Assembly: GCF_013282725.1 (NCBI RefSeq)
Contig: NZ_CP054043.1
Span: 2,480,001-2,544,000, forward strand
DNA length: 64,000 nt
Source: Yersinia mollaretii ATCC 43969
GTDB lineage: Bacteria; Pseudomonadota; Gammaproteobacteria; Enterobacterales; Enterobacteriaceae
Direction: 5' to 3'
Part shown: one piece after another, positions 1 through 64,000 of the stretch
Layout of the letters: the number at the start of each line of letters is the position of its first letter
Numbering within the stretch: position 1 is the first letter of the stretch
Translations under genes and position numbers: made by a program
The notes under the pieces: generated by a model
Told to the model about the DNA's origin: nothing
Database searches by the model: none
What the model saw: only the letters and a program-made list of their open reading frames with translations

Positions 1-81
1 CACTCACTAATAATCATGTACCCGATGGTCGGTAGAAACTAAAAGGTATATTTAAGAAAATGGAAAATTCTTGGGGGCTCT

Positions 82-1767
82 ATGGGAGCGGTAAATTTCT
101 CTATTGATCCAAATTTGGTTAGCATATTAAAGAAGGCAATTCCGCTGGATATTTTTGTCGAAACAGGAACTTTCAAGGGAGATACTATTGAGTCGGTTCG
201 GGATCAGTTCAGCGAGATCTATTCTGTAGAATTATCACGTGAATATTATGATACGGCAGTACAACGTTTTGATGGCGATGTGCACATAAATTTGGTTCAT
301 TCGGACTCTCCTTCGGCAATGCAGGTGTGGGGACCAAAATTAAGTGAGCAATCGGTGTTGTATTTTCTTGATGCACATTGGTGCGCTGCAGAAAATACAG
401 CGAGTATCTCGTCTCAGTGCCCATTGCTGGAAGAAATAAAAGCGATTGGCAGACTCAATATTGAAAGTGTTATTGTTATTGACGATGCCCGTTTATTTCT
501 GGCTCCACCATTAGCACCGCACGAAATATCTCAATGGCCTAGTTTTCATCAGATTGTTTCTAGTCTCCTTTCAATGAGTTGCAATCATGAATTAATGGTT
601 GTTAATGATGTCATTGTTTTTTATCCCAAACAGTCCAACATTGCGATGCAAAATTACGCACAAACTTACGGGATCGATTGGCTGATAGCAGCACAAAGTA
701 TTCGTAATGAATGGTTGGCAGAGGCTGAGAAAAAGGAGCATGTGATACAGCAACTGAGTCAATCTTTATCTGACAAAGATATTCTGCTTGAAAAGCAATA
801 TAAAACAATTCATGCTTATCGTGCTGCATATGGCAGCCTTGCCCTGCTTGGGCCTGTTGCTCGAGTCATTCGTAGACTATATGAAATAGCCAGACCTCGA
901 TTAGGTAATCTTAATCAATATGCACCTAGGGAAATGAGTATCGGGCTTTATCAAACAAATAAAAATCTTAATTACTACCCATTAATCTCAATCGTGACAC
1001 CTTCATACAATCAAGGTGAATTTATTGAGAGAACAATTACCAGCATCCTCGATCAGCAATATCCCAAGTTAGAGTATTACGTTCAGGATGGTGGTTCAAC
1101 AGACCGTACTGTCGAGGTACTGAAGCAATATCAGGCTAGACTTTCTGGCTGGGCTTCGGAACCAGATAGCGGACAATCGCAAGCCATCAATCGCGGGTTA
1201 TCGAAAACCAGTGGTGAAATTATGGCTTGGCTCAATTCCGATGATTTACTGTTGCCGGGCGCTTTGCATGTCGTGGCTGATTATTTTAACCGCCATCCAG
1301 ACATTGATGTTGTATATGGTAACCGATTGCTGATAGACGAAAACGATAAGGAAATTGGCCGCTGGATCCTACCGGGACATAATAATGAAGTCTTATCGTG
1401 GACAGATTATGTCCCACAAGAAACCTTATTTTGGCGGCGAAGTATCTGGGAGAAAGCCGGTGGTGAAATTGATGAGTCATTCCGTTTTGCCATGGATTGG
1501 GATCTATTAGTGCGCTTTAGGGATGCTGGTGCCCACTTTGGGCATATTGACCAATTCTTGGGCGCATTCAGGATTCATGCATCTCAGAAAACATCATCTG
1601 AAATAAATGAAGTCGGTCATCAAGAAATGGACCGAATCCGTATGCGTGTTCTGGGTTCAGTTCCGGATCAGAAAGCGATCCGTAAAGCTATTTTCCCCTA
1701 CTTGATTAAACACATCGCGATGGATATGAATTACCGAATTAGAACCCGGTTGGGAATGAAAGTATAA
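82..1767 (+). CDS. Methyltransferase-like / GT2 glycosyltransferase fusion protein
   Basis: A 561-residue protein with two parts. The N-terminal ~190 residues begin FVETGTFKGDT and contain a later VIDDA strand, resembling an FkbM/SAM-methyltransferase-like Rossmann domain. A charged, probably coiled linker (about residues 215-265) follows. From about residue 298 the protein is a family-2 glycosyltransferase, with SIVTPSYNQGEF, DGGSTD and LNSDD (about 384) as nucleotide-sugar and metal-binding motifs. It probably acts in the cytoplasm on O-antigen or another surface glycan. The start ATG follows a GGGGG run. It is the first complete gene of a same-strand operon whose beginning lies outside the window. 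The sugar and acceptor are not predictable; the GT2 call is firm, the methyltransferase-like call moderate. Confidence 0.8.
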   Translation: MGAVNFSIDPNLVSILKKAIPLDIFVETGTFKGDTIESVRDQFSEIYSVELSREYYDTAVQRFDGDVHINLVHSDSPSAMQVWGPKLSEQSVLYFLDAHWCAAENTASISSQCPLLEEIKAIGRLNIESVIVIDDARLFLAPPLAPHEISQWPSFHQIVSSLLSMSCNHELMVVNDVIVFYPKQSNIAMQNYAQTYGIDWLIAAQSIRNEWLAEAEKKEHVIQQLSQSLSDKDILLEKQYKTIHAYRAAYGSLALLGPVARVIRRLYEIARPRLGNLNQYAPREMSIGLYQTNKNLNYYPLISIVTPSYNQGEFIERTITSILDQQYPKLEYYVQDGGSTDRTVEVLKQYQARLSGWASEPDSGQSQAINRGLSKTSGEIMAWLNSDDLLLPGALHVVADYFNRHPDIDVVYGNRLLIDENDKEIGRWILPGHNNEVLSWTDYVPQETLFWRRSIWEKAGGEIDESFRFAMDWDLLVRFRDAGAHFGHIDQFLGAFRIHASQKTSSEINEVGHQEMDRIRMRVLGSVPDQKAIRKAIFPYLIKHIAMDMNYRIRTRLGMKV

Positions 1768-1827
1768 AAACAGTTTTCCCTTTTATCGTTGGCACGTTGC
1801 AAAACAGAATTAAGGAAAATGCTTATT

Positions 1828-4617
1828 ATGTCTGCTTTCTTATTTACCTTGGGTATTTTTGCCTTCTGGGCGATGCTTGGTTATGCAGTTATTACGGTTT
1901 TTCAGCCTCGATTACGCATACTTCAAGGGATATTAATATCACCAGCCGTTGGTATCGCTGTTACCGTACTCGCTGTTTTTTTTATTAATCGGGCTGGAAT
2001 TCCAGTTAAAGATTTTGGTCGATGGTTACTTATCTCCTTTGCCGTTATTTCAATTATCGTATTCGTTATAAAAAGGCCAATTTTTCCATTTAAAAAATTG
2101 CTCCCATTTATTGGCATCCTGTTAGCGGCCCTCATTCTCAATGCCTGGCCGATGTTCAGTTATGGATTCAATTGGGCTAGTTTTGCCAACGATGACATGG
2201 CTAATTATGCGCTAGCGGCACAACGTTTCCTCAATCATGGTTTTTTTGAGCAGCCTAACTTTGATGATTTGCTAGCGGGAAAAGATTATTCCTTAATGTA
2301 CTGGTTTATGCATGTTCGGGATGGTGTCCGCTCAGGTAGTGAATTGATGCTGGCTGTGGTGTGGGCGTTTTCAGGCTTAAATGCACATCAAATCTTTATG
2401 CCAGTCATTATGGCTTTGCATCTAGCGCTACTGACGGTAACCGGAGCAATGGTGTCAGGCTGGGGGTACTCCAGAAGAGTGGCCTTGATCGCTGTATCAC
2501 TGATAGCAATTTCGCCAATGTCATCATTTGGCGCAATTTATCAGTTGATTGGCCAGGAAGGTGGGTTGGTTTTGCTGGGTGCTGCCATCACCCTGATGTG
2601 TCGTCCTTACTCGCTCAGGCCGGTCATTACTCGTGCTTGGGGGCTAATTCCTGCTGTTGCAGTCTTTTCAGGGCTATTTGTTTGGTATCCAGAGCTGCTG
2701 CCATTTTTAGGTCTGGGATGGATACTCTACACTTACTTGTTACTACGCCGGAGCAAAGAGAAAGCCGTAAAGGTTATTATTCCAGCGATGGTGATTGGCA
2801 TTTTTGTGCTGATGGTGCTGAACAAATATGTATTAGCGGCCTTAACGTTTATGTTCATACAATCGACCACTGGTATGGCATCGAGTGATCCGAGTGGATT
2901 TTCATTCCCTAATTATATGGTTCCTGGCGGTATTGCAGTACTGTGGGGATTAATACCAACTACAAGTATTCTAGAACCTTCTCTCTCCATCGCAATTGCT
3001 GGTGGTCTGTTGCTTACCTACTGGATTGTGTGTCGGATCATGCCAAGTCAGATAAAACAGGGAATGGTTCCGGTTAGTTTCTTATCGATTATGGTATTGT
3101 TGGGGGGGACCCTGTTCTTCCGTAACAACGATTTTGGTCTTTTTAAATTAGCAATGTATATCCAGCCTTTCTTGGTAGGAGTGGTAGCTATAGCTCTTGC
3201 AGCATGGAAATTTAGGAAAACGTCATTTTTGATAATTCCATTTTCAGCAACAATATTTATTTCAATGATGGCTTCCAATATTTACTTTACCAGTAAGAGT
3301 ACTGGTGAGAATTCAGCAGGGGAATTCATTGAAATACGGAATGTATCCAAGGAAAAGGTTTTTCAGCAACTCCAAACACTATTTAACTCACCGCAGCTGA
3401 TGGCAGATGAATATATATCTAGTATAGATAATGTTGTATTGGCAAAGCTTATGGTACTGTACTCACAGGGGAGAAGTGTAATTTTTCCGAGCAGAGATTA
3501 TTTTATCCGCATTATAAATACAAAAAAAGAAGAGAGTGTAAACAAAAAAGAAGCAAAATATGAAAGTGAGCGATTCCGCGAGTATCAAATCGAAACTAAT
3601 TCAAAAATAAATAGATTCCTTATACCTGCGGGTAATGAGAGGTTACTCTCTAGGCCTTTGATCGCTTCCGCCGCAAAGCAAAACATTTTTAATGGCAGGG
3701 ATTCAACTGATGGACAGGGCTATTTCGAGCTGATACCTTCTCCTCTGAATTATCTTATATTCATACACTCAGAGCTAGGCAATCACTATTATCATTCAGA
3801 TGATCGTAAAAAAACAGCGTTTTACACGTTGGAAAATGATCCTATGTTCCCTGGAAGAACATTCTCTGCACTCGGTCAAGACTTATTATTCCTAGCGATA
3901 AAACCAACAAAAACTCCGCGAGTCGTTATGGAATTAACTTCGACAATAGTAAAGCAATATGACAGCGAATTACCCACGCCGAAGGTGCAGAATGTTCCGA
4001 TTGGCTTTGTTGGACGAGGGAGCGGACGTATTTTCTCTGACCCCATTGAGCTGACTGATATAGATGGTATGTCTTTTGTCTCTGTGGATATGGGGCGCGA
4101 GGGTAAACAGATGTCAAATTCTCATAAGGGACTTATGTTGTTATATGGTAGAGATGTATCACTTGATTCCCGCTATATCACGACATTTGGGCGAAATATT
4201 TCTCTGATCTCTGAAGAGCAGTATCAATTGTTACAGCCGCCGCAGAGTGTCACCCATTTCCCAGCCGATCTGGCGAACCCAAATCTTGAATATTCTGGCA
4301 TCTATGAAGATGGTTGGATTTCGGAACACTCATTTTTCAAATTTAAAGTTGGGAAAGAAACAGATAAATTTATTGTACGTGGTGTGATTCCACAACTCGG
4401 TAAGAGTGCTGATTTTGCGACCGAACTGAAAATTCGTATCAATGGTCAATTGGTCGCCCAACAGAAACTGGGCGTGGGGGCGTTTTCGGTGGAAGTCCCT
4501 GTAACTGGTTTAAGCGATAACCCACGTGTTGATCTCGAGTTTACGAATTATCAAAAACTTCCAGGTGATGATGGCCGTATTACCGCAGGCAAGATTGACT
4601 TTATAGGATTTAACTAA
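1828..4617 (+). CDS. Large polytopic membrane protein of the glycan locus (possible GT-C or Gtr-type transferase)
   Basis: The first ~500 residues are a dense series of hydrophobic segments, probably a dozen or more transmembrane helices. The last ~400 residues are mostly soluble and probably face the periplasm. The frame opens at a TTG at 1789, but AAGGA at 1812-1816 favours ATG 1828 (ATG 1819 is the alternative). I recognise no specific family by sequence. The topology fits GT-C glycosyltransferases, polymerases, or the serotype-specific third component of gtr operons. The next genes encode GtrB- and GtrA-like proteins, which supports a lipid-linked-sugar glycosyltransferase, but that is inference. 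One base separates its stop from the next start. Confidence 0.72.
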   Translation: MSAFLFTLGIFAFWAMLGYAVITVFQPRLRILQGILISPAVGIAVTVLAVFFINRAGIPVKDFGRWLLISFAVISIIVFVIKRPIFPFKKLLPFIGILLAALILNAWPMFSYGFNWASFANDDMANYALAAQRFLNHGFFEQPNFDDLLAGKDYSLMYWFMHVRDGVRSGSELMLAVVWAFSGLNAHQIFMPVIMALHLALLTVTGAMVSGWGYSRRVALIAVSLIAISPMSSFGAIYQLIGQEGGLVLLGAAITLMCRPYSLRPVITRAWGLIPAVAVFSGLFVWYPELLPFLGLGWILYTYLLLRRSKEKAVKVIIPAMVIGIFVLMVLNKYVLAALTFMFIQSTTGMASSDPSGFSFPNYMVPGGIAVLWGLIPTTSILEPSLSIAIAGGLLLTYWIVCRIMPSQIKQGMVPVSFLSIMVLLGGTLFFRNNDFGLFKLAMYIQPFLVGVVAIALAAWKFRKTSFLIIPFSATIFISMMASNIYFTSKSTGENSAGEFIEIRNVSKEKVFQQLQTLFNSPQLMADEYISSIDNVVLAKLMVLYSQGRSVIFPSRDYFIRIINTKKEESVNKKEAKYESERFREYQIETNSKINRFLIPAGNERLLSRPLIASAAKQNIFNGRDSTDGQGYFELIPSPLNYLIFIHSELGNHYYHSDDRKKTAFYTLENDPMFPGRTFSALGQDLLFLAIKPTKTPRVVMELTSTIVKQYDSELPTPKVQNVPIGFVGRGSGRIFSDPIELTDIDGMSFVSVDMGREGKQMSNSHKGLMLLYGRDVSLDSRYITTFGRNISLISEEQYQLLQPPQSVTHFPADLANPNLEYSGIYEDGWISEHSFFKFKVGKETDKFIVRGVIPQLGKSADFATELKIRINGQLVAQQKLGVGAFSVEVPVTGLSDNPRVDLEFTNYQKLPGDDGRITAGKIDFIGFN

Positions 4618-4618
4618 C

Positions 4619-5590
4619 ATGAACCCTACTCATTTGACGTCTCATTACACTCCACAAATATCGCTGATTGTCCCCGTTTATAAAGAAGAGGCCAATATCC
4701 GCCCTTTTCTGCAACGAACGGAAGCTGTATTTCTGAAGATGAGCGTAACTTATGAAATCATATTTGCCTTGGACCCGTCGCCGGATAAAACAGAAGAAAT
4801 TATTCTTGAGGAAATTAATCGCAATTCTAATATTAAGCTGATGGTATTCTCACGCCGTTTTGGTCAACCCGCAGCCACCATGGCAGGTATTCTAAGTTGT
4901 ATCGGTGAAACCTGTGTGGTGATTGATGTTGACTTGCAGGACCAACCAGAACTGATTGAGCAGATGTTTGCCAAGTTACAAGAAGGGTACGAAGTTGTCT
5001 GTGCAAAACGGCGCTCCCGCAAAGGCGAAACGCTGATTAAACGTATTATCGCTCATCTTGGATATGGGTTGATCAATAAGCTGAGCGATGTGGAGATCCC
5101 GCGTAACACTGGTGACTTTCGTATTATGACGCGTCGTGTTATTGAGGAGTTACGCCGATTGAACGAATGCCATGGATTTTTACGCGGATTGGTGGCTTAT
5201 GTTGGCTTTCGGCAGGCATTTATAGAATATGACCGGGATGAGCGATATGCGGGAAAGGGAAATTACAATCGTTTTACTGGTTCATTTAAGATTGGGCTCA
5301 ATGGATTAATTAGCTTCAGCTCCAAGCCACTATTTGTGATGTCAATTAGTGGTTTTATACTTGCCGGTTTGAGTTTTCTTATTGGTGCATGGTATGTCTT
5401 TCAAAAGATGATTGGGATTGATATTACTCCCGGTCTGCCAACGACGGTATTGATCATCAGTTTCTTCGCTGGAGTACAGCTATTGGGACTTGGATTAATC
5501 GGTGAATATGTGGGGCGTATATACGATGAGGTCAAGCGTCGACCAATGTATATTTTGGATCGACAGATTAATATGGAGAAATTAAAATGA
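4619..5590 (+). CDS. GtrB/DPM1-like polyprenyl-phosphate glycosyltransferase
   Basis: A 323-residue membrane-anchored family-2 glycosyltransferase of the GtrB/ArnC/dolichol-phosphate-mannose-synthase type. The N-terminal catalytic domain shows SLIVPVYKEEANI and the metal-binding VIDVDLQDQPE segment. Two C-terminal transmembrane helices (about residues 230-255 and 270-295) are followed by the GEYVGRIYDEVKRRP tail typical of the family. Family members transfer a sugar from a nucleotide donor to undecaprenyl phosphate on the cytoplasmic face. It lies one base after the polytopic protein gene and just before a methyltransferase and a GtrA-like flippase. The three may form a Gtr-type side-chain module. 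The sugar is unknown. Confidence 0.88.
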   Translation: MNPTHLTSHYTPQISLIVPVYKEEANIRPFLQRTEAVFLKMSVTYEIIFALDPSPDKTEEIILEEINRNSNIKLMVFSRRFGQPAATMAGILSCIGETCVVIDVDLQDQPELIEQMFAKLQEGYEVVCAKRRSRKGETLIKRIIAHLGYGLINKLSDVEIPRNTGDFRIMTRRVIEELRRLNECHGFLRGLVAYVGFRQAFIEYDRDERYAGKGNYNRFTGSFKIGLNGLISFSSKPLFVMSISGFILAGLSFLIGAWYVFQKMIGIDITPGLPTTVLIISFFAGVQLLGLGLIGEYVGRIYDEVKRRPMYILDRQINMEKLK

Positions 5591-5667
5591 AGTCCCCATT
5601 AAATTTACCAGTACCAGACGGCTATACAGAGTTACCTGAATGGAATATGCGAAGTTTTTCTCGATAG
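5587..5667 (+). other. 26-codon ORF, possible gene remnant
   Basis: An ATG overlapping the preceding stop (ATGA) opens a 26-codon frame containing PVPDGYTELPEW and ending at TAG 5665-5667. Coupling of this kind is typical of a real downstream gene in this operon, yet the frame stops at once and a separate methyltransferase gene starts at 5701. It may be the 5' stump of a gene lost by deletion, a leader peptide, or chance. I recognise no family. Confidence 0.3.
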
Positions 5668-5700
5668 CCAGAATGATTAATCCAAAAATAAGGTGTGATA

Positions 5701-6435
5701 ATGAAAAAGGACAAAGATACTAACCAACAAACGCCAGCTTCAGAAAAAATGAATGCTGATTATTTCTTAACCGGACATTCAGACTATAAGAAACAAATAG
5801 AGTCGATTGATACTTATAAGTTTATTTCACAGGCGTTAGATAATAAACTGCATGGCGTTGATAAATTGCTTGATATCGGAAATGGCGGTATCTTTGATTA
5901 TTCAACTGAGAATATTTCTGAAATATTTGGGTTGGATTTATTTCTGGATAGCATCACAGATGATGTAGTGGTACCTGATAATGTGAGGATGATACAGGGT
6001 AGCGCTCTTGATATACCTGAATCATTGAGTAATTTTGATGCCGTCTTAATGGTTATGTTAATTCATCATCTTGTTGGGAAAGATGTTCAATCATGTGTGG
6101 ATAATGCCCGCAGATCTTTTGAGGAGGCCTATAGAGTAGTTAAGCCCGGTGGTCGGTTGTTAGTTATGGATTCGTGTGTTCCTGCATGGTTTTACGCTAT
6201 TGAAACTAGATTATTTAAAGCCGCATCTTGGGTTATAGAACGTACAATTAAGCATCCTCCAGTCTTGCAGCATACAAATTCTGGTATCGCCGAACTCATG
6301 AAGAATGTGGGTTTTGGTGATATAGAAATAATTATTGTTCCAAAAGGAAAATATATCGTACAGTTTGGTGTAAAAGTGCCTTCTTTTATTACGCCAACAC
6401 AACCTGTTTTAATCATTGGGCATAAAAATGAGTGA
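5701..6435 (+). CDS. Class I SAM-dependent methyltransferase
   Basis: A 244-residue protein with a methyltransferase-11-like fold. Motif I is LLDIGNGGIFDY, the acidic strand II is IFGLDLFLD, the post-motif region is VLMVMLIHHLVG, and VVKPGGRLLVMDS is the conserved late strand. It probably methylates a sugar or lipid-linked sugar of the glycan. A GTG at 5695 also opens the frame, but AAGG at 5690-5693 spaced seven bases from ATG 5701 makes that the better start. Its last eight bases overlap the GtrA-like gene. Substrate unknown. Confidence 0.82.
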   Translation: MKKDKDTNQQTPASEKMNADYFLTGHSDYKKQIESIDTYKFISQALDNKLHGVDKLLDIGNGGIFDYSTENISEIFGLDLFLDSITDDVVVPDNVRMIQGSALDIPESLSNFDAVLMVMLIHHLVGKDVQSCVDNARRSFEEAYRVVKPGGRLLVMDSCVPAWFYAIETRLFKAASWVIERTIKHPPVLQHTNSGIAELMKNVGFGDIEIIIVPKGKYIVQFGVKVPSFITPTQPVLIIGHKNE

Positions 6436-6817
6436 ACGCTATGGCCTTCCTTTGATGAAATATTTATTTATAGGAATTCTTAATACACTACTCTTTACGA
6501 GCATTTTGTTCAGTCTCCTCAAATATACGTTGTATCCAGAATTCTTTTCTGTTGCTATTGCATTTTCAATATGTATGTGTTTTCAGTATTCGGCTAATAG
6601 ATTTTTTACGTTTCGTTCTAAGCAATCTATTTCGGTTGAAATACCTAAATACATAAGTGGCGCTGTTCTCAACTACTTAATTGGTGTCGGTGTTGTTATT
6701 TTAACAAGAAATTTTTTTGGATTTTCTGATTTATTATGCAGTGTAATTAGTAGTGTAGCTTTGGCATTCTCTGGATTTATTATTTCGTCATTATGGATTT
6801 ATAGAAGGATAGATTGA
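6428..6817 (+). CDS. GtrA-like membrane protein (putative polyprenyl-linked sugar flippase)
   Basis: A 129-residue protein with four hydrophobic segments, matching the length and pattern of the GtrA family. YSANRFFTF after helix 2 resembles the family's N-R-x-(W/F)-x-F signature, and the protein ends WIYRR. GtrA proteins are proposed to flip undecaprenyl-phosphate-linked monosaccharides to the periplasm. The frame opens at TTG 6416; ATG 6428, overlapping the upstream stop by eight bases, is the likely start. Its stop shares a base with the next start (TGATG). Together with the GtrB-like gene it supports periplasmic glycan decoration. Confidence 0.82.
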   Translation: MSERYGLPLMKYLFIGILNTLLFTSILFSLLKYTLYPEFFSVAIAFSICMCFQYSANRFFTFRSKQSISVEIPKYISGAVLNYLIGVGVVILTRNFFGFSDLLCSVISSVALAFSGFIISSLWIYRRID

Positions 6818-7779
6818 TGGGCGATTTTATTGTAACTGGCGCAGCAGGTTTCATTGGCAGTAGCCTGATTGATCGATTATTAAATGATGGCCACGAAGTT
6901 CGTGGTATAGACAATTTTAGCACGGGTCAGCGCCGCTTTCTTGAAAGTGCTTTGACGAATTCGAATTTTAGCTTAATCGAAGCTGATCTTCTGGATATCG
7001 ATACAATAACGCCAGCATTCTCAGGAGCTGATATCGTATTCCATCTTGCAGCTAACGCGGATGTTCGATTTGGTACACAGCATCCTCGCAAGGATCTGGA
7101 GCAGAATACCATCGTCACCTATAACATACTTGAAGCGATGCGGGCCAATGGAGTCAAAAAAATTGCGTTTTCATCTACTGGGTCGGTATATGGCGAAGCT
7201 CCAGTACCAACACCTGAGGATGGACCATTTCCCATTCAAACTTCACTGTATGGTGCTTCTAAAGTTGCTGGTGAAGGCTTAATTTCCGCCTATTGTGAGG
7301 GTTTTGGTTTTCAGGCATTTATATTTCGTTTTGTCTCAATTTTGGGAGAGCGTTATACGCACGGTCATATATTCGATTTCTACCAGAAATTGAAGGCTGA
7401 TCCTACGTGCCTCCCAGTATTAGGGAATGGAAAACAACGAAAATCCTATCTTTATGTACAAGATTGCATTGATGCCATGCTTTTTGCTGTAGATAAAGCT
7501 TCTGATAAAGTTAATATTTTCAACCTCGGAGTCGATGGATATTGTGAAGTGAATGACTCTATTGGTTGGATTTGCGATGAGTTGGGTGTTCGTCCGCGTC
7601 TGGAGTATTCGGGAGGTGACAGAGGCTGGATTGGAGATAACCCATTTATCTTCTTAGATACGACGAGAATCCGCTCTTTGGGTTGGCGGCCAAAGTTTGA
7701 TATTCGGGAGGGGGTCATCAAAACCGTGCAGTACCTTCGTGAAAATGAATGGGTATTTGAATCCAGAGGGATGAAATAA
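6817..7779 (+). CDS. NAD-dependent nucleotide-sugar epimerase/dehydratase
   Basis: A 320-residue extended short-chain dehydrogenase of the GalE-like class. The N-terminal NAD-binding motif is GAAGFIGS, with HLAANADV downstream. The catalytic region has SSTGSVYG and the Tyr-x3-Lys motif YGASK. It probably epimerises or dehydrates a nucleotide-activated sugar for the glycan. GalE, WbpP and RmlB-like enzymes cannot be separated here. AAGGA at 6805-6809 is well placed for ATG 6817. A 194-base interval after it breaks the otherwise tight operon and seems to hold a gene remnant. Confidence 0.85.
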   Translation: MGDFIVTGAAGFIGSSLIDRLLNDGHEVRGIDNFSTGQRRFLESALTNSNFSLIEADLLDIDTITPAFSGADIVFHLAANADVRFGTQHPRKDLEQNTIVTYNILEAMRANGVKKIAFSSTGSVYGEAPVPTPEDGPFPIQTSLYGASKVAGEGLISAYCEGFGFQAFIFRFVSILGERYTHGHIFDFYQKLKADPTCLPVLGNGKQRKSYLYVQDCIDAMLFAVDKASDKVNIFNLGVDGYCEVNDSIGWICDELGVRPRLEYSGGDRGWIGDNPFIFLDTTRIRSLGWRPKFDIREGVIKTVQYLRENEWVFESRGMK

Positions 7780-7780
7780 T

Positions 7781-7973
7781 CAGAAATTATGCATATGAAA
7801 CTTATTATTTCTTTTTTGTGGTGAGAGTTAGAAAATATTAGGCTAATTATGGCACAGACTCAACTGTAGATTATATTAGTGCTATAGAAAGTGGTAATGA
7901 CGATATTAAACTCAAAAATGGTCGATCTGCGCTATCAATTTTCGGCCCAGCCTTATGGGGTTGCAATATAATT
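7781..7973 (+). pseudogene. Possible decayed coding stretch fused in frame to the following SDR gene
   Basis: This interval separates two genes of an otherwise overlapping operon. After a TAG near 7840, a frame of about 44 codons runs without a stop into the SDR start at 7974. It reads like protein (for example STVDYISAIESGNDD and SALSIFGPALWG), but has no plausible start codon. Before the TAG the same frame is also open. It may be the 3' end of a lost gene or the original 5' part of the SDR gene. I recognise no family. Confidence 0.35.
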
Positions 7974-8822
7974 ATGAGGAAATTAGCTGTAATTACTGGT
8001 GCTACAGGTGGGTTAGGTCGAGAGTTGACCCGCAAATTCTGGGATGCTGGATATAGCTTGATTTTAGTTTCAAGGCGAGCTGATGAATTAAATTCTTTAT
8101 TCCGAACACTGGCTGATAAAGTTAATCAATCAGTTCATTGTGCAACAACTGATCTATCCAACCCTTTACAACTCTCTTTATTATCTGATCTATTAACTAA
8201 AAAGCAACCTAATGTATTAATCAACAATGCAGCCATTCAGGGGCCTATTGGTCCGTCATGGGAAAACGACATGACTGAAATTCAATCGACTATTCAGGTG
8301 AATCTATTAGCCCCAATTGAATTATGTCGAGCTGTCGTGTCGGGGATGATAGTGAATGGTGGTGGCGCAATTATTAATATATCGGGTGGCGGCGCGACAG
8401 CACCTCGCGCTAACTTTACGTCATACGCAACGGCAAAGGCTGGATTAATAAGATATAGCGAAACACTAGCCGTGGAAACCACCGCATATGGCATTAAGGT
8501 CAATTGCATCGCACCTGGTGCAATGAGAACAGGCATGTTGGGTGAAATACTCAAGTGTGGTGCCAAGGTGGCAGGTGAACGTGAATTCACTATGGCCAAT
8601 AAAGTGTTTGCTGAAGGGGGAGCATCGATGGAATCGGTGGCACAGCTAGCTCTATTTTTAACCAGTGAAGCGAGCAATGGTATCACTGGGAAACTGGTCA
8701 GCGCCGTTTGGGACGACTGGCCTCACTGGACGGAACATCTGGATGAACTCTCCTCTAGCGATGTTTACACTCTGCGCCGTATTACTGGACGAGATCGTGG
8801 CTTTACGTGGGGCGACAAATGA
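7974..8822 (+). CDS. Short-chain dehydrogenase/reductase (SDR) of the glycan locus
   Basis: A 282-residue classical SDR. The cofactor motif TGATGGLG is near residue 9, NNAA near 87, the catalytic serine sits in NISGGGA, and YATAK supplies Tyr-x3-Lys. The NCIAPGA segment is also typical. It is likely an NAD(P)-dependent oxidoreductase acting on a sugar or sugar nucleotide. No clear ribosome-binding site precedes ATG 7974, and the frame stays open upstream, so the native N-terminus may have been altered. It overlaps the Gfo/Idh-type oxidoreductase gene by four bases (ATGA), which suggests that they act on one substrate. Confidence 0.82.
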   Translation: MRKLAVITGATGGLGRELTRKFWDAGYSLILVSRRADELNSLFRTLADKVNQSVHCATTDLSNPLQLSLLSDLLTKKQPNVLINNAAIQGPIGPSWENDMTEIQSTIQVNLLAPIELCRAVVSGMIVNGGGAIINISGGGATAPRANFTSYATAKAGLIRYSETLAVETTAYGIKVNCIAPGAMRTGMLGEILKCGAKVAGEREFTMANKVFAEGGASMESVAQLALFLTSEASNGITGKLVSAVWDDWPHWTEHLDELSSSDVYTLRRITGRDRGFTWGDK

Positions 8823-9829
8823 CTGAAAACGGGCAGGTATTCGGTGTTGGCATCATTGGCTGTGGGTTGATTGGTAAAAAACGGGCTAAGGCGTTGGGTC
8901 AAGCAGGGAAACTTTTGGCTTGTGCTGATATTGATGTGAGCCGAGCAGAAAACTTGGCAAATAGTTACGGCGCCAAAGTGTTCCACGATTGGAGAGAGTT
9001 GGTGTTACACCCCGGCGTTGAGGTAGTGATTGTTGCGACGCTCCATGACTCTCTGGCTGAAATCACTCGTGTTGCAATTGAAGCTGGGCGGCATGTATTG
9101 GTCGAAAAACCAGCGGCCAGAACAGCAGGCGAATTGAAGCCAGTGATGGCAGCGGCGGCCAAGCACAATGCCAAGGTGCATGTCGGATTTAACCACCGTT
9201 ATCATCGTTCCTTGCGCAAAGCCCGCGAAATTGTGGATAGCGGCGCACTAGGCGATCTCATGTTCATTCGTGCCCGATATGGGCATGGCGGTCGTATCGG
9301 ATATGACCAAGAGTGGCGTGCAAATCCTGAGTTATCGGGTGGGGGAGAGTTGATTGATCAAGGACCACATTTGATCGACCTTTCTCGTTGGTTCTTGGGT
9401 GATTTTACTGAGGTTCATGGATTTGCGCATACCTATTACTGGGATATGCCTGTTGATGATAACGGATTTATGATGCTCAAGACGGATCAGAAACAAATCG
9501 CGTTTTTGCATGCTTCATGCACCGAATGGAAGAATATGTTCTCGCTGGAAATCTACGGCAAGTCAGGCAAATTGGATTTGTCTGGTTTGGGCGGTAGTTA
9601 CGGTGTAGAAAAAATCACTTGGTACAAAATGTTGCCTGAAATGGGGCCACCAGACACCATTTCATGGGAATTCCCCATGGAAGATGATTCATGGGCTGTA
9701 GAGCTTGCCGAATTTTTTGAGGATATCCGACTGGATCGTAAACCCGCAGCAGGATTACGTGATGCACAGGCGGCATTAACAATAGTGGAGTCAATCTATA
9801 AGGAGTCTGGCTATGATAATGGCACGTAG
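8819..9829 (+). CDS. Gfo/Idh/MocA-family oxidoreductase
   Basis: A 336-residue protein with the N-terminal Rossmann motif GVGIIGCGLIGKKR and the family EKP motif (LVEKPAART), followed by the alpha/beta C-terminal domain containing GGGELIDQGPHLIDL. Enzymes of this family oxidise or reduce sugars, inositols or UDP-sugars with NAD(P). The frame opens at GTG 8807, but ATG 8819 overlaps the SDR stop and gives the normal family N-terminus. It overlaps hddA by 17 bases, so it may modify the heptose or one of its precursors. Its exact reaction is unknown. Confidence 0.85.
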   Translation: MTENGQVFGVGIIGCGLIGKKRAKALGQAGKLLACADIDVSRAENLANSYGAKVFHDWRELVLHPGVEVVIVATLHDSLAEITRVAIEAGRHVLVEKPAARTAGELKPVMAAAAKHNAKVHVGFNHRYHRSLRKAREIVDSGALGDLMFIRARYGHGGRIGYDQEWRANPELSGGGELIDQGPHLIDLSRWFLGDFTEVHGFAHTYYWDMPVDDNGFMMLKTDQKQIAFLHASCTEWKNMFSLEIYGKSGKLDLSGLGGSYGVEKITWYKMLPEMGPPDTISWEFPMEDDSWAVELAEFFEDIRLDRKPAAGLRDAQAALTIVESIYKESGYDNGT

Positions 9830-10796
9830 TCCATTGCGCATTACCTTGGGCGGTGGAGGTACAGATCTACCCTCATATTATCGAGAACATGAAGGTTTCC
9901 TGATTTCCGCAGCTATAGATAAATATGTATACGTGACAGTTATGAGGCCCTTTACCGAAGGTATCTACCTCAAGTATTCACAGCTGGAACATATTAAAAA
10001 CATTACTGAAGTCAAGCATCCCATCATCAAAGAAGCCTTGCAGATACTCGAGTTCCGAACTCCACAGATTGAGATCACCACACTGGCAGACATTCCCGCT
10101 GGTACCGGACTAGGATCTTCGGGCAGCTTCACCACAGCCCTATTGAAAGCACTTTATACCCACCGCAAGCGCCATCTCCACCAGGAGGAACTGGCCGAAT
10201 TAGCCTGCCATATAGAGATTGATCGTTTAGGTGAACCGATAGGTAAGCAAGATCAGTATATCGCCGCTGTCGGCGGTGTTACCTGCTTTACTTTCCATAA
10301 GGACGATAGGGTAACCGCTTCTCCTTTGGGGATATCCATGGACACCATGTTTAGTCTCGAGGACAACCTACTGCTGTTTTTCACGGGTTTTTCGCGCAGT
10401 GCAAGCGGGATACTGAAAGACCAAAACGTCAAATCACAGCAAAACGATGTGGAGATGCTCAACAATTTACATTACGTAAAGGAGCTGGGCTATCGCAGTC
10501 AGGATGCTTTGGTTCAGGGGCGGTTGGAGCTGTTTGGTGAACTCATGCATGAGCACTGGGAACATAAGAAACGTCGCTCTGGTGGAATGAGTAATCCACA
10601 AATTAATGAGTGGTACGAGTTGGGTATGAAGAATGGGGCGGTAGGTGGCAAGTTAGTCGGTGCTGGTGGCGGTGGCTTTCTGATGTTTATGGCCCATGAT
10701 CGCAGCAAATTACGTGATGCGATGGCAGTGGCAGGTTTGGAAGAGGTGCGTTTCAAATTTGATTTTGAAGGCACGAAAGTTGTGATGTCCCATTGA
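9813..10796 (+). CDS. hddA: D-glycero-alpha-D-manno-heptose-7-phosphate kinase
   Basis: A 327-residue GHMP kinase. The N-terminus MARSPLRITLGGGGTD is characteristic of heptose-7-phosphate kinases, and the ATP loop PAGTGLGSSGSFT lies near residue 94. A glycine-rich GKLVGAGGGGF motif occurs near the C-terminus. HddA phosphorylates D-glycero-alpha-D-manno-heptose 7-phosphate to the 1,7-bisphosphate in the GDP-heptose pathway. ATG 9813 has AGGAG at 9801-9805. The presence of hddC, gmhA and gmhB directly downstream makes the pathway assignment strong. Members of the family acting on related sugars (such as fucose kinase-like) are the only real alternative. Confidence 0.88.
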   Translation: MIMARSPLRITLGGGGTDLPSYYREHEGFLISAAIDKYVYVTVMRPFTEGIYLKYSQLEHIKNITEVKHPIIKEALQILEFRTPQIEITTLADIPAGTGLGSSGSFTTALLKALYTHRKRHLHQEELAELACHIEIDRLGEPIGKQDQYIAAVGGVTCFTFHKDDRVTASPLGISMDTMFSLEDNLLLFFTGFSRSASGILKDQNVKSQQNDVEMLNNLHYVKELGYRSQDALVQGRLELFGELMHEHWEHKKRRSGGMSNPQINEWYELGMKNGAVGGKLVGAGGGGFLMFMAHDRSKLRDAMAVAGLEEVRFKFDFEGTKVVMSH

Positions 10797-10817
10797 TACT
10801 TTGAGCAGGAGGCTTTC

Positions 10818-11522
10818 ATGTTTCCTATTGCAATCTTGGCGGGAGGATTGGCGACCCGTTTGCGCCCCATTACTGAGACGATTCCAAAAGCATTAGTCGA
10901 TGTGGCGGGTGTACCTTTTATTTATCGACAGCTCAATTACTTACATGAGCAGGGAATTGAAAGGGTTGTACTGTGCATTGGCTACCTTGGTGGAATGATT
11001 GAAGCCTTGGTGGGTAATGGCGAGCGATTTGGCTTACAGGTCAGCTATTCATCTGATGGTGCTACTTTGTTGGGAACGGGTGGTGCACTCAGAAAAGCTC
11101 TACCACTATTGGGTGAACAATTTTTTGTGCTGTATGGGGACTCTTTTCTGCCGGTAGATTTTTCAGCTGTTCAACGGGCATATGTACGCAGCGGGCAGCA
11201 GGGATTGATGACGGTACTGAAAAATAGCGATCGTTGGGATAAGAGCAATGTTTTATTTGTCGATGGGCAGTTGGTTGAATACAACAAGCGAATTCCACGA
11301 GCAGAGATGGCCTATATCGATTATGGCTTAGGGGTACTCTCTGCTGGGGTTTTATCTCATCATCCCCCGGATCACTCTTTTGACCTCGCGGATACTTATC
11401 ACACTTTGTCTGTGAGGGGGCAGCTTGCTGGAATGGAAGTGCAGGAACGTTTCTATGAGATTGGTTCACATAGTGGACTAAAAGAAGCCGAAGAATACTT
11501 TTTAGCGAAGGAGTCATCATGA
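10818..11522 (+). CDS. hddC: D-glycero-alpha-D-manno-heptose 1-phosphate guanylyltransferase
   Basis: A 234-residue sugar-phosphate nucleotidyltransferase. The N-terminal signature ILAGGLATRLRP and the following IPKALVDVAG are diagnostic, and FFVLYGDSFLPVD carries the metal-binding Asp. By context it activates heptose 1-phosphate with GTP, giving GDP-D-glycero-D-manno-heptose. A strong AGGAGG precedes ATG 10818. Its stop overlaps the gmhA start by four bases. The nucleotide preference (GDP rather than NDP in general) is inferred from pathway context, not from visible residues. Confidence 0.85.
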   Translation: MFPIAILAGGLATRLRPITETIPKALVDVAGVPFIYRQLNYLHEQGIERVVLCIGYLGGMIEALVGNGERFGLQVSYSSDGATLLGTGGALRKALPLLGEQFFVLYGDSFLPVDFSAVQRAYVRSGQQGLMTVLKNSDRWDKSNVLFVDGQLVEYNKRIPRAEMAYIDYGLGVLSAGVLSHHPPDHSFDLADTYHTLSVRGQLAGMEVQERFYEIGSHSGLKEAEEYFLAKESS

Positions 11523-12118
11523 GTTACGCGTTACAGCATTTGAAAGAAACGACAGAGATTATTCAAAGAATGGATATCGATGCGATTGAAAAAATGGCGG
11601 ACTTATTGGTAACAGTTAAAGCCGATGGGGGGCGGATTTTTTTCCTTGGTGTGGGGGGGAGCGCAGGTAATTGCTCTCATGCGGTTAATGATTTCCGCAA
11701 GATTGTGGGTATTGAATGCTACGCGCCAACCGATAATGTTTCGGAATTAACTGCCCGAACCAATGATGATGGCTGGGCGAGTGTATTTGTCGAGTGGCTT
11801 AAAATCAGCAAGTTACAGGCTAAAGATCTCTTGTTCATCTTCTCTGTAGGAGGGGGCAATCTTGAAAAAAATATCAGTCCTAACTTGGTTGAAGCCATTA
11901 GGCTGGCAAAAACCGTTGATGCTAAGGTCGCCGGAGTGGTAGGTCGGGACGGAGGTTACACAGCTCAGTCAGCTGATGCTTGTGTGATTGTGCCTACAGT
12001 GAATCCAGACAACATTACTCCGCACTCAGAGGCATTTCAGGCCGTATTGTGGCATCTGCTGGTTTCCCATCCAAAACTTAAGGTCAATCAAACTAAATGG
12101 GAATCTGCGGTTAAATAA
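11519..12118 (+). CDS. gmhA: Sedoheptulose-7-phosphate isomerase
   Basis: A 199-residue SIS-domain protein of GmhA length. FFLGVGGSAGNCSHAVNDF and the later IFSVGGGNLEKN supply the sugar-phosphate binding loops, and PHSEAFQAVLWHL near the C-terminus carries conserved His and Glu positions. GmhA converts sedoheptulose 7-phosphate to D-glycero-D-manno-heptose 7-phosphate, the first committed step. It is coupled to hddC by ATGA, with AAGGAG six bases upstream. It is a locus-specific copy; the housekeeping gmhA for core LPS heptose would lie elsewhere. Confidence 0.87.
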   Translation: MSYALQHLKETTEIIQRMDIDAIEKMADLLVTVKADGGRIFFLGVGGSAGNCSHAVNDFRKIVGIECYAPTDNVSELTARTNDDGWASVFVEWLKISKLQAKDLLFIFSVGGGNLEKNISPNLVEAIRLAKTVDAKVAGVVGRDGGYTAQSADACVIVPTVNPDNITPHSEAFQAVLWHLLVSHPKLKVNQTKWESAVK

Positions 12119-12141
12119 GGTAGGTAAATGAATTGCAACCT

Positions 12142-12672
12142 ATGCGAAAGGCCGTTTTTTTGGATAGAGATGGGGTCATTAACCGCGCCCTAGTGCGTGA
12201 TGGTAAACCTTATCCGCCTGCTGATCTCGCCTCAGTGGAAATACTGCCGGGCGTCGATGTGGCAACGCAAGCACTACACGATGCGGGCTGGTTACTTATT
12301 GTGGTAACTAACCAGCCTGATGTTGCCCGGGGCACAACAGCACGTGCTGAAGTAGACGCTATTAATCATTATTTACAGCAAACCCTGCCAATTGATGAGT
12401 TTCGTACTTGTTATCACGATTCTGATGATCACTGCGATTGCCGTAAACCATTACCCGGATTGTTATTAGCCGCTGCAAAGATCCACGATATTGACCTTTC
12501 CGCCAGTTATATGGTCGGTGATCGCTGGCGCGATATTGAAGCTGGTGAATGTGCCGGATGCAAAAATATTTTTATTGATTATGGCTATGCTGAGAAACAA
12601 CCCACGATTTTTAACTTTCGCGTTCACTCTCTATTAGAAGCAGCGCGTATTATTTTAGGAATAAGGGCATGA
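12142..12672 (+). CDS. gmhB: D-glycero-D-manno-heptose-1,7-bisphosphate 7-phosphatase
   Basis: A HAD-family histidinol-phosphatase-like protein of about 176 residues. The catalytic loop is FLDRDGVIN, motif II is VVTNQ, and a zinc-binding Cys/His cluster (CYHDSDDHCDCRKP) is present. MVGDRWRDIEAG forms the last acidic motif. It removes the 7-phosphate from the heptose bisphosphate made by HddA. The frame opens at TTG 12133; ATG 12142 matches the family N-terminus, though neither has a strong ribosome-binding site. It overlaps the transaldolase start by four bases. Confidence 0.87.
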   Translation: MRKAVFLDRDGVINRALVRDGKPYPPADLASVEILPGVDVATQALHDAGWLLIVVTNQPDVARGTTARAEVDAINHYLQQTLPIDEFRTCYHDSDDHCDCRKPLPGLLLAAAKIHDIDLSASYMVGDRWRDIEAGECAGCKNIFIDYGYAEKQPTIFNFRVHSLLEAARIILGIRA

Positions 12673-13385
12673 AAAAAATAGAAGATCTTAATATTCAGAT
12701 TTTTGCTGATGGTGCTGATAAATCTGGCATGTTGGAAATGTATGCCAAACCTTATATAAAAGGATTGACCACCAATCCTACTTTGATGAAAAAAGCGAAC
12801 ATTACTGATTACCGCGTATTTTGCAAAGACATCCTCACCCATATAAAAGACAAGCCTTTGTCGTTCGAAGTTTTTTCTGATGATTTCGCCGAGATGGAAC
12901 GTCAAGCGATGGAGATTGCCAGTTGGGGCGATAATGTCTATGTCAAAATTCCTGTGACCAATACAAAGGAAGAGACTTGCTACGCATTAGTTAAAAAGCT
13001 TGGTGCCCAAAACGTTAAAATGAATATCACTGCCATGATGACGTTAACTCAGGTTCGTGAAGTCGTGGCCTCTCTTAATCCCCATGTTCCCAGTTATGTC
13101 TCTGTCTTTGCTGGACGTATTGCCGATACAGGGCGAGATCCCGTTCCAATGATGGCCGCCGCGGTTGAAATGCTTAAAGTTGCACCGGCTGCTGAGTTGA
13201 TCTGGGCTAGCCCGCGTGAATTGCTCAATATTTTTCAGGCCGACCAAATTGGTTGCCACGTCATTACAGTGACCAACGATATTCTGAAAAAGCTCTCCTT
13301 GGTGGGTTATGACCTAAGCGCATATTCGCTAGATACGGTGAAGATGTTCTATAACGATGCTGTAGCTGCCGGATTCAAACTTTGA
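12669..13385 (+). CDS. Transaldolase / fructose-6-phosphate aldolase-like protein
   Basis: A 238-residue class I aldolase of the small transaldolase family. It shows IFADGAD, GLTTNPTLMKKA, and YVKIPVTN with the Schiff-base lysine near residue 92, then NITAMMTLTQ and the FAGRIADTGRDP loop. It is coupled to gmhB (ATGA). Transaldolases interconvert sedoheptulose 7-phosphate with hexose and tetrose phosphates, and sedoheptulose 7-phosphate is the GmhA substrate. A precursor-supply role is therefore attractive, but a distinct aldolase reaction on the heptose is also possible. Confidence 0.85.
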   Translation: MKKIEDLNIQIFADGADKSGMLEMYAKPYIKGLTTNPTLMKKANITDYRVFCKDILTHIKDKPLSFEVFSDDFAEMERQAMEIASWGDNVYVKIPVTNTKEETCYALVKKLGAQNVKMNITAMMTLTQVREVVASLNPHVPSYVSVFAGRIADTGRDPVPMMAAAVEMLKVAPAAELIWASPRELLNIFQADQIGCHVITVTNDILKKLSLVGYDLSAYSLDTVKMFYNDAVAAGFKL

Positions 13386-13489
13386 TCAAGGTTCTTTAAT
13401 CGCAGGAATAATAGGCCAAAATGGCCCTTGTCGTGCTGAATTATTATTCAGTAAGGGTCTTAAATGGCCTGAAATAAAGGCTCCCTCCC

Positions 13490-14230
13490 ATGACTCCACT
13501 GGTCACCATTGCTGTTCCATCTTTTAACCAAGGTCAGTTTCTTGACGATGCACTGTCATCCATTTTTCACCAACAGGTTCCTGTCGAGGTGTTTGTTCTG
13601 GATGGCGGTTCAACAGATAACTCGGTTGATATTATCCGCAAATGGGATAACCAATTAGCGGGTTGGCGTAGCCGTGCTGATGATGGGCAGGCATCTGCTA
13701 TTAATGAAGGAATTGCTTTAGGCAGTGCGCCTTTTGTGTGCTGGTTAAACAGTGATGATTGGTTTTTACCTAATGCGTTATCAACATTGCTTAATGAGCT
13801 GCAAGCTCATCCTGAAGCACCCGCAGTGTATGGACGTTGCTGGAATGTGGTGCAAAAAACAGGGGAGCAGACGCCGGTATGGGTTGAACCATTTGCGGAG
13901 AAGCGACTAGCACTGCGTTGTATTATTTCGCAGCCCGCGACGCTCATTCGCCGTTCTGCATGGGACTCTGTCGGGGGGCTGGACAGCGAGCTGCATTTGG
14001 CGATGGATTATGATTTGTGGTGGCGCTTGTACAAACAAATAGGCGCTTTGTATTTTGTGGACGAGTTCGTTGCGACTAATCGGGAGCATGAGGCCACCAA
14101 AACTAAAACCTTTCGTTATCGTCACTACCAAGAAGCCATCGCAGTAGTGCGAAAGCACCATGGGCGTGTACCACTCAAGTGGTGGTTAGCTCAACCCTAT
14201 GCCGTGTGGTTCAAATCAATAGCCGGATAA
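13490..14230 (+). CDS. Family-2 glycosyltransferase
   Basis: A 246-residue GT2 enzyme with VTIAVPSFNQGQF at the N-terminus, DGGSTD, and CWLNSDD as the metal-binding motif. AMDYDLWWRL near residue 170 resembles the acceptor region of the C-terminal domain of the first gene's product, suggesting related origins. It is cytoplasmic, with no clear membrane anchor. A 104-base gap containing short inverted repeats separates it from the heptose genes. It probably adds one residue of the repeat unit. Donor and linkage cannot be deduced. Confidence 0.86.
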   Translation: MTPLVTIAVPSFNQGQFLDDALSSIFHQQVPVEVFVLDGGSTDNSVDIIRKWDNQLAGWRSRADDGQASAINEGIALGSAPFVCWLNSDDWFLPNALSTLLNELQAHPEAPAVYGRCWNVVQKTGEQTPVWVEPFAEKRLALRCIISQPATLIRRSAWDSVGGLDSELHLAMDYDLWWRLYKQIGALYFVDEFVATNREHEATKTKTFRYRHYQEAIAVVRKHHGRVPLKWWLAQPYAVWFKSIAG

Positions 14231-14254
14231 GCTGAAAATTTTTGGCGGGTATAT

Positions 14255-15394
14255 ATGAGAGTTCTTCATTTTTATAAGACGGCATTTCCAGACACTATGG
14301 GTGGAGTTGAACAAACTATTGATCAGATAGCCAGAGGGGCTAACAAGTTAGGTATTGAGATTGATGTATTATCACTGACATCGCGGCAAGTGCCTCGGAC
14401 GATTGAGATTGATGGTTACTTAGCGCATCGGGCCAAGCTAGATTTGCAAATTGCATCAACCGGTTTTTCCATATCCGCTTTCTTGCGTTTTTCTCAGTTG
14501 GCAAAGAAAGCAGATATAATCCATTACCATTTTCCCTGGCCATTTATGGATGTCGTGCACTTTGCAACCAGGGTAAAAAAACCTACAGTGGTGACGTATC
14601 ATTCAGATATTATTCGCCAAAAAAATTTACTCAAAATATATCAGCCGCTTCAGTGGAAGTTTTTAGGCGATGTGGATCGAATCGTTGCTACGTCGCCAAA
14701 TTATCTTGCAACCAGTAGCATATTGGCAAAGTACAGTCATAAAGTTAGCGTTATTCCTATTGGCTTGGACAAACCGACTTATCCCGTGCCATCTCAGGCA
14801 AAATTGGACTATTGGCGTAGAATGGTGGGGGCAAAATTCTTCCTTTTTATTGGCGTCATACGTTACTACAAAGGCTTACATATATTGATGGAGGCTGCGC
14901 AGGGAACTGATTATCCCATAGTCATTGTCGGTGCAGGCCCGATTGAGATGGAACTCAAAGCTCAGGCGAATAGGTTGAATTTACGCAATATCTATTTCTT
15001 AGGGCAATTACCCGATGAAGACAAGGTTTCATTATTAACGCTTTGCTATGCCATTCTTTTCCCTTCTCATCTACGCTCAGAAGCGTTTGGCATATCTTTA
15101 TTGGAAGGTGCCATGTACGGTAAGCCGATGATCTCCAGTGAGATTGGAACAGGAACAACATTTATTAATATAGCAAATCAAACCGGATTGGTTATACCGC
15201 CTAGCGATCCATTGGCAATGCGTCAGGCAATGAATTACCTATGGGAGCATCCTGAACAGGCTGCTGAAATGGGGCGTCGTGCTGAGGCGCGATATTGGGA
15301 GTATTTTACGGCAGATCGGATGGTGGAATCATACATAGATTTGTATGCTGATTTAATTAAGTCAGCGGGCTGTACGGAGAGCGTCATCAACTAA
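14255..15394 (+). CDS. Family-4 glycosyltransferase
   Basis: A 379-residue GT-B fold glycosyltransferase. The N-terminal domain begins MRVLHFYKTAFPDTMGGVEQ, with the Gly-Gly loop typical of GT4. The C-terminal domain has FIGVIRYYKGLHIL, PIVIVGAGP and the E-x7-E region in SEAFGISLLEGAMYGKP. It should retain anomeric configuration and transfer a sugar, perhaps mannose or the heptose, from a nucleotide donor. It is the last gene of the glycan locus before gsk, where mannosyl-type GT4 enzymes are common in Yersinia O-antigen loci. Confidence 0.87.
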   Translation: MRVLHFYKTAFPDTMGGVEQTIDQIARGANKLGIEIDVLSLTSRQVPRTIEIDGYLAHRAKLDLQIASTGFSISAFLRFSQLAKKADIIHYHFPWPFMDVVHFATRVKKPTVVTYHSDIIRQKNLLKIYQPLQWKFLGDVDRIVATSPNYLATSSILAKYSHKVSVIPIGLDKPTYPVPSQAKLDYWRRMVGAKFFLFIGVIRYYKGLHILMEAAQGTDYPIVIVGAGPIEMELKAQANRLNLRNIYFLGQLPDEDKVSLLTLCYAILFPSHLRSEAFGISLLEGAMYGKPMISSEIGTGTTFINIANQTGLVIPPSDPLAMRQAMNYLWEHPEQAAEMGRRAEARYWEYFTADRMVESYIDLYADLIKSAGCTESVIN

Positions 15395-15468
15395 TATCGA
15401 TCACTTTCCTCATCAACAAATATGCTACCATTCCGTTTTCTCATTTCTATACTCCTAGAATCACCACA

Positions 15469-16773
15469 ATGAAATTTCCCGGTAAGCGCAAGTCTAAACA
15501 CTATTTCCCTGTTAATGCCCGTGATCCATTATTGCAACCGGCGCAGGCTGAAAATGAAGTGAGTACCTCTTATATCGTGGGCATTGATCAGACGCTGGTT
15601 GATATTGAAGCGAAGGTCGATGAGGGCTTTATTACACGTTATGGGCTTAGCCAGGGGCACTCTTTAGTCATTGAGGATGATGTGGCTGAGCGCCTTTATC
15701 AGGAACTCACACTCAATGGGCTAATTACTCATGAATTTGCGGGTGGCACCATTGGTAATACGTTGCACAACTATTCAGTGTTAGCCGATGATCGTTCCAT
15801 TCTGTTGGGGACGATGTGCAGCAATATCAAAATTGGTAGCTATGCCTATCGTTATTTGTGTAATACCTCTAGTCGGACTGACCTGAATTATTTGCAGGCC
15901 GTCGATGGGGCGATTGGCCGCTGCTTTACCTTGATTACCGATAATGGTGAGCGGACATTCGCGATCAGTCCCGGTCAAATGAATCAACTACGCCCTGAGA
16001 GTATTCCTGAAGAGGTGATTGCAGGGGCATCGGCTTTAGTTTTGACAGCTTATCTGGTGCGCTGTAAACCGGGTGAGCCGATGCCAGAAGCCACTATGCA
16101 GGCAATCAGTTATGCGAAGAAACATAATGTTCCGGTGGTGATGACGCTAGGCACTAAGTATGTTATTGCAGATAATCCGCAGTGGTGGCGTGATTTCCTT
16201 AATGATCATGTCTCTATATTAGCGATGAATGAAGATGAGGCTTATGAGCTGACGGGACTGAATGATCCATTGATGGCCTCAGATATGGCACTGAACTGGG
16301 TCGATTTAGTGCTGTGTACCGCAGGTCCTAATGGGCTTTATATGGCGGGTTATACCGAGGAGGCGAACAAGCGTCAGACTCAGCATCCGTTATTGCCTGG
16401 GGCGATTGCAGAGTTTAATTTGTATGAATTTAGCAGGGCGATGCGCAAAGAGTATTGTGATCATCCATTCCGTATTTATTCTCACATCGCACCTTATATG
16501 GGCGGGCCTGAGAAAATAATGAATACCAATGGGGCAGGGGATGGCGCACTATCCGCTGTACTGCATGATATCGCCGCCAATGGCTATCATCGTAATAATG
16601 TGCCTAACTCCAGCAAACATGTCCGTAGCTATCTGAGTTACTCTTCATTGGCCCAAGTGTGCAAATATGCCAATAGGGTCAGTTATCAGGTATTGAATCA
16701 GCACTCACCGCGTTTAACGCGTGGTTTGCCTGAGCGGGAAGATAGTTTGGAAGAGTCGTACTGGGAACGATAA
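15469..16773 (+). CDS. gsk: Inosine-guanosine kinase
   Basis: A 434-residue PfkB-family nucleoside kinase matching the full length of enterobacterial Gsk. The N-terminus begins MKFPGKRKSKHYFPVNARDP, the nucleoside-binding GGTIGNTLHNYS is near residue 90, and the catalytic NTNGAGDGALSAV lies near 350. It phosphorylates inosine and guanosine for purine salvage. It marks the conserved right border of the Yersinia O-antigen locus. It is followed by a dispersed repeat and then a strong terminator. Confidence 0.95.
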   Translation: MKFPGKRKSKHYFPVNARDPLLQPAQAENEVSTSYIVGIDQTLVDIEAKVDEGFITRYGLSQGHSLVIEDDVAERLYQELTLNGLITHEFAGGTIGNTLHNYSVLADDRSILLGTMCSNIKIGSYAYRYLCNTSSRTDLNYLQAVDGAIGRCFTLITDNGERTFAISPGQMNQLRPESIPEEVIAGASALVLTAYLVRCKPGEPMPEATMQAISYAKKHNVPVVMTLGTKYVIADNPQWWRDFLNDHVSILAMNEDEAYELTGLNDPLMASDMALNWVDLVLCTAGPNGLYMAGYTEEANKRQTQHPLLPGAIAEFNLYEFSRAMRKEYCDHPFRIYSHIAPYMGGPEKIMNTNGAGDGALSAVLHDIAANGYHRNNVPNSSKHVRSYLSYSSLAQVCKYANRVSYQVLNQHSPRLTRGLPEREDSLEESYWER

Positions 16774-16975
16774 TATATCCATCATCTTTCAAACTGCAGG
16801 TGTGTTGGCTACTCTCGTTACTCAGCCCATCCCTGAGCCTCGCCTCTATGAGGCCGCTGCAAGCAGCGTTCAAATCTGCTCCCGGCAGATTTGTCACCCG
16901 AATCACTTACCGATGTAAGCTCATCGGGACTCTCTTGCTTGCCGCCTTCCTGCACCTTGAAATCTATTGGATATA
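16774..16975. repeat. ~200-bp dispersed repeat with terminal inverted repeats
   Basis: Imperfect inverted termini: the left end begins TATATCCATCATCTTTCAA, and the reverse complement of the right end begins TATATCCAATAGATTTCAA. Both continue to GCAGG. The interior has small stem-loops (for example TGAGGCCGCTGC). A left-end fragment recurs at 18767-18818. No coding potential was seen. It resembles a non-autonomous intergenic element of the MITE type. The left end starts directly after the gsk stop codon. Confidence 0.65.
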
Positions 16976-16990
16976 GAACATCGGATATAA

Positions 16991-17028
16991 ACAAACAGGG
17001 CCGGCAAATATGCTGGCCCTGTTTGTTT
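16991..17028. terminator. Bidirectional terminator between gsk and ybaL
   Basis: Near-perfect hairpin: ACAAACAGGGCC pairs with GGCCCTGTTTGT around a short AATA-containing loop, with A-rich and T-rich flanks. It lies between two convergent genes and can serve both. Confidence 0.85.
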
Positions 17029-17058
17029 ATATAGAGTAATGAATGACAGAAATAGAGC

Positions 17059-18750
17059 TTAAATTGGGCAGACAGGGCGCTTATCCTCTTCTGTAAGCGT
17101 GTCTATTTTCAGCATATTCAGCATACTGTTGGCAATTTCACGTTCGCCCATAACAACCTGATTGGCACCCCGGTCTGAGATATAAACTACTTCATCGTCA
17201 TAATGGGCGCGGGCAATGATCTCAAGATCGGGCCGTTTAATTCTGGCTGATGCAACAATTTCACCGGCTTCGTAACCATTGGGAATGGTCAGTAATAACC
17301 AGCGGGCACAATCCAGACGCGCCAGCGACATAATATCGGCGCTTGCAGCATTGCCTAATACCGCATTAATACCTTGTTCGCGCAGAGCTTCTACTCTTGG
17401 GCGGGAATTCTCAATAACGACTAGTGGGATGCCTTCGGCATGAAGTTTTGCCCCTAATAAGCTCCCGACCCGACCATAACCCACCAATAATGCATGGTTG
17501 CACAGGTCGACAGGGATCTGTTTTTCCTCTTCGACCGCCTCTTCCAGAATGAGATCTTCCATGGTTTCGTTCTTGGCTAAATAACGATCCAGCAGGGTGA
17601 AAAGTAATGGGTTGAGCATAATGGACAGAATCGCCCCTGCCAGAACTAAATTACGACCATGCTCAGACATTAAGCCCAGTGAGATCCCCAGCCCCGCCAG
17701 AATAAAGGCGAACTCCCCGATTTGTGCCAAGCTCACAGAGATGGTGAGTGCGGTGCGCTTCGAGTGACCAAACAGCCGCACTAACGCGAAAGCGATGACT
17801 GACTTACCGAAGATGATGATCGCTAATGACGCCAGCACAGCGAGGGGCTCATGTAGCAAGATCATCGGATCGAACAGCATACCCACTGACACGAAGAACA
17901 GCACCGCGAAGGCGTCGCGTAGCGGTAAGGTATCTTGCGCCGCACGGTGGCTAAGCTCTGATTCATTCAATACCATTCCGGCGAAGAACGCGCCGAGAGC
18001 GAAGGAGACATCAAACAGCCCTACAGCCCCGTAGGCAATGCCGAGTGCCAAAACCAGAACGGCCAGTGTAAACAGCTCCCGCGAGCCCGTGCTGGCGGTT
18101 TTTGCCAGTATCCATGGCACCAATCGGCGGCCAACAACAATCATCAATGTAATGAATGCGATCACTTTACCAATGGTAATGGCTAATTCGGTGAAGAGTT
18201 GGCTCAAACTGGTGGTTTCGTTGCCCATGACACCGGCAAAAGCGGGTAATAACACCAATGTCAGTACCATGGCTAAATCTTCGACAATCAGCCAACCAAT
18301 GGCAATTTGCCCCCGCTGGCTATCAATCAGTTGCCGCTCTTCCAATGCCCGCAGTAATACCACGGTACTGGCGGTTGACAGACACAGACCGAAGACAAAA
18401 CCTGTCATCAAATCCCAGCCCAATAAATGCGATAACCCCATCCCTAGCAGAGTGGCGACGGCTATTTGAGCCACGGCTCCGGGGATGGCGATTGATTTTA
18501 CGGCGAGGAGGTCTTTGAGCGAGAAGTGAAGTCCGACACCAAACATCAACAAAATAACACCGATCTCAGCCAGTTCGGGTGCTAATGAGGTATCAGCGAC
18601 AAAACCTGGCGTGAATGGCCCGGCGAGCACCCCTGCAGCAAGGTATCCCACCAAGGGTGAGATGCGCAGGCGATGAGCCAGTGTGCCTAAGAGGAAGGCG
18701 AGAACTAAGCCTCCGACGATCGTGGTAATTAAGGGTGTTGAGTGGTGCAT
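17059..18750 (-). CDS. ybaL: YbaL, CPA2-family cation/proton antiporter with TrkA-N domain
   Basis: A 563-residue inner-membrane protein. The first ~390 residues form the monovalent cation:proton antiporter-2 domain with about 12 helices (LVGYLAAGVLAGP, GVILLMFGVGLHFS). A regulatory RCK/TrkA-N Rossmann domain follows, with HALLVGYGRVGSLLG near 417. It is a KefB/KefC-like protein of the YbaL branch, placed next to gsk and fsr as in E. coli. AGGAG lies six bases before the ATG. The transported ion is likely K+, by family. Confidence 0.92.
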   Translation of the reverse strand: MHHSTPLITTIVGGLVLAFLLGTLAHRLRISPLVGYLAAGVLAGPFTPGFVADTSLAPELAEIGVILLMFGVGLHFSLKDLLAVKSIAIPGAVAQIAVATLLGMGLSHLLGWDLMTGFVFGLCLSTASTVVLLRALEERQLIDSQRGQIAIGWLIVEDLAMVLTLVLLPAFAGVMGNETTSLSQLFTELAITIGKVIAFITLMIVVGRRLVPWILAKTASTGSRELFTLAVLVLALGIAYGAVGLFDVSFALGAFFAGMVLNESELSHRAAQDTLPLRDAFAVLFFVSVGMLFDPMILLHEPLAVLASLAIIIFGKSVIAFALVRLFGHSKRTALTISVSLAQIGEFAFILAGLGISLGLMSEHGRNLVLAGAILSIMLNPLLFTLLDRYLAKNETMEDLILEEAVEEEKQIPVDLCNHALLVGYGRVGSLLGAKLHAEGIPLVVIENSRPRVEALREQGINAVLGNAASADIMSLARLDCARWLLLTIPNGYEAGEIVASARIKRPDLEIIARAHYDDEVVYISDRGANQVVMGEREIANSMLNMLKIDTLTEEDKRPVCPI

Positions 18751-18766
18751 CCAGACTCCTTCTAAT

Positions 18767-18818
18767 TATTCCCGTCATCTTTCAAGTCGCAGGTGTGTTG
18801 GCTGCGCTCAATCACAGC
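18767..18818. repeat. Left-end fragment of the dispersed repeat
   Basis: GTCATCTTTCAAGTCGCAGG followed by TGTGTTGGCTGCGCTCA closely matches the left end of the element at 16774. Only the left end is evident here, just upstream of the ybaL start, so it may overlap ybaL promoter sequences. Confidence 0.6.
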
Positions 18819-18964
18819 AATAACATCAGTTTATTGCATTTATGCGATCAATGCGCGATAAAAATTCATTTTTTATCGATAAAAGTTAGCTTTGGCATGG
18901 AAATTGTTTGAAGTGGTTGTTTGTGAGGGATTTGCTTTTTTTGTCACGACTACACAGGCAGATC

Positions 18965-18994
18965 TCCCGACTGAAATAGACATCTCAGTCGGGA
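18965..18994. terminator. Hairpin downstream of fsr
   Basis: A perfect 10-bp stem (TCCCGACTGA / TCAGTCGGGA) with a 10-base loop lies 17 bases beyond the fsr stop. It has no long U-run in the fsr direction, so it may act as an mRNA 3'-end hairpin. Confidence 0.55.
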
Positions 18995-19011
18995 TTATAG
19001 GGTTATTACTA

Positions 19012-20226
19012 TTACTTATCTTCTATATTGGGCAGTAAGGCAGTGAATATCCCGAGTAAAGGTAAGAATGCACATATTTGATAAACCAATTCAATACTGG
19101 TCAAATCAGCAACATACCCTAGTACAGCCGCACCTAAACCCCCCATACCGAAAGCAAAACCGAAGAATAGGCCGGATACCATCCCCACTTTTCCCGGTAT
19201 TAGCTCCTGCGCGTAGACCAGTATCGCAGAGAAGGCCGATGCAAGGATGACACCAATGATCACGGTTAAAATACCCATCCAGTACAAGGAAGCGTAGGGT
19301 AAAATGAGGGTAAATGGTGCAACACCTAATATAGACCCCCAAATAACATATTTTCGTCCTATTCTGTCCCCAAGAGGGCCGCCAATAATGGTGCCAGCCG
19401 CCACGGCAAATAAGAACACAAATAAATGTATTTGCGCATTTTGTACCGAAACGCCGAACTTATGCATCAAATAGAAGGTGTAATAGCTACTGATACTGGT
19501 CAAATAGAAGTATTTAGAGAATATCAGCACCATCAAGATAGCTAACGTCTTAATAACAGTCTTTTTGGGCAGCATTTTTGCCGATGAGATTTTTATGGCT
19601 TTCCCATGAGTGGCCCTTTGTTGCTGCTGGTACCACTTACTAACTTGCAATAGCACGACAATAGCGAGTAATGCCGCGAGTGAAAACCAGCCGACATTAC
19701 CTTTACCATAAGGGGCAATCAGGATGGCGGCCAGTAACGGCCCGAGCGCGCTACCGAAGTTGCCCCCGACCTGAAACACGGATTGAGCCATGCCATGACG
19801 GCCACCAGATGCCATGCGGGCGACTCGTGATGATTCTGGATGGAACACCGACGAACCCGTCCCCACCAGCGCGGCGGCCAGTAATACCACGGGGAAAGTG
19901 GTTGCCACGGCGAGCAGTAAGATACCCGACAAGGTGAATCCCATACCAATCGGCAGGGAGTAGGGTTGCGGGTGCTTGTCGGTATACAGGCCAATCAGCG
20001 GCTGTAACATTGAAGCCGTCAGCTGATAAGTCAGTGTGATTAGCCCTATTTGCGCAAAACTCAGTGAAAATTCGGCTTGTAATAGAGGATAAATCGCCAG
20101 AATCAACGACTGGATCATATCGTTGAGCAAGTGAGATACGCTAATCGCCCCCAGAATTGAGAAGGATGTCCGTTTTACTGATGCATTGGCGGCTGGGGGA
20201 AGTGCGGTATCAGAACGATCGGTCAT
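19012..20226 (-). CDS. fsr: Fosmidomycin resistance MFS exporter
   Basis: A 404-residue major facilitator protein with about 12 helices. SISHLLNDMIQSL, QLTASMLQPLIGLYTDKHP and GTGSSVFHPESSRVAR are characteristic of the Fsr family. It exports fosmidomycin when overproduced; its native substrate is unclear. The frame can begin at 20253, but ATG 20226 (MTDRSD) has AGGCGA upstream and gives a length close to E. coli Fsr. It is divergent from ushA, as in E. coli. Confidence 0.92.
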   Translation of the reverse strand: MTDRSDTALPPAANASVKRTSFSILGAISVSHLLNDMIQSLILAIYPLLQAEFSLSFAQIGLITLTYQLTASMLQPLIGLYTDKHPQPYSLPIGMGFTLSGILLLAVATTFPVVLLAAALVGTGSSVFHPESSRVARMASGGRHGMAQSVFQVGGNFGSALGPLLAAILIAPYGKGNVGWFSLAALLAIVVLLQVSKWYQQQQRATHGKAIKISSAKMLPKKTVIKTLAILMVLIFSKYFYLTSISSYYTFYLMHKFGVSVQNAQIHLFVFLFAVAAGTIIGGPLGDRIGRKYVIWGSILGVAPFTLILPYASLYWMGILTVIIGVILASAFSAILVYAQELIPGKVGMVSGLFFGFAFGMGGLGAAVLGYVADLTSIELVYQICAFLPLLGIFTALLPNIEDK

Positions 20227-20492
20227 AGTGAGTATTCGCCTAATAAATTTCACTGTTAATAGTACGTTGGTAATGAATACATACTATGCAGATCGAATGA
20301 TTTTTACTACAACTGACATAATTTGATATATATTCCAAAGTTCTGAAATGTATCAGTGCGTTACCTCATAGCAATACGAGGCGTGTCACAGTATGGCATT
20401 GATTTATCGTGCTATTGCTATGCATTACACCATTTTCACTGATTAAGTTGGCACTTATCGAGCTGGCTTTAACGACAATATGGAGATTTGCC

Positions 20493-22145
20493 ATGCGTTT
20501 TTCATTATCGACCACAGCATGTGCCTTGGCTGTGTCGCTGGCGTTTGCACCGGGATGGGCGGCTGCCTGGGAAAAAGATAAAACTTACGATATCACCATA
20601 CTGCATACCAATGATCACCATGGACACTTCTGGCAAAACGATCACGGCGAGTATGGTCTGGCGGCACAAAAAACGCTGGTAGATAGCATTCGCAAACAAG
20701 TTGCCGCAGAAGGTGGGAGCCTGTTACTGCTCTCCGGTGGTGATATTAATACTGGTGTTCCGGAGTCCGATTTACAAGATGCAGAGCCTGACTTTCGTGG
20801 TATGAATTTGGTCGGATATGACGCGATGGCTATCGGCAACCATGAGTTTGATAATCCGCTGAGTGTGCTGCGTCAGCAGGAAAAGTGGGCGACCTTCCCA
20901 CTCTTGTCCGCCAATATCTACCAGAAAAGCACGCAACAGCGGCTCTTTAAGCCTTATGCCCTGTTTGATAAACAGGGGGTGAAAATTGCGGTGCTAGGGT
21001 TAACCACTGACGATACCGCTAAAATCGGTAATCCTGAGTATTTTACCGATATTGAATTCCGGCAGCCAGCGGCAGAAGCGAAACAAGTGGTTGAGCAACT
21101 GCGGAAAACCGAGAAGCCTGACATCATTATCGCGGCGACCCATATGGGGCATTACGATGATGGCAAGCATGGATCTAATGCACCGGGTGATGTCGAAATG
21201 GCCCGCAGCTTACCGGCAGGCTATTTGGATATGATAGTGGGTGGTCACTCACAGGACCCTGTCTGTATGGCCAGCGAGAACCATAAGCAAGCCGATTATG
21301 TGCCGGGCACCCCTTGTGCACCGGATCGGCAGAATGGGACTTGGATTGTTCAGGCCCATGAGTGGGGTAAATATGTCGGCCGGGCGGATTTCAAATTCCG
21401 CAACGGCGAGTTGAAGTTGGTGAGTTATCAGTTAATCCCGATCAATTTAAAGAAAAAAGTCGAGAAAGCCGATGGCACCAGTGAGCGGGTCTTTTATACG
21501 CAAGAGATTGCCGAAGATCCGTCAATGCTGAAACTGCTGACCCCCTTTGAAGAGCAGGGCAAGGCGCAACTGGATGTCAAAGTGGGCAGCGTGAATGGCA
21601 AACTTGAGGGCGACCGCAGCAAAGTTCGTTTCGAGCAGACCAATCTGGCGCGTGTGTTATTGGCTGCGCAAATGGAACGAGCGGGAGCTGACTTTGCCGT
21701 GATGAGTGGCGGCGGTGTTCGTGACTCTATCGACGCGGGTGATATCACCTATAAAGATGTGCTCAAGGTTCAGCCATTTGGTAATACGCTGGTTTACGCG
21801 GATATGAAGGGCAGCGAAGTTGAGAAATATCTGGCGGTGGTAGCCAATAAAAAAGTCGATTCAGGGGCTTATGCGCAGTTTGCCAATGTGAGTCTGATTG
21901 CTGATGGCAATGGTGTCAGCGAGGTGAAAATACAGGGTAAACCATTAGATCCGAATAAAACTTATCGTCTGGCGACCTTGAATTTCAATGCGTTAGGCGG
22001 GGATGGCTATCCGAAGATTGATACCCTGCCGGGTTATGTCAATACCGGTTTTATCGACGCAGAAGTGCTGAAACAGTATATTGAAAAGCACTCTCCGCTG
22101 GATGCCAGCCAGTATCAGCCGAAAGGCGAGATTGTTTATAAGTAG
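20493..22145 (+). CDS. ushA: Periplasmic UDP-sugar hydrolase / 5'-nucleotidase
   Basis: A 550-residue secreted metallophosphoesterase, the same length as E. coli UshA. An N-terminal signal peptide ends around GWAAA. Metal-binding motifs are ILHTNDHHGHFW, SGGDINTG, GNHEFD and GGHSQDP. The C-terminal substrate domain follows. It hydrolyses UDP-sugars and nucleotides in the periplasm. GGAG at 20482-20485 supports ATG 20493 over the longer frame from 20409. A hairpin at 22201 follows. The downstream neighbour is the enterotoxin segment, not ybaK as expected. Confidence 0.95.
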   Translation: MRFSLSTTACALAVSLAFAPGWAAAWEKDKTYDITILHTNDHHGHFWQNDHGEYGLAAQKTLVDSIRKQVAAEGGSLLLLSGGDINTGVPESDLQDAEPDFRGMNLVGYDAMAIGNHEFDNPLSVLRQQEKWATFPLLSANIYQKSTQQRLFKPYALFDKQGVKIAVLGLTTDDTAKIGNPEYFTDIEFRQPAAEAKQVVEQLRKTEKPDIIIAATHMGHYDDGKHGSNAPGDVEMARSLPAGYLDMIVGGHSQDPVCMASENHKQADYVPGTPCAPDRQNGTWIVQAHEWGKYVGRADFKFRNGELKLVSYQLIPINLKKKVEKADGTSERVFYTQEIAEDPSMLKLLTPFEEQGKAQLDVKVGSVNGKLEGDRSKVRFEQTNLARVLLAAQMERAGADFAVMSGGGVRDSIDAGDITYKDVLKVQPFGNTLVYADMKGSEVEKYLAVVANKKVDSGAYAQFANVSLIADGNGVSEVKIQGKPLDPNKTYRLATLNFNALGGDGYPKIDTLPGYVNTGFIDAEVLKQYIEKHSPLDASQYQPKGEIVYK

Positions 22146-22200
22146 TTGTTATTCGTCGGGATGGAGTGCTTCTGTACTCCGTTTGGATTAATCCCATTCT

Positions 22201-22229
22201 ATTCGCCCACAGCGCTTCTGTGGGCGAAT
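22201..22229 (+). terminator. ushA terminator hairpin
   Basis: ATTCGCCCACAG and CTGTGGGCGAAT form a perfect 12-bp stem with a five-base loop about 55 bases after the ushA stop. A short T-rich tract lies further on. Confidence 0.65.
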
Positions 22230-22297
22230 AACGAATAATGTTTTTATTATATAAAAGAATATAGCCATTAAAATTTTCCGTGAATACATTTCTTAAA

Positions 22298-22728
22298 TAG
22301 AATCTGGGACAGGCCCCCTGACGTACGGGATTTTTACCATGCACAGTAAAAGATTAATGATGACTCTTATGTCTAACAACCTGCACATGCAGGATTGCAA
22401 CATAACTCACAGCACCAAGCATCAGGATCATCTTCTGAAGGTGATGGGAACTGAGCATCGCAATTTTTCTTTATTACCTCAACTGTTGTTGCTATCGATG
22501 ACAAACCATTGGGATTCGTTGGAGCCTTATCTTGACCAAAAGTACAAAATGAAGACAGCATTAATGCAAGAACGAAAATTAGCTTTTTCATAAAACCTCC
22601 ATAACTCAGTTATAGAATGGTATGAAAACATACGCTAAGCGGTATCAAAAAGCGGAAAAAAACAGTTAAGTCTCAAAAAGAAGAAGATCCGATATTTGGA
22701 ACCGCTTTGGGGCCTGTCCCAGATTCTA
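22298..22728. mobile_element. 431-bp segment bounded by perfect 20-bp inverted repeats, carrying yst
   Basis: The left end is TAGAATCTGGGACAGGCCCC (22298-22317). The right end at 22709-22728 is its exact reverse complement. The enclosed DNA holds only the enterotoxin gene and its upstream region. No transposase is present, and I could not see an obvious target-site duplication at the outer borders. The ushA-ybaK interval is otherwise short in related genomes. I infer a non-autonomous cassette, or the footprint of an IS-type event. The inverted repeats are seen directly; mobility is inference. Confidence 0.6.
22373..22591 (-). CDS. yst: Heat-stable enterotoxin of the Yst (STa) family, prepropeptide
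   Basis: A 72-residue secreted peptide. A typical signal sequence (MKKLIFVLALMLSSFCTFG) is followed by a propeptide. The C-terminal toxin ends CCELCCNPACAGC, the six-cysteine core of STa/guanylin-mimicking enterotoxins, which activate intestinal guanylate cyclase C. Length and layout match Yersinia Yst precursors. GGAGG lies six bases before the ATG. Three disulfides would form in the periplasm. The subtype (ystA, ystB or another) is not assigned. The propeptide carries an extra Cys near residue 50 and the signal peptide one at about 16. It sits inside a pair of perfect inverted repeats. Confidence 0.93.
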   Translation of the reverse strand: MKKLIFVLALMLSSFCTFGQDKAPTNPNGLSSIATTVEVIKKNCDAQFPSPSEDDPDAWCCELCCNPACAGC

Positions 22729-23120
22729 TGTCAATGCCCGATTGACCTCTTCGAACATTAAATTGCTTAATAGAACTTAATCATAATATATGTTTATAGG
22801 ATTGGCGGGCTTATTTTTAAATAATTAACTTATTGTTTTCTGTATACACATGTTATATCCGAACTTGTTGTTGATTATTAAGCTAAAATTTTATGGTAAG
22901 TAAAGGCTATACTCACTGCTGTGGAGTTTTACTTATCGCTCTTATCATTATTAAATTTATTATTTTATGAGTTGCATTTACCCTAAATTCAGAGTGAGAA
23001 AATAATATTAAATATAAGTATATGTCACATAATAAATAAGAAAATAATTGCGAATGCAATTCTCTCTTATTGTGTGCGATATAGGCCGTGCGCCGCAGAG
23101 TTTTTAATTCAATAGATGAA
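22729..23120. other. AT-rich intergenic stretch without a recognised gene
   Basis: About 390 bases between the right inverted repeat of the yst segment and the end of ybaK. A minus-strand frame extends here from ybaK but looks spurious. I see no RNA gene or clear hairpin. Confidence 0.5.
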
Positions 23121-23600
23121 TCAATCCCGCTTTGCGATATCGGCAAAGGTGCCTTGCAGTAATCGGCATAAATCGGTTGCGGCCAATTCAATATCCAACC
23201 CCCGTTTCCCGCCGGAAACAAAAATAGTGGCATAATCTTGTGCGGGGCAATCAATCACTGTCGGTAAGCGCTTTTTCTGCCCCAATGGGCTGATGCCGCC
23301 GACTAGATAGCCGGTGATCCGCTGTGCTAATTGGGGGTCAGCCATTTCTGCCTTTTTGGCTCCGAAGGCGCGTGCGACTTTCTTCAGATCAAGCTGAGTT
23401 GCCACTGGCGTGACGGCCACCGCCAGATTTTTTGCGTCACCATTGAGTGCAACCAGCAGTGTTTTATAAACCTGGTCTGCATTTAGCCCCAGTTTTTTAA
23501 CGGCTTCATCACCAAAGTGGGTTTCTGTTGCATCGTGGTGGTAGGGGTGCAAGGTGAAAGGAACTTTTTGTTTTTCCAGTAAAATGACGGCGGGTGTCAT
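23121..23600 (-). CDS. ybaK: Cys-tRNA(Pro) deacylase YbaK
   Basis: A 159-residue YbaK/ProX-domain editing enzyme. It shows the N-terminal [19 protein letters not shown], then QVYKTLLV with the conserved lysine, and [17 protein letters not shown] with the substrate-positioning GxxSPxG loop. It hydrolyses Cys mis-attached to tRNA-Pro in trans. Length agrees with the family. It lies upstream of chiX and ybaP as in E. coli. Confidence 0.93.
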
Positions 23601-23778
23601 AATAAACGTCCAGCTAAAAATGAAAATTTATTCAGGTGAGTTATCCTACACGTAATTATTGCAGCAGGGGAAATAATTAACCTAATAAAATCAGCATCAT
23701 GATTTTTAGTTGCGTGAGTATGATGAATGTCAGTTGCTAATCTCATCATCAGGTTGCTAACCTATGCTTGCTGCTCAG

Positions 23779-23865
23779 ACACTCCGCAAGGAGTGAGAGC
23801 GCTTAATAACTAAAATAATGAAAATTCCTCTTTGACTGGCCGATAGCGATATCGGCCATTTTTTT
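23779..23865 (+). ncRNA. chiX: ChiX (MicM/SroB) Hfq-dependent small RNA
   Basis: Located between ybaK and ybaP exactly as in E. coli, in a gap with no protein gene. The conserved core AAATTCCTCTTTGAC is followed by the terminator hairpin TGGCCGATAGCGATATCGGC and a run of eight Ts. A 5' hairpin (ACTCCGCAAGGAGT) precedes it. ChiX pairs with the chiPQ (chitoporin) mRNA and represses it until chitosugars are sensed. A -10-like TATGCT lies at 23764. The 5' end is approximate. Confidence 0.88.
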
Positions 23866-23869
23866 ACGG

Positions 23870-24688
23870 CTATTGTTGATGACTGATAGTTGGTTTTAAT
23901 AGCTCAGGTAGATTTCCCTCGCCGTATAAATGCAACGCACCCACCGCCACCACATAGCGTCCTGACGGTAACTGTTCCAGCAGGTGTTGCCAACGTTTGT
24001 TGCGCTGAATCATCAGCACGTCATAGAGGTTTTGGCTAAAGGTGGGGGCCAGCGTCGTCAGATCAGTGGTCGGATGGTGTTCGAGCCACCAGCCAATCAT
24101 GGTTTGCAGCAGGCGGGCATTGGTGTGCCAATGAGTCAGGGTATCCAGCAGCAAAGACATGCCGTTATCCGGTAGAGTCTCCAGTAGATCAATCTGCATC
24201 TGTGCGCCCTCCAGCTCAATAATCTTTTTCTCCTGCGCGGCGGCGGCTTTCAACAATTGATAATCGATGCCATATTCGCCCCGTAATCCCAGCCGTTGTG
24301 CCTGACGAGCTTGAAGCATCAATGCCACCTGCCATGCGGGCAAAAATGCCATCGACAGCGGATCATTGTCCAGCTCTTCGCAGCGCTGTAACAACTGCTG
24401 ATAGTGCTCCTCGGACAAGCGATCGACCAAGGGTTCAGCCAGCGTATCCTGACCCAAAGAGGGGCTGGATTCGGTGATATCCGCTTCGACAATCAGTGCA
24501 TCAGCCTGATTCAATTTATTCAGCAATTCATGGGGGAGGGGGAACATACCATCGGTTCCCATATGGATACTGCCGACCATATGAAAGTGGCGCTCACCGG
24601 GTAAGCTGATATCCAGCGCGGGATAGGGGTAAGTAGCAGGCGTGGTCATCCCGAGGAGTGTGGCAATGCGGCGTAACAATTGGCCCAT
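23870..24688 (-). CDS. ybaP: TraB/GumN-family protein YbaP
   Basis: A 272-residue protein of the TraB/PrgY/GumN family, which has a Tiki-like metalloprotease fold. The two conserved Gly-x-x-His motifs are visible: VGSIHMG near residue 38, and VGALHLYGEGNLPELL close to the C-terminus. EADI near 68 supplies the conserved Glu. The biological role is not established. It starts ATGGGCCAA and ends just past the chiX terminator on the other strand. Length is close to E. coli YbaP (264). Confidence 0.87.
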   Translation of the reverse strand: MGQLLRRIATLLGMTTPATYPYPALDISLPGERHFHMVGSIHMGTDGMFPLPHELLNKLNQADALIVEADITESSPSLGQDTLAEPLVDRLSEEHYQQLLQRCEELDNDPLSMAFLPAWQVALMLQARQAQRLGLRGEYGIDYQLLKAAAAQEKKIIELEGAQMQIDLLETLPDNGMSLLLDTLTHWHTNARLLQTMIGWWLEHHPTTDLTTLAPTFSQNLYDVLMIQRNKRWQHLLEQLPSGRYVVAVGALHLYGEGNLPELLKPTISHQQ

Positions 24689-24728
24689 GTCGTTCCCTTA
24701 TTAGCATTTCCTCTATGCTAAACGCTAA

Positions 24729-24757
24729 AGCGCGCACAAGAAAGTGTTGTGCGCGCT
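24729..24757. terminator. Hairpin between copA and ybaP
   Basis: AGCGCGCACAA and TTGTGCGCGCT form a perfect 11-bp stem with a seven-base loop, downstream of copA on the minus strand. Confidence 0.7.
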
Positions 24758-24762
24758 CTTCG

Positions 24763-24810
24763 TCCTTGAAGCCGCAGGGGATTAGCTGCGACGCCAATGA
24801 CTTTGGGTAT
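24763..24810. repeat. Possible short, internally deleted copy of the dispersed repeat
   Basis: CCTTGAAGCCGCAGGGGATT followed by AGCTGCG resembles the left end of the element at 16774, and TTTGGGTAT at the far side resembles its right end. The two ends would be joined with no interior. The similarity is partial, so this is tentative. Confidence 0.3.
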
Positions 24811-24820
24811 CGTTGAGGGA

Positions 24821-27631
24821 TTACTGCTTGGGCTTATAGCGCAGTAAACGGTTGGCGTTACTGACCACGGTGATGGATGACAACGCCATAGCCGCGCCCG
24901 CGACAACTGGGCTGAGCAGTGTTCCGGTGAATGGGAACAGGATACCCGCCGCAATAGGAATGCCCAGCACGTTATAGATAAATGCGCCCAGCAGGTTCTG
25001 TTTCATATTCCGCAAGGTGGCTTTGGACAACTCCACGGCATCCGCCACCCCATGCAAGCTATGGCGCATCAGGGTAATGGCGGCGGTTTCAATCGCGATA
25101 TCACTGCCACCCCCCATGGCAATCCCCACATCGGCTTGCGCCAGTGCGGGGGCATCATTGATGCCGTCACCGATCATGGCCACTTTATGTCCTGCCGCTT
25201 GTAACTGCTTGATAGCATCCGCTTTACCTTCGGGCAGGACGCCAGCGATGACCTCATCAATCCCGGCTTCCTTGGCGATAGCATTGGCGGTAATCGGGTT
25301 GTCTCCGGTTAACATCACCAAGTTGTATCCCAGCTTATGCAGCCGTTGCAGGGCGCTGACACTATCACTGCGCAGCGGGTCGCGAATAGAGAGCAGTGCG
25401 GCCGGACTCCCATTCGCGGTCAAGATAACCGGAGTCGCACCACTTTCAGCTTGTTGCTGCATCAGTGATTGCAACTCGTGGGTATCAATCTGTTGCTCTT
25501 CCAGCAGGCGATTGTTACCCAATAACAGCGGAACGCCGTCTACTTCACCACTGACCCCCAAGCCGCGCAAGGTGCGGAACTGGTTGACGCTCGCCAGTGT
25601 TACTCCCTCGGCGCGCTGCAAAATAGCGCGGGCCAGCGGATGATTAGAGCCAGTTTCCAGTGCGGCGGCCCACGCCAGCGCTTGCTGTTCGCTCACGCCA
25701 TTGAAGGTGTGGATAGCCACCACCTGTGGATGCCCTTCGGTCAGAGTGCCAGTTTTGTCGAACACCAAAGTGTCGAGGTTGCTGGCTTGCTGCAATGCAT
25801 CGGCATCACGTACCAAGACACCAAACTCGGCGGCGCGGCCCACGCCGGAGATAATCGACATCGGTGTTGCCAGCCCGAGTGCGCAAGGGCAGGCGATGAT
25901 CAACACGGTGGTGGCGACCACCAAGGTGTAGACCAATTGTGGTTGCGGGCCGAAGAAGAACCAGATCAGTCCGGAGAACACGGCAATCGCGACTACCGTC
26001 GGCACAAAGACCGCCGAGATCCTATCCGCCAACTTACCGATTTCCGGCTTGCTGCTTTGGGCCTGCCGCACCAGCTTGATAATGCGCGCCAAGGTGGTTT
26101 GGCTGCCGATCGCATTGGCACGAAACAGCACTGAGCCATCCTGTACTTGAGTCCCGGCGTGTACCACATCACCGGCTGATTTCTGCTGCGGAATAGGTTC
26201 ACCGGTCAGCATGGCTTCATCCATCCACACCTCCCCTTGCACTATCTCACCATCAACCGGCACACGGTCACCGGTGGTCAGGCGCAAGGTCATGCCCAGT
26301 TGGACATCCGCAAGCGGGATCACTTTCTCACCCTCATCCGTCACTAGCCGTGCGGTGGGGGGCGCGAGATCCAGCAACCGCTCTAACGCATTGGATGAGC
26401 GCTGTCTGGCCCGTTGCTCCATGGCATGACCGAGGTTAATTAACCCGATAATCATGGCGCTGGCTTCATAATAGAGGTGGCGGGCTTCCATCGGGAAAAC
26501 ATCTGGCCAGATATTCACCGTGATGGAGTACAACCACGCCGCCCCCGTGCCTAACGCCACTAAGGTGTCCATTGTGGCACTGCCATTTTTCAGGCTAACC
26601 CAGGCATTACGATAGAAATGGCCGCCAGCCAAGATCATCACCAGCAGGGTGATGACCCCAACAATCAGCCACGGCGTCTGGGTTTCTGGGGTCAGAGTCA
26701 TGCTGCCGCCAAATAACCCCCAGCCCATCAATGGGATACCTAATAACAGACCCAGTGCCGCTTGCCACTGGAAGCGCTTCATGCTGGCTTGCGACATCTG
26801 CTGCTGGCGCTCGCGCCGCTCTGCTTCGTCCTCAATGATCTCCGCGCCATAACCGGCATTTTTGACTGCCGCGATCAGGGCGTCATGACTCGGATTGCCG
26901 GTCACCAAGGCGCTGCGCTCCGCCAGATTGACCCGAGCGACCTCGACGCCATCCACACTCTCCAGCGCATGTTGTACTTTGGATACGCAACTGGCGCAGC
27001 TCATCCCGTTGAGCAATAACTGAACGCTATCGCTCTCTGTCGCGGGGGGGGCCTGAGTTATCTCTGTCTCGTTCGTATCATTTGCTGCCGGAATGGTTGT
27101 TACCGCAGGAATGGTTTTTTTTCCTGTTGGAGTCGTTTTTGTTACCGCCGGAATTGTTGACGAGGCCGCTGCCTGATATTCCGGCTGAGATGGGGCTGAG
27201 TGAGTCAGCGGCTCAGTTTTTGGGGATTGCGCCCCTTGCAGTGTGGCGTGATAGCCCGCCTGTTCTACCGCCTCAATCAGTGTTTGCGCATCAACCTTGC
27301 CGTAGACTTTGGCACTATCGAGGGTGACTTCTGCGGCAATCACACCGGGAACCGCTTCCAGTGCTTTGCGCGTCGTTTCGGTACAATGCCCGCAACTTAA
27401 ACCGGAGAGCTGCAACTCGACATCCGGCTCTTGAGCTTCTTGTGCTTGATAACCCGCTTGTTGGACAGCATCAATCAGCGCTTTGGTCTCGGCTTCACCG
27501 GTCACTTTGGCGTAGTGAACATTCACTTCTGCATGATGAACATCTTCGCGGCTCTCTAATGCGGTTTTCACGCGTTTGGCACAATTCATACAGGAGAGCC
27601 CATTTAAGGCCAGCACTGTGGTTTGCAACAT
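24821..27631 (-). CDS. copA: Cu(I)-exporting P1B-type ATPase
   Basis: A 936-residue copper ATPase, longer than E. coli CopA (834) because three rather than two N-terminal HMA domains are present: [12 protein letters not shown] near residue 12, [11 protein letters not shown] near 78, and [11 protein letters not shown] near 210. A Pro/Thr-rich linker separates the second and third. Transmembrane CPC (IACPCALG, about 583), phosphorylation DKTGTLT (about 625), and [10 protein letters not shown] are intact. It exports cytoplasmic Cu(I). The frame opens at 27679, but TAAGGAG before ATG 27631 fixes the start. CueR controls it from the operator at 27807. Confidence 0.95.
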
Positions 27632-27767
27632 AATTAACTCCTTATCGAGTAGCAACCTATCCGTTAATCTCGTCGGCATAAGTCTAGTCGGTATTCCCAG
27701 TCGCCTATCGCGCTCTTCGCAATAATGGACTGAACCCTAACCTTGAACTGTACAGCTTTTATTCCGC

Positions 27768-27796
27768 TTGACTGACTGCGCCATTCTCACTAATTA
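27768..27796 (+). promoter_or_regulatory. Predicted cueR promoter
   Basis: TTGACT (27768-27773), a 17-base spacer, and TAATTA (27791-27796) on the plus strand. The start point would fall near 27803, over the copA -10 element, so the two divergent promoters overlap. Confidence 0.5.
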
Positions 27797-27799
27797 TGG

Positions 27800-27830
27800 A
27801 GGTTAAACCTTCCAGCAAGGGTAAGGTCAA
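27800..27830 (-). promoter_or_regulatory. CueR-dependent copA promoter/operator
   Basis: On the minus strand the -35 is TTGACC (27830-27825), the spacer is 19 bases, and the -10 is TAACCT (27805-27800). The spacer holds the MerR-type dyad ACCTTACCCTTGCTGGAAGGT (reads across 27827-27807), nearly identical to the E. coli copA operator. The long spacer is the hallmark of MerR-family activation by DNA distortion. It sits ten bases 5' of the cueR ATG and about 170 bases from the copA start. Confidence 0.9.
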
Positions 27831-27839
27831 GGGGGAAAT

Positions 27840-28259
27840 ATGAACATTAGTGATGTCGCCAAAAAAACGGGTTTGACCAGCAAAGCCATCCGTTTTTACG
27901 AAGAAAAAAAACTGGTGACCCCTCCCATCCGCACTGATAACGGCTATCGCAGCTACAGCGCTAAGCATATTGAAGAGTTAACACTGTTGCGGCAGGCGCG
28001 GCAGGTGGGCTTTACACTGGATGAGTGTCGCGAGTTGCTGGCGCTGTTCCATAATCCAGCCCGACACAGTGCGGATGTGAAAGCCGCGACCTTGCTAAAA
28101 GTAGCGGAAATCGAGCAACATATTAATGATCTTAATCAGATGCGCTTGCGGTTGTTGGCTTTAGCGGAGGAGTGTCCGGGAGATGATGGGGCTGATTGCC
28201 CGATTATCAATAATCTGGCGGGATGTTGCCACGCGAATGATAAGCAGAAAGTGGGGTGA
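27840..28259 (+). CDS. cueR: CueR, MerR-family copper-responsive activator
   Basis: A 139-residue MerR-type regulator. The helix-turn-helix begins [20 protein letters not shown], a long dimerisation helix follows, and the metal-binding loop near the C-terminus carries the two cysteines ([11 protein letters not shown]) typical of CueR. It senses Cu(I), Ag(I) or Au(I) and activates copA. The ribosome-binding site GGGGG overlaps the end of the operator. copA and cueR are adjacent and divergent here, without the ybaS/ybaT genes that separate them in E. coli. Confidence 0.94.
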
Positions 28260-28295
28260 TAACAGAGGATAGGGTTGGCTGACATCAGGGTGGAA

Positions 28296-28319
28296 AGGCG
28301 TATTCAGATAAATACGCCT
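28296..28319. terminator. Convergent terminator cueR/ybbJ
   Basis: AGGCGTATT and AATACGCCT form a perfect 9-bp stem between the convergent cueR and ybbJ genes. Confidence 0.65.
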
Positions 28320-28365
28320 GAGACTGTGATTAAAATTGTGACGGAATAGCAATGGCTAACCGATA

Positions 28366-28815
28366 TCAGTGACGAACTTCTCGCACATGCAAGGTGTTGC
28401 CTTCCACTAATATCACTTCAACTTCGGCACCGGCAGTCAAATCGATGGCGCTGTAAATACGCCAACTGCTGTCGCCCACCCGCATACGGCCAAAGCCATC
28501 AATGGTGGGTTCCGTCAGTGTTGCCCGTGTCCCCAACAATTGATGGGTACGTTGGTTAAGCATGGCCGGTTGTGGTTTGGTGCGTTTACTCAGCCAATAC
28601 CACCACAGGAATGCCGCGACCACCGTCAGGACGGCAAACAGCACACCTTGCATCTCCCAGCTAAAGGGAAATAGCCAGACCAACGCGCCCACTACCACGG
28701 CAGCAACCCCGCTCCACAGCATATAACCACTGGCACCTAGCATCTCAGCGGCCAGTAATAGCCCGCCGAGAGAGAGCCAAAACCAACTTGGGTTCGCTGC
28801 AATTTCCTCCAGCAT
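28366..28815 (-). CDS. ybbJ: NfeD-like membrane protein YbbJ
   Basis: A 149-residue inner-membrane protein with hydrophobic segments in the first ~75 residues, then a C-terminal OB-fold NfeD domain (GTRATLTEPTIDGFGRMRVGDSSW). NfeD proteins pair with SPFH/stomatin proteins; the qmcA gene lies two bases upstream on the same strand, as in E. coli. It likely assists QmcA assembly or membrane microdomain function. Confidence 0.9.
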   Translation of the reverse strand: MLEEIAANPSWFWLSLGGLLLAAEMLGASGYMLWSGVAAVVVGALVWLFPFSWEMQGVLFAVLTVVAAFLWWYWLSKRTKPQPAMLNQRTHQLLGTRATLTEPTIDGFGRMRVGDSSWRIYSAIDLTAGAEVEVILVEGNTLHVREVRH

Positions 28816-28817
28816 GG

Positions 28818-29732
28818 TTATTTACCCCGGCTGTTTTTACTCTCACCAATCAGTTCTGCAATACCGCCGATAGCGCCCATCAAGCTGCTGGCTTCCAGCG
28901 GCATCATGATCACTTTGCTGTTATTGGCCGAGCCGATATGTTGCAGTGCGTCGGTATACTTCTGCGCCACAAAGTAGTTAATGGCTTGGATATCACCGGC
29001 AGCGATAGCTTCAGAAACCATTCTAGTCGCCTGAGCTTCTGCTTCAGCGCCACGCTCACGGGCTTCCGCCTGTAAGAATGCCGACTGACGCTCACCTTCA
29101 GCTTTCAGAATCTGTGATTGTTTCTCACCTTCAGCTCGCAAAATAGCTGCCTGACGAACCCCTTCGGCTTCCAGAATATCAGCACGTTTGGTACGTTCCG
29201 CTTTCATCTGCGCATTCATCGCAGAGATCAGTTCAGCGGGTGGACGCACGTCACGAACTTCAATACGCGTCACTTTGATGCCCCACGGGTTAGTGGCTTC
29301 ATCGACGATATGTAACAGACGACCATTGATGTTGTCGCGTTGGGACAACATTTCATCCAGCTCCATGGAGCCTAAAACGGTACGGAAGTTGGTCATGGTC
29401 AGGTTGATGATCGCCGATTCCAAGTTGCTGACTTCATAAGCGGCTTTCACCGGGTCAATAACCTGAATAAAGCAGACGGCATCAATGGCCACGTTGGCGT
29501 TATCGCGGGAGATGATCTCTTGGGATGGGATATCCAAGACTTGTTCCATCATATTGATTTTACGACCAACACGATCCATAAATGGCACAACGATATTCAG
29601 GCCGGGCATCAATGTTTTGGTGTAACGACCAAAACGCTCGACAGTCCACTGAAAACCTTGTGGGACGATTTTGATTGAGGAGAAGACCACAATCAGGGCA
29701 ACAACGATAAGAACAGGGATGACTGTAAACAT
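28818..29732 (-). CDS. qmcA: QmcA, SPFH/band-7 membrane protein
   Basis: A 304-residue stomatin-like protein. One N-terminal transmembrane helix ([14 protein letters not shown]) is followed by the SPFH domain ([20 protein letters not shown]) and an Ala/Glu-rich coiled coil with repeated [13 protein letters not shown] segments. It forms oligomers in the inner membrane and is linked to membrane-protein quality control through FtsH. It is followed immediately by ybbJ, forming a two-gene operon. Confidence 0.93.
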
Positions 29733-29954
29733 ATTTAACTTCCTGTCAGCAATGATTTTTGTTTCTTAATATTACGTGACGGGTTGCTAAATACCTAACT
29801 AAAGGCAGGTAAAAGCGTGTAAAGGAGAAAAAACGCGGCTGGAGCAGAACAAAACAGCGCGGGATGGCCCCGCGCAGGAGCAAATAAGGTCATCGCCCCA
29901 AAAATGACGGCGATGAACTTTTGCGATCAGTACTGCATTGAATTCGGTGTCGCG

Positions 29955-29988
29955 ATGAATTCAGTACAGCAATGAATTTAGTACAGTA
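29955..29988. repeat. Two imperfect 17-bp tandem repeats at the ybbN 3' end
   Basis: ATGAATTCAGTACAGCA is followed directly by ATGAATTTAGTACAGTA, and a third partial unit (ATGAAT) continues into the gene. The second copy contains the ybbN stop codon, so unit slippage would alter the C-terminus. Confidence 0.6.
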
Positions 29989-30832
29989 ATGAATAAAGCT
30001 GACGGCGATATTTGGCGGCCAGTGCATCACCGGTGCCTAATGCGGCCAAAATATCCATTAATGTCTTACGCGCAGTGCCATTGGCGGCGGCCAAATCTTT
30101 TTTTAGATGGCCCAGCAACAGTTCCAGTGCCTCTTCATTGCGGCCGACCTGATGCAGTTGCAATGCCAATTGGACCGCCAACTCAACATTCTCTGGCTGC
30201 TCTGCCAGTTGTTGCTGTAGTTGTTGGATCTCCGGGGTATCGGCGGCCTGTTTCAACAGCTCAATCTGAGCAATCAGCCCCTGATAGCGGGTATCACGGT
30301 CTTGCAGCGGAATCGTCGCCAAAACCGCTTCGGCATCTTCACTGCGATTCAGTTGGATTTGTGCTTCAGCCAGTTGCAGGCCAATTTCACTGTTTTGCCC
30401 GCTCAACGACCACGCTTCTTTCAGCAGCGGCAGGGCTTCCTGCACTTTACCTTCGCTCATCAATTGCGCGGCTTCTGCGGCTTTCAACTCTTCGGGTTTG
30501 GGTAGCACGCGTTGCAGCAGTTCGCGGATCACCTCTTCTGGTTGTGGCCCTTGGAAGCCATCGACTGGCTGGCCATCCTTAAACAGATAAACCGCCGGAA
30601 TAGAGCGCAGGCCAAACTGGGAGGCCACCATCTGCTGCGCGTCACAATCGACCCGCGCCAGAATAAATTGCCCGGCATATTCAGCGGCCAGTTTATCCAG
30701 CACCGGAGTCAATTGCAGGCAGTGCTGGCTGCGTTCGGACCAAAAGTAGAACAGCACCGGTACCGTCATGGATTGTTCTAAGGTCTGGTGTAGGTTGGCT
30801 TCGGTAATATCAATCGTTGTAGGGGTTAGCAT
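29978..30832 (-). CDS. cnoX: CnoX (YbbN) chaperedoxin
   Basis: A 284-residue protein with an N-terminal thioredoxin domain and C-terminal TPR repeats. The usual CxxC active site is replaced by SQHC (near residue 35), as in E. coli CnoX, so it lacks ordinary oxidoreductase activity. In E. coli it protects hypochlorous-acid-oxidised proteins and hands them to GroEL or DnaK. The TPR part runs from about residue 120 to the end. ybbL and ybbM, which precede it in E. coli, are absent here. Confidence 0.92.
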
Positions 30833-30903
30833 AAATTATTTCTCTCGTCCGTTTTAGCAGTAGATGGGGGCAAGTTAGGTAGCTTCAACCCTCATCACTA
30901 TTA

Positions 30904-31680
30904 TCAAGAATTGCCCCGCAGGACTTTATCTAACATCCGCCCCGGCAATATGCGGCGCAGTAGGGTCAATGCATGGGCGACCAAAGTGACCGGATAGCGC
31001 AATTTCGGGCGCGGGCTTTCCAGCGCGTGGCGCAATTTAGGCAGTATAGCTTCCGGTGGCAGTGTAAAACGCTTGGCGATACCGGGATTATTCACCGGCT
31101 TATGGGCTTCGGCCTGATTCACATTTTGCGTGAAATGGGTGCTGATGGGGCCGGGTTCAATCAGGCTGACATGAATCCCGCTGTCGTGCAGCTCCATGCG
31201 CAGCGCGTCAGACCACGCCTCTAGCGCATATTTACTGGCGGCATAAGCCCCGCGCCCGGCAGTAGAAACCAGCCCCATCACTGAGCTGGTTTGAATGATG
31301 CGCCCTTCGCCATGGGGCAGCATGGCTGGCAGTAACAGTTGTGTCAGTTGGTGAGTCCCAAATAGATTGGTGGAGAATTGCTGCTCCAACTGCTGACGGG
31401 AGATGGTCTGCAACGGGCCATACAGACCAAAACCACCGTTATTAAACAGTCCATACAAGCGGCCGTCCGTCAGTGCGATAACCTCTGCCGCCGCCCGTTC
31501 AACACTGGCACTGTCATCCAAATCCAGCTCAATACCTTCCAGCCCTAACTGTGTCATCTTTGCCACATCATCGGGTTTACGGCAGGCCGCCAGCACGCGG
31601 TAGCCGCGGTTTTTCAAGTCTTGCGCCGCGACCAAACCAATGCCACTGGAACAACCGGTAATTAATACTGCTTTTTGCAT
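30904..31680 (-). CDS. ybbO: YbbO, short-chain dehydrogenase
   Basis: A 258-residue classical SDR with TGCSSGIG near the N-terminus, NNGG near residue 80, catalytic Ser in QTSSVMG, and YAASK. The YbbO family is an NADP-dependent oxidoreductase with reported aldehyde reductase activity in E. coli; the physiological substrate is uncertain. It sits between cnoX and tesA in the conserved order. Confidence 0.9.
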   Translation of the reverse strand: MQKAVLITGCSSGIGLVAAQDLKNRGYRVLAACRKPDDVAKMTQLGLEGIELDLDDSASVERAAAEVIALTDGRLYGLFNNGGFGLYGPLQTISRQQLEQQFSTNLFGTHQLTQLLLPAMLPHGEGRIIQTSSVMGLVSTAGRGAYAASKYALEAWSDALRMELHDSGIHVSLIEPGPISTHFTQNVNQAEAHKPVNNPGIAKRFTLPPEAILPKLRHALESPRPKLRYPVTLVAHALTLLRRILPGRMLDKVLRGNS

Positions 31681-31733
31681 AACTTTACCTAATGAGTGAT
31701 TCTATTTGCTTATACAAGTGGTTAACTAACGCA

Positions 31734-32372
31734 TTACTGTACATTAATCACTAACGGCTTGAGTTGTTGTGCCATCCATTCAGCGATAAACGGCTGGGCC
31801 TCGGCGTTAGGGTGTAAACCATCATCCTGCATCCACTCGGGCTTGACGGCAACGTGTTCCATAAAGAAAGGTACCAACGGAATACTGAATTGCTCGGCAA
31901 GTTGTGGATACAGCGCGGTGAAAGCATCAGTATAGCGGCGGCCATAGTTAGGTGGAATGCGGATTTGCATCAATAAAGGTTGGGCTTTTGCTTTCTGTAC
32001 CAGATTGATAATTTGTGTCAGATCTCGTTGAATATCCTGCGTTGGAAAACCGCGCAGTCCATCATTCGCGCCCAGCTCAATCAACACCCAGCGTGGCTGA
32101 TGTTGCTTGAGCAGCGCAGGCAAGCGGGCCAAACCTTGTGCGGCAGTATCGCCACTAATACTGGCGTTGACCACCTTCGGCAATGTGGGGGTCGCCTGCC
32201 AGGTTTTATCCAGCCGCGAAGGCCAAGCTTCGGCAATAGGCAAGCGGTAACCGGCGCTCAAACTGTCGCCGAGAATCAAAAGTGTATCGGTTGCGGCGGC
32301 ACGCAAACTGAATAATCCCAACAGCAATAGGAAGGGAAGATGCCAGCGGAAAACGTTCTTGAAGTTCATCAT
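31734..32372 (-). CDS. tesA: Periplasmic acyl-CoA thioesterase I / protease I / lysophospholipase
   Basis: A 212-residue SGNH hydrolase with a signal peptide ending near AAAT. Catalytic blocks: GDSLSAGYR (Ser), SGDT, GANDGLRG (Asn), and DGLHPN (Asp and His). It hydrolyses long-chain acyl-CoAs and lysophospholipids in the periplasm. The frame opens at 32402, but ATG 32372 gives MMNF as in E. coli TesA. Its first ~33 bases overlap the start of divergent ybbA, so the two coding sequences share DNA on opposite strands. Confidence 0.94.
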   Translation of the reverse strand: MMNFKNVFRWHLPFLLLLGLFSLRAAATDTLLILGDSLSAGYRLPIAEAWPSRLDKTWQATPTLPKVVNASISGDTAAQGLARLPALLKQHQPRWVLIELGANDGLRGFPTQDIQRDLTQIINLVQKAKAQPLLMQIRIPPNYGRRYTDAFTALYPQLAEQFSIPLVPFFMEHVAVKPEWMQDDGLHPNAEAQPFIAEWMAQQLKPLVINVQ

Positions 32373-33026
32373 CTTAATAAACACGTCGGTCAGGGTGAGC
32401 AACAGCTCTCCATCCTTACCGGAGTTGAGCTCGTTGTCAAACCCGCTCAGACAATTGCACTGATTGGTGAGTCAGGTTCAGGTAAATCCACTTTGCTGGG
32501 GATTCTGGCTGGCTTGGATGATGGCAGCAGTGGCGAGGTGAGTCTGCTCGGCCACTCTTTGACGGCGATGGATGAAGAGGGGCGCGCGCAACTGCGGGCA
32601 AAAAATGTCGGCTTTGTCTTTCAATCATTTATGTTGGTGCCGACTCTCAATACGCTGGAAAACGTCCAGCTCCCTGCCTTGCTGCGGGGAGAGAGCGAGC
32701 GCGACAGTAAAGCCCATGCCATTGAGCTGTTAACGCTGGTGGGATTGGATAAGCGCCTGCATCATCTTCCGGCGCAACTTTCTGGCGGCGAACAGCAGCG
32801 GGTGGCTCTGGCCCGCGCTTTCAGCGGGCGGCCTAAAGTGCTATTTGCCGATGAGCCAACCGGCAATCTTGATCGCCATACGGGTGATCGCATTGCCGAC
32901 TTGCTGTTCTCCCTGAATCGCGACTACGACACCACCCTCATTTTGGTCACCCATGATGTGCAACTGGCGGGCCGTTGCCAGCGTCGGCTGCGCTTGCAAG
33001 ACGGTAAATTGTGGGAGGAAGCATGA
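32340..33026 (+). CDS. ybbA: YbbA, ABC transporter ATP-binding subunit
   Basis: A 228-residue MacB/LolD-type ATPase. Walker A is GESGSGKST, the Q-loop is VFQSFMLVPTL, the signature is LSGGEQQR, Walker B is VLFADEPTGNLD, and the H-loop is VTHD. It works with YbbP. The family acts as a mechanotransmitter or lipid/lipoprotein-handling exporter rather than a classical importer; the function of YbbAP itself is not established. Its ATG is inside the oppositely oriented tesA coding region. Confidence 0.94.
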   Translation: MPAENVLEVHHLNKHVGQGEQQLSILTGVELVVKPAQTIALIGESGSGKSTLLGILAGLDDGSSGEVSLLGHSLTAMDEEGRAQLRAKNVGFVFQSFMLVPTLNTLENVQLPALLRGESERDSKAHAIELLTLVGLDKRLHHLPAQLSGGEQQRVALARAFSGRPKVLFADEPTGNLDRHTGDRIADLLFSLNRDYDTTLILVTHDVQLAGRCQRRLRLQDGKLWEEA

Positions 33027-35455
33027 TTTGGCGCTGGTTTTGGCGTGAGTGGCGATCGCCTTCACTGTTAATTGTCTGGCTGGCATTAACACTGGCGGTG
33101 GCCTGTGTGCTGGCATTGGGCACTATCAGTGACCGCATGGAGAAAGGGCTGAGCCAGCAGAGCCGCGATTTTCTGGCGGGGGATCGGGTGCTGAGTGCCG
33201 CGCATCCGGTGCCTGAAGGCTGGTTGCTGGAGGCGAAAGAGCAGGGGCTGACCGTCAGCCGCCAGCTCTCCTTTATGACCATGACGTTTGCCGGTGATCG
33301 CCCGCAGTTGGCAGACGTCAAAGCCACCGATTTGGCCTATCCGCTGTATGGAAAACTGGAAACACTGCCCGCTGGGGCGGCACTTGAGCCGGGCACCGTA
33401 CTGGTGGCACCACGGCTGTTGTCGCTGCTGGGGGTGAAGGTCGGCGACATATTAGAGGTGGGGGATACCTCGCTGAAAATTGTCGGCGAAGTGATTCAGG
33501 AGCCGGATTCTGGCTTTAACCCATTCCAGACCTCGCCACGTATCCTCATTAATCTCGCCGATGTGGAGAAAACCGGCGCGATACAGCCGGGCAGCCGCCT
33601 GACTTATCGCTACATGTTTGCCGGTTCACCGGAGGCGGTGGCGCAGTTCAGCGACTGGCTCACCCCGCAATTGAAGCCGGAGCAGCGCTGGTATGGTTTG
33701 CAAGAGTCCGGTGGCGCATTGGGGAAATCCCTGCAACGGGCGCAGCAATTCTTGCTGTTATCGGCGCTCTTGACGCTACTGCTCTCGATTGCCGCCGTGG
33801 CGGTGGCGATGGGGCACTATTGCCGCAGCCGCTATGATTTGGTGGCGGTGCTGAAAACCTTGGGGGCCGGACGAAATGCACTGCGGCGGCTGATTATCGG
33901 CCAGTGGCTATCAGTGCTAGTGCTGGCGGGGCTGTGTGGTAGCCTGATTGGGCTGCTGTTCGAGAAGATACTGGTGCGATTATTATCTCCGGTTTTACCG
34001 GCGGCACTGCCCTCCGCGGGTTTATGGCCATGGGTATGGTCAATGGGATCGCTGGTATTGATTTCGTTGCTGGTGGGTATTCGCCCTTATCGGCAACTGT
34101 TGGCGACACAGCCACTGCGGGTTTTACGCCGCGATGTGTCGGCGAATGTCTGGCCGCTGCGTTACTTTATTCCCGCGATGATGGTGATCGTGGTGGGGCT
34201 GTTGGCACTACTGATGGGCGGCAACGCCCTGCTGTGGGCCATTCTCGGTGGCATGGTGGTGTTGGCGTTACTGCTCGGCGTGATTGGCTGGGGCGGTTTA
34301 TTGTTGTTGCGCCGTCTGACCGTCACCCGCTTATCACTGCGGTTAGCCATCAATCGCTTGCTACGCCAGCCGTGGATGACACTGACGCAACTGGCCGCAT
34401 TTTCTTTATCTTTTATGCTGTTGGCGCTGCTATTAGTGTTGCGCGGGGATTTGCTGGATCGCTGGCAACAGCAGCTGCCGCCAGATAGCCCGAACTACTT
34501 CTTGCTGAATATGACACCACAACAGGTGCCGCAAGTGACCGAATTCCTGGCGCAGCATCAGATCACCCCTTCGACCTTCTACCCGATTGTTCGGGTGCGA
34601 TTGAGTGAAATTAACCAGCAACTGGCGACTGAGCGGGTCCATGAAGATGATCCCGGCGGTGAAGCGGTTAACCGTGAATTGAATCTGACTTGGCAGCAGG
34701 ATTTACCGCCGCACAACATTTTAACTGCGGGTCAGTGGCCACCGAAGGCGGATGAAGTGTCGATGGAGAAGGGGATTGCGGATCGACTGGGGATTAACAT
34801 CGGCGATAAGCTGACATTCAGTGGCGATACGCAATCATTCGAGGCCATTGTGAGCAGCATTCGTCAGGTGGACTGGGAGAGTCTGCGGCCTAATTTCTAC
34901 TTTATCTTCCCGCCGGGTGCGCTGGATAAGCAGCCACAAACTTGGCTGACTAGTTTCCGTTATCAGGGGGATGGCGAAGCGCTGACGCAATTGAACCGCC
35001 AGTTCCCGACCCTCAGCTTGCTGGATATCGGAGCGATGCTAAAACAGGTCGGGCAGGTGTTACAACAGGTTAGTCGTGCGCTGGAAGTGATGGTGGTGCT
35101 GGTGATTATTTGTGGCACTTTGCTGCTATTGGCACAGGTACAGGTAGGAATGCGCCAGCGTCGTCAGGAATTGGTGGTCTACCGCACGCTCGGCGCGAGT
35201 AAACGCTTACTTCGAGGCACCTTATGGTGGGAGTTTGCTCTGCTAGGAGGAGTGGCAGGTTTGGCGGCAGCCATCGGCGCGGAAGCGGCGCTTTGGGCAT
35301 TACAGCGGCTCGTCTTTGACTTCCCATGGCAGCCTAACTGGGTCATGTGGTGGCTATTACCGTTGGCGGCGGCGCTGCTGTTGTCACTCTGTGGCGGCTG
35401 GCTGGGGGCGCGGTTGTTGCGGGGCAGGGCTTTGTTCCGCAACTATGAGGGGTAG
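33023..35455 (+). CDS. ybbP: YbbP, FtsX-type ABC transporter permease
   Basis: An 810-residue permease with about ten transmembrane helices in two FtsX-like blocks (around residues 255-420 and 690-800) and two periplasmic domains. The N-terminus MIWRWFWREWRSPSL and the C-terminal WLGARLLRG match the YbbP family. GGAGGA and a four-base overlap with ybbA fix ATG 33023. It forms the membrane part of the YbbAP complex. A perfect hairpin follows the stop. Confidence 0.93.
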   Translation: MIWRWFWREWRSPSLLIVWLALTLAVACVLALGTISDRMEKGLSQQSRDFLAGDRVLSAAHPVPEGWLLEAKEQGLTVSRQLSFMTMTFAGDRPQLADVKATDLAYPLYGKLETLPAGAALEPGTVLVAPRLLSLLGVKVGDILEVGDTSLKIVGEVIQEPDSGFNPFQTSPRILINLADVEKTGAIQPGSRLTYRYMFAGSPEAVAQFSDWLTPQLKPEQRWYGLQESGGALGKSLQRAQQFLLLSALLTLLLSIAAVAVAMGHYCRSRYDLVAVLKTLGAGRNALRRLIIGQWLSVLVLAGLCGSLIGLLFEKILVRLLSPVLPAALPSAGLWPWVWSMGSLVLISLLVGIRPYRQLLATQPLRVLRRDVSANVWPLRYFIPAMMVIVVGLLALLMGGNALLWAILGGMVVLALLLGVIGWGGLLLLRRLTVTRLSLRLAINRLLRQPWMTLTQLAAFSLSFMLLALLLVLRGDLLDRWQQQLPPDSPNYFLLNMTPQQVPQVTEFLAQHQITPSTFYPIVRVRLSEINQQLATERVHEDDPGGEAVNRELNLTWQQDLPPHNILTAGQWPPKADEVSMEKGIADRLGINIGDKLTFSGDTQSFEAIVSSIRQVDWESLRPNFYFIFPPGALDKQPQTWLTSFRYQGDGEALTQLNRQFPTLSLLDIGAMLKQVGQVLQQVSRALEVMVVLVIICGTLLLLAQVQVGMRQRRQELVVYRTLGASKRLLRGTLWWEFALLGGVAGLAAAIGAEAALWALQRLVFDFPWQPNWVMWWLLPLAAALLLSLCGGWLGARLLRGRALFRNYEG

Positions 35456-35461
35456 ATTTTA

Positions 35462-35489
35462 TTCGCGGGCAGCATGAGTTGCCCGCGAA
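35462..35489. terminator. Convergent terminator ybbP/purK
   Basis: TTCGCGGGCA and TGCCCGCGAA form a perfect 10-bp stem between convergent genes only 38 bases apart. Confidence 0.8.
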
Positions 35490-35493
35490 ATAT

Positions 35494-36558
35494 TTACAGC
35501 TTCGTCTGCGCCCAGCGCAGGGCGTTTTGGTACTCCGCAGGCAGCAATGGTGCCAGCTCGGCGAGCGCGGTACTTAATGCTGCGCTATCGGGATCATTCA
35601 AATTCAAATGACCCACCTTGCGCCCTTCGCGCACCTCTTTTTCGTACCAGTGCAGATGCACCAAAGGCAGCGACAACCACTGGGTATTGACGGCAGTGCC
35701 AATCAGATTGACCATTGCAGATGGGGTGTTCACCACCGGCTTGGGCAGCGGCAAGTCCAAAATGGCGCGCAGATGCAGCTCAAACTGGCTGATGGAGGCA
35801 CCATTTTGAGTCCAGTGACCACTGTTATGCACTCGTGGCGCTAACTCATTGATCAGCAAACTGTCACCGACGATAAAGCACTCCATCGCCATCACGCCGA
35901 CATAATTCAACTCATCCATAATGGCCGAGAGCATGGTTTCCGCTTGCTGCTGTAAACGGCTATCTGGCTGGGGGAGTGCGACACTGATGCGCAAGATGCC
36001 ATCTTCGTGCAAATTGTGAGTCAGCGGGTAAAAAACAGATTTATCCTGATGGCTACGCGCACCAATCAGCGACACTTCGCCAGAGAAATTAATGCCCTGC
36101 TCGACAATACACTCGCCGTAAGCATCTGCGGGCAAAGTCTCTTGCTCACCCGAGCGCAAACGCCACTGGCCCCGGCCATCATAGCCGCCGACCCGACGTT
36201 TCACGATGGCGAGTTCGCCCAGTGTGGCGAAAACCTGTGGCCATTCGCTGGCACTGGCCAATAACTGCCAAGGGGCTGTTGCCAGATTTAGGCTATCGAG
36301 TAACTGTTTTTGGGTCAGGCGATCAGCTAAACGGGGGAAAATATCGCGGTTCACAAACGCGGTATGGGTGGCTAGCTCGCGGGTTAAGGCCGTTTCCGGC
36401 CAGCGCTCAATCTCAGCGGTAATCACACTGTGCTGATACGGCACCGCTTCTGGCTCGGCATCCAAACCCACCGGATACACGGCAATGCCCAGTGGTTCGC
36501 CAGCTTGGCGCAACATACGCCCTAACTGACCATTACCTAATACGCAAACCGGCTTCAT
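35494..36558 (-). CDS. purK: N5-carboxyaminoimidazole ribonucleotide synthase
   Basis: A 354-residue ATP-grasp enzyme. The N-terminus [29 protein letters not shown] in the ATP-binding domain, and [13 protein letters not shown] near residue 240 are diagnostic. It carboxylates AIR using ATP and bicarbonate in purine synthesis. The gene overlaps purE by four bases on the same strand, forming the purEK operon under a PurR operator. Confidence 0.96.
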
Positions 36559-37079
36559 GCTTCCTCCCTCGGATCGGGATTATCTAGCACTTCATCAGTT
36601 TGGTTTTGACGCCAGTGAGCCAAACGGCCAGCTAATTCAGGGTCATGCAGCGCCAATATTTGAGCCGCGAGCAGTGCCGCATTCGCCGCGCCTGCTTTGC
36701 CAATAGCCAGTGTTCCCACCGGTATACCGCGTGGCATCTGCACAATGGAGTAGAGGCTATCGACGCCACTTAAGGCCGCACTTTGCACCGGTACACCCAA
36801 AACCGGCACCAGTGTTTTAGCCGCCAGCATCCCCGGCAAATGAGCAGCACCGCCCGCGCCCGCAATAATGACATGTAAGCCATTGGCGTCCGCTTGTTCG
36901 GCAAAACTGAACAGTTTGTCGGGGGTTCTGTGGGCAGAAACCACTTCGACATGAAACGGTACATTGAGCGTGGTGAGCACGTCGGCGGCGAACTGCATGG
37001 TGGCCCAGTCACTTTTGGACCCCATTACGATAGCGATTTTAACCCCGGCTGCATAAGCCGAATCGAGGTTGGCTCCCAT
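36555..37079 (-). CDS. purE: N5-carboxyaminoimidazole ribonucleotide mutase
   Basis: A 174-residue class I PurE with [22 protein letters not shown] and [12 protein letters not shown], the substrate-binding blocks. It moves the carboxyl group from N5-CAIR to give CAIR. The open frame extends to 37172, but ATG 37079 gives the family N-terminus with AGGAG upstream, and the longer version would translate through the operator region. It heads the purEK operon. Confidence 0.95.
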
Positions 37080-37177
37080 GAGGGTAAGGCTCCTGTGATT
37101 GCGCAAGCGTCGGCCAGAACGAAGGTCGATATCGTGGCTGGCGATGAGGGCGTAGAGCATATCATGAGCCAAAGACG

Positions 37178-37193
37178 AGGAAAACGGTTGCGT
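37178..37193 (-). promoter_or_regulatory. PurR operator of purEK
   Basis: AGGAAAACGGTTGCGT matches the 16-bp PurR consensus ACGCAAACGTTTGCGT at 13 positions, including the central ACG and the TTGCGT half. It lies about 100 bases upstream of the purE ATG. Purine excess should repress through PurR and hypoxanthine or guanine. Confidence 0.75.
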
Positions 37194-37273
37194 CGCGGCT
37201 TTTAGTGGGATTTTGCGGTTTTTTTAGTGGTGCGGTGATGGTAAATCGCGCGGCAATTATTGGCCGCGGGCGG

Positions 37274-37996
37274 TTAAAACGGAAATTTAATCAACTCAAC
37301 ACTTTCGGCGGTGACTTTTACCATCGAGCCTTCAACATGCCAGGCCCCCAAAACCACCCGATGTGCGGTTGCTGTGGGCAGCTCTACCTGATGAACCGCC
37401 GGGCGATGAGTATGCCCATGAATCATCCAACTGACCTGATGGCGCTGAAATGCATCAATAACAGCTTGGGGATTCACATCCATGATGAGTTGCGACTTAC
37501 CGCTATTATTCTGTTGGCTTTGATTGCGCATATAAGCGGCAATCCGTAAGCGAAAACGCAGCGGGAGCCATAGGAAGAGTTTTTGAATCAGGGGGTTGTG
37601 CACTCTGCGGCGAAAATGCTGATAATCGGCATCATCGGTACATAAAGTATCACCATGCAAAATCACTATTCTGCGGCCATACAGCTCAACGACCACTTCT
37701 TCCGCGAGTAACGTCATGCCACTTTCAGCTGCAAAGCGTTTGCCGAGCAGAAAATCGCGGTTACCGTGAATAAAATAGCAGGGCACACCCTGTTGCTGGA
37801 GTGATTTTAACGCGCTAGCGACTTGCCGATAGAGTGGCTCGGGATCATCATCGCCAATCCAAGACTCGAATAAATCGCCAAGGATATATAAAGCATCAGC
37901 ATGAATAGCATCGCGCTGTATAAAATGCAGGAAACCGGCAGTAATTGCCGGTTCCTGAACGCTAAGATGCAAATCTGCAATAAAAAGCGTGCTCAT
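37274..37996 (-). CDS. lpxH: UDP-2,3-diacylglucosamine hydrolase
   Basis: A 240-residue calcineurin-like phosphoesterase at the inner membrane surface. Metal-binding motifs: [30 protein letters not shown] and HGHTHRP. It cleaves UDP-2,3-diacylglucosamine to lipid X in lipid A synthesis. It lies between ppiB and purE on the minus strand, in the standard enterobacterial order. Confidence 0.96.
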
Positions 37997-38006
37997 TAAG
38001 TCGCTA

Positions 38007-38501
38007 TTACTCGCTTACAGTAACGCTTTTAATAATGACGTCTTCTTTTGGCACATCCTGATGCATACCGCTACGGCCTGTCGCGACGTTTTTGATTTTC
38101 TCAACCACGTCCAAACCCTCAGTCACTTCAGCAAATACGCAATAACCCCAACCATCTGGGCGCTCTGAACGGAAGTTCAGGAAGTCATTATCTGCGACAT
38201 TAATAAAGAACTGAGCAGTGGCAGAGTGTGGATCATTGGTACGTGCCATTGCCAGCGTGCCACGGGTGTTTTTCAGACCGTTATTGGCTTCGTTCTTGAT
38301 AGGAGCATCTGTCTCTTTCTGATTCATGCCCGGCTCGAAACCACCGCCTTGAATCATGAAACCATCAATAACACGGTGGAAAATAGTGTTATCATAGAAA
38401 CCTTTACGGCAGTAGTTCAGGAAGTTCTCAACGGTAACCGGCGCTTTATCCGCGAAGGTATTGACGACGATATCGCCGTGATTAGTATGAAACGTGACCA
38501 T
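38007..38501 (-). CDS. ppiB: Cytoplasmic peptidyl-prolyl cis-trans isomerase B (cyclophilin)
   Basis: A 164-residue single-domain cyclophilin without a signal peptide. [15 protein letters not shown] holds the catalytic Arg/Phe, and [21 protein letters not shown] is the core signature. Ten bases separate its stop from lpxH. It is divergent from cysS. Confidence 0.96.
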
Positions 38502-38714
38502 AATAATATTCCTGCTAGTGTGTAAATAAGTGTATTCACAAATGGGTCGAAACCCTTTAGACGGCTCTTATATCATATCTCTGAGATTGAGTCAGCACTG
38601 GAAACACGGCTTATAGGGGCGAAAAAGTGCTGTATCACGGGCCGATTTACCGCATAATCTGATGATATCTTGTTTATCGATGCGTACCGCAAAATAAAAC
38701 CACGGAATGTCCCA

Positions 38715-40100
38715 ATGCTAAAGATTTTTAATACACTGAGTCGCCAAAAAGAGGAATTCAAGCCTATCCATGCCGGTAAAGTGGGTATGTATGTATGCGG
38801 GATCACTATTTATGACCTGTGTCACATTGGGCATGGGCGCACTTTTGTCGCTTTCGACGTTGTTGCGCGTTATTTGCGTTATTTAGGTTACTCGCTGACG
38901 TATGTCCGCAATGTCACTGATGTTGACGATAAAATCATCAAACGTGCGATTGAAAACAGTGAAACCTGCGAGCAGTTGACCACGCGCATGCTGGCGGAGA
39001 TGCATAAAGACTTCGATGCATTAAATCTCCAACGGCCTGATTTAGAGCCGCGTGCGACCCACCATATTCCTGAAATCATCGAGATGACCGAGCGGTTAAT
39101 CGCCCGTGATCACGCCTATGTGGCGTCAAATGGCGATGTGATGTTCGCCGTAGACAGTGACCCGGATTACGGCCTGCTGTCTCGTCAGGATCTGGATCAG
39201 CTACAGGCCGGTGCGCGAGTTGAGGTGGCTGATGTCAAACGCAATCCGATGGATTTCGTGCTGTGGAAAATGTCTAAACCGGGCGAGCCGAGCTGGCAAT
39301 CTCCTTGGGGGCCGGGTCGCCCTGGCTGGCATATTGAGTGTTCAGCGATGAACAGTAAGCAGCTCGGTGCGCATTTCGATATCCACGGTGGCGGCTCTGA
39401 TTTGATGTTCCCACATCACGAAAATGAGATTGCACAATCTACCTGTGCCCATGATGGCCCCTATGTGAATTACTGGATGCATTCCGGTATGGTGATGATT
39501 GACAAAGAAAAAATGTCAAAATCGCTGAATAACTTCTTCACTATTCGCGACGTACTGGCCTATTACGATGCTGAAACCGTGCGCTATTTCCTGATGTCTG
39601 GGCACTACCGCAGCCAACTGAACTACAGTGAAGAGAATCTCAAACAGGCTCGTGCTTCACTGGAGCGCTTATATACCGCACTACGTGGCACTGACGCGAA
39701 CGCCACTCCAAAGGGGGGGGCTGAGTTCGAAGCGCGTTTCCGTGCGGCTATGGACGATGATTTCAATACACCAGAGGCATATTCTGTGCTGTTTGACATC
39801 GCCCGCGAAGTGAATCGCTTAAAAACTGAAGATATCACTGCGGCAAATGGTTTGGCAGCAGAACTGCGGAAGCTGGCCCATGTGCTGGGCTTGCTGGAAC
39901 AAGATCCAGAGCTATTTTTGCAAAGTGGTGCGCAGACAGATAATGATGAAGTCGCGAAAATTGAAGCGCTGATTAAGCAGCGCAACGATGCCCGAAGCAG
40001 CAAAGATTGGGCGCTGGCCGACTCTGCCCGTGATCAATTGAATGAGCTGGGTATTGTGTTGGAAGATGGCCCACAAGGCACAACATGGCGTCGTAAATAG
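38715..40100 (+). CDS. cysS: Cysteinyl-tRNA synthetase
   Basis: A 461-residue class I synthetase, the same length as the E. coli enzyme. [12 protein letters not shown] is the HIGH motif, KMSKSLNNF the KMSKS motif, and the zinc-binding Cys/His set includes MYVCGIT and WHIECSAM. The frame opens at 38670, but ATG 38715 ([10 protein letters not shown]) is the conserved start. A terminator hairpin follows at 40156. Confidence 0.96.
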
Positions 40101-40155
40101 TACTGAGCTTAGGGGCTAGACAGGGGGGCTGTTTAGCTCACTAAAACTAAAAAAT

Positions 40156-40194
40156 ATTGCGGTTCTGGCGCTGACCAGTAACCGCAATTTTTTT
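40156..40194 (+). terminator. cysS terminator
   Basis: ATTGCGGTT and AACCGCAAT form a 9-bp stem, followed by seven Ts on the plus strand. Confidence 0.85.
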
Positions 40195-40242
40195 GCCAAT
40201 ATCATTGGCATAAGCAAACTAAACTCGTGATTGTCGAGATTA

Positions 40243-40455
40243 TTAGGCTTTAACCTGCACTTTCATGCCTTGAAACTCAACAACTTGGTCAGCAATGATT
40301 TTGCAGCGCTTGCGCGTTTCTACATTTCCGTCGACTTTTACCTGACCATCAGCGATGGCGGCTTTTGCTGAGGCACCGCTATCATTCCAGCCTTGCAACT
40401 TTAATAAGTCACACAGCTCAACGTGCGGGTGTTTTTCCAAATGAAAAATGTCCAT
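40243..40455 (-). CDS. ybcJ: YbcJ, S4-like RNA-binding protein
   Basis: A 70-residue protein consisting of one S4-type RNA-binding domain: LCDLLKLQGWNDSGASAKAAI and then GQVKVDGNVETRKRCKI. It probably binds structured RNA; its target is unknown. AAGGA six bases before ATG 40455 sets the start, although the frame is open to 40473. It lies just downstream of folD on the same strand. Confidence 0.92.
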   Translation of the reverse strand: MDIFHLEKHPHVELCDLLKLQGWNDSGASAKAAIADGQVKVDGNVETRKRCKIIADQVVEFQGMKVQVKA

Positions 40456-40469
40456 TACTATCCTTTCAA

Positions 40470-41336
40470 TCAATTATCGTTGATGTCGTGATATTCCTCG
40501 CAGGCTTGCAAGGTATTTTGTATCAGTGTCGCAACGGTCATTGGCCCAACGCCACCGGGAACCGGTGTAATCCAACCCGCACGTTCAACGGCGACATCAA
40601 ATTCTACATCACCGACCACTTTACCACTTTCCAGTCGGTTAATGCCGACATCAATTACGATAGCGCCTGGTTTTATCCACTCACCGGGAATAAAACCGGG
40701 TTTACCCACCGCAACAACTAATAAGTCAGCATTTTCGACATGCTGGCGCAAATTTTTGGTAAAGCGATGCGTAACGGTCGTGGTGCAGCCAGCCAGCAGT
40801 AACTCAAGGCTCATTGGGCGACCCACAATATTGGATGCGCCGACCACGACAGCGTTTAGGCCGTAAGTGGGGATGTTATAGCGATCAAGCAGGGTCACGA
40901 TACCACGTGGGGTGCAAGGGCGTAGCTTGGGGGCACGTTGGCATAAGCGACCCACGTTGTAAGGATGGAATCCGTCGACATCTTTATCGGGATGAATGCG
41001 TTCCAGCACTTTGACATTATCAATGCCAGCAGGCAGTGGTAGTTGTACCAGAATTCCATCGATCTCATTATCGCCATTCAATGAATCAATCAATGCTAGC
41101 AGTTCAGCTTCAGTGGTGGTTATCGGGAGGTCATAAGAGCGAGAGATAAAACCGACCTCTTCGCATGCCTTACGTTTGCTGGCGACGTATATTTGTGACG
41201 CCGGATTCTCGCCAACCAATACAACAGCAAGGCCGGGAGCTCGCTTACCTGTCGCCAGACGTTTCTGTACTAACGCAGCAACTTCGCTTCTGACCTGCTG
41301 CGCAATCGTTTTACCATCAATAATTTTTGCTGACAT
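40470..41336 (-). CDS. folD: Methylenetetrahydrofolate dehydrogenase / cyclohydrolase
   Basis: A 288-residue bifunctional FolD. The catalytic-lysine segment [13 protein letters not shown] is followed by [10 protein letters not shown], then [12 protein letters not shown] for NADP binding and [10 protein letters not shown] near the C-terminus. It makes 10-formyl-THF from methylene-THF. It is the last core gene before argU and the accessory region. Confidence 0.96.
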
Positions 41337-41470
41337 CAGTGGAGGGGTCCATCAATTGAAAAAAACAGGAATTTACCTATTTTGTCAGAAGCGGGGCGCG
41401 CTGTCAGGCGTATAATAACGATTAATTAACGATTAAATAGCCAGTTGATAAACAGTCAGGTGAAAACCCA

Positions 41471-41498
41471 TTGACTCGAAAGCGACGGCCCGTATAAT
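41471..41498 (+). promoter_or_regulatory. argU promoter
   Basis: TTGACT (41471-41476), a 16-base spacer, and a consensus TATAAT (41493-41498), followed by a CCAACCCGC discriminator region as expected for a stable-RNA promoter. The tRNA begins 52 bases after the -10. Confidence 0.85.
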
Positions 41499-41550
41499 CC
41501 AACCCGCAACTGACTACCCACGGCGTTCTATGCTGCGGTGAATATCAAAT

Positions 41551-41627
41551 GCGCCCTTAGCTCAGTTGGATAGAGCAACGGCCTTCTAAGCCGTAGGTCA
41601 CAGGTTCGAGCCCTGTAGGGCGTACCA
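41551..41627 (+). tRNA. argU: tRNA-Arg (anticodon TCT)
   Basis: A 77-base cloverleaf with encoded CCA. GCGCCCT pairs with AGGGCGT in the acceptor stem. The anticodon loop CTTCTAA gives TCT at 41585-41587, reading AGA codons. GGTTCGAGCC is the T arm. It lies after folD as argU does in E. coli, where it hosts prophage DLP12. An integrase gene follows, so its 3' end is the likely attachment site. Confidence 0.97.
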
Positions 41628-41802
41628 TTTTCAAGTCAATACACCTCTACTGAATTCTCTTTTTATCCCTTATACTCCCTGAAATTACTGAATTTTTCTG
41701 TCACGAGTTCTATCGAAGTCAACTCAGTTATACCTAAATCAAGTGGTATCTGGGGGCCTTTGAGGGGGCTCATCTCGTTCAATGGAAATTAGGGGCCCCT
41801 TT

Positions 41803-43014
41803 ATGCCACTAAATGCACGACAGATTGATACTGCAAAACCCAAAGAAAAAGAATATAAGCTCACTGATGGCGGTGGCCTGTATCTGTTAGTAAAGCCTAA
41901 CGGTGCGAAGTACTGGCGTTTGAAGTATCGTTTTTTGGGTAAAGAAAAAAAGCTCTCTATTGGTGTTTATCCTGATATCTCTTTGGCTGATGCTCGCTTG
42001 AAGCGAGAAGAAGCTCGTAAAGTGATCGCTTTAGGTGGAGATCCTGGAGAAGAAAAGAAAGCAGAAAAATTGGCTCAAAAGGCCAATGTCGAAAATACCT
42101 TCAAGGCTATCGCCCTGGAATGGCATGAGTACAAGCGGCCTAACTGGTCGAAAGGCTATGCCGAAGATCTGATGGAAGCATTCGAGAACGACATCTTTCC
42201 TGATATTGGTAAGCGTCCCATTGCTGAGATCAAACCACTCGAAGTGCTCAGTTCGCTGCGTAAACTTGAAAAGCGGGGTGTGCTCGATAAGCTGCGTAAA
42301 ATCCGTCAGGCCTGCAATCAGGTATTCCGCTATGCCATCGTCACCGGCAGAGCTGAAACAAACCCTGCCTCTGAACTGGCAAGTGCTTTAACTGCACCTA
42401 GATCCACCCATTATCCCCACCTGTTAGCTGATGAACTCCCTGATTTCTTACAGGCTCTTGCCGCGTACTCTGGTAGCCCGATTACCCGACTGGCTACTCG
42501 TATTCTGATGTTGACCGGAGTTCGCACCGTCGAACTCCGCCAGGCTGAATGGAAAGAGTTTGATTTCGATAAACGTGTTTGGGAAGTTCCGGTCGAAAGG
42601 ATGAAGATGCGTCGTCCGCACCTGGTCCCTCTGTCCGATCAAGTTGTGGCAGCACTGCGAGAGATCCAGGCAGTGACGGGCCGTTACAACCTGGTTTTCC
42701 CAGGCCGTAACGACATTACGAAACCGATGAGTGAAGCGAGTATCAACCAGGTACTGAAAAGGATTGGTTATCATGGGAAGGCTACGGGGCACGGTTTCCG
42801 GCACACGATGAGTACTATCCTGCATGAACAGGGCTATAACACGGCATGGATCGAGTTACAGCTTGCGCATGTGGATAAGAACACCATTCGTGGGACATAC
42901 AACCATGCGCAGTATCTGGAGCAGCGCAGGGAGATGTTGCAGTGGTATGGGGATTATGTGGATGAGTTGGAAGACAGTGTCCTTTGGGCAGAAAATATTC
43001 AAGTGTATAACTAA
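41803..43014 (+). CDS. P4-like tyrosine-recombinase integrase
   Basis: A 403-residue phage/island integrase. The N-terminal DUF4102-type domain (LTDGGGLYLLVKPNGAKYW) is followed by the core-binding domain. Catalytic residues are seen in LTGVRTVELR (Arg), GHGFRHTMS (His-x2-Arg), LAHVDKN (His) and TYNHAQY (Tyr). It recombines at tRNA 3' ends. It sits 175 bases from argU and points away from it. The frame opens at 41782; AGGGG before ATG 41803 gives the usual MPLNARQID start. It appears intact. Confidence 0.93.
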   Translation: MPLNARQIDTAKPKEKEYKLTDGGGLYLLVKPNGAKYWRLKYRFLGKEKKLSIGVYPDISLADARLKREEARKVIALGGDPGEEKKAEKLAQKANVENTFKAIALEWHEYKRPNWSKGYAEDLMEAFENDIFPDIGKRPIAEIKPLEVLSSLRKLEKRGVLDKLRKIRQACNQVFRYAIVTGRAETNPASELASALTAPRSTHYPHLLADELPDFLQALAAYSGSPITRLATRILMLTGVRTVELRQAEWKEFDFDKRVWEVPVERMKMRRPHLVPLSDQVVAALREIQAVTGRYNLVFPGRNDITKPMSEASINQVLKRIGYHGKATGHGFRHTMSTILHEQGYNTAWIELQLAHVDKNTIRGTYNHAQYLEQRREMLQWYGDYVDELEDSVLWAENIQVYN

Positions 43015-43101
43015 GAACACTTCATTATGAATATGCTTTAGATAGAGAATTATATTTATTAGTCATTTGATAAAGTTAATCAGTTGAATTGATTATGCAT
43101 G

Positions 43102-43135
43102 ACTTCCCCGATGAACTGAAATGTGTCGGGGAAGT
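43102..43135. terminator. Convergent terminator integrase/helicase
   Basis: ACTTCCCCGA and TCGGGGAAGT form a perfect 10-bp stem between the convergent integrase and helicase genes. Confidence 0.8.
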
Positions 43136-43142
43136 TAGTTTA

Positions 43143-46100
43143 TTATGATGTGAATATTTTAATATCTATACCCATTTCATCAGCCGTACTTAGCCAATCT
43201 TCAATTAATTGGAATGCTTGGATCGTTTCAGATTGCTGGTTGGTTTCCTTAGACATCTCTTCAATAAAATGCTGTTTAGAGAAAGAATTACCCATTACTA
43301 TCCATATTTCTTTACTGCATAGCGGTGATTTTCTTCTTTCTGAAATCAATTCCCAAGCTTTATCCTTAAGCTTGTTTTTCGCATCTGGAATTATTCCCTT
43401 TTTATTGAAAGCAAGCCGAAAACGAGAGTTAAGTTGATGTTTTGCTGTTGGTGAAGGCCATGGCTTATCCCAGATGGAAAAGTTCCCAGGTATATTGTTA
43501 GTTGAATGTGAAATTAGGTATAATAAATTTTTCATTGCCTGACTACCGACTTCTGCAATTGCTCCAGCAGATGACTTAGGCGAACTTTGTGAATCCCCAC
43601 ATTTTACATGAATGAAACATAATTTTTCAGCAGACGAAACGATGAAATCACACGGCTCAGTATTCATGTCTGTGCAAATAACAAGGTCGCAATTGGGGAT
43701 AAACGAATAAAAAGGGCCTAGTTCGATAATGGTAGGATTATCATTAGAATAGTTACTTAATTGATCAATCAAATAAAAAATAGAATCTTTATCAAATTTT
43801 GTGCTTGTGGTATTAATATACATATCTTTTTTATCATATTTTCCCTTTTCTTTAAGGCCCTTAGAAAGCAGTGCTGGAATGCTTATAAGTGAGCGTCCTG
43901 CCCAACTTTCCTCAGCCGTAACACCTTTTTCACAAGGAAGTGAGAATCTATAAAATTTCGATGCACTGTATGTTGTTCCGTCTAAGAAAAGAATCCTAAA
44001 AGAGTCATTGTTTAAATAAGATATTATTTTATTGAAATCATCATTGTTGTTAGTGGTTGTCAAAAAGTAGCTATGTTTCTCTTCTGCATAATTAGTGTGT
44101 ATTTTAAATGACGTTGAACCAATAAAAAACTCCGCACCTTCATTCTCTGAATATTGAAGGTAATAATAGTCTGGTAGGAAATTCTTTTCGGAAATTAATT
44201 CAGTGTCGAAATCTGATAGGTCTAGAATAATTGAAACTATATTGGAATTAGGTTTTTCATTTATAGGTTGTGAGAAGGATTTTATCAATCTGCCATTATT
44301 AGTTGCTTCCTTGGCTGTTCCTAAATCTATTTTTTCAATCCATTCAGATAGTTCTTCTATACTAAAATTCCTTTCCATTTGGTCAGAAACTCGACCAGAC
44401 CTGACTCCTAAATAGAAACTACTATCACTTTTCCCTTGTTCATCCTTATTAACTACTTTCAATGTTGTTAATGTATACATTGCATTACGCTGAGTACTAT
44501 TTATATTTTCTAGGTTTTTACCTTTTAAGGATATCGCTTCCGGTCTATTCTTTGCAGTACCTATGGCCCTTGAGTGAGCCTCTTTTATTTCACGGGCCTT
44601 AGTAACTGCTGCTAATGCTGTTAATCTGTTAATATTTATAGGATTTACAAGGTTTAAGTCGATTCTGTTAGCATACTTGCCACCAGAACTGTCAAATATA
44701 GCTATGCTATTAGATAGCTCTTTAATTATTATTATTTCTAATTTAGGTTCAAAAAATAGTTTATCAGAAAGATACCTAGAGCTATTGAATGATATGTATA
44801 GATATATGGATACATCATGGTCATTTTCTATTTGTTTAACGAGTGAACCTTGTGTATGCAGTTCCCAATATATCTTATCCAAGAGAAGAGGTGTTGAGTA
44901 ATTAGGCCCTTTTTCTATAAAACAAACGGATGCCAATGGTATTGAAATATCATTGGCATTTATGGATTGCAAGTCCAATCTTTCTCTGAAACGACTGGAG
45001 AAGTAGCTGTATTCAGGGAAGTTATCAAGAAATCCTTTTATTAGGTTAGTTGTGCTTAGCGATTTTATAAATCCTTTTGAACCGCTAGGTGTGGATATGT
45101 AGTCATCAAATACGCGGTAACTTTGCCACATTCTTTCATTGGATGAACTAGCTAGATCTATTATCATCGGTTTTATTGAATTGTAATTCCTAACAACTCT
45201 CCCAATAGTTTGAACTAATTCTCTACCACTTCCAACTTGATAGGTTAAAACTAGTAATTTTGCTTCAGGAAAATCTACACCTTCATCAAGTTTATGTTGA
45301 TGAATTAGAACTCTTATGTTGTCAGATTTTAATGCGGAATTTACTGATTTAAACTTACCGCTAGCTTCATCATTTCTAAATGTCTCATGTATACTTGCTG
45401 TTTTGAATTTTTTAGAAATTGACTCGTGGTATAGATATATGTCATTAGCATCTTTACATTTTATTATGCATTTTATGTTTTCATTTTTCGCTAGAAAAAT
45501 CTGTACTTCTTGAAGCATTTTCTCCATTGAATTCACTTGAATGAAATTTGGCTCAGTAATTATTTTATCAGAAATAGCCTGTTTAAATGTAAAGATAAAA
45601 TAATCATCTAAGTCAACGTTTAATTCGAAAAGATCATTTCTATATGGTGTTGCCGTTATTACAACTTTTATTGCATCTGATTGCCGTACGATTTCTCGCC
45701 ATACAGGAGATGGTTCAGAATGACCCTCATCAATAATAATAAGATCAAAGAAACTTTGTGTCTTATCTAGGTCTTCTGGTGATAACATTGATAGTTTTTG
45801 AAATGTTGATATATATATACCTTCTTCATTTAAATTATTAATGTTTTTAAATGTATTTTTTAATTTTATATCTGGATCGTTTAACGTCACTCTAAAAAAT
45901 CTACTTGATACTTCTTTATAGAGCTGTTCCTTAACTGCTCTCCTATGACAGATAATTAAAATATTTCTCTCTTTACTTAGATGCGATATTAAACTTATGA
46001 CACCTGTTTTACCCGCTCCCGTTGGCAAGTTAATTAAGCATGCCTTATCACGAATATTTTTTTTCTTAAATTTAAAGAATTTCTCAACAGCTTCTTCTTG

Positions 46101-46157
46101 GCATTTTCTTATTTTACCTGTGAAGGATTTTAAGTATTTTAATAAATTTCTTTGCAT
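43143..46157 (-). CDS. SF2 helicase with C-terminal nuclease-like domain (putative defence protein)
   Basis: A 1004-residue protein. The N-terminal superfamily-2 helicase has NLPTGAGKTGVIS (Walker A, near residue 45), IIIDEGHSEPS (motif II), ITATPYR (III), KLDEGVDFPEA (V) and QTIGRVVRN (VI). The middle ~450 residues are unassigned. Near residues 830-855, EPCDFIVSS followed by FIHVKCGDS resembles a PD-(D/E)xK-type nuclease core with His in place of the usual Glu. The DNA is AT-rich compared with its neighbours, as for transferred genes. AAGGAG precedes the ATG. It lies 56 bases after the 1270-residue gene on the same strand, so the two are probably co-transcribed. A restriction or antiphage role is inferred. 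Confidence 0.85.
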   Translation of the reverse strand: MQRNLLKYLKSFTGKIRKCQEEAVEKFFKFKKKNIRDKACLINLPTGAGKTGVISLISHLSKERNILIICHRRAVKEQLYKEVSSRFFRVTLNDPDIKLKNTFKNINNLNEEGIYISTFQKLSMLSPEDLDKTQSFFDLIIIDEGHSEPSPVWREIVRQSDAIKVVITATPYRNDLFELNVDLDDYFIFTFKQAISDKIITEPNFIQVNSMEKMLQEVQIFLAKNENIKCIIKCKDANDIYLYHESISKKFKTASIHETFRNDEASGKFKSVNSALKSDNIRVLIHQHKLDEGVDFPEAKLLVLTYQVGSGRELVQTIGRVVRNYNSIKPMIIDLASSSNERMWQSYRVFDDYISTPSGSKGFIKSLSTTNLIKGFLDNFPEYSYFSSRFRERLDLQSINANDISIPLASVCFIEKGPNYSTPLLLDKIYWELHTQGSLVKQIENDHDVSIYLYISFNSSRYLSDKLFFEPKLEIIIIKELSNSIAIFDSSGGKYANRIDLNLVNPININRLTALAAVTKAREIKEAHSRAIGTAKNRPEAISLKGKNLENINSTQRNAMYTLTTLKVVNKDEQGKSDSSFYLGVRSGRVSDQMERNFSIEELSEWIEKIDLGTAKEATNNGRLIKSFSQPINEKPNSNIVSIILDLSDFDTELISEKNFLPDYYYLQYSENEGAEFFIGSTSFKIHTNYAEEKHSYFLTTTNNNDDFNKIISYLNNDSFRILFLDGTTYSASKFYRFSLPCEKGVTAEESWAGRSLISIPALLSKGLKEKGKYDKKDMYINTTSTKFDKDSIFYLIDQLSNYSNDNPTIIELGPFYSFIPNCDLVICTDMNTEPCDFIVSSAEKLCFIHVKCGDSQSSPKSSAGAIAEVGSQAMKNLLYLISHSTNNIPGNFSIWDKPWPSPTAKHQLNSRFRLAFNKKGIIPDAKNKLKDKAWELISERRKSPLCSKEIWIVMGNSFSKQHFIEEMSKETNQQSETIQAFQLIEDWLSTADEMGIDIKIFTS

Positions 46158-46213
46158 GTAATCTCCTTTGCATATTTAAAAAAATTCAATAAATTCAATT
46201 ATGATAAGAGGGT

Positions 46214-49200
46214 TTATAACCAATCCCCTTGGTCCGCACTGAGATCTTCCCGAATTGCATCTTGTTGATAGCTTGCAGCAATACGGTCTAGGCAAGCTGC
46301 CGTACGAGGCCATTCAAATCGAAGATCATCAGCATCTTGTTTATAGCGCTCTACCAGTATTCGTTCTTGCTCCCCTCCATCATGTGGCATACGTATAGTT
46401 ACGCCACGACGGTTGTAAACCCCAACTTTAAAACCATCGTCCATTGCTCTGCTCCGTGCATACTCAAGAACTTCTCGAACAGGTTCTGGCGGCCATGCTT
46501 CATTTTTTGTTCGCTTTGCGGCAGAGAGAATCATGCCTATCTTGTCATCACCAATTTCACCACGACCTGCAGCCTTCAATAATTGACGAGCTTGTTTGAC
46601 CCATGACATCAACGCAGAAGAGTCAATAGTCCCGTGTTGATCTGTACCAGGTACGATGCTCCAATCATGCAAAACTTGATATGCCTGGCTTGCCATATCA
46701 CGGGCTTGCTTAGGATTTGTTGGTTCAGGTTCAACCACATCACTATCTTCTTTAGGCAGGTAGAGTAATTTCATTAGGGAAGTAAAAAATACAGGATCTC
46801 GGGCTAGAGCCTGATGTAGGTTCCTGGCTGGATGTCGTGAATGGCGTAAGACTTGGAAGTAGATCCATTCTAGCCTCACAATTTCTTCTTTTGAAGTATT
46901 TACATCACTCTCCAAATAATCCAAGAGAATACCGATATAATAGCTCGACATCGTATTATCATTATTGAATTTTTCTTTGGCACTTACAGCAGCATGCATT
47001 GCTCTAATAATAAGAGAACCATCTGGTTTAATTGTTATATTATTAGAAAGCCACGCAAGGGCATCGTGACTTCTATTTGCCAAAAGTAAATAGTCAATGA
47101 CATATTTAGCCTCTACATTTCCGGAAACCATAAATACAGGGAGGGTTTCCCAATATATTTTACTAATATTGCCTGGTCTTGACTCAATTTTAAGCCAAAG
47201 CGACATTATAGTTGGCAAAACTTGGGCAATGCGTACTTCCGCTAACTCCCCCCAATTCTCAGTTATAGCTTGTTCCCATAATGCTTGAACCCAAGTTTCG
47301 CTTTCTGAACCTTTCGTGGCTTTGAGTCCATAAAGAATTCCCAAACCAATATTTGCTATATCTAAATCACCAGACATTAGGGCTTTTTTCATTAGAATAT
47401 GTTTATGCCCACACTTTGTTGAGGATCGCGCTAAAGCAAGACCAAAATCGTAGTGCTGCGTAATTGTTGAAGAGAAATGAAATATTTGTTCAAATTCAAG
47501 TTCTGCAAGTAAGAACTCTACTGCTTCCGATTGTCTCTCTTCGAGCCTATTTCGTTGTGTTTGCCAATCATAATTTTCGCCTAACTCATTGGCCCCCGCA
47601 CAAAATAGCCAGCGAAAACGCTCCTCGACATTTTCTGGTGTTAGTGAAAGAAATATAGCATCCAATGGTGTTAATTCTTCTTCAGACAGAGCCCATGGAG
47701 CATCTTTGAAGCCACGGTTTCTCTGTAAAAAACGCCGTAACTCATTCCACAACCTTTCTTTTTCATCAGTAGATGTGAGGTTAAGGGAGTAATCAGTTAA
47801 TTGCTTAGCTGCTGAAAATTTCCAGTTTGAATCAAAATTCCCCCAAAGGTGAAAAAGTTCAAACCACCGTTCGGACCTCCCATTTATATACATTAATAAT
47901 CTGTCACCGATTTCACATGCTGCTGTTGCAACAGAGGACCAGATAATCGACTCCGGCTCATTAGGAGTGAAATCACGCCAATTTGGCATAGAAGAAGGTT
48001 CTGAAGTATCGTGTGAACGAGGTGCTAATGCGAGCAATAACTTCCAACCAGCAATTGGATGCAGCGAGATGATCCGATCAATGACCTTAATACGTTGTGA
48101 TGAATTAGCATAAGTTTGTGGTGACCAACTAACAAAAATCCGCCTTAATGAAACTGCTGGACGGTTTCCCCATCGACCTCCAGGATCAACATCATCTAAC
48201 CAAGCAAGTAAAAGTGCAGATTGCATTAGATAACGCGGGCTACGCGCTAACATCTCTAATGCCCATAATAAACTTGAAAGATACTCTGTGGGTTGCATTA
48301 TCCCTTCATCACTTCGGAATAATGACAAAATCTGAGGTGAATCGCCTTCCAACCCAGCTTCTACAGCGTCTAGAAATACCGTCGGGGCAGCTTCTGCAAG
48401 ATTATGGAAATCCTGAGACAAAGACCACCAAAGTGGCTCAGTTGCATTATTAAGCAACTTATACATCGCACTATTCACATGAGAAGATACATCTGTAATA
48501 AGCGTTGCTACCTCAGGGAAAACAGCCAAGGCAATCATCGATTCTGTTAAGCCACGTCTGATGCTACCTGATGGTTTCCCTACGCTATTATCTTCATAGA
48601 AGGTATCGGTATTAGGTTGAGTCTCAAAATGGGGATCAATGGCGCTCATCACCGAATGGAACGCATTCTCAAAGCGCTTTAGTTGGTTGGAAGTTAGCTG
48701 ATTACCTACTTGAGTCCAAAGATCTCGTAATGAAACTACTTTCCAAAGATTACCAGAGCGAATTAATGGACCACCAAAAGTGGATGCTAGCGGTGCCAAG
48801 ATTTCTTCTACCTGCTCATAAGAGCAACCAGCTAAATCACTAATAATTTTTTGATCTTGAGATGAGGTTTCATCCCAGCCCCCCGCGAACATTGCGGCAA
48901 TAAGCTCAGATGAAACATGTTCAGCCCATTGTGGTTTATAGTCTGGGGCTATGGGCATTAAACGCCTTAATACCGTAATACTGCGGCCTGATGCGTGTGC
49001 ATAACGATGAGCATCTTCCTCATTTAATCCAGCATGAGTTAATGCTATTTTTAGCTCAAATCTCCAGGGACGGGGGAGGCGTATTGAATGACCGGATAGA
49101 TGAGACACATCTGAGCCATAGATAGCGTAGACATGGTGACCATTATTAACAAGAGATTGTGCAATCCCCGGTTCTGAAATAGTGAGAACAATGATTAATG

Positions 49201-50026
49201 GCATGCCTAAACCAGCTAATTGCCGGGCTGTTGTTGCGTTGTCAACTACGACACATTTACTCCAATAGAACAGCTTATACTCTTCAGGCAGAGGACTTAT
49301 AGACGCATAAAGAAAAGCTAGTGCTTCATCGGGAGCTTCGGCTTGCACCGAGAGTTGTTGCGGTGAATCTCTTAACCACCTAAGGACTTTTGTTTTTTCT
49401 TCATCACGTCCGGCCAAGATAACATCGGGAGTGAGAGGTGTTCTCGTTGCGTGAATCCACTCGCTCCATGACTCTTCAATATTACGTAATCCCTGTGGCC
49501 GATGACCTATTTTTACTGACAACCACTGAGCGACCGCAGGGTAGATTTCTAACCAATGGACAAGATCATCAGCGTCAATGGCACAGACATTCAGCCAAAT
49601 ATTGAGAGCTTTTTTCTCCTCTACCCACTTATTTTTACCAGGAAAGCGTTGTGGAGTAACGAATACATACGTTGTTTTGTCTGGACTATACCCGAGTGGA
49701 TTCCCAGATCTTTTATTAAAATCCTCTTCTGCCTTAGCGCGGATAGAGGTACGTTGAGCACCAATTTCCCAAACAGAATCACCCTCAGGAACAAAGCCCA
49801 AACCCAAACTCGTTTTACACTCACCATCCCAACCAGGATATTGCACACTCTCATCTGATGGGAAATGAACTTTTGCGGCAGGACCTACCGTTGCAAAAAT
49901 TAAGCGTCGTAATAATTCAGGAATACCACTCTGACCATCTCTCCGTTCACCCCACTGTGAAAGGTGAGTTGCATTAATCCAGCGCATCAAAGAGCCAGGT
50001 TTTACATTTTCAGGTGGTTGTAACAT
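46214..50026 (-). CDS. Large uncharacterised protein with nuclease-like N-terminus, partner of the helicase
   Basis: A protein of about 1270 residues. In its first ~180 residues, YPGWDGE (about 68), SVWEIGAQ (about 87), KAEEDFNKR, YVFVTPQRFPGK and DADDLVHWLE form a conserved-looking block resembling a restriction-endonuclease fold. It is then followed by AGRDEEKTKVLRWL, like the entry to a STAND-type NTPase, but no GxxxxGK[ST] Walker A is visible. The rest is alpha-helical, repeat-like and unassigned. The start is uncertain: TTG 50062 has GAGG upstream, and the frame stays open to about 50118, the border with a phage remnant. ATG 50026 is chosen here. I know of similar unnamed proteins but no established function. 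Confidence 0.72.
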   Translation of the reverse strand: MLQPPENVKPGSLMRWINATHLSQWGERRDGQSGIPELLRRLIFATVGPAAKVHFPSDESVQYPGWDGECKTSLGLGFVPEGDSVWEIGAQRTSIRAKAEEDFNKRSGNPLGYSPDKTTYVFVTPQRFPGKNKWVEEKKALNIWLNVCAIDADDLVHWLEIYPAVAQWLSVKIGHRPQGLRNIEESWSEWIHATRTPLTPDVILAGRDEEKTKVLRWLRDSPQQLSVQAEAPDEALAFLYASISPLPEEYKLFYWSKCVVVDNATTARQLAGLGMPLIIVLTISEPGIAQSLVNNGHHVYAIYGSDVSHLSGHSIRLPRPWRFELKIALTHAGLNEEDAHRYAHASGRSITVLRRLMPIAPDYKPQWAEHVSSELIAAMFAGGWDETSSQDQKIISDLAGCSYEQVEEILAPLASTFGGPLIRSGNLWKVVSLRDLWTQVGNQLTSNQLKRFENAFHSVMSAIDPHFETQPNTDTFYEDNSVGKPSGSIRRGLTESMIALAVFPEVATLITDVSSHVNSAMYKLLNNATEPLWWSLSQDFHNLAEAAPTVFLDAVEAGLEGDSPQILSLFRSDEGIMQPTEYLSSLLWALEMLARSPRYLMQSALLLAWLDDVDPGGRWGNRPAVSLRRIFVSWSPQTYANSSQRIKVIDRIISLHPIAGWKLLLALAPRSHDTSEPSSMPNWRDFTPNEPESIIWSSVATAACEIGDRLLMYINGRSERWFELFHLWGNFDSNWKFSAAKQLTDYSLNLTSTDEKERLWNELRRFLQRNRGFKDAPWALSEEELTPLDAIFLSLTPENVEERFRWLFCAGANELGENYDWQTQRNRLEERQSEAVEFLLAELEFEQIFHFSSTITQHYDFGLALARSSTKCGHKHILMKKALMSGDLDIANIGLGILYGLKATKGSESETWVQALWEQAITENWGELAEVRIAQVLPTIMSLWLKIESRPGNISKIYWETLPVFMVSGNVEAKYVIDYLLLANRSHDALAWLSNNITIKPDGSLIIRAMHAAVSAKEKFNNDNTMSSYYIGILLDYLESDVNTSKEEIVRLEWIYFQVLRHSRHPARNLHQALARDPVFFTSLMKLLYLPKEDSDVVEPEPTNPKQARDMASQAYQVLHDWSIVPGTDQHGTIDSSALMSWVKQARQLLKAAGRGEIGDDKIGMILSAAKRTKNEAWPPEPVREVLEYARSRAMDDGFKVGVYNRRGVTIRMPHDGGEQERILVERYKQDADDLRFEWPRTAACLDRIAASYQQDAIREDLSADQGDWL

Positions 50027-50102
50027 ACCCCTTTCAACTACCCCACCAGCTATAAACTGCAAACCTTCAGCCTCTACACCCTGCCATATTTCTGCGTGAT
50101 GA

Positions 50103-50292
50103 GGTGCCGGGGGAGTGCTGGATCACTCTCGTATTAACGAAGCGATCAGCATTGCCACCGGGGAGTATAAGCATGTTCTGGTCAGCCCGACCGATGATGT
50201 TCAACTGGCCGCGACTGAGCTGCCCATTGTGGGAGAACTGACGTGGACATGACCGACAGCCAACTATTAATAAACCTCCTGCCGAGTCAAAT
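50103..50292 (+). pseudogene. Phage baseplate J-like 3' fragment joined to the start of a gpI-like gene
   Basis: A plus-strand frame ending at TGA 50250-50252 encodes GVLDHSRINEAISIATGEYK and then LPIVGELTW, which looks like the C-terminus of a P2-type baseplate assembly protein J. ATG 50249 overlaps this stop and starts a new frame (MTDSQLLINLLP), as the next tail gene (gpI) does in P2-like phages, but it is cut off after about a dozen codons. This is a leftover of a prophage tail module between the two large island genes and the autotransporter. Confidence 0.65.
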
Positions 50293-50304
50293 CATAAATA
50301 CAAA

Positions 50305-50324
50305 ACCGGGCTTAATGGCCCGGT
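50305..50324 (-). terminator. Autotransporter terminator
   Basis: ACCGGGC and GCCCGGT form a stem with a TTAATG loop. On the minus strand it is followed by TTTTG, downstream of the autotransporter stop. Confidence 0.75.
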
Positions 50325-50352
50325 CTATTTACCTATAATTTGTTAGACAGTA

Positions 50353-53300
50353 TTAGAAGTTATATTTAATTCCTAACATCACTGCAGTATCGCTATAGCC
50401 TTTATTACCAATTTGCTGTCCGACATTACCCCAGACATTCACTTTCTTATTTATCTGGCCTTCTACACCCACTTTCAGTTCACCAATATTGGCGGCACCG
50501 TCTTGCTTCACGGTTACATTATCCATTGTGGTACCAAAGTCCTTAGTATTGTGGATCCAGTTTGCTTCAATAAACGGCTGGAATTCACGGTCTTTACCCT
50601 TATCCAGATCGCTGTAACCATTCATAAAGGCTTTTACACCTAGACGGGTTTGGATATTTCCATCACCTTCACCAAAAACATTAGTGCCGTTGGCTTCTTT
50701 ATGGTCGTCAGCTTTAACACCCATCCAGGAAACCTGCGCTTTAGGCTGGATAAAGTAGGTGGCATTCTTAGCTGCATTTTCACCCACTTTAAAGGTATAG
50801 CCACTTTCAAGAGAGGCAGTCACACCTTTAGATTTGTACTCTTCATTTTCCAAGTTTTGACCGTGAACAGTGTTGTTGAACCAGCTGTATTGCGCAGAGC
50901 TGTCCACATATAAGCCAGATTTATCGGCTTCGTTAGCATACCAAGTACCGTATACACCCAAGCTGTAACCATCAGTTGTCCCTTTTGCGTTGTAACCGGA
51001 CAGTTGTGAAACAGTGGTGCTTTTGCTGTTACCATACCCGGCCATAACGCCCAGGCGGGTACTGTCTTTGTCGTTATTGCTCCATTGGGCAATATCGCCC
51101 CCTAGTTGCACGACATAACGATTAGCCTGTGTACTCAGTTGACCCGAAGTATCACGAGAGCGGTTATGACCACCCTCGTTACGTAACCACAGACTGGTCA
51201 CTTTATGTTCGCCAGTCAATGCATCGATATATTGGGTTTCACCCACACGGTCATGTAAGCTCGTGACAAACATACCATTTGCCGCTGCTAGATTAGCTGT
51301 GTAACTGCCAGCTTCCGGACGTTCAATAATTAATGCTGGTTCAACAGGGTTGGTAAGATCAACTGCGTTGGTCAAATACCAGTTACTCGCATTGGTTCCT
51401 ACCCCGCGAGCCAGAGAGTAATCATACGCACCGGCAACAATACGTCCCTGCTTAACAAACTCACCGTTCGACAGTCCATTCACCTTAATCAACTCAATAC
51501 CGTTTAATGTCGTCGCGCCACTGCCACCCAAGTTAGTTACAGCCACATGAGTGGTGCCAGCAGTATTACCATTAACGACTAATTTATCAGTAACTGAAGC
51601 ATCATTATTGAGTGCTGAGTTAAAGTTGAGCAGACCGTCATTGCCGATGTAATCACCGGATACCGTTAGAATCGTACCTGGTGCACCGTTAAGGCTCACA
51701 GTACCGCTATTACTTAGACTGTTCAGTGTCTGGTCGAAACCGGCTAAATCCAGTTCCCCCGCAGTCTCGACAATATATTCAGAAGCTGTACTGAAGCTGC
51801 TTGCCGCACCAGCCTTTAAGGTGCCAGCATTAACCGTTGTCGTACCACTATAGGTATTTACGCCATTTAATACCGTCATACCACTGTAAACTGCCACTTT
51901 ACCACTGCCAGCAATGGCAGAATTAAACTGATAATCAGTATCAATATGGTTAAAGACAATTGAGCTATCACCGCTACCTAAGGTGATAAGTGGTGTATTA
52001 ATATAACCGGCTGATGAAGCAGTATAATTAGCTGCGCTACCAATATTCAGTACTCCGGTTGAAGTTGCATCTTTAGCAATGATTAAATTATCGGTTTTAA
52101 CAGTCCCACTGTTATTAATAGTCAGTGAGGCGTTACCGCCAAACTCCCCAAAACTAATATCACCTGTATTAACCCAATTGGAATTAACACCAGTGACCAA
52201 AACGTCACCTTTTGAGCCAGCGGCATAGCCGACATAGCTACCAGAACTACTGAGATTCCCGCCATCGGAGACGACGACAGAGCCATTTCCATTGTTACCT
52301 ATAACCAAGCTGTTAGAGTTTTGCCAAGAAGAATCTGTACCTGAGATATTTACTTGGCCAGTGGCATCTTTTCCTGCACCAACATAACCAAAACTATCAG
52401 TTACAACACCACCATTAGTGATATTTAGAGTACTATTAGAACCTACTGATGCGTAAAATGAACCAATTTGCAGGGTCTCGGCATTATCCCAACGAGAGTC
52501 GGTGCCGGTAATTTCTACCACTCCGATAGAGTCATTAATATTCCCGCTTTGACTGGCTACTACACCACCATCAGAAACAACCATGGTGGCAGGGCCATTT
52601 GTTCCTATATCAAGCAATGTACCCACTTGCCAGCGGGAACCTGCACCGCTCACTTCTACATAACCGGTTGAAGTAGTTCCTGCCGCAACGCTTGCTTTCG
52701 TTGCCGTGGTAACAATGCCGCCATTGGTGATTTTAAGACTGCCATCACCTTCATGGCCGATGAACATACGATTACCAGCATTCCAGATTGAGCCTAGACC
52801 TGTGACTTCAACGCTACCGGTTGAACCTGGGCGATACGCAATATCAGCATCATTTTGGTTGGTGACTACAGCACCATCGGTAATTCGCATCATGCCATTA
52901 CTATCATTTTCGCCACCAATGCGTAACTCACCTCCGTTGGTTAGTTGTGAACCAGTTCCACTGACTTCAAGATAACCAACAGCCCCAACACCAAAACCAA
53001 CATGTGTCGCGTTAACAGGGTTATTTACAACTCCACCATCCGATATCTGTAATGTGCCGTTACCGTTATAACCAACAAAGAGCACTCCGTTATTTATCCA
53101 CTTAGAGTCAGAGCCAGTAATAACTACCTCACCGGTAGCTGTAGAACTATAGCCAATATAGCTCCATAGCCCAGCGGCTACGTTTCCGCTGGTCAACGTT
53201 CCACCATTTCCGCTGTTCAACGGTCCACCATTGAAAATCTCCATAGCACCAAATGACGTATTACCAACAATTATTACCCCTGGAATATCCCAATCAGGGT

Positions 53301-53412
53301 TGTCAGGTATTACATCACCTGTAAAACCGATGTCAGCATAAGAAGTTGTGGTATTAATCGCAGATATAATAGTTAAGGCGATACAAGATAATTTGTAGTT
53401 AAATAATTTCAT
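50353..53412 (-). CDS. AIDA-like type Va autotransporter with passenger repeats
   Basis: A 1019-residue outer-membrane autotransporter. The signal peptide ends near TTTSYA. The passenger (to about residue 560) has at least seven ~50-residue imperfect repeats of the form V-x-(I/V)-(T/S)-G-x-x-S-x-W, then L-x-I-G, then (S/T)-L-x-I-x-x-G-G-V-V. It ends in an autotransporter-associated strand repeat (YSGTTTVNAGTLKAG). The last ~270 residues form the beta-barrel, ending GIKYNF with the expected terminal Phe. ATG 53412 fits the signal peptide better than ATG 53505. It probably acts as an adhesin; the receptor is unknown. A terminator follows at 50305. Confidence 0.9.
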   Translation of the reverse strand: MKLFNYKLSCIALTIISAINTTTSYADIGFTGDVIPDNPDWDIPGVIIVGNTSFGAMEIFNGGPLNSGNGGTLTSGNVAAGLWSYIGYSSTATGEVVITGSDSKWINNGVLFVGYNGNGTLQISDGGVVNNPVNATHVGFGVGAVGYLEVSGTGSQLTNGGELRIGGENDSNGMMRITDGAVVTNQNDADIAYRPGSTGSVEVTGLGSIWNAGNRMFIGHEGDGSLKITNGGIVTTATKASVAAGTTSTGYVEVSGAGSRWQVGTLLDIGTNGPATMVVSDGGVVASQSGNINDSIGVVEITGTDSRWDNAETLQIGSFYASVGSNSTLNITNGGVVTDSFGYVGAGKDATGQVNISGTDSSWQNSNSLVIGNNGNGSVVVSDGGNLSSSGSYVGYAAGSKGDVLVTGVNSNWVNTGDISFGEFGGNASLTINNSGTVKTDNLIIAKDATSTGVLNIGSAANYTASSAGYINTPLITLGSGDSSIVFNHIDTDYQFNSAIAGSGKVAVYSGMTVLNGVNTYSGTTTVNAGTLKAGAASSFSTASEYIVETAGELDLAGFDQTLNSLSNSGTVSLNGAPGTILTVSGDYIGNDGLLNFNSALNNDASVTDKLVVNGNTAGTTHVAVTNLGGSGATTLNGIELIKVNGLSNGEFVKQGRIVAGAYDYSLARGVGTNASNWYLTNAVDLTNPVEPALIIERPEAGSYTANLAAANGMFVTSLHDRVGETQYIDALTGEHKVTSLWLRNEGGHNRSRDTSGQLSTQANRYVVQLGGDIAQWSNNDKDSTRLGVMAGYGNSKSTTVSQLSGYNAKGTTDGYSLGVYGTWYANEADKSGLYVDSSAQYSWFNNTVHGQNLENEEYKSKGVTASLESGYTFKVGENAAKNATYFIQPKAQVSWMGVKADDHKEANGTNVFGEGDGNIQTRLGVKAFMNGYSDLDKGKDREFQPFIEANWIHNTKDFGTTMDNVTVKQDGAANIGELKVGVEGQINKKVNVWGNVGQQIGNKGYSDTAVMLGIKYNF

Positions 53413-54015
53413 TTTAAGTAATAACCCTGATATAAAATATGATAAAAAGAATGAATTTATTAATATGAATTCTCGTTTACTTTTTAAAATACATATGAGC
53501 ATCAAACTTATTACTACAACGATAATTCATGAACTCACAATAACGTGATCCGGATCAAAAAATAATCAGACACTAGGGGTGGTTTTGTAGGAATTTTCCT
53601 GTTTTTCGTTTAAGTATCTCAATTTATGTATCCAGATAATCAGTTTAAAATAATATTTATATTAATAATTGCATTAATTTTTCATCAATGTGGTTGGGTG
53701 CTGAACCGACTTTATGGAGAGATGAACCTACCGAATCGACCACTTTCTGGTTATATATAGAGAAATTTTAATTGCCATTATGAACCCATAATAAATTGTT
53801 AAATTGATGGTAAAATAACAACCATGCGATGATATTAAATCATTCTAATAGCAAATGTCGTCTTTCACGATTCTTGGTATTTTTAATTATACAGGTTTGG
53901 GGAGGGAAGGTTATTTGGGGGTGTCTTGAAAATTTAACTTATTTAACAGTATATCACACGTTTAATTTAATTCCTTTAGGACCATTAAAATCAATGAGTA
54001 CCCTCGATTTACCCT
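53413..54015. other. AT-rich non-coding stretch upstream of the autotransporter
   Basis: About 600 bases with no convincing gene. It should contain the autotransporter promoter, but I cannot assign -35/-10 elements. A plus-strand 74-codon frame at 53829 overlaps the recombinase remnant and looks spurious. Confidence 0.5.
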
Positions 54016-54195
54016 CTAATTATCAGCAACCTTTTTCAAAAATGCCAAATTAGTGACATTAATCCCCATAACATCATCAATTTTACGTGCATGCTCAGTT
54101 AAATTATTTGGCGACAAGTGGACATACCGGCGCACCATTTCTATGCTTTCCCATCCGCCCATTTTTGTGGTTGCCAGTCTGGTCTCGTAATAACC
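54016..54195 (-). pseudogene. C-terminal fragment of a lambdoid tyrosine recombinase
   Basis: On the minus strand the frame ending at TAG (54018-54016) encodes [20 protein letters not shown], continuing to [10 protein letters not shown]. This is the C-terminal active-site region of a phage integrase, with the nucleophilic Tyr in RRYVHL. Nothing upstream restores the rest of the enzyme, so it is a remnant about 55 codons long. It marks a second, older integration event in this region. Confidence 0.8.
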
Positions 54196-54272
54196 GGCAT
54201 TCGGTGTCGTTGAGAGCCATTGTCACAACGGCTCTCTTGATATCATTGAAAATTAATAATCCTTACGGATAT

Positions 54273-54593
54273 TTATACGCACTGGAAGGTAAGACGAGCA
54301 ACGCCATTAACGAGTAAATGAGTATCTATATCAGTCTTCACTTCTTTCATGGCTTTATTTTGTGTCCTACAAAAATCTGACGCTTTTTTGCTGGCTGTGC
54401 CAATAGCACCTTTAATTCGACCTGCAGCAGGGGCAGCCTCAACTTCTGTGAAGTAGTCGCCGTTATCTAGCTTTTTGATATCTGACTGATATGTCAAGCC
54501 TATGCCGTGAAGCTGTGTTTTGTCATTTTGTACGGCACATCCACTTAAAATGGCACTGAATATAACGGTTGCTGCAATGATTGAAATTTTCAA
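54273..54593 (-). CDS. Putative lipoprotein, 106 residues
   Basis: The N-terminus MKISIIAATVIFSAILSGCA is a lipoprotein signal with lipobox LSGC at residue 19. The mature part (about 88 residues) is mixed, with two more cysteines (SDFCRTQ, and Cys before the final Val) that could form a disulfide. I recognise no domain. It lies beside the recombinase remnant, with no obvious operon partner. Confidence 0.72.
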   Translation of the reverse strand: MKISIIAATVIFSAILSGCAVQNDKTQLHGIGLTYQSDIKKLDNGDYFTEVEAAPAAGRIKGAIGTASKKASDFCRTQNKAMKEVKTDIDTHLLVNGVARLTFQCV

Positions 54594-54976
54594 ATGAAAA
54601 GGTTCCTTTATATGTCTAGTGGGCCTTTATTTTACAATAAGTGATGAAACAATAATTAAACCAATGATAAGTTACTAATTGGCTATCTTTTTTTTGCATT
54701 GAAATTTATGGTTTTTTTCAGGTTAAGGTATTGGTTAATCAGCGCGTCGAGCTGTCTTGATGTATCAGCGTATAATCTTTATCAGTTACAGACAGCATAA
54801 ATGTAATGCATTACCAATGAAGATAATAATTATTATCAATAGTAGTTAAACAAACCAACTTATTTGATTGATTAGTAGGTGTGATGAATTAATGATTAGG
54901 GTGGCTATTGCAAGTGACTAAAAGCAATAGTCGAATCGTCCGTCACTTTAGGCGGTTAATCATGGAGGAAGTTACG
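54594..54976. other. Intergenic stretch with no recognised gene
   Basis: About 380 AT-rich bases between divergent small genes. A TATAAT at 54771-54776 could be a -10 for the following small exported protein, but no good -35 is spaced with it. Confidence 0.4.
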
Positions 54977-55162
54977 ATGAAAGATATGTTAAAAGGCTTA
55001 CTGTTAGTTGGTATTATGTCGGTATCTGCGGGTGCTATGGCTGAAGAATGCAATCCATCCAGCAAGTGGTGGCCGTATTGTAATGATCCCGCAACGGGGC
55101 CAGATGTCGGCACTCCAGAACATGAACACTGCCAAGCTAACGGTGGATGCACAAATAATTAA
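54977..55162 (+). CDS. Small secreted Cys-containing peptide, 61 residues
   Basis: GGAGG eight bases before ATG 54977 marks the start; the frame extends further upstream but the signal peptide begins here. MKDMLKGLLLVGIMSVSAG is followed by AMA and a likely cleavage. The mature ~39 residues are EECNPSSKWWPYCNDP, then a Pro/Gly-rich middle, and end CQANGGCTNN, with four cysteines that could form two disulfides. A factor-independent terminator follows. Function unknown. A CPBP protease gene lies 440 bases downstream. Confidence 0.7.
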   Translation: MKDMLKGLLLVGIMSVSAGAMAEECNPSSKWWPYCNDPATGPDVGTPEHEHCQANGGCTNN

Positions 55163-55221
55163 ATAGCACGAAGATTCCCTATATCGGGCGTCACATGTTA
55201 TGTATTAAATATTATTATCAA

Positions 55222-55242
55222 GCCGCCTACGGGCGGTTTTTT
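55222..55242 (+). terminator. Terminator of the small secreted peptide gene
   Basis: CCGCC-TAC-GGCGG-type hairpin followed by six Ts on the plus strand. Confidence 0.85.
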
Positions 55243-55261
55243 ATTATCAGGTTTAGCACCA

Positions 55262-55435
55262 TCATCTGGATTCCTCACACTTCTTTCTTAAGTCATCAAC
55301 AGCAGCTTGCGGCATTGGCGCTGTCATCATTACGCGGTACTGCATACACTCCTTCGTTTCTTCATGTTTGCTAGGGGTAGCGCAGCTAACGGTAGACAGT
55401 GCGATGGTGATAATTATCGGGCGTAACAGTTCCAT
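55262..55435 (-). CDS. Small putative lipoprotein, 57 residues
   Basis: A short minus-strand gene with AGGAG eight bases before ATG 55435. MELLRPIIITIALSTVSC is a plausible lipoprotein signal with Cys at 18, and the mature part (ATPSKHEETKECMQYRVMMT to the C-terminal KKCEESR) has two more cysteines. Stop TGA is at 55264-55262. I recognise no family. It has a good ribosome-binding site and a signal sequence, which argues that it is real despite its size. Confidence 0.6.
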   Translation of the reverse strand: MELLRPIIITIALSTVSCATPSKHEETKECMQYRVMMTAPMPQAAVDDLRKKCEESR

Positions 55436-55601
55436 GAACCAATCTCCTCTGAGTGAAAACAGAGTTTAACAGATTGACCTGCTCCCAGTATTTGGTTAGT
55501 CAGCAGCAACGGTAAAGGCATTAATGTCAGTCCTGTCTCAGGGGACATGAAAAAGATGAAGAAAGTCAACATATAGGCATGCAGGAAATCCAAAGCGTCC
55601 A

Positions 55602-56255
55602 TTAATTCAACGCCATCACCCAGACTATGGAGACAATATTATTCGCAGAATGAAGCACTATCGGCATTAGCAGGCTGCCGGTTCTTATTCTGACCTCACA
55701 AAGGATCGCAGAAAAAATAAACAGCGAAATAAATGTCGTCGGAAATAGATATTGAGTGTGTACCAGTGCGAACAGCAGAGAGGTGATCACTATCGCCAAC
55801 TGCCGACCTCTAAGGCCAAACCCCATCCCTGTATTCAGTAAGAACCCACGGAAGATAATCTCCTCCGAAACCGGGGCTAACACGCAAAGGGTTATTACTA
55901 ACAGGATTTGGGTGAAGATTGATGGCTGCAACAAGCTTTCTATCCATGGCTCCGGCTGGCCAAAAAACTGGAAAATTGCTGTTAATCCTAGCAGCGCAAG
56001 ACCCGGGATCAACATATCCCGCAGGGCTATTTTCCCCAGCGGCATCAAGCCAAACGACTTCTGATAGTGCTTCCACGCCAGCAATGCAAAGGGGAACCAG
56101 AAAATGATGTACAACAGAGGTGTGGCCATGCCAGAGCGATACATTCTTACATGGTCTGGAAACAGCAACAGGGAAAATGAAAGCGCAAACCATCCTCCCC
56201 AGACAGAAACACAAGTCAGGGCATGTGTGATCCGATCAATTTTTGCATTCATCAT
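55602..56255 (-). CDS. CPBP-family intramembrane metalloprotease (CAAX/Abi type)
   Basis: A 217-residue integral membrane protein with about six helices. The family motifs are intact: SEEIIFRGFLL (Glu-Glu-x3-Arg), ALVHTQY (His), and LHSANN (His-x3-Asn). Bacterial members process peptides, confer bacteriocin self-immunity or act in signalling. The small exported peptide genes at 54977 and 55262 are close, which raises, without proving, a peptide-maturation or immunity link. Confidence 0.85.
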   Translation of the reverse strand: MMNAKIDRITHALTCVSVWGGWFALSFSLLLFPDHVRMYRSGMATPLLYIIFWFPFALLAWKHYQKSFGLMPLGKIALRDMLIPGLALLGLTAIFQFFGQPEPWIESLLQPSIFTQILLVITLCVLAPVSEEIIFRGFLLNTGMGFGLRGRQLAIVITSLLFALVHTQYLFPTTFISLFIFSAILCEVRIRTGSLLMPIVLHSANNIVSIVWVMALN

Positions 56256-56591
56256 TATATTCCGTTAATTCAATCCAGACAGTTGGCAATCTATTTTATT
56301 TTCATGATGTTATCTTGGCATTGATAATGCATTCTGTCACGTCACTCTCAACCTGATCCAGATTAGCTATTACAGCCAGTTGAGTATCCATCAATATAAT
56401 GGTGGGCTGTCATTCAATGAAACAGAATGATTATTTTGGGAAACTCTAAAACCGTGGCCTGTTTTTGTTGACCACTACGATGGATACCTATTGTAAAAAT
56501 TAGATTTTCTATTGCCTGCTCGTTTTTTGCTCAAATCACACTCAAATAAACTAAAGTTAATACAGGCATTGCACTGACTGTGGAGCCTACT
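56256..56591. other. Intergenic stretch, nothing recognised
   Basis: About 335 bases between the divergent CPBP and phosphatase genes. I see no RNA gene or strong repeat; promoters for both sides must lie here. Confidence 0.4.
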
Positions 56592-57236
56592 ATGTACCAT
56601 AAAATCAATGGCAGTGAATACCGACGTATTTTTGTTGTCGGTGATATTCATGGCTGCTATAAAAAACTGATGGATGCTTTGGAGCGTGTGCAGTTTGAGC
56701 GCGCGGTTGATTTACTGGTCTCTGTCGGGGATTTAGCGGATCGCGGCCCACAGAATATTGAATGTTATGAACTAATCAATGCCAATTGGTTTCGTGCTGT
56801 CCGTGGCAATCATGAGCAAATGGCGATTGAGGTGCTGGCAGGGGGCGAAGCTGATACTTGGATGGCAAATGGCGGGCGCTGGTTTTTCTTACTGGACGAT
56901 AGCAAGAGATCTCAAGTTGAAGAGCTTATTAAGCGGGCTGGGCAGTTGCCGCTAGTGCTAGAGATTACGACAGATCGCGGCAAATATGTTATCGCCCATG
57001 CAGATTATCCTTCGAATGAATATGTGTACGGCAGGCCTATCAATGAGCATTTAGTGGTATGGAACCGCAAGCGCCTTAATGCTGCCATGAAGGGGGAGAG
57101 CGAGGAAATTACGGGCGCAGATAAATTTATTTTCGGCCATACACCACTGGTGAAACCATTGCTGTTTAAAAATCAACTTTATATCGATACCGGTGCGGTG
57201 TTTGGTAATACGCTAACCCTGATCCAGATTCAATAA
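56592..57236 (+). CDS. pphA: PphA-like serine/threonine protein phosphatase
   Basis: A 214-residue PPP-family metallophosphatase. VVGDIHGCYKKL, SVGDLADRGP, RGNHEQM, IAHADYP and FGHTPLVKP are the metal- and phosphate-binding motifs in order. It is similar to E. coli PrpA/PphA in length and ending (YIDTGAVFGN). The frame opens at GTG 56580, but GGAG six bases before ATG 56592 makes that the start. In E. coli PphA is linked to misfolded-protein signalling. Confidence 0.88.
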   Translation: MYHKINGSEYRRIFVVGDIHGCYKKLMDALERVQFERAVDLLVSVGDLADRGPQNIECYELINANWFRAVRGNHEQMAIEVLAGGEADTWMANGGRWFFLLDDSKRSQVEELIKRAGQLPLVLEITTDRGKYVIAHADYPSNEYVYGRPINEHLVVWNRKRLNAAMKGESEEITGADKFIFGHTPLVKPLLFKNQLYIDTGAVFGNTLTLIQIQ

Positions 57237-57314
57237 ATAAGCAAAGTGCTAAGCTCCCTTGCTTGCTGGGCACTGATAGCCCCACTTAATGCAGAGGCTA
57301 TCAGATAACATCTA

Positions 57315-58280
57315 TTAAAATGAGATAAATCGTGATGTATATTTATTGAGTAATAGGAGCCTTGATAACAGTACCGAAGCGGCAAATACGGATAGCAAGA
57401 GTGTAAATCTCAATGTGACATCTGATAAGTTATATGCACTGGAAATAAAATAGAAAATCCCATCATGTAATATATAGACCCCGATCATTGAAGGGCTGAT
57501 ATAGGCTAATGTTTTCTTTATCCACTCGTGCTTAGTATTAAAGTTATCAAATATGACAAATAAGCATAAACTTAGAATTAAAACGTGCAAATTATCGAGG
57601 AAATAGCCCGCATTCACTGTTTTGTAGACATGTATCGACATAAAACTTTCATAATAATACATAGAAATAGCTGTCGGGATGAGCAGTACTTTAGCAATGA
57701 AACGTATTCTCGGCAGCTTTGTTATTTTTTGGCATATCCTCGAGCACAAAAATCTACCGGTCATATAATAGAAAATCCAGGTCCATAACCTGAAATATTG
57801 TGGGAAGTCAATTAGGTAGGGTCTTTCAGTCAATGCACTGATTAGGTCGATAGTCACAGAGAAGATAACCAAGCATGAAAGGGTGATTATTGCAGTTCTG
57901 TTACTTTTTAAGACTTTAGAGATTATCGGATTAATCAGATAAATAATAGCAATGCTGAATAATAGCCAACTTTGCAGGAAATAGCCCCGCTTGAAACCAT
58001 CCTCATTGATAAAGTAGAAGAGGACGTTCCAGAAGATAATAATGGTGATGATAGACTTTAACTTTCTAAGGATATCTTGTTGATCTATCTCATCATTGGA
58101 GTCGATATAACCAATAATCATGAAGAACAAAGGGGTCGCGATGATCGACAAGAAGTAAAGAACACTCATCACTTCACCACCTAAAAAACACTGTTCAGTA
58201 CAGGTTTTACTGGCGGAATAGAAAGTCACAGCAGAAAAGCAGCTTAACGTTTTTAGGGCATGTAAACCGACGTTTCTCAT
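57315..58280 (-). CDS. Acyltransferase-3-like integral membrane protein
   Basis: A 321-residue protein with about ten hydrophobic helices. PLFFMIIGYI near residue 50 is the typical second-helix motif of acyltransferase-3 proteins such as WecH and O-acetylases, and LAYISPSMIGVYILHDG near 265 is the matching late motif. The His normally found at the end of the first helix is not evident: the equivalent stretch reads KTLSCFSAVTFYSAS. It may be inactive or divergent. Substrate unknown, possibly a surface glycan. Confidence 0.78.
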   Translation of the reverse strand: MRNVGLHALKTLSCFSAVTFYSASKTCTEQCFLGGEVMSVLYFLSIIATPLFFMIIGYIDSNDEIDQQDILRKLKSIITIIIFWNVLFYFINEDGFKRGYFLQSWLLFSIAIIYLINPIISKVLKSNRTAIITLSCLVIFSVTIDLISALTERPYLIDFPQYFRLWTWIFYYMTGRFLCSRICQKITKLPRIRFIAKVLLIPTAISMYYYESFMSIHVYKTVNAGYFLDNLHVLILSLCLFVIFDNFNTKHEWIKKTLAYISPSMIGVYILHDGIFYFISSAYNLSDVTLRFTLLLSVFAASVLLSRLLLLNKYTSRFISF

Positions 58281-58644
58281 AAAGTAGCTTGACCTACTAA
58301 TAAGGTTAGATGAGAAAGCAGCGTCATAGGGTATCTGGTTTGCATTGGGACTTTCCTATTCAGACTACTAATTTTTCTATATTTTTGCATACAATCTGAA
58401 AGCTGTCACGCCCAGTGAAATTTATCATAAGCAAATAACCAAGAAATATTTTCCATAGAAAAAGACATTTCCTACACCTTCCGGTGTTGACATCCTATTT
58501 ATCTCCTGCCCCCCCTATGGTTTACTGAGCAAACAGAGGTGTGTCCTGGGTTATCTTTATAATTTTTAATGATATTTCCTTCATTATAAACAGGTCTGAG
58601 TTAATGATTTAAGGGGTGCTTAGGCACTAACGGGTGTGGCCAAT
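58281..58644. other. Intergenic stretch, nothing recognised
   Basis: About 360 AT-rich bases between the divergent acyltransferase-like and LuxR-type genes, with no clear gene or hairpin. Confidence 0.4.
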
Positions 58645-59247
58645 ATGATAAGCTGTATGATAGTCGATAACGATAAATATCAAACACTGGGTATGGTGGC
58701 TATCGTAAAAAAAATATTCACATCGTTAGGGTTTAAGAAAGAGATTAAATTCTATCGGAAATCATTCTATTCAGCCGATATCATTTTTATTGGCGTTGAT
58801 GAATTTAGTTTTTTCGATGCACTAAAAAGTTTGGATAGATCACCTTCAGAAGCAGATGTTTTTTTGATTTGCGATGCTAGATTAAATAGTTTTCTACAGG
58901 GAATTCCACGATTCAGTAATGTGACGATGATCTTCAGAGAAGACTCACTCGAAGCCGTCACCAATAAAATAGCGACTGTGTTTAAACGCAAGCTTCGTGG
59001 GCTTAAAGAAAACTTAACCGAGCGAAAAAGTACTCATGTATTAAGTCTGGCGTCATCAGAGCGTCAGTATTTGACTCCCAATGAAAATATTGTGCTGAAG
59101 TTATTTAATGAAGGTTTTTCAGGCGGTGATATCGCCAGAATTCTGAAAAAGAGTGAGAAGACAGTGAGCGGGCAAAAACGCTCAGCGATGAAAAAACTGG
59201 GTGCCCGTACTGACGTTGAATTAATTAAAATGTTTATGTTCAAATAG
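58645..59247 (+). CDS. LuxR-type transcriptional regulator
   Basis: A 200-residue protein. The N-terminus MISCMIVDNDKYQTLGM looks like a degenerate receiver or RcsA-like domain. The C-terminal helix-turn-helix (YLTPNENIVLKLFNEGFS, then GGDIARILKKSEKTVSGQKR) is a clear LuxR/GerE domain. RcsA, MatA and similar regulators share this layout and control capsule, motility or fimbriae. The frame opens at GTG 58636; ATG 58645 is chosen, with no strong ribosome-binding site. Target genes are unknown. Confidence 0.82.
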   Translation: MISCMIVDNDKYQTLGMVAIVKKIFTSLGFKKEIKFYRKSFYSADIIFIGVDEFSFFDALKSLDRSPSEADVFLICDARLNSFLQGIPRFSNVTMIFREDSLEAVTNKIATVFKRKLRGLKENLTERKSTHVLSLASSERQYLTPNENIVLKLFNEGFSGGDIARILKKSEKTVSGQKRSAMKKLGARTDVELIKMFMFK

Positions 59248-59470
59248 TTAATATGAAGAATGGACTGGATTTTTTTGTTACTTTTAGCGTCAACACCAGA
59301 GAATATCAAAGGGATGTTTTATTATCGCCGGCAGGGATGCCAGCATCAAAACTTCGGAGCAACTCGGGTGGCCCCAAAAGCGATTTAGGGCCATTTATGG
59401 GAGTGGATATCCACAGTCTCAATAGAAAACAATTTCAGTAGAAAATCGTCTCAGTAGAGAATAGTCAGCA

Positions 59471-59953
59471 TTAAATACACTTCAACTTAGCAACCGTACT
59501 CTCAATATCGACTTCATGCTCTGAAAATGTATAAGTGACATTTTGAAATGTGGTTATCGACAACATTTTCAGTGGTACCATTTTTTCTGCAATATCCTCT
59601 TCCTGCGGCCGGATTTTATTCATCAGTAAATTTACTGAGAGGACGGTATTCGCTTTGTCGACTTCAGCCTGCGCAGGAACTTCTTTAGTGAAAGTATTGA
59701 ATGACTTAATGCTGGTGAGTTTGATTCTCTCGTTGGCGATGAATATATATTTACTCTCAATAGCCACTTTGACTGCAAATGCGGACAATCCTTTGGTATT
59801 GGTTGTCGGCTCAAAAGTGACCTCTGCCCCTTTTTTGATCATCTCGGGATTAGCAACTTTAATAACGTGAAAATAACGGTTATCTCCGTTCTCATCGGTG
59901 ATAAAACCAAAGCCTTTATCTTCAAAAAAAGTTGTTATTCTACCGTTCATCAT
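59471..59953 (-). CDS. Cold-shock-domain protein with C-terminal extension
   Basis: A 160-residue protein. The N-terminal ~65 residues are a cold-shock domain (GRITTFFEDKGFGFITDENG, then FHVIKV), with the RNP1-like KGFGFI and a partial RNP2-like RYFHVIK. The remaining ~95 residues (beginning near SKYIFIANERIKLTSIKSF) are not a known nucleic-acid module to me. It probably binds single-stranded RNA or DNA. Starts at 59962, 59953 and 59950 are possible. It is near cspE but in the opposite direction. Confidence 0.8.
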   Translation of the reverse strand: MMNGRITTFFEDKGFGFITDENGDNRYFHVIKVANPEMIKKGAEVTFEPTTNTKGLSAFAVKVAIESKYIFIANERIKLTSIKSFNTFTKEVPAQAEVDKANTVLSVNLLMNKIRPQEEDIAEKMVPLKMLSITTFQNVTYTFSEHEVDIESTVAKLKCI

Positions 59954-60228
59954 GCATCTCATATTAGCGTATCCAATGGGTAAGTATAATACAGGGGAAT
60001 AGCTTTCAGATACAGTCTGGCGGTTTTATGGCGGGTTTTTAGACCCAGTTAAGGTGAGCTGAAAAAGCAAAAAATGCGGTTTTCTGTGCTAAAAATGAGC
60101 ATTAAAAGGTGGGGTTTTCTCTTTTTATCTCTTTTTTGTGATCTCTGCTGTGGACAAGAATCGGTTCTATTGCTGTACTGTATCTGACACACATTTTGTG
60201 TCCAACATTCCACGTAAAGGTAAGTTTG

Positions 60229-60438
60229 ATGTCTAAGATTAAAGGTAGCGTTAAGTGGTTCAATGAGTCCAAAGGTTTCGGCTTCATTACCCCAGAAGAT
60301 GGCAGCAAGGACGTTTTCGTTCATTTCTCAGCCATCGCTAGCAACGGTTTCAAAACTCTTGCTGAAGGCCAGCGTGTAGAATTTGAAATCACGAACGGTG
60401 CCAAAGGGCCATCTGCTGCTAATGTTATCGCTATCTAA
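60229..60438 (+). CDS. cspE: Cold-shock protein CspE
   Basis: A 69-residue single cold-shock domain: [20 protein letters not shown] (RNP1 KGFGF) and VFVHFSAI (RNP2), ending AANVIAI. It is an RNA chaperone and transcription antiterminator. AAAGG precedes ATG 60229, although the frame extends to 60196. A typical terminator follows. Its position near crcB and lipA is the enterobacterial arrangement for cspE. Confidence 0.94.
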
Positions 60439-60456
60439 GTAGCCCATATCTCTTAA

Positions 60457-60482
60457 AACCCGCCTCAATAGGCGGGTTTTTT
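60457..60482 (+). terminator. cspE terminator
   Basis: AACCCGCC and GGCGGGTT form an 8-bp stem with a six-base loop, followed by Ts. Confidence 0.9.
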
Positions 60483-60535
60483 ATGAGCAGTGCTTTTTTA
60501 TGGGTAGCACTGTATCGCGAAAGAAATGGCACTTG

Positions 60536-60658
60536 CTAAAAGAGATATATTTTTAAAAAAAGCACGGTGATAAACAGGCAGAAAATCACTGTTATCCACT
60601 CAATCCGCGTTTTAGGTAATCCAAACATAGCCATATCCAGCACTTCAGCTACCACCAT
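60536..60658 (-). CDS. Possible 40-residue single-pass membrane protein
   Basis: A minus-strand frame from ATG 60658 to TAG 60536 encodes a soluble N-terminus (MVVAEVLDMAMFGLPKTRIE) followed by a hydrophobic helix (WITVIFCLFITVLFLKIYLF). The layout is typical of bacterial membrane microproteins. The ribosome-binding site is weak (AGAGAA about 11 bases upstream) and I know no named homologue. It fills the cspE-crcB gap. Confidence 0.42.
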   Translation of the reverse strand: MVVAEVLDMAMFGLPKTRIEWITVIFCLFITVLFLKIYLF

Positions 60659-60733
60659 CGGTTAACTGTTCTCTACACCATGATTATCGGGCTCGTAGAT
60701 TAAGAAAACATTAAGACGGTGCAACTCGTGGTA

Positions 60734-61117
60734 TTACTGCCCTGTGAAGTGATTGACCAACAGAAAGGCCAACATGGTCATAGCAAGTGAACCCGCCAGA
60801 TTCAGTAGGACCGTACCTGCGGCCCAGGCCAGTTTACCATCCTGAATTAAATAGACCACTTCGACAGAGAAGGTGGAAAACGTAGTTAAGCCACCACAGA
60901 AACCGGTGGTAATCAGTAACTTCCAAACGGGATCAATATGTGTAAGTCGGGTAAAAAGTGCCAATGTCAGGCCAATAATAAAGGCCCCAATCAGGTTTAC
61001 CACCAGTGTCCCTACCGGGATATTGTGCGATAGACTGTTTAGCTTCATGCTGACCAACCAGCGGGCTACACTGCCGACACCACCACCAATAAATACTGCA
61101 AGTAATGTATTAAACAT
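60734..61117 (-). CDS. crcB: Fluoride ion channel Fluc
   Basis: A 127-residue four-helix membrane protein of the CrcB/Fluc family. [13 protein letters not shown] at the N-terminus, [14 protein letters not shown] and [15 protein letters not shown] are the conserved pore and Na+-site motifs. It exports fluoride as a dual-topology dimer. A fluoride riboswitch lies about 100 bases upstream on the same strand, which confirms the assignment. Confidence 0.95.
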
Positions 61118-61216
61118 AAATACCTTTCTTTATGAATACCTGCTGTGCGGGTACTTTGTCGTTATAGAGGCTTTCAGAAAGGCTTAGGCGTAACGCTACG
61201 GCCTTAGTGAAAAGGT

Positions 61217-61258
61217 TACGTAGACATCATCAGCCTTGATGGGCGATGTCATCTCCAG
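61217..61258 (-). promoter_or_regulatory. Fluoride riboswitch (crcB motif)
   Basis: The minus strand reads GGAGATGACATCGCCC, then GGCTGATGATGTCTACG. GACATC pairs with GATGTC, and the GATGA...GCTGATG...CTAC positions match the fluoride aptamer consensus. It is about 100 nucleotides before the crcB ATG. Fluoride binding should switch crcB expression on. The expression platform is not clear from the sequence. Confidence 0.85.
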
Positions 61259-61323
61259 CATTTAAAGGTCAATGCTTGAAAGCTAATAATACACTGAGTG
61301 AATGCTAATTTGTAGCCCGCAAC

Positions 61324-62421
61324 TTAGCTCGCCAATTCAATACGATTACGGCCATTATCTTTTGCCAGATACAGTGCGGAGTCGGCGGCTTTCAGCCATT
61401 GCTGATAGTTAATCATGTCATGCCGATAATCAGCGATACCGGCGCTAACTCTCAATTGCAGGGATGGCGCTTGTGCAAAAACCAAATCGGCCAGCTTCTC
61501 CTGAATTCGTGTTAATACTTCCCGTGTCTGTTCTGCCGTTGTATTGGGCAAAATAGCGCCAAACTCATCTCCACCATAGCGGCCAACAATATCAATGGCC
61601 CTCAACCCCAGTAATAACTCTTCGGCAAGGACGGTTATCGCATCGTCGCCGACAGCATGACCAAAAGTGTCATTAATAGATTTGAAGTTGTCAATATCAA
61701 GTAAAATCAGAGTGGCGCCATGCTGATAACGTCGACAACTGTCAAATTGATTATGTAACTGATGCTCCCAATGCCTGCGGTTATATAACCCAGTCAATCC
61801 ATCTCTGACGCTGATGCGTAACAGCTCTTCTTTATTTTCGGCCAGACGTTTTGCTGTTCGATAGGTCACTAATCCCAGTAGGGAAGGGTAGACGATGATC
61901 ATTGGTAGGCAGGCATAGACCTGAAGTGGTGAGGTTTCAGGTTTAAAAGGTAAATTAAATATCCATGCGGTCAATAAGCTACAGGCAATTTGTAATGCCA
62001 GCCCTTTGCAAAACACGTTTTTGCCGCCTGAAGCAATATTATTCATACTCATCATTGATAAAATGACAACGGATGGCAGAGCATTGAACGACATTATCGC
62101 CACCCAGACCCCACCGAGGGCTGAGTCTATTTTCATGTTGAGTATTTCTTGCTCAAATGGTTCTTCAGAGCGCGAAGCTAGCAGGAATGCGATGTGTGGC
62201 CAGACTAACCCGTTGAGTGTGAGCGCTATCCATAACCACAGCGGTGCATTCTGAGTGTAGAGCACGGAGCTAACACATAACATGCCAATACCTAAGCCAA
62301 ATGCTCGAGGTAAATAAGTCCTTTTAGCGAAACTTAATCCCGATCGACGGGTGTTTATTCTGGTTGAATAAGGCAATTGGCGGTTCCCTCGTTTTTTACT
62401 TTGGGGGGATGTTAACGGCAA
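61324..62421 (-). CDS. MASE2-GGDEF diguanylate cyclase
   Basis: A 365-residue inner-membrane protein. After a ~30-residue basic N-terminus, KRTYLPRAFGLGIGMLCVSS begins a MASE2 sensor domain with about six helices, like DgcC/AdrA. The GGDEF domain starts near residue 200 (RDGLTGLYNRRHWE); the active site is YGGDEFGAIL near 278. An I-site (RAID, exactly five residues before GGDEF) is present, so product inhibition is expected. It makes c-di-GMP, probably affecting biofilm or cellulose. Confidence 0.92.
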   Translation of the reverse strand: MPLTSPQSKKRGNRQLPYSTRINTRRSGLSFAKRTYLPRAFGLGIGMLCVSSVLYTQNAPLWLWIALTLNGLVWPHIAFLLASRSEEPFEQEILNMKIDSALGGVWVAIMSFNALPSVVILSMMSMNNIASGGKNVFCKGLALQIACSLLTAWIFNLPFKPETSPLQVYACLPMIIVYPSLLGLVTYRTAKRLAENKEELLRISVRDGLTGLYNRRHWEHQLHNQFDSCRRYQHGATLILLDIDNFKSINDTFGHAVGDDAITVLAEELLLGLRAIDIVGRYGGDEFGAILPNTTAEQTREVLTRIQEKLADLVFAQAPSLQLRVSAGIADYRHDMINYQQWLKAADSALYLAKDNGRNRIELAS

Positions 62422-62577
62422 TGTCTCATCCGGAATGAGTCAAAATGAGCGAGAATAGACTCTTGAGTAAATCATAGTTCACTAACGAAATCTGTTACAT
62501 ATTACTCTTGTTTTAATCGGAAATTTATTCGTAAATAGCCCATGATTTAATGAACAGAACTCATCAAGAAGGTATAT

Positions 62578-62799
62578 ATGGAAGGTATCAGCATCACCAA
62601 ATTGTTGGTTGTTGGCATACTGATTGTGTTGTTGTTTGGGACGAGTAAATTACGCACGCTGGGTGCGGATTTGGGCGCAGCTTTAAAAGGCTTCAAAAAA
62701 GCCATGGGTAATGATGATGCGCCAGCAGCGGGTTCTACCGCTGAGTCTAAAGCCGCAACTGAAACCAAAACAACACCGCCGATCGAGCACAAAGACTGA
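62578..62799 (+). CDS. tatE: Sec-independent translocase subunit TatE
   Basis: A 73-residue TatA/TatE-type protein. ISITKLLVVGILIVLLFGTS is the membrane helix, LRTLGADLGAALKGFKKAM is the amphipathic helix, and an acidic, Ala/Thr-rich tail follows. AAGAAGG lies upstream. It forms part of the twin-arginine translocation pore. Its isolated position near lipA identifies it as tatE rather than tatA of the tatABC operon. Confidence 0.92.
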   Translation: MEGISITKLLVVGILIVLLFGTSKLRTLGADLGAALKGFKKAMGNDDAPAAGSTAESKAATETKTTPPIEHKD

Positions 62800-62894
62800 T
62801 TGTTGCCGCAGGTTTAGTGGTTTTTTGAGCTAACAGGGCAGCGCGATCATACATTTGCGACATTATTATCGGCATTAATATTATGCCTGATGAC

Positions 62895-62926
62895 AAAAAA
62901 CGGATCTCCATTGGAAATCCGTTTTT
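62895..62926. terminator. Hairpin downstream of tatE
   Basis: AAAAACGGAT and ATCCGTTTTT form a 10-bp stem with a T-run on the plus strand and A-run on the other side, so it can stop both convergent tatE and lipA transcripts. Confidence 0.8.
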
Positions 62927-62965
62927 GGTTGTCTGCAGTATAAGGTGTAATAAATTATTTCAGTC

Positions 62966-62999
62966 ATATCGGGCCTGAATGGATGTTCAGGCCCGATAT
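62966..62999 (-). terminator. lipA 3' hairpin
   Basis: ATATCGGGCCTGAA and TTCAGGCCCGATAT form a perfect 14-bp stem starting right after the lipA stop. Confidence 0.75.
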
Positions 63000-63001
63000 G
63001 C

Positions 63002-63967
63002 TTATTTGACTTCCAAACCTTTTGCTTGCAGGTCAGCGTGGTAAGAGGAGCGAACAAACGGGCCGCAAGCTGCATGGGTAAAGCCCATCGCCATAGCTTC
63101 CGCTTTCATTTCATCAAACTCAGCCGGGCTGACATAACGCTGTACTGGCAAATGGTGACGGCTAGGCTGCAAGTATTGGCCTAGCGTTAACATGGTTACC
63201 CCGTGACGGCGTAAATCACGCATAACTTCAACGATTTCAGCATTTGTTTCACCCAGACCGACCATCAAACCAGACTTGGTTGGGATATCAGGATGCGCTT
63301 CTTTAAAGCGTTCCAATAATTTGAGCGACCACTCGTAGTTAGCGCCGGGGCGCACTTGGCGATAGACCCGTGGAACGTTTTCCAGATTGTGGTTAAATAC
63401 ATCGGGTGGTGTGGCGGTCAAAATATCTAATGCGCGATCCATACGGCCACGGAAATCAGGCACCAGCGTTTCAATCTTAATGGTTGGATTCTTGGCACGA
63501 ATCGCGGAGATACAATCAGCAAAATGCTGAGCACCGCCATCACGCAGGTCATCACGGTCAACTGAGGTGATCACAACATAGCGCAGGCCCATATCTTGAA
63601 TGGTCTGCCCCAGTTTTTCTGGCTCATTGGCATCCGGTGTGACCGGGCGGCCATGTGCTACATCACAGAATGGACAACGGCGAGTACAAATTGCGCCGAG
63701 GATCATAAAGGTCGCCGTGCCGTGGTTAAAACACTCAGAGAGGTTAGGGCAGGAGGCTTCTTCGCAAACCGAATGCAGACCGTTTTTACGCAGTGCGGCC
63801 TTGATGCCCTGAATACGACCGGAGTCGGCAGGGAGTTTGATCTTCATCCATTCGGGCTTACGCAGCAGCTCCTGACGTTCGGTAACCACGGTTTTAATCG
63901 GGATTAACGCCATTTTATCTGCGTCACGGTATTTTACGCCGCGTTCCATCTGAATCGGTTTACTCAT
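63002..63967 (-). CDS. lipA: Lipoyl synthase
   Basis: A 321-residue radical-SAM enzyme. [10 protein letters not shown] is the CxxxCxxC site for the SAM cluster, and the auxiliary cluster cysteines are in [22 protein letters not shown] and [10 protein letters not shown] are further family blocks. It inserts two sulfurs into octanoyl groups of lipoate-dependent enzymes. Its start is 34 bases from the window edge. Confidence 0.96.
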
Positions 63968-64000
63968 AATCGTGCAGGTTCCAGTTCTGAATCTCTCAAT

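What the first reader, a model, noticed from the sequence alone, without database searches (positions are those of the whole stretch)
43143..50062. Two-gene helicase plus giant partner at argU: candidate antiphage system
An integrase at a tRNA is followed by two minus-strand genes 56 bases apart. One is an SF2 helicase with a PD-(D/E)xK-like C-terminus (CDFIVSS, FIHVKCG). The other is a ~1270-residue protein with a nuclease-like N-terminal block (GWDGE, VWEIGAQ, DADDLVHWLE) and a STAND-like region lacking Walker A. I cannot match the pair to a named system such as Hachiman, Druantia or Zorya. Location, size and domain mix suit a defence system.
Basis: partly seen in the sequence, partly recalled or inferred. 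Interest (0 to 1): 0.86.

Follow-up and report, generated by a model that had tools for sequence, protein, structure and literature searches.

The report
Two stacked defence genes, one truncated
Two neighbouring genes next to a tRNA look like two separate single-gene bacterial antivirus systems rather than one pair, and the larger one belongs to an immune-receptor-like family that seems to have lost its energy-switch site.

Summary
Helicase (HEL, 1004 aa) and giant protein (GIA) were found adjacent only in one near-identical cargo block (window, E. coli, Raoultella). HEL was found in 1 of 67 genomes with GIA relatives, and GIA in 0 of 8 other HEL genomes. The window's GIA is also 5'-truncated: the N-terminal HTH of close relatives is lost at base 50076.
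GIA is AVAST-like: PD-(D/E)xK-like block, STAND-fold domain, helical solenoid. It is a remote homologue of PD-lambda-4_A (hhalign E 9.6e-13), with a modest fold match to Avs4 and Apaf-1. The nucleotide site is gone: 67 of 67 aligned members carry a fixed-length acidic motif where PD-lambda-4_A keeps GLSG[VL]GKT.
HEL is a stand-alone SF2 helicase with a putative C-terminal nuclease. Best account: two independent single-gene defence candidates stacked in an argU island, with this GIA copy damaged. Defence function is inferred, not shown.

The parts
41551..41627 (+). tRNA-Arg (anticodon TCT), argU-like insertion site
   Evidence: ARAGORN
41782..43014 (+). tyrosine recombinase/integrase, 410 aa; its last codons (after about 42964) differ from congeners' copies
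   Evidence: Pfam PF13356/PF22022/PF00589; DNA match to five congeners ends at 42962-42964 in four and 42896 in one
43054..50076 (.). cargo block shared with E. coli (L001) and Raoultella (L003) at 92.3-92.4% identity; holds HEL and truncated GIA
   Evidence: blastn; same end points against both
43143..46157 (-). HEL: stand-alone SF2 helicase with C-terminal PD-(D/E)xK-like domain, 1004 aa
45108..46157 (-). HEL helicase core (about residues 1-350): PTGAGKTG, DEGH, QTIGRVVR
43278..43700 (-). HEL C-terminal nuclease-like domain (about residues 820-960): D837 ... H850-x-K852, Q873
   Evidence: invariant in 21 aligned sequences; strand-strand-helix in the model; no Pfam support
46214..50062 (-). 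GIA: AVAST-like protein, 1282 aa as listed, 5'-truncated (HTH and upstream region missing)
49574..49984 (-). GIA N-terminal PD-(D/E)xK-like block (about residues 27-163); D79, E99, K110 invariant 67 of 67
   Evidence: the VIA match to Avs4 spans it
48944..49489 (-). GIA STAND-fold domain without nucleotide site (about residues 192-373)
49313..49342 (-). motif in place of Walker A: residues 241-250 AEAPDEALAF; family A[DE][SAD]x[DE]EAxAF with rare exceptions
   Evidence: 67 of 67 same length, E246 and F250 invariant
46217..48943 (-). GIA helical solenoid, presumed sensor (residues 374-1282; 1223-1282 not modelled)
   Evidence: model pLDDT 89; HEAT-type matches
50077..50352 (.). DNA of unknown origin beyond the GIA break point; no match in E. 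coli genomes

Best explanation
The locus is an integrase island at argU whose cargo is two independent single-gene defence candidates that happen to be neighbours and travel together. (1) GIA is an AVAST-like immune receptor. Inferred mechanism: the C-terminal solenoid recognises a phage-derived signal and this switches on the N-terminal PD-(D/E)xK-like nuclease, which degrades DNA. Unlike characterised AVAST proteins, the STAND domain between them cannot bind a nucleotide in the usual way, so the switch would be driven by ligand binding or assembly alone, with the conserved acidic motif as a structural or interface element. An N-terminal HTH, of the control-protein or HigA-antitoxin kind, is optional in the family and probably autoregulates expression. 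(2) HEL is a self-contained SF2 helicase with a putative C-terminal nuclease, expected to translocate on foreign DNA and cut it, as Hna-type helicase-nucleases do. (3) In this window GIA has lost its HTH and upstream region, so it may be silent or a remnant; HEL is full length. Shown here: gene structure, families, folds at model level, loss of the nucleotide site in the relatives examined, lack of co-occurrence in the samples searched, truncation. Inferred: defence, ligand, nuclease activity, switching.
For: Co-occurrence: HEL lies in L001, L003 and the window's own locus; none of the other 66 GIA loci, 51 of which hold at least 3 kb downstream, has it. A whole-genome search for HEL (E<=1e-60) rings in 1 of 67 GIA-bearing genomes. 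GIA rings in 0 of 8 other HEL genomes, while the control G928 rang. No neighbour family is in more than 6 of 68 GIA loci; in 12 HEL loci the commonest neighbour cluster is in 4. Homology: A4 (40 GIA) against A3 (4 PD-lambda-4_A), probability 97.8, E 9.6e-13, 927 columns. Fold. Lost nucleotide site. Swappable effector: L074-L076 match only the core and carry a different N-terminus with a QVKHSI/DTDD block. HTH variants: PF01381, Control_protein, HigA model above its curated cut-off (L073); 20 of 58 relatives with an ORF over 1100 aa are 1306 aa or shorter, by length without HTH. Defence setting. Truncation.
Confidence: 0.68

Rival explanations
1. One two-gene defence system: GIA senses infection and its nuclease or HEL then destroys DNA, the two proteins acting together.
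For: Same strand and 56-base gap in window, E. coli and Raoultella; 82 of 82 E. coli genomes with a match cover both genes.
Against: HEL in 1 of 67 GIA genomes, GIA in 0 of 8 other HEL genomes; neither shows another conserved partner. The kept spacing can be one recent common origin at over 90% identity.
Confidence: 0.13
2. GIA is an HTH-controlled restriction-like enzyme that reads DNA (a modification or structure) with its solenoid, rather than a receptor for a phage protein.
For: The HTH is closest to restriction control proteins (PADLOC Control_protein 1e-14; PDB 4yba Regulatory protein C); PD-lambda-4_A has a QAKK block that I read as a QxK nuclease motif.
Against: No methylase or other partner is conserved beside it; nuclease + STAND-fold + solenoid order is that of Avs4.
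Confidence: 0.14
3. The STAND-like domain still binds a nucleotide through an unusual site, so GIA is an ordinary AVAST protein with a divergent P-loop.
For: The motif is strongly conserved and acidic, so it is kept for something.
Against: No GK[ST] at the place and one fixed length in 67 of 67; at the end of the Walker B strand an acid stands in 0 of 67 at residues 289-293, 1 of 67 at 294 and 19 of 67 at 295. Walker A is essential in PaAvs5-1 (PMC12931631, passages).
Confidence: 0.12
4. The block is a decayed remnant without function in this genome.
For: GIA is truncated at the 5' end; no copy of the tRNA 3' end was found in the window by a 12-mer search; one promoter-like site against 1.1 expected upstream of GIA.
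Against: HEL is full length, GIA's remaining frame is open over 1282 codons, and about a third of the relatives with a long ORF lack the HTH by length and start near the in-frame ATG at residue 26.
Confidence: 0.3

Closest known systems
PD-lambda-4, protein A (PADLOC PDLC03991)
   Same: Length, order of domains, collinear over 927 columns (E 9.6e-13); weak PADLOC hits at matching places in several members
   Different: The four PD-lambda-4_A proteins examined keep Walker A GLSGVGKT or GLSGLGKT, an hhDN Walker B and a QAKK block; GIA has lost the nucleotide site, has another nuclease-like motif (GWDG..WE..K) and often an HTH. About 16% identity.
AVAST (Avs4, Avs5)
   Different: No Walker A or B; no PADLOC Avs hit; no sequence match to the one Avs4 tested. 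Walker A is essential in PaAvs5-1 (PMC12931631, passages).
Hna (single-protein SF2 helicase + PD-(D/E)XK nuclease)
   Same: HEL has the same order, helicase then putative nuclease, in one stand-alone protein
   Different: Hna is 845 aa and DinG-like (PMC13381803, passages); HEL is 1004 aa, its VIA rows are FANCM, RIG-I, MDA5, RadD and other SF2 enzymes, and it has a long middle region and an unusual H-x-K
SauUSI and type I HsdR / PbeA helicases
   Same: Helicase core similarity (7clg 1.3e-8 by sequence and first Foldseek row; PbeA 8.6e-19)
   Different: The sequence similarity covers the helicase core only; SauUSI's own nuclease type is from memory and was not compared

Membership tests
AVAST | tripartite order: N-terminal effector, STAND-fold domain, C-terminal sensor repeats | tested here: met
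AVAST | P-loop NTPase with Walker A/B needed for immunity | tested here: not met
   0 of 58 long ORFs have Walker A in the first 600 aa; of 120 listed proteins 3 match the pattern, all in the nuclease block; 67 of 67 aligned carry the acidic motif
AVAST | match to a PADLOC Avs model | tested here: not met
   no Avs model at E<=1 for GIA or the seven relatives scanned
AVAST | recognition of a conserved phage protein | not testable with these tools
   needs phage escape mutants or binding assays
PD-lambda-4 | homology of the large subunit to PD-lambda-4_A | tested here: met
   hhalign probability 97.8, E 9.6e-13; remote only: narrower profile probability 35, single-protein HMM E 0.003
PD-lambda-4 | P-loop NTPase in the large subunit | tested here: not met
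   4 of 4 PD-lambda-4_A have it, 0 of 67 GIA
PD-lambda-4 | a conserved second gene beside the large one | tested here: not met
   no neighbour family in more than 6 of 68 GIA loci; which gene is the second PD-lambda-4 component was not determined here
Hna | SF2 helicase and PD-(D/E)XK nuclease in one stand-alone protein | tested here: inconclusive
   helicase clear; nuclease only by invariant residues and model topology, no Pfam hit
Hna | DinG-like subclass of SF2 | tested here: inconclusive
   Hna and DinG are not among the 50 VIA rows shown; other SF2 helicases fill the list
Hachiman | HamA beside a HamB helicase | tested here: not met
   HamB only at E 0.0096 in the helicase core; no HamA hit for GIA at E<=1
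Druantia / Zorya | PADLOC component match | tested here: not met
   no Dru or Zor family at E<=1 for either protein

The most novel reading that the evidence does not exclude
GIA founds a wide family of AVAST-like immune receptors that signal without any nucleotide switch. The P-loop was replaced, once and family-wide, by a conserved acidic motif, while the nuclease at the front stayed exchangeable and HTH modules of the restriction-control or HigA-antitoxin kind were fused on to autoregulate it. Ligand binding by the solenoid would turn on the nuclease directly.
Probability: 0.38. Interest if true: 0.76.

Novelty: new variant of a known kind. Interest (0 to 1): 0.57.

Why it matters
STAND immune receptors, from Apaf-1 to AVAST, are understood as nucleotide-gated switches. 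A natural family that keeps the fold but has replaced the nucleotide site with a fixed motif gives a direct way to ask what the nucleotide is needed for. The block is in 82 complete E. coli genomes and the copy examined (L001) has full-length genes, so the question can be tested in laboratory E. coli. HEL adds a separate single-gene helicase-nuclease candidate, for which my searches found no name, that is also on plasmids of E. coli, Klebsiella and other hosts (12 records, 10 predicted conjugative).

Tried and rejected
Two-gene system: tested in both directions and not supported. Limits: drafts and MAGs among the genomes, and no positive control.

Named-system hits: PADLOC, Pfam, NCBIfam and PHROGs on both proteins. 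PbeA, REase_I and HamB rows cover the helicase core. phrog_18693 matches GIA over its whole length (2e-175) but has no stated function. INPHARED phages gave one weak GIA hit, IMG/VR no GIA relative, and for HEL 16 loci of which one is a close relative (L101, 52%).

att duplication: a 12-mer search of 41551-41800 against the window found no copy of the tRNA part; the only matches were a T-rich 13-base one at 60117 and a 12-base one at 22603, both from DNA behind the tRNA. Origin of 50077-50352: no match in E. coli genomes. Viral fold library for GIA: nothing at E 0.001 or below. GIA family against one Avs4 by sequence: no match. Pfam on isolated nuclease pieces: nothing credible. Hna and DinG were not among the VIA rows for HEL; that is no evidence of absence.

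Literature: accession search of five proteins, 0 papers; keyword searches listed no paper that I recognised as treating either family; some of these listings were off topic. No claim beyond those searches. Read as passages only: PMC10952713, PMC9519451, PMC13381803, PMC12724215, PMC12799240, PMC12931631.

Selections: the neighbour scan used 111 of 345 ORFs (200 aa or longer, within 5 kb), all from loci L004-L039 because of the residue cap, at most two per side and with proteins of 1500 aa or more left out. Its 115 families include 21 from a single methylase ORF, and the number of ORFs hit was not given. The protein searches listed 120 of 781 and 120 of 335 hits. One search covers 58 of 68 loci (ORF over 1100 aa). 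GIA residues 1-22 and 1223-1282 were not modelled.

Full report
1. What is there. A tRNA-Arg (TCT) gene lies at 41551-41627, followed by a tyrosine integrase, 41782-43014 +. Then come two minus-strand genes 56 bases apart: GIA (46214-50062, 1282 aa) upstream and HEL (43143-46157, 1004 aa) downstream. GC drops to 31-35% over HEL.

2. Origin and damage. The window's argU and integrase DNA matches five congeners; the match ends at 42962-42964 in four and at 42896 in the fifth, and the HEL-GIA block is not in the stretches fetched from them. The block, 43054-50076, matches E. coli L001 and Raoultella L003 at 92.3-92.4% with the same end points. Those two share about 8.75 kb with each other in two pieces, including the start of a divergent NACHT gene. 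In E. coli, 82 of 5426 complete genomes have the block, all on chromosomes. Close GIA relatives are 1343 aa with an N-terminal XRE HTH (P0001, 93%). In the window the homology starts about 57 residues into that protein, and the DNA beyond 50076 is unrelated and unmatched in E. coli. One promoter-like site was found there against 1.1 expected. The window copy is therefore truncated. Of 58 relatives with an ORF over 1100 aa, 20 are 1306 aa or shorter and so, by length, lack the HTH. An ATG at residue 26 lies near their start, so the remainder might still be usable if expressed; this is inference.

3. Do the genes belong together? Of 67 loci in GTDB genomes that encode a GIA relative, HEL is adjacent only in Raoultella. 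Of the other 66 loci, 51 hold at least 3 kb downstream and none has HEL. Whole-genome searches for HEL (E<=1e-60) in the 67 source genomes rang in 1, Raoultella (1 of 50; 0 of 17, a batch without a positive control; many are drafts or MAGs, and L069 is a weak GIA match). The reverse search found HEL at E<=1e-100 in 7 of 249 genomes of the genus of G928 (G928 is the genome of locus L044, Pseudomonas sp. TH15 by its record title), in 1 of 393 other Enterobacterales at E<=1e-30, and in 0 of 397 others from the phylum at E<=1e-100. GIA was absent from all 8 of those HEL genomes, while the control G928 rang. GIA itself is in 5 of 393 other Enterobacterales, none of them the HEL genome. Neither gene shows another partner: no neighbour family is in more than 6 of 68 GIA loci, and in 12 HEL loci the commonest neighbour clusters are in 4 (integrase-like), 3 and 3 loci. 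The link in E. coli, Raoultella and the window is most simply one recent common origin, since the 25 E. coli rows shown have nearly the same score. The two-gene system is not supported.

5. The lost nucleotide site. PD-lambda-4_A has GLSGVGKT or GLSGLGKT and an MILDN or LIVDN strand end in 4 of 4. In GIA the aligned place is AEAPDEALAF. Across 67 aligned members the stretch has one length; E246 and F250 are invariant, A241, A247 and A249 are kept in 66, and positions 242 and 245 are always acidic. The Walker B strand shows an acid in 0 of 67 at 289-293, 1 of 67 at 294 and 19 of 67 at 295. Of 120 listed homologues, 3 match a Walker A pattern, all in the nuclease block and not at this place. A regular expression for the new motif, stricter than the alignment, found it in 99 of 120. 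By contrast Walker A is essential in PaAvs5-1 (PMC12931631, passages). Loss together with strict conservation suggests replacement, not decay.

6. Effector and regulator. D79, E99 and K110 are invariant in 67 of 67 and sit on a strand-strand-helix arrangement in the model, consistent with a PD-(D/E)xK nuclease whose lysine has moved to the helix. This is inference. Three Enterobacterales relatives (L074-L076) match only the core and carry another N-terminus with a DTDD and QVKHSI-type block, which I read as Cap4-like from memory; Pfam finds nothing credible there. The HTH is control-protein-like in close relatives and HigA-like in L073 (65.3 bits against a cut-off of 47.7).

8. Setting. PADLOC at E<=1e-15 matched 115 families on 111 neighbour ORFs of GIA loci (L004-L039; 111 of 345 ORFs), among them Olokun A/B, Dsr1, AbiE, SoFic, IetA and type I methylase, against 1 family on 36 other ORFs of the window. 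Many PADLOC families overlap (21 of the 115 are from one methylase ORF), and the control is small and not matched.

9. Verdict. Two independent single-gene defence candidates stacked in an argU island; GIA is truncated here. GIA is a new variant of a known kind: AVAST-like in architecture and related to PD-lambda-4_A, but failing the nucleotide-site test for membership. Defence, trigger and catalysis are inferred.

Noticed in passing
L095:2508-14965 (congener genome G378): The same argU integrase at about 99% identity is followed there by other cargo: an ORF with Tn3 transposase and integrase domains and a 2497-aa filamentous haemagglutinin/CdiA-like ORF (label recalled), so argU carries varying cargo in this genus.
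   Followed up: partly
window 50353-53505 -: 1050-aa autotransporter (beta-domain, AC_1 autochaperone, pertactin-like) beyond the GIA break point.
   Followed up: no
L074, L075, L076: Relatives of GIA with a different N-terminal nuclease-like block on the same core: a natural effector swap.
   Followed up: partly
L001:19573-24756 and L003:8383-9186: A NACHT-domain gene divergent from GIA in E. coli; in Raoultella a 267-aa ORF matches its start, near a transposase-like ORF.
   Followed up: no
L073:1198-5301: GIA relative whose N-terminus passes NCBI's HigA antitoxin cut-off: an antitoxin-type repressor fused to a nuclease-receptor protein, next to a ychF-like ORF (label recalled).
   Followed up: no
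phrog_18693: A PHROG of unknown function matches GIA over its full length (E 2e-175), so that database holds virus-assigned copies.
   Followed up: partly
L007, L022, L051: A second giant ORF (1211-1271 aa) of one family lies next to GIA in three distant genomes.
   Followed up: no
L125, L126: Two HEL loci in the genus of G928 have the same neighbour, an ORF of 306-327 aa that looks Mrr-like from memory.
   Followed up: no
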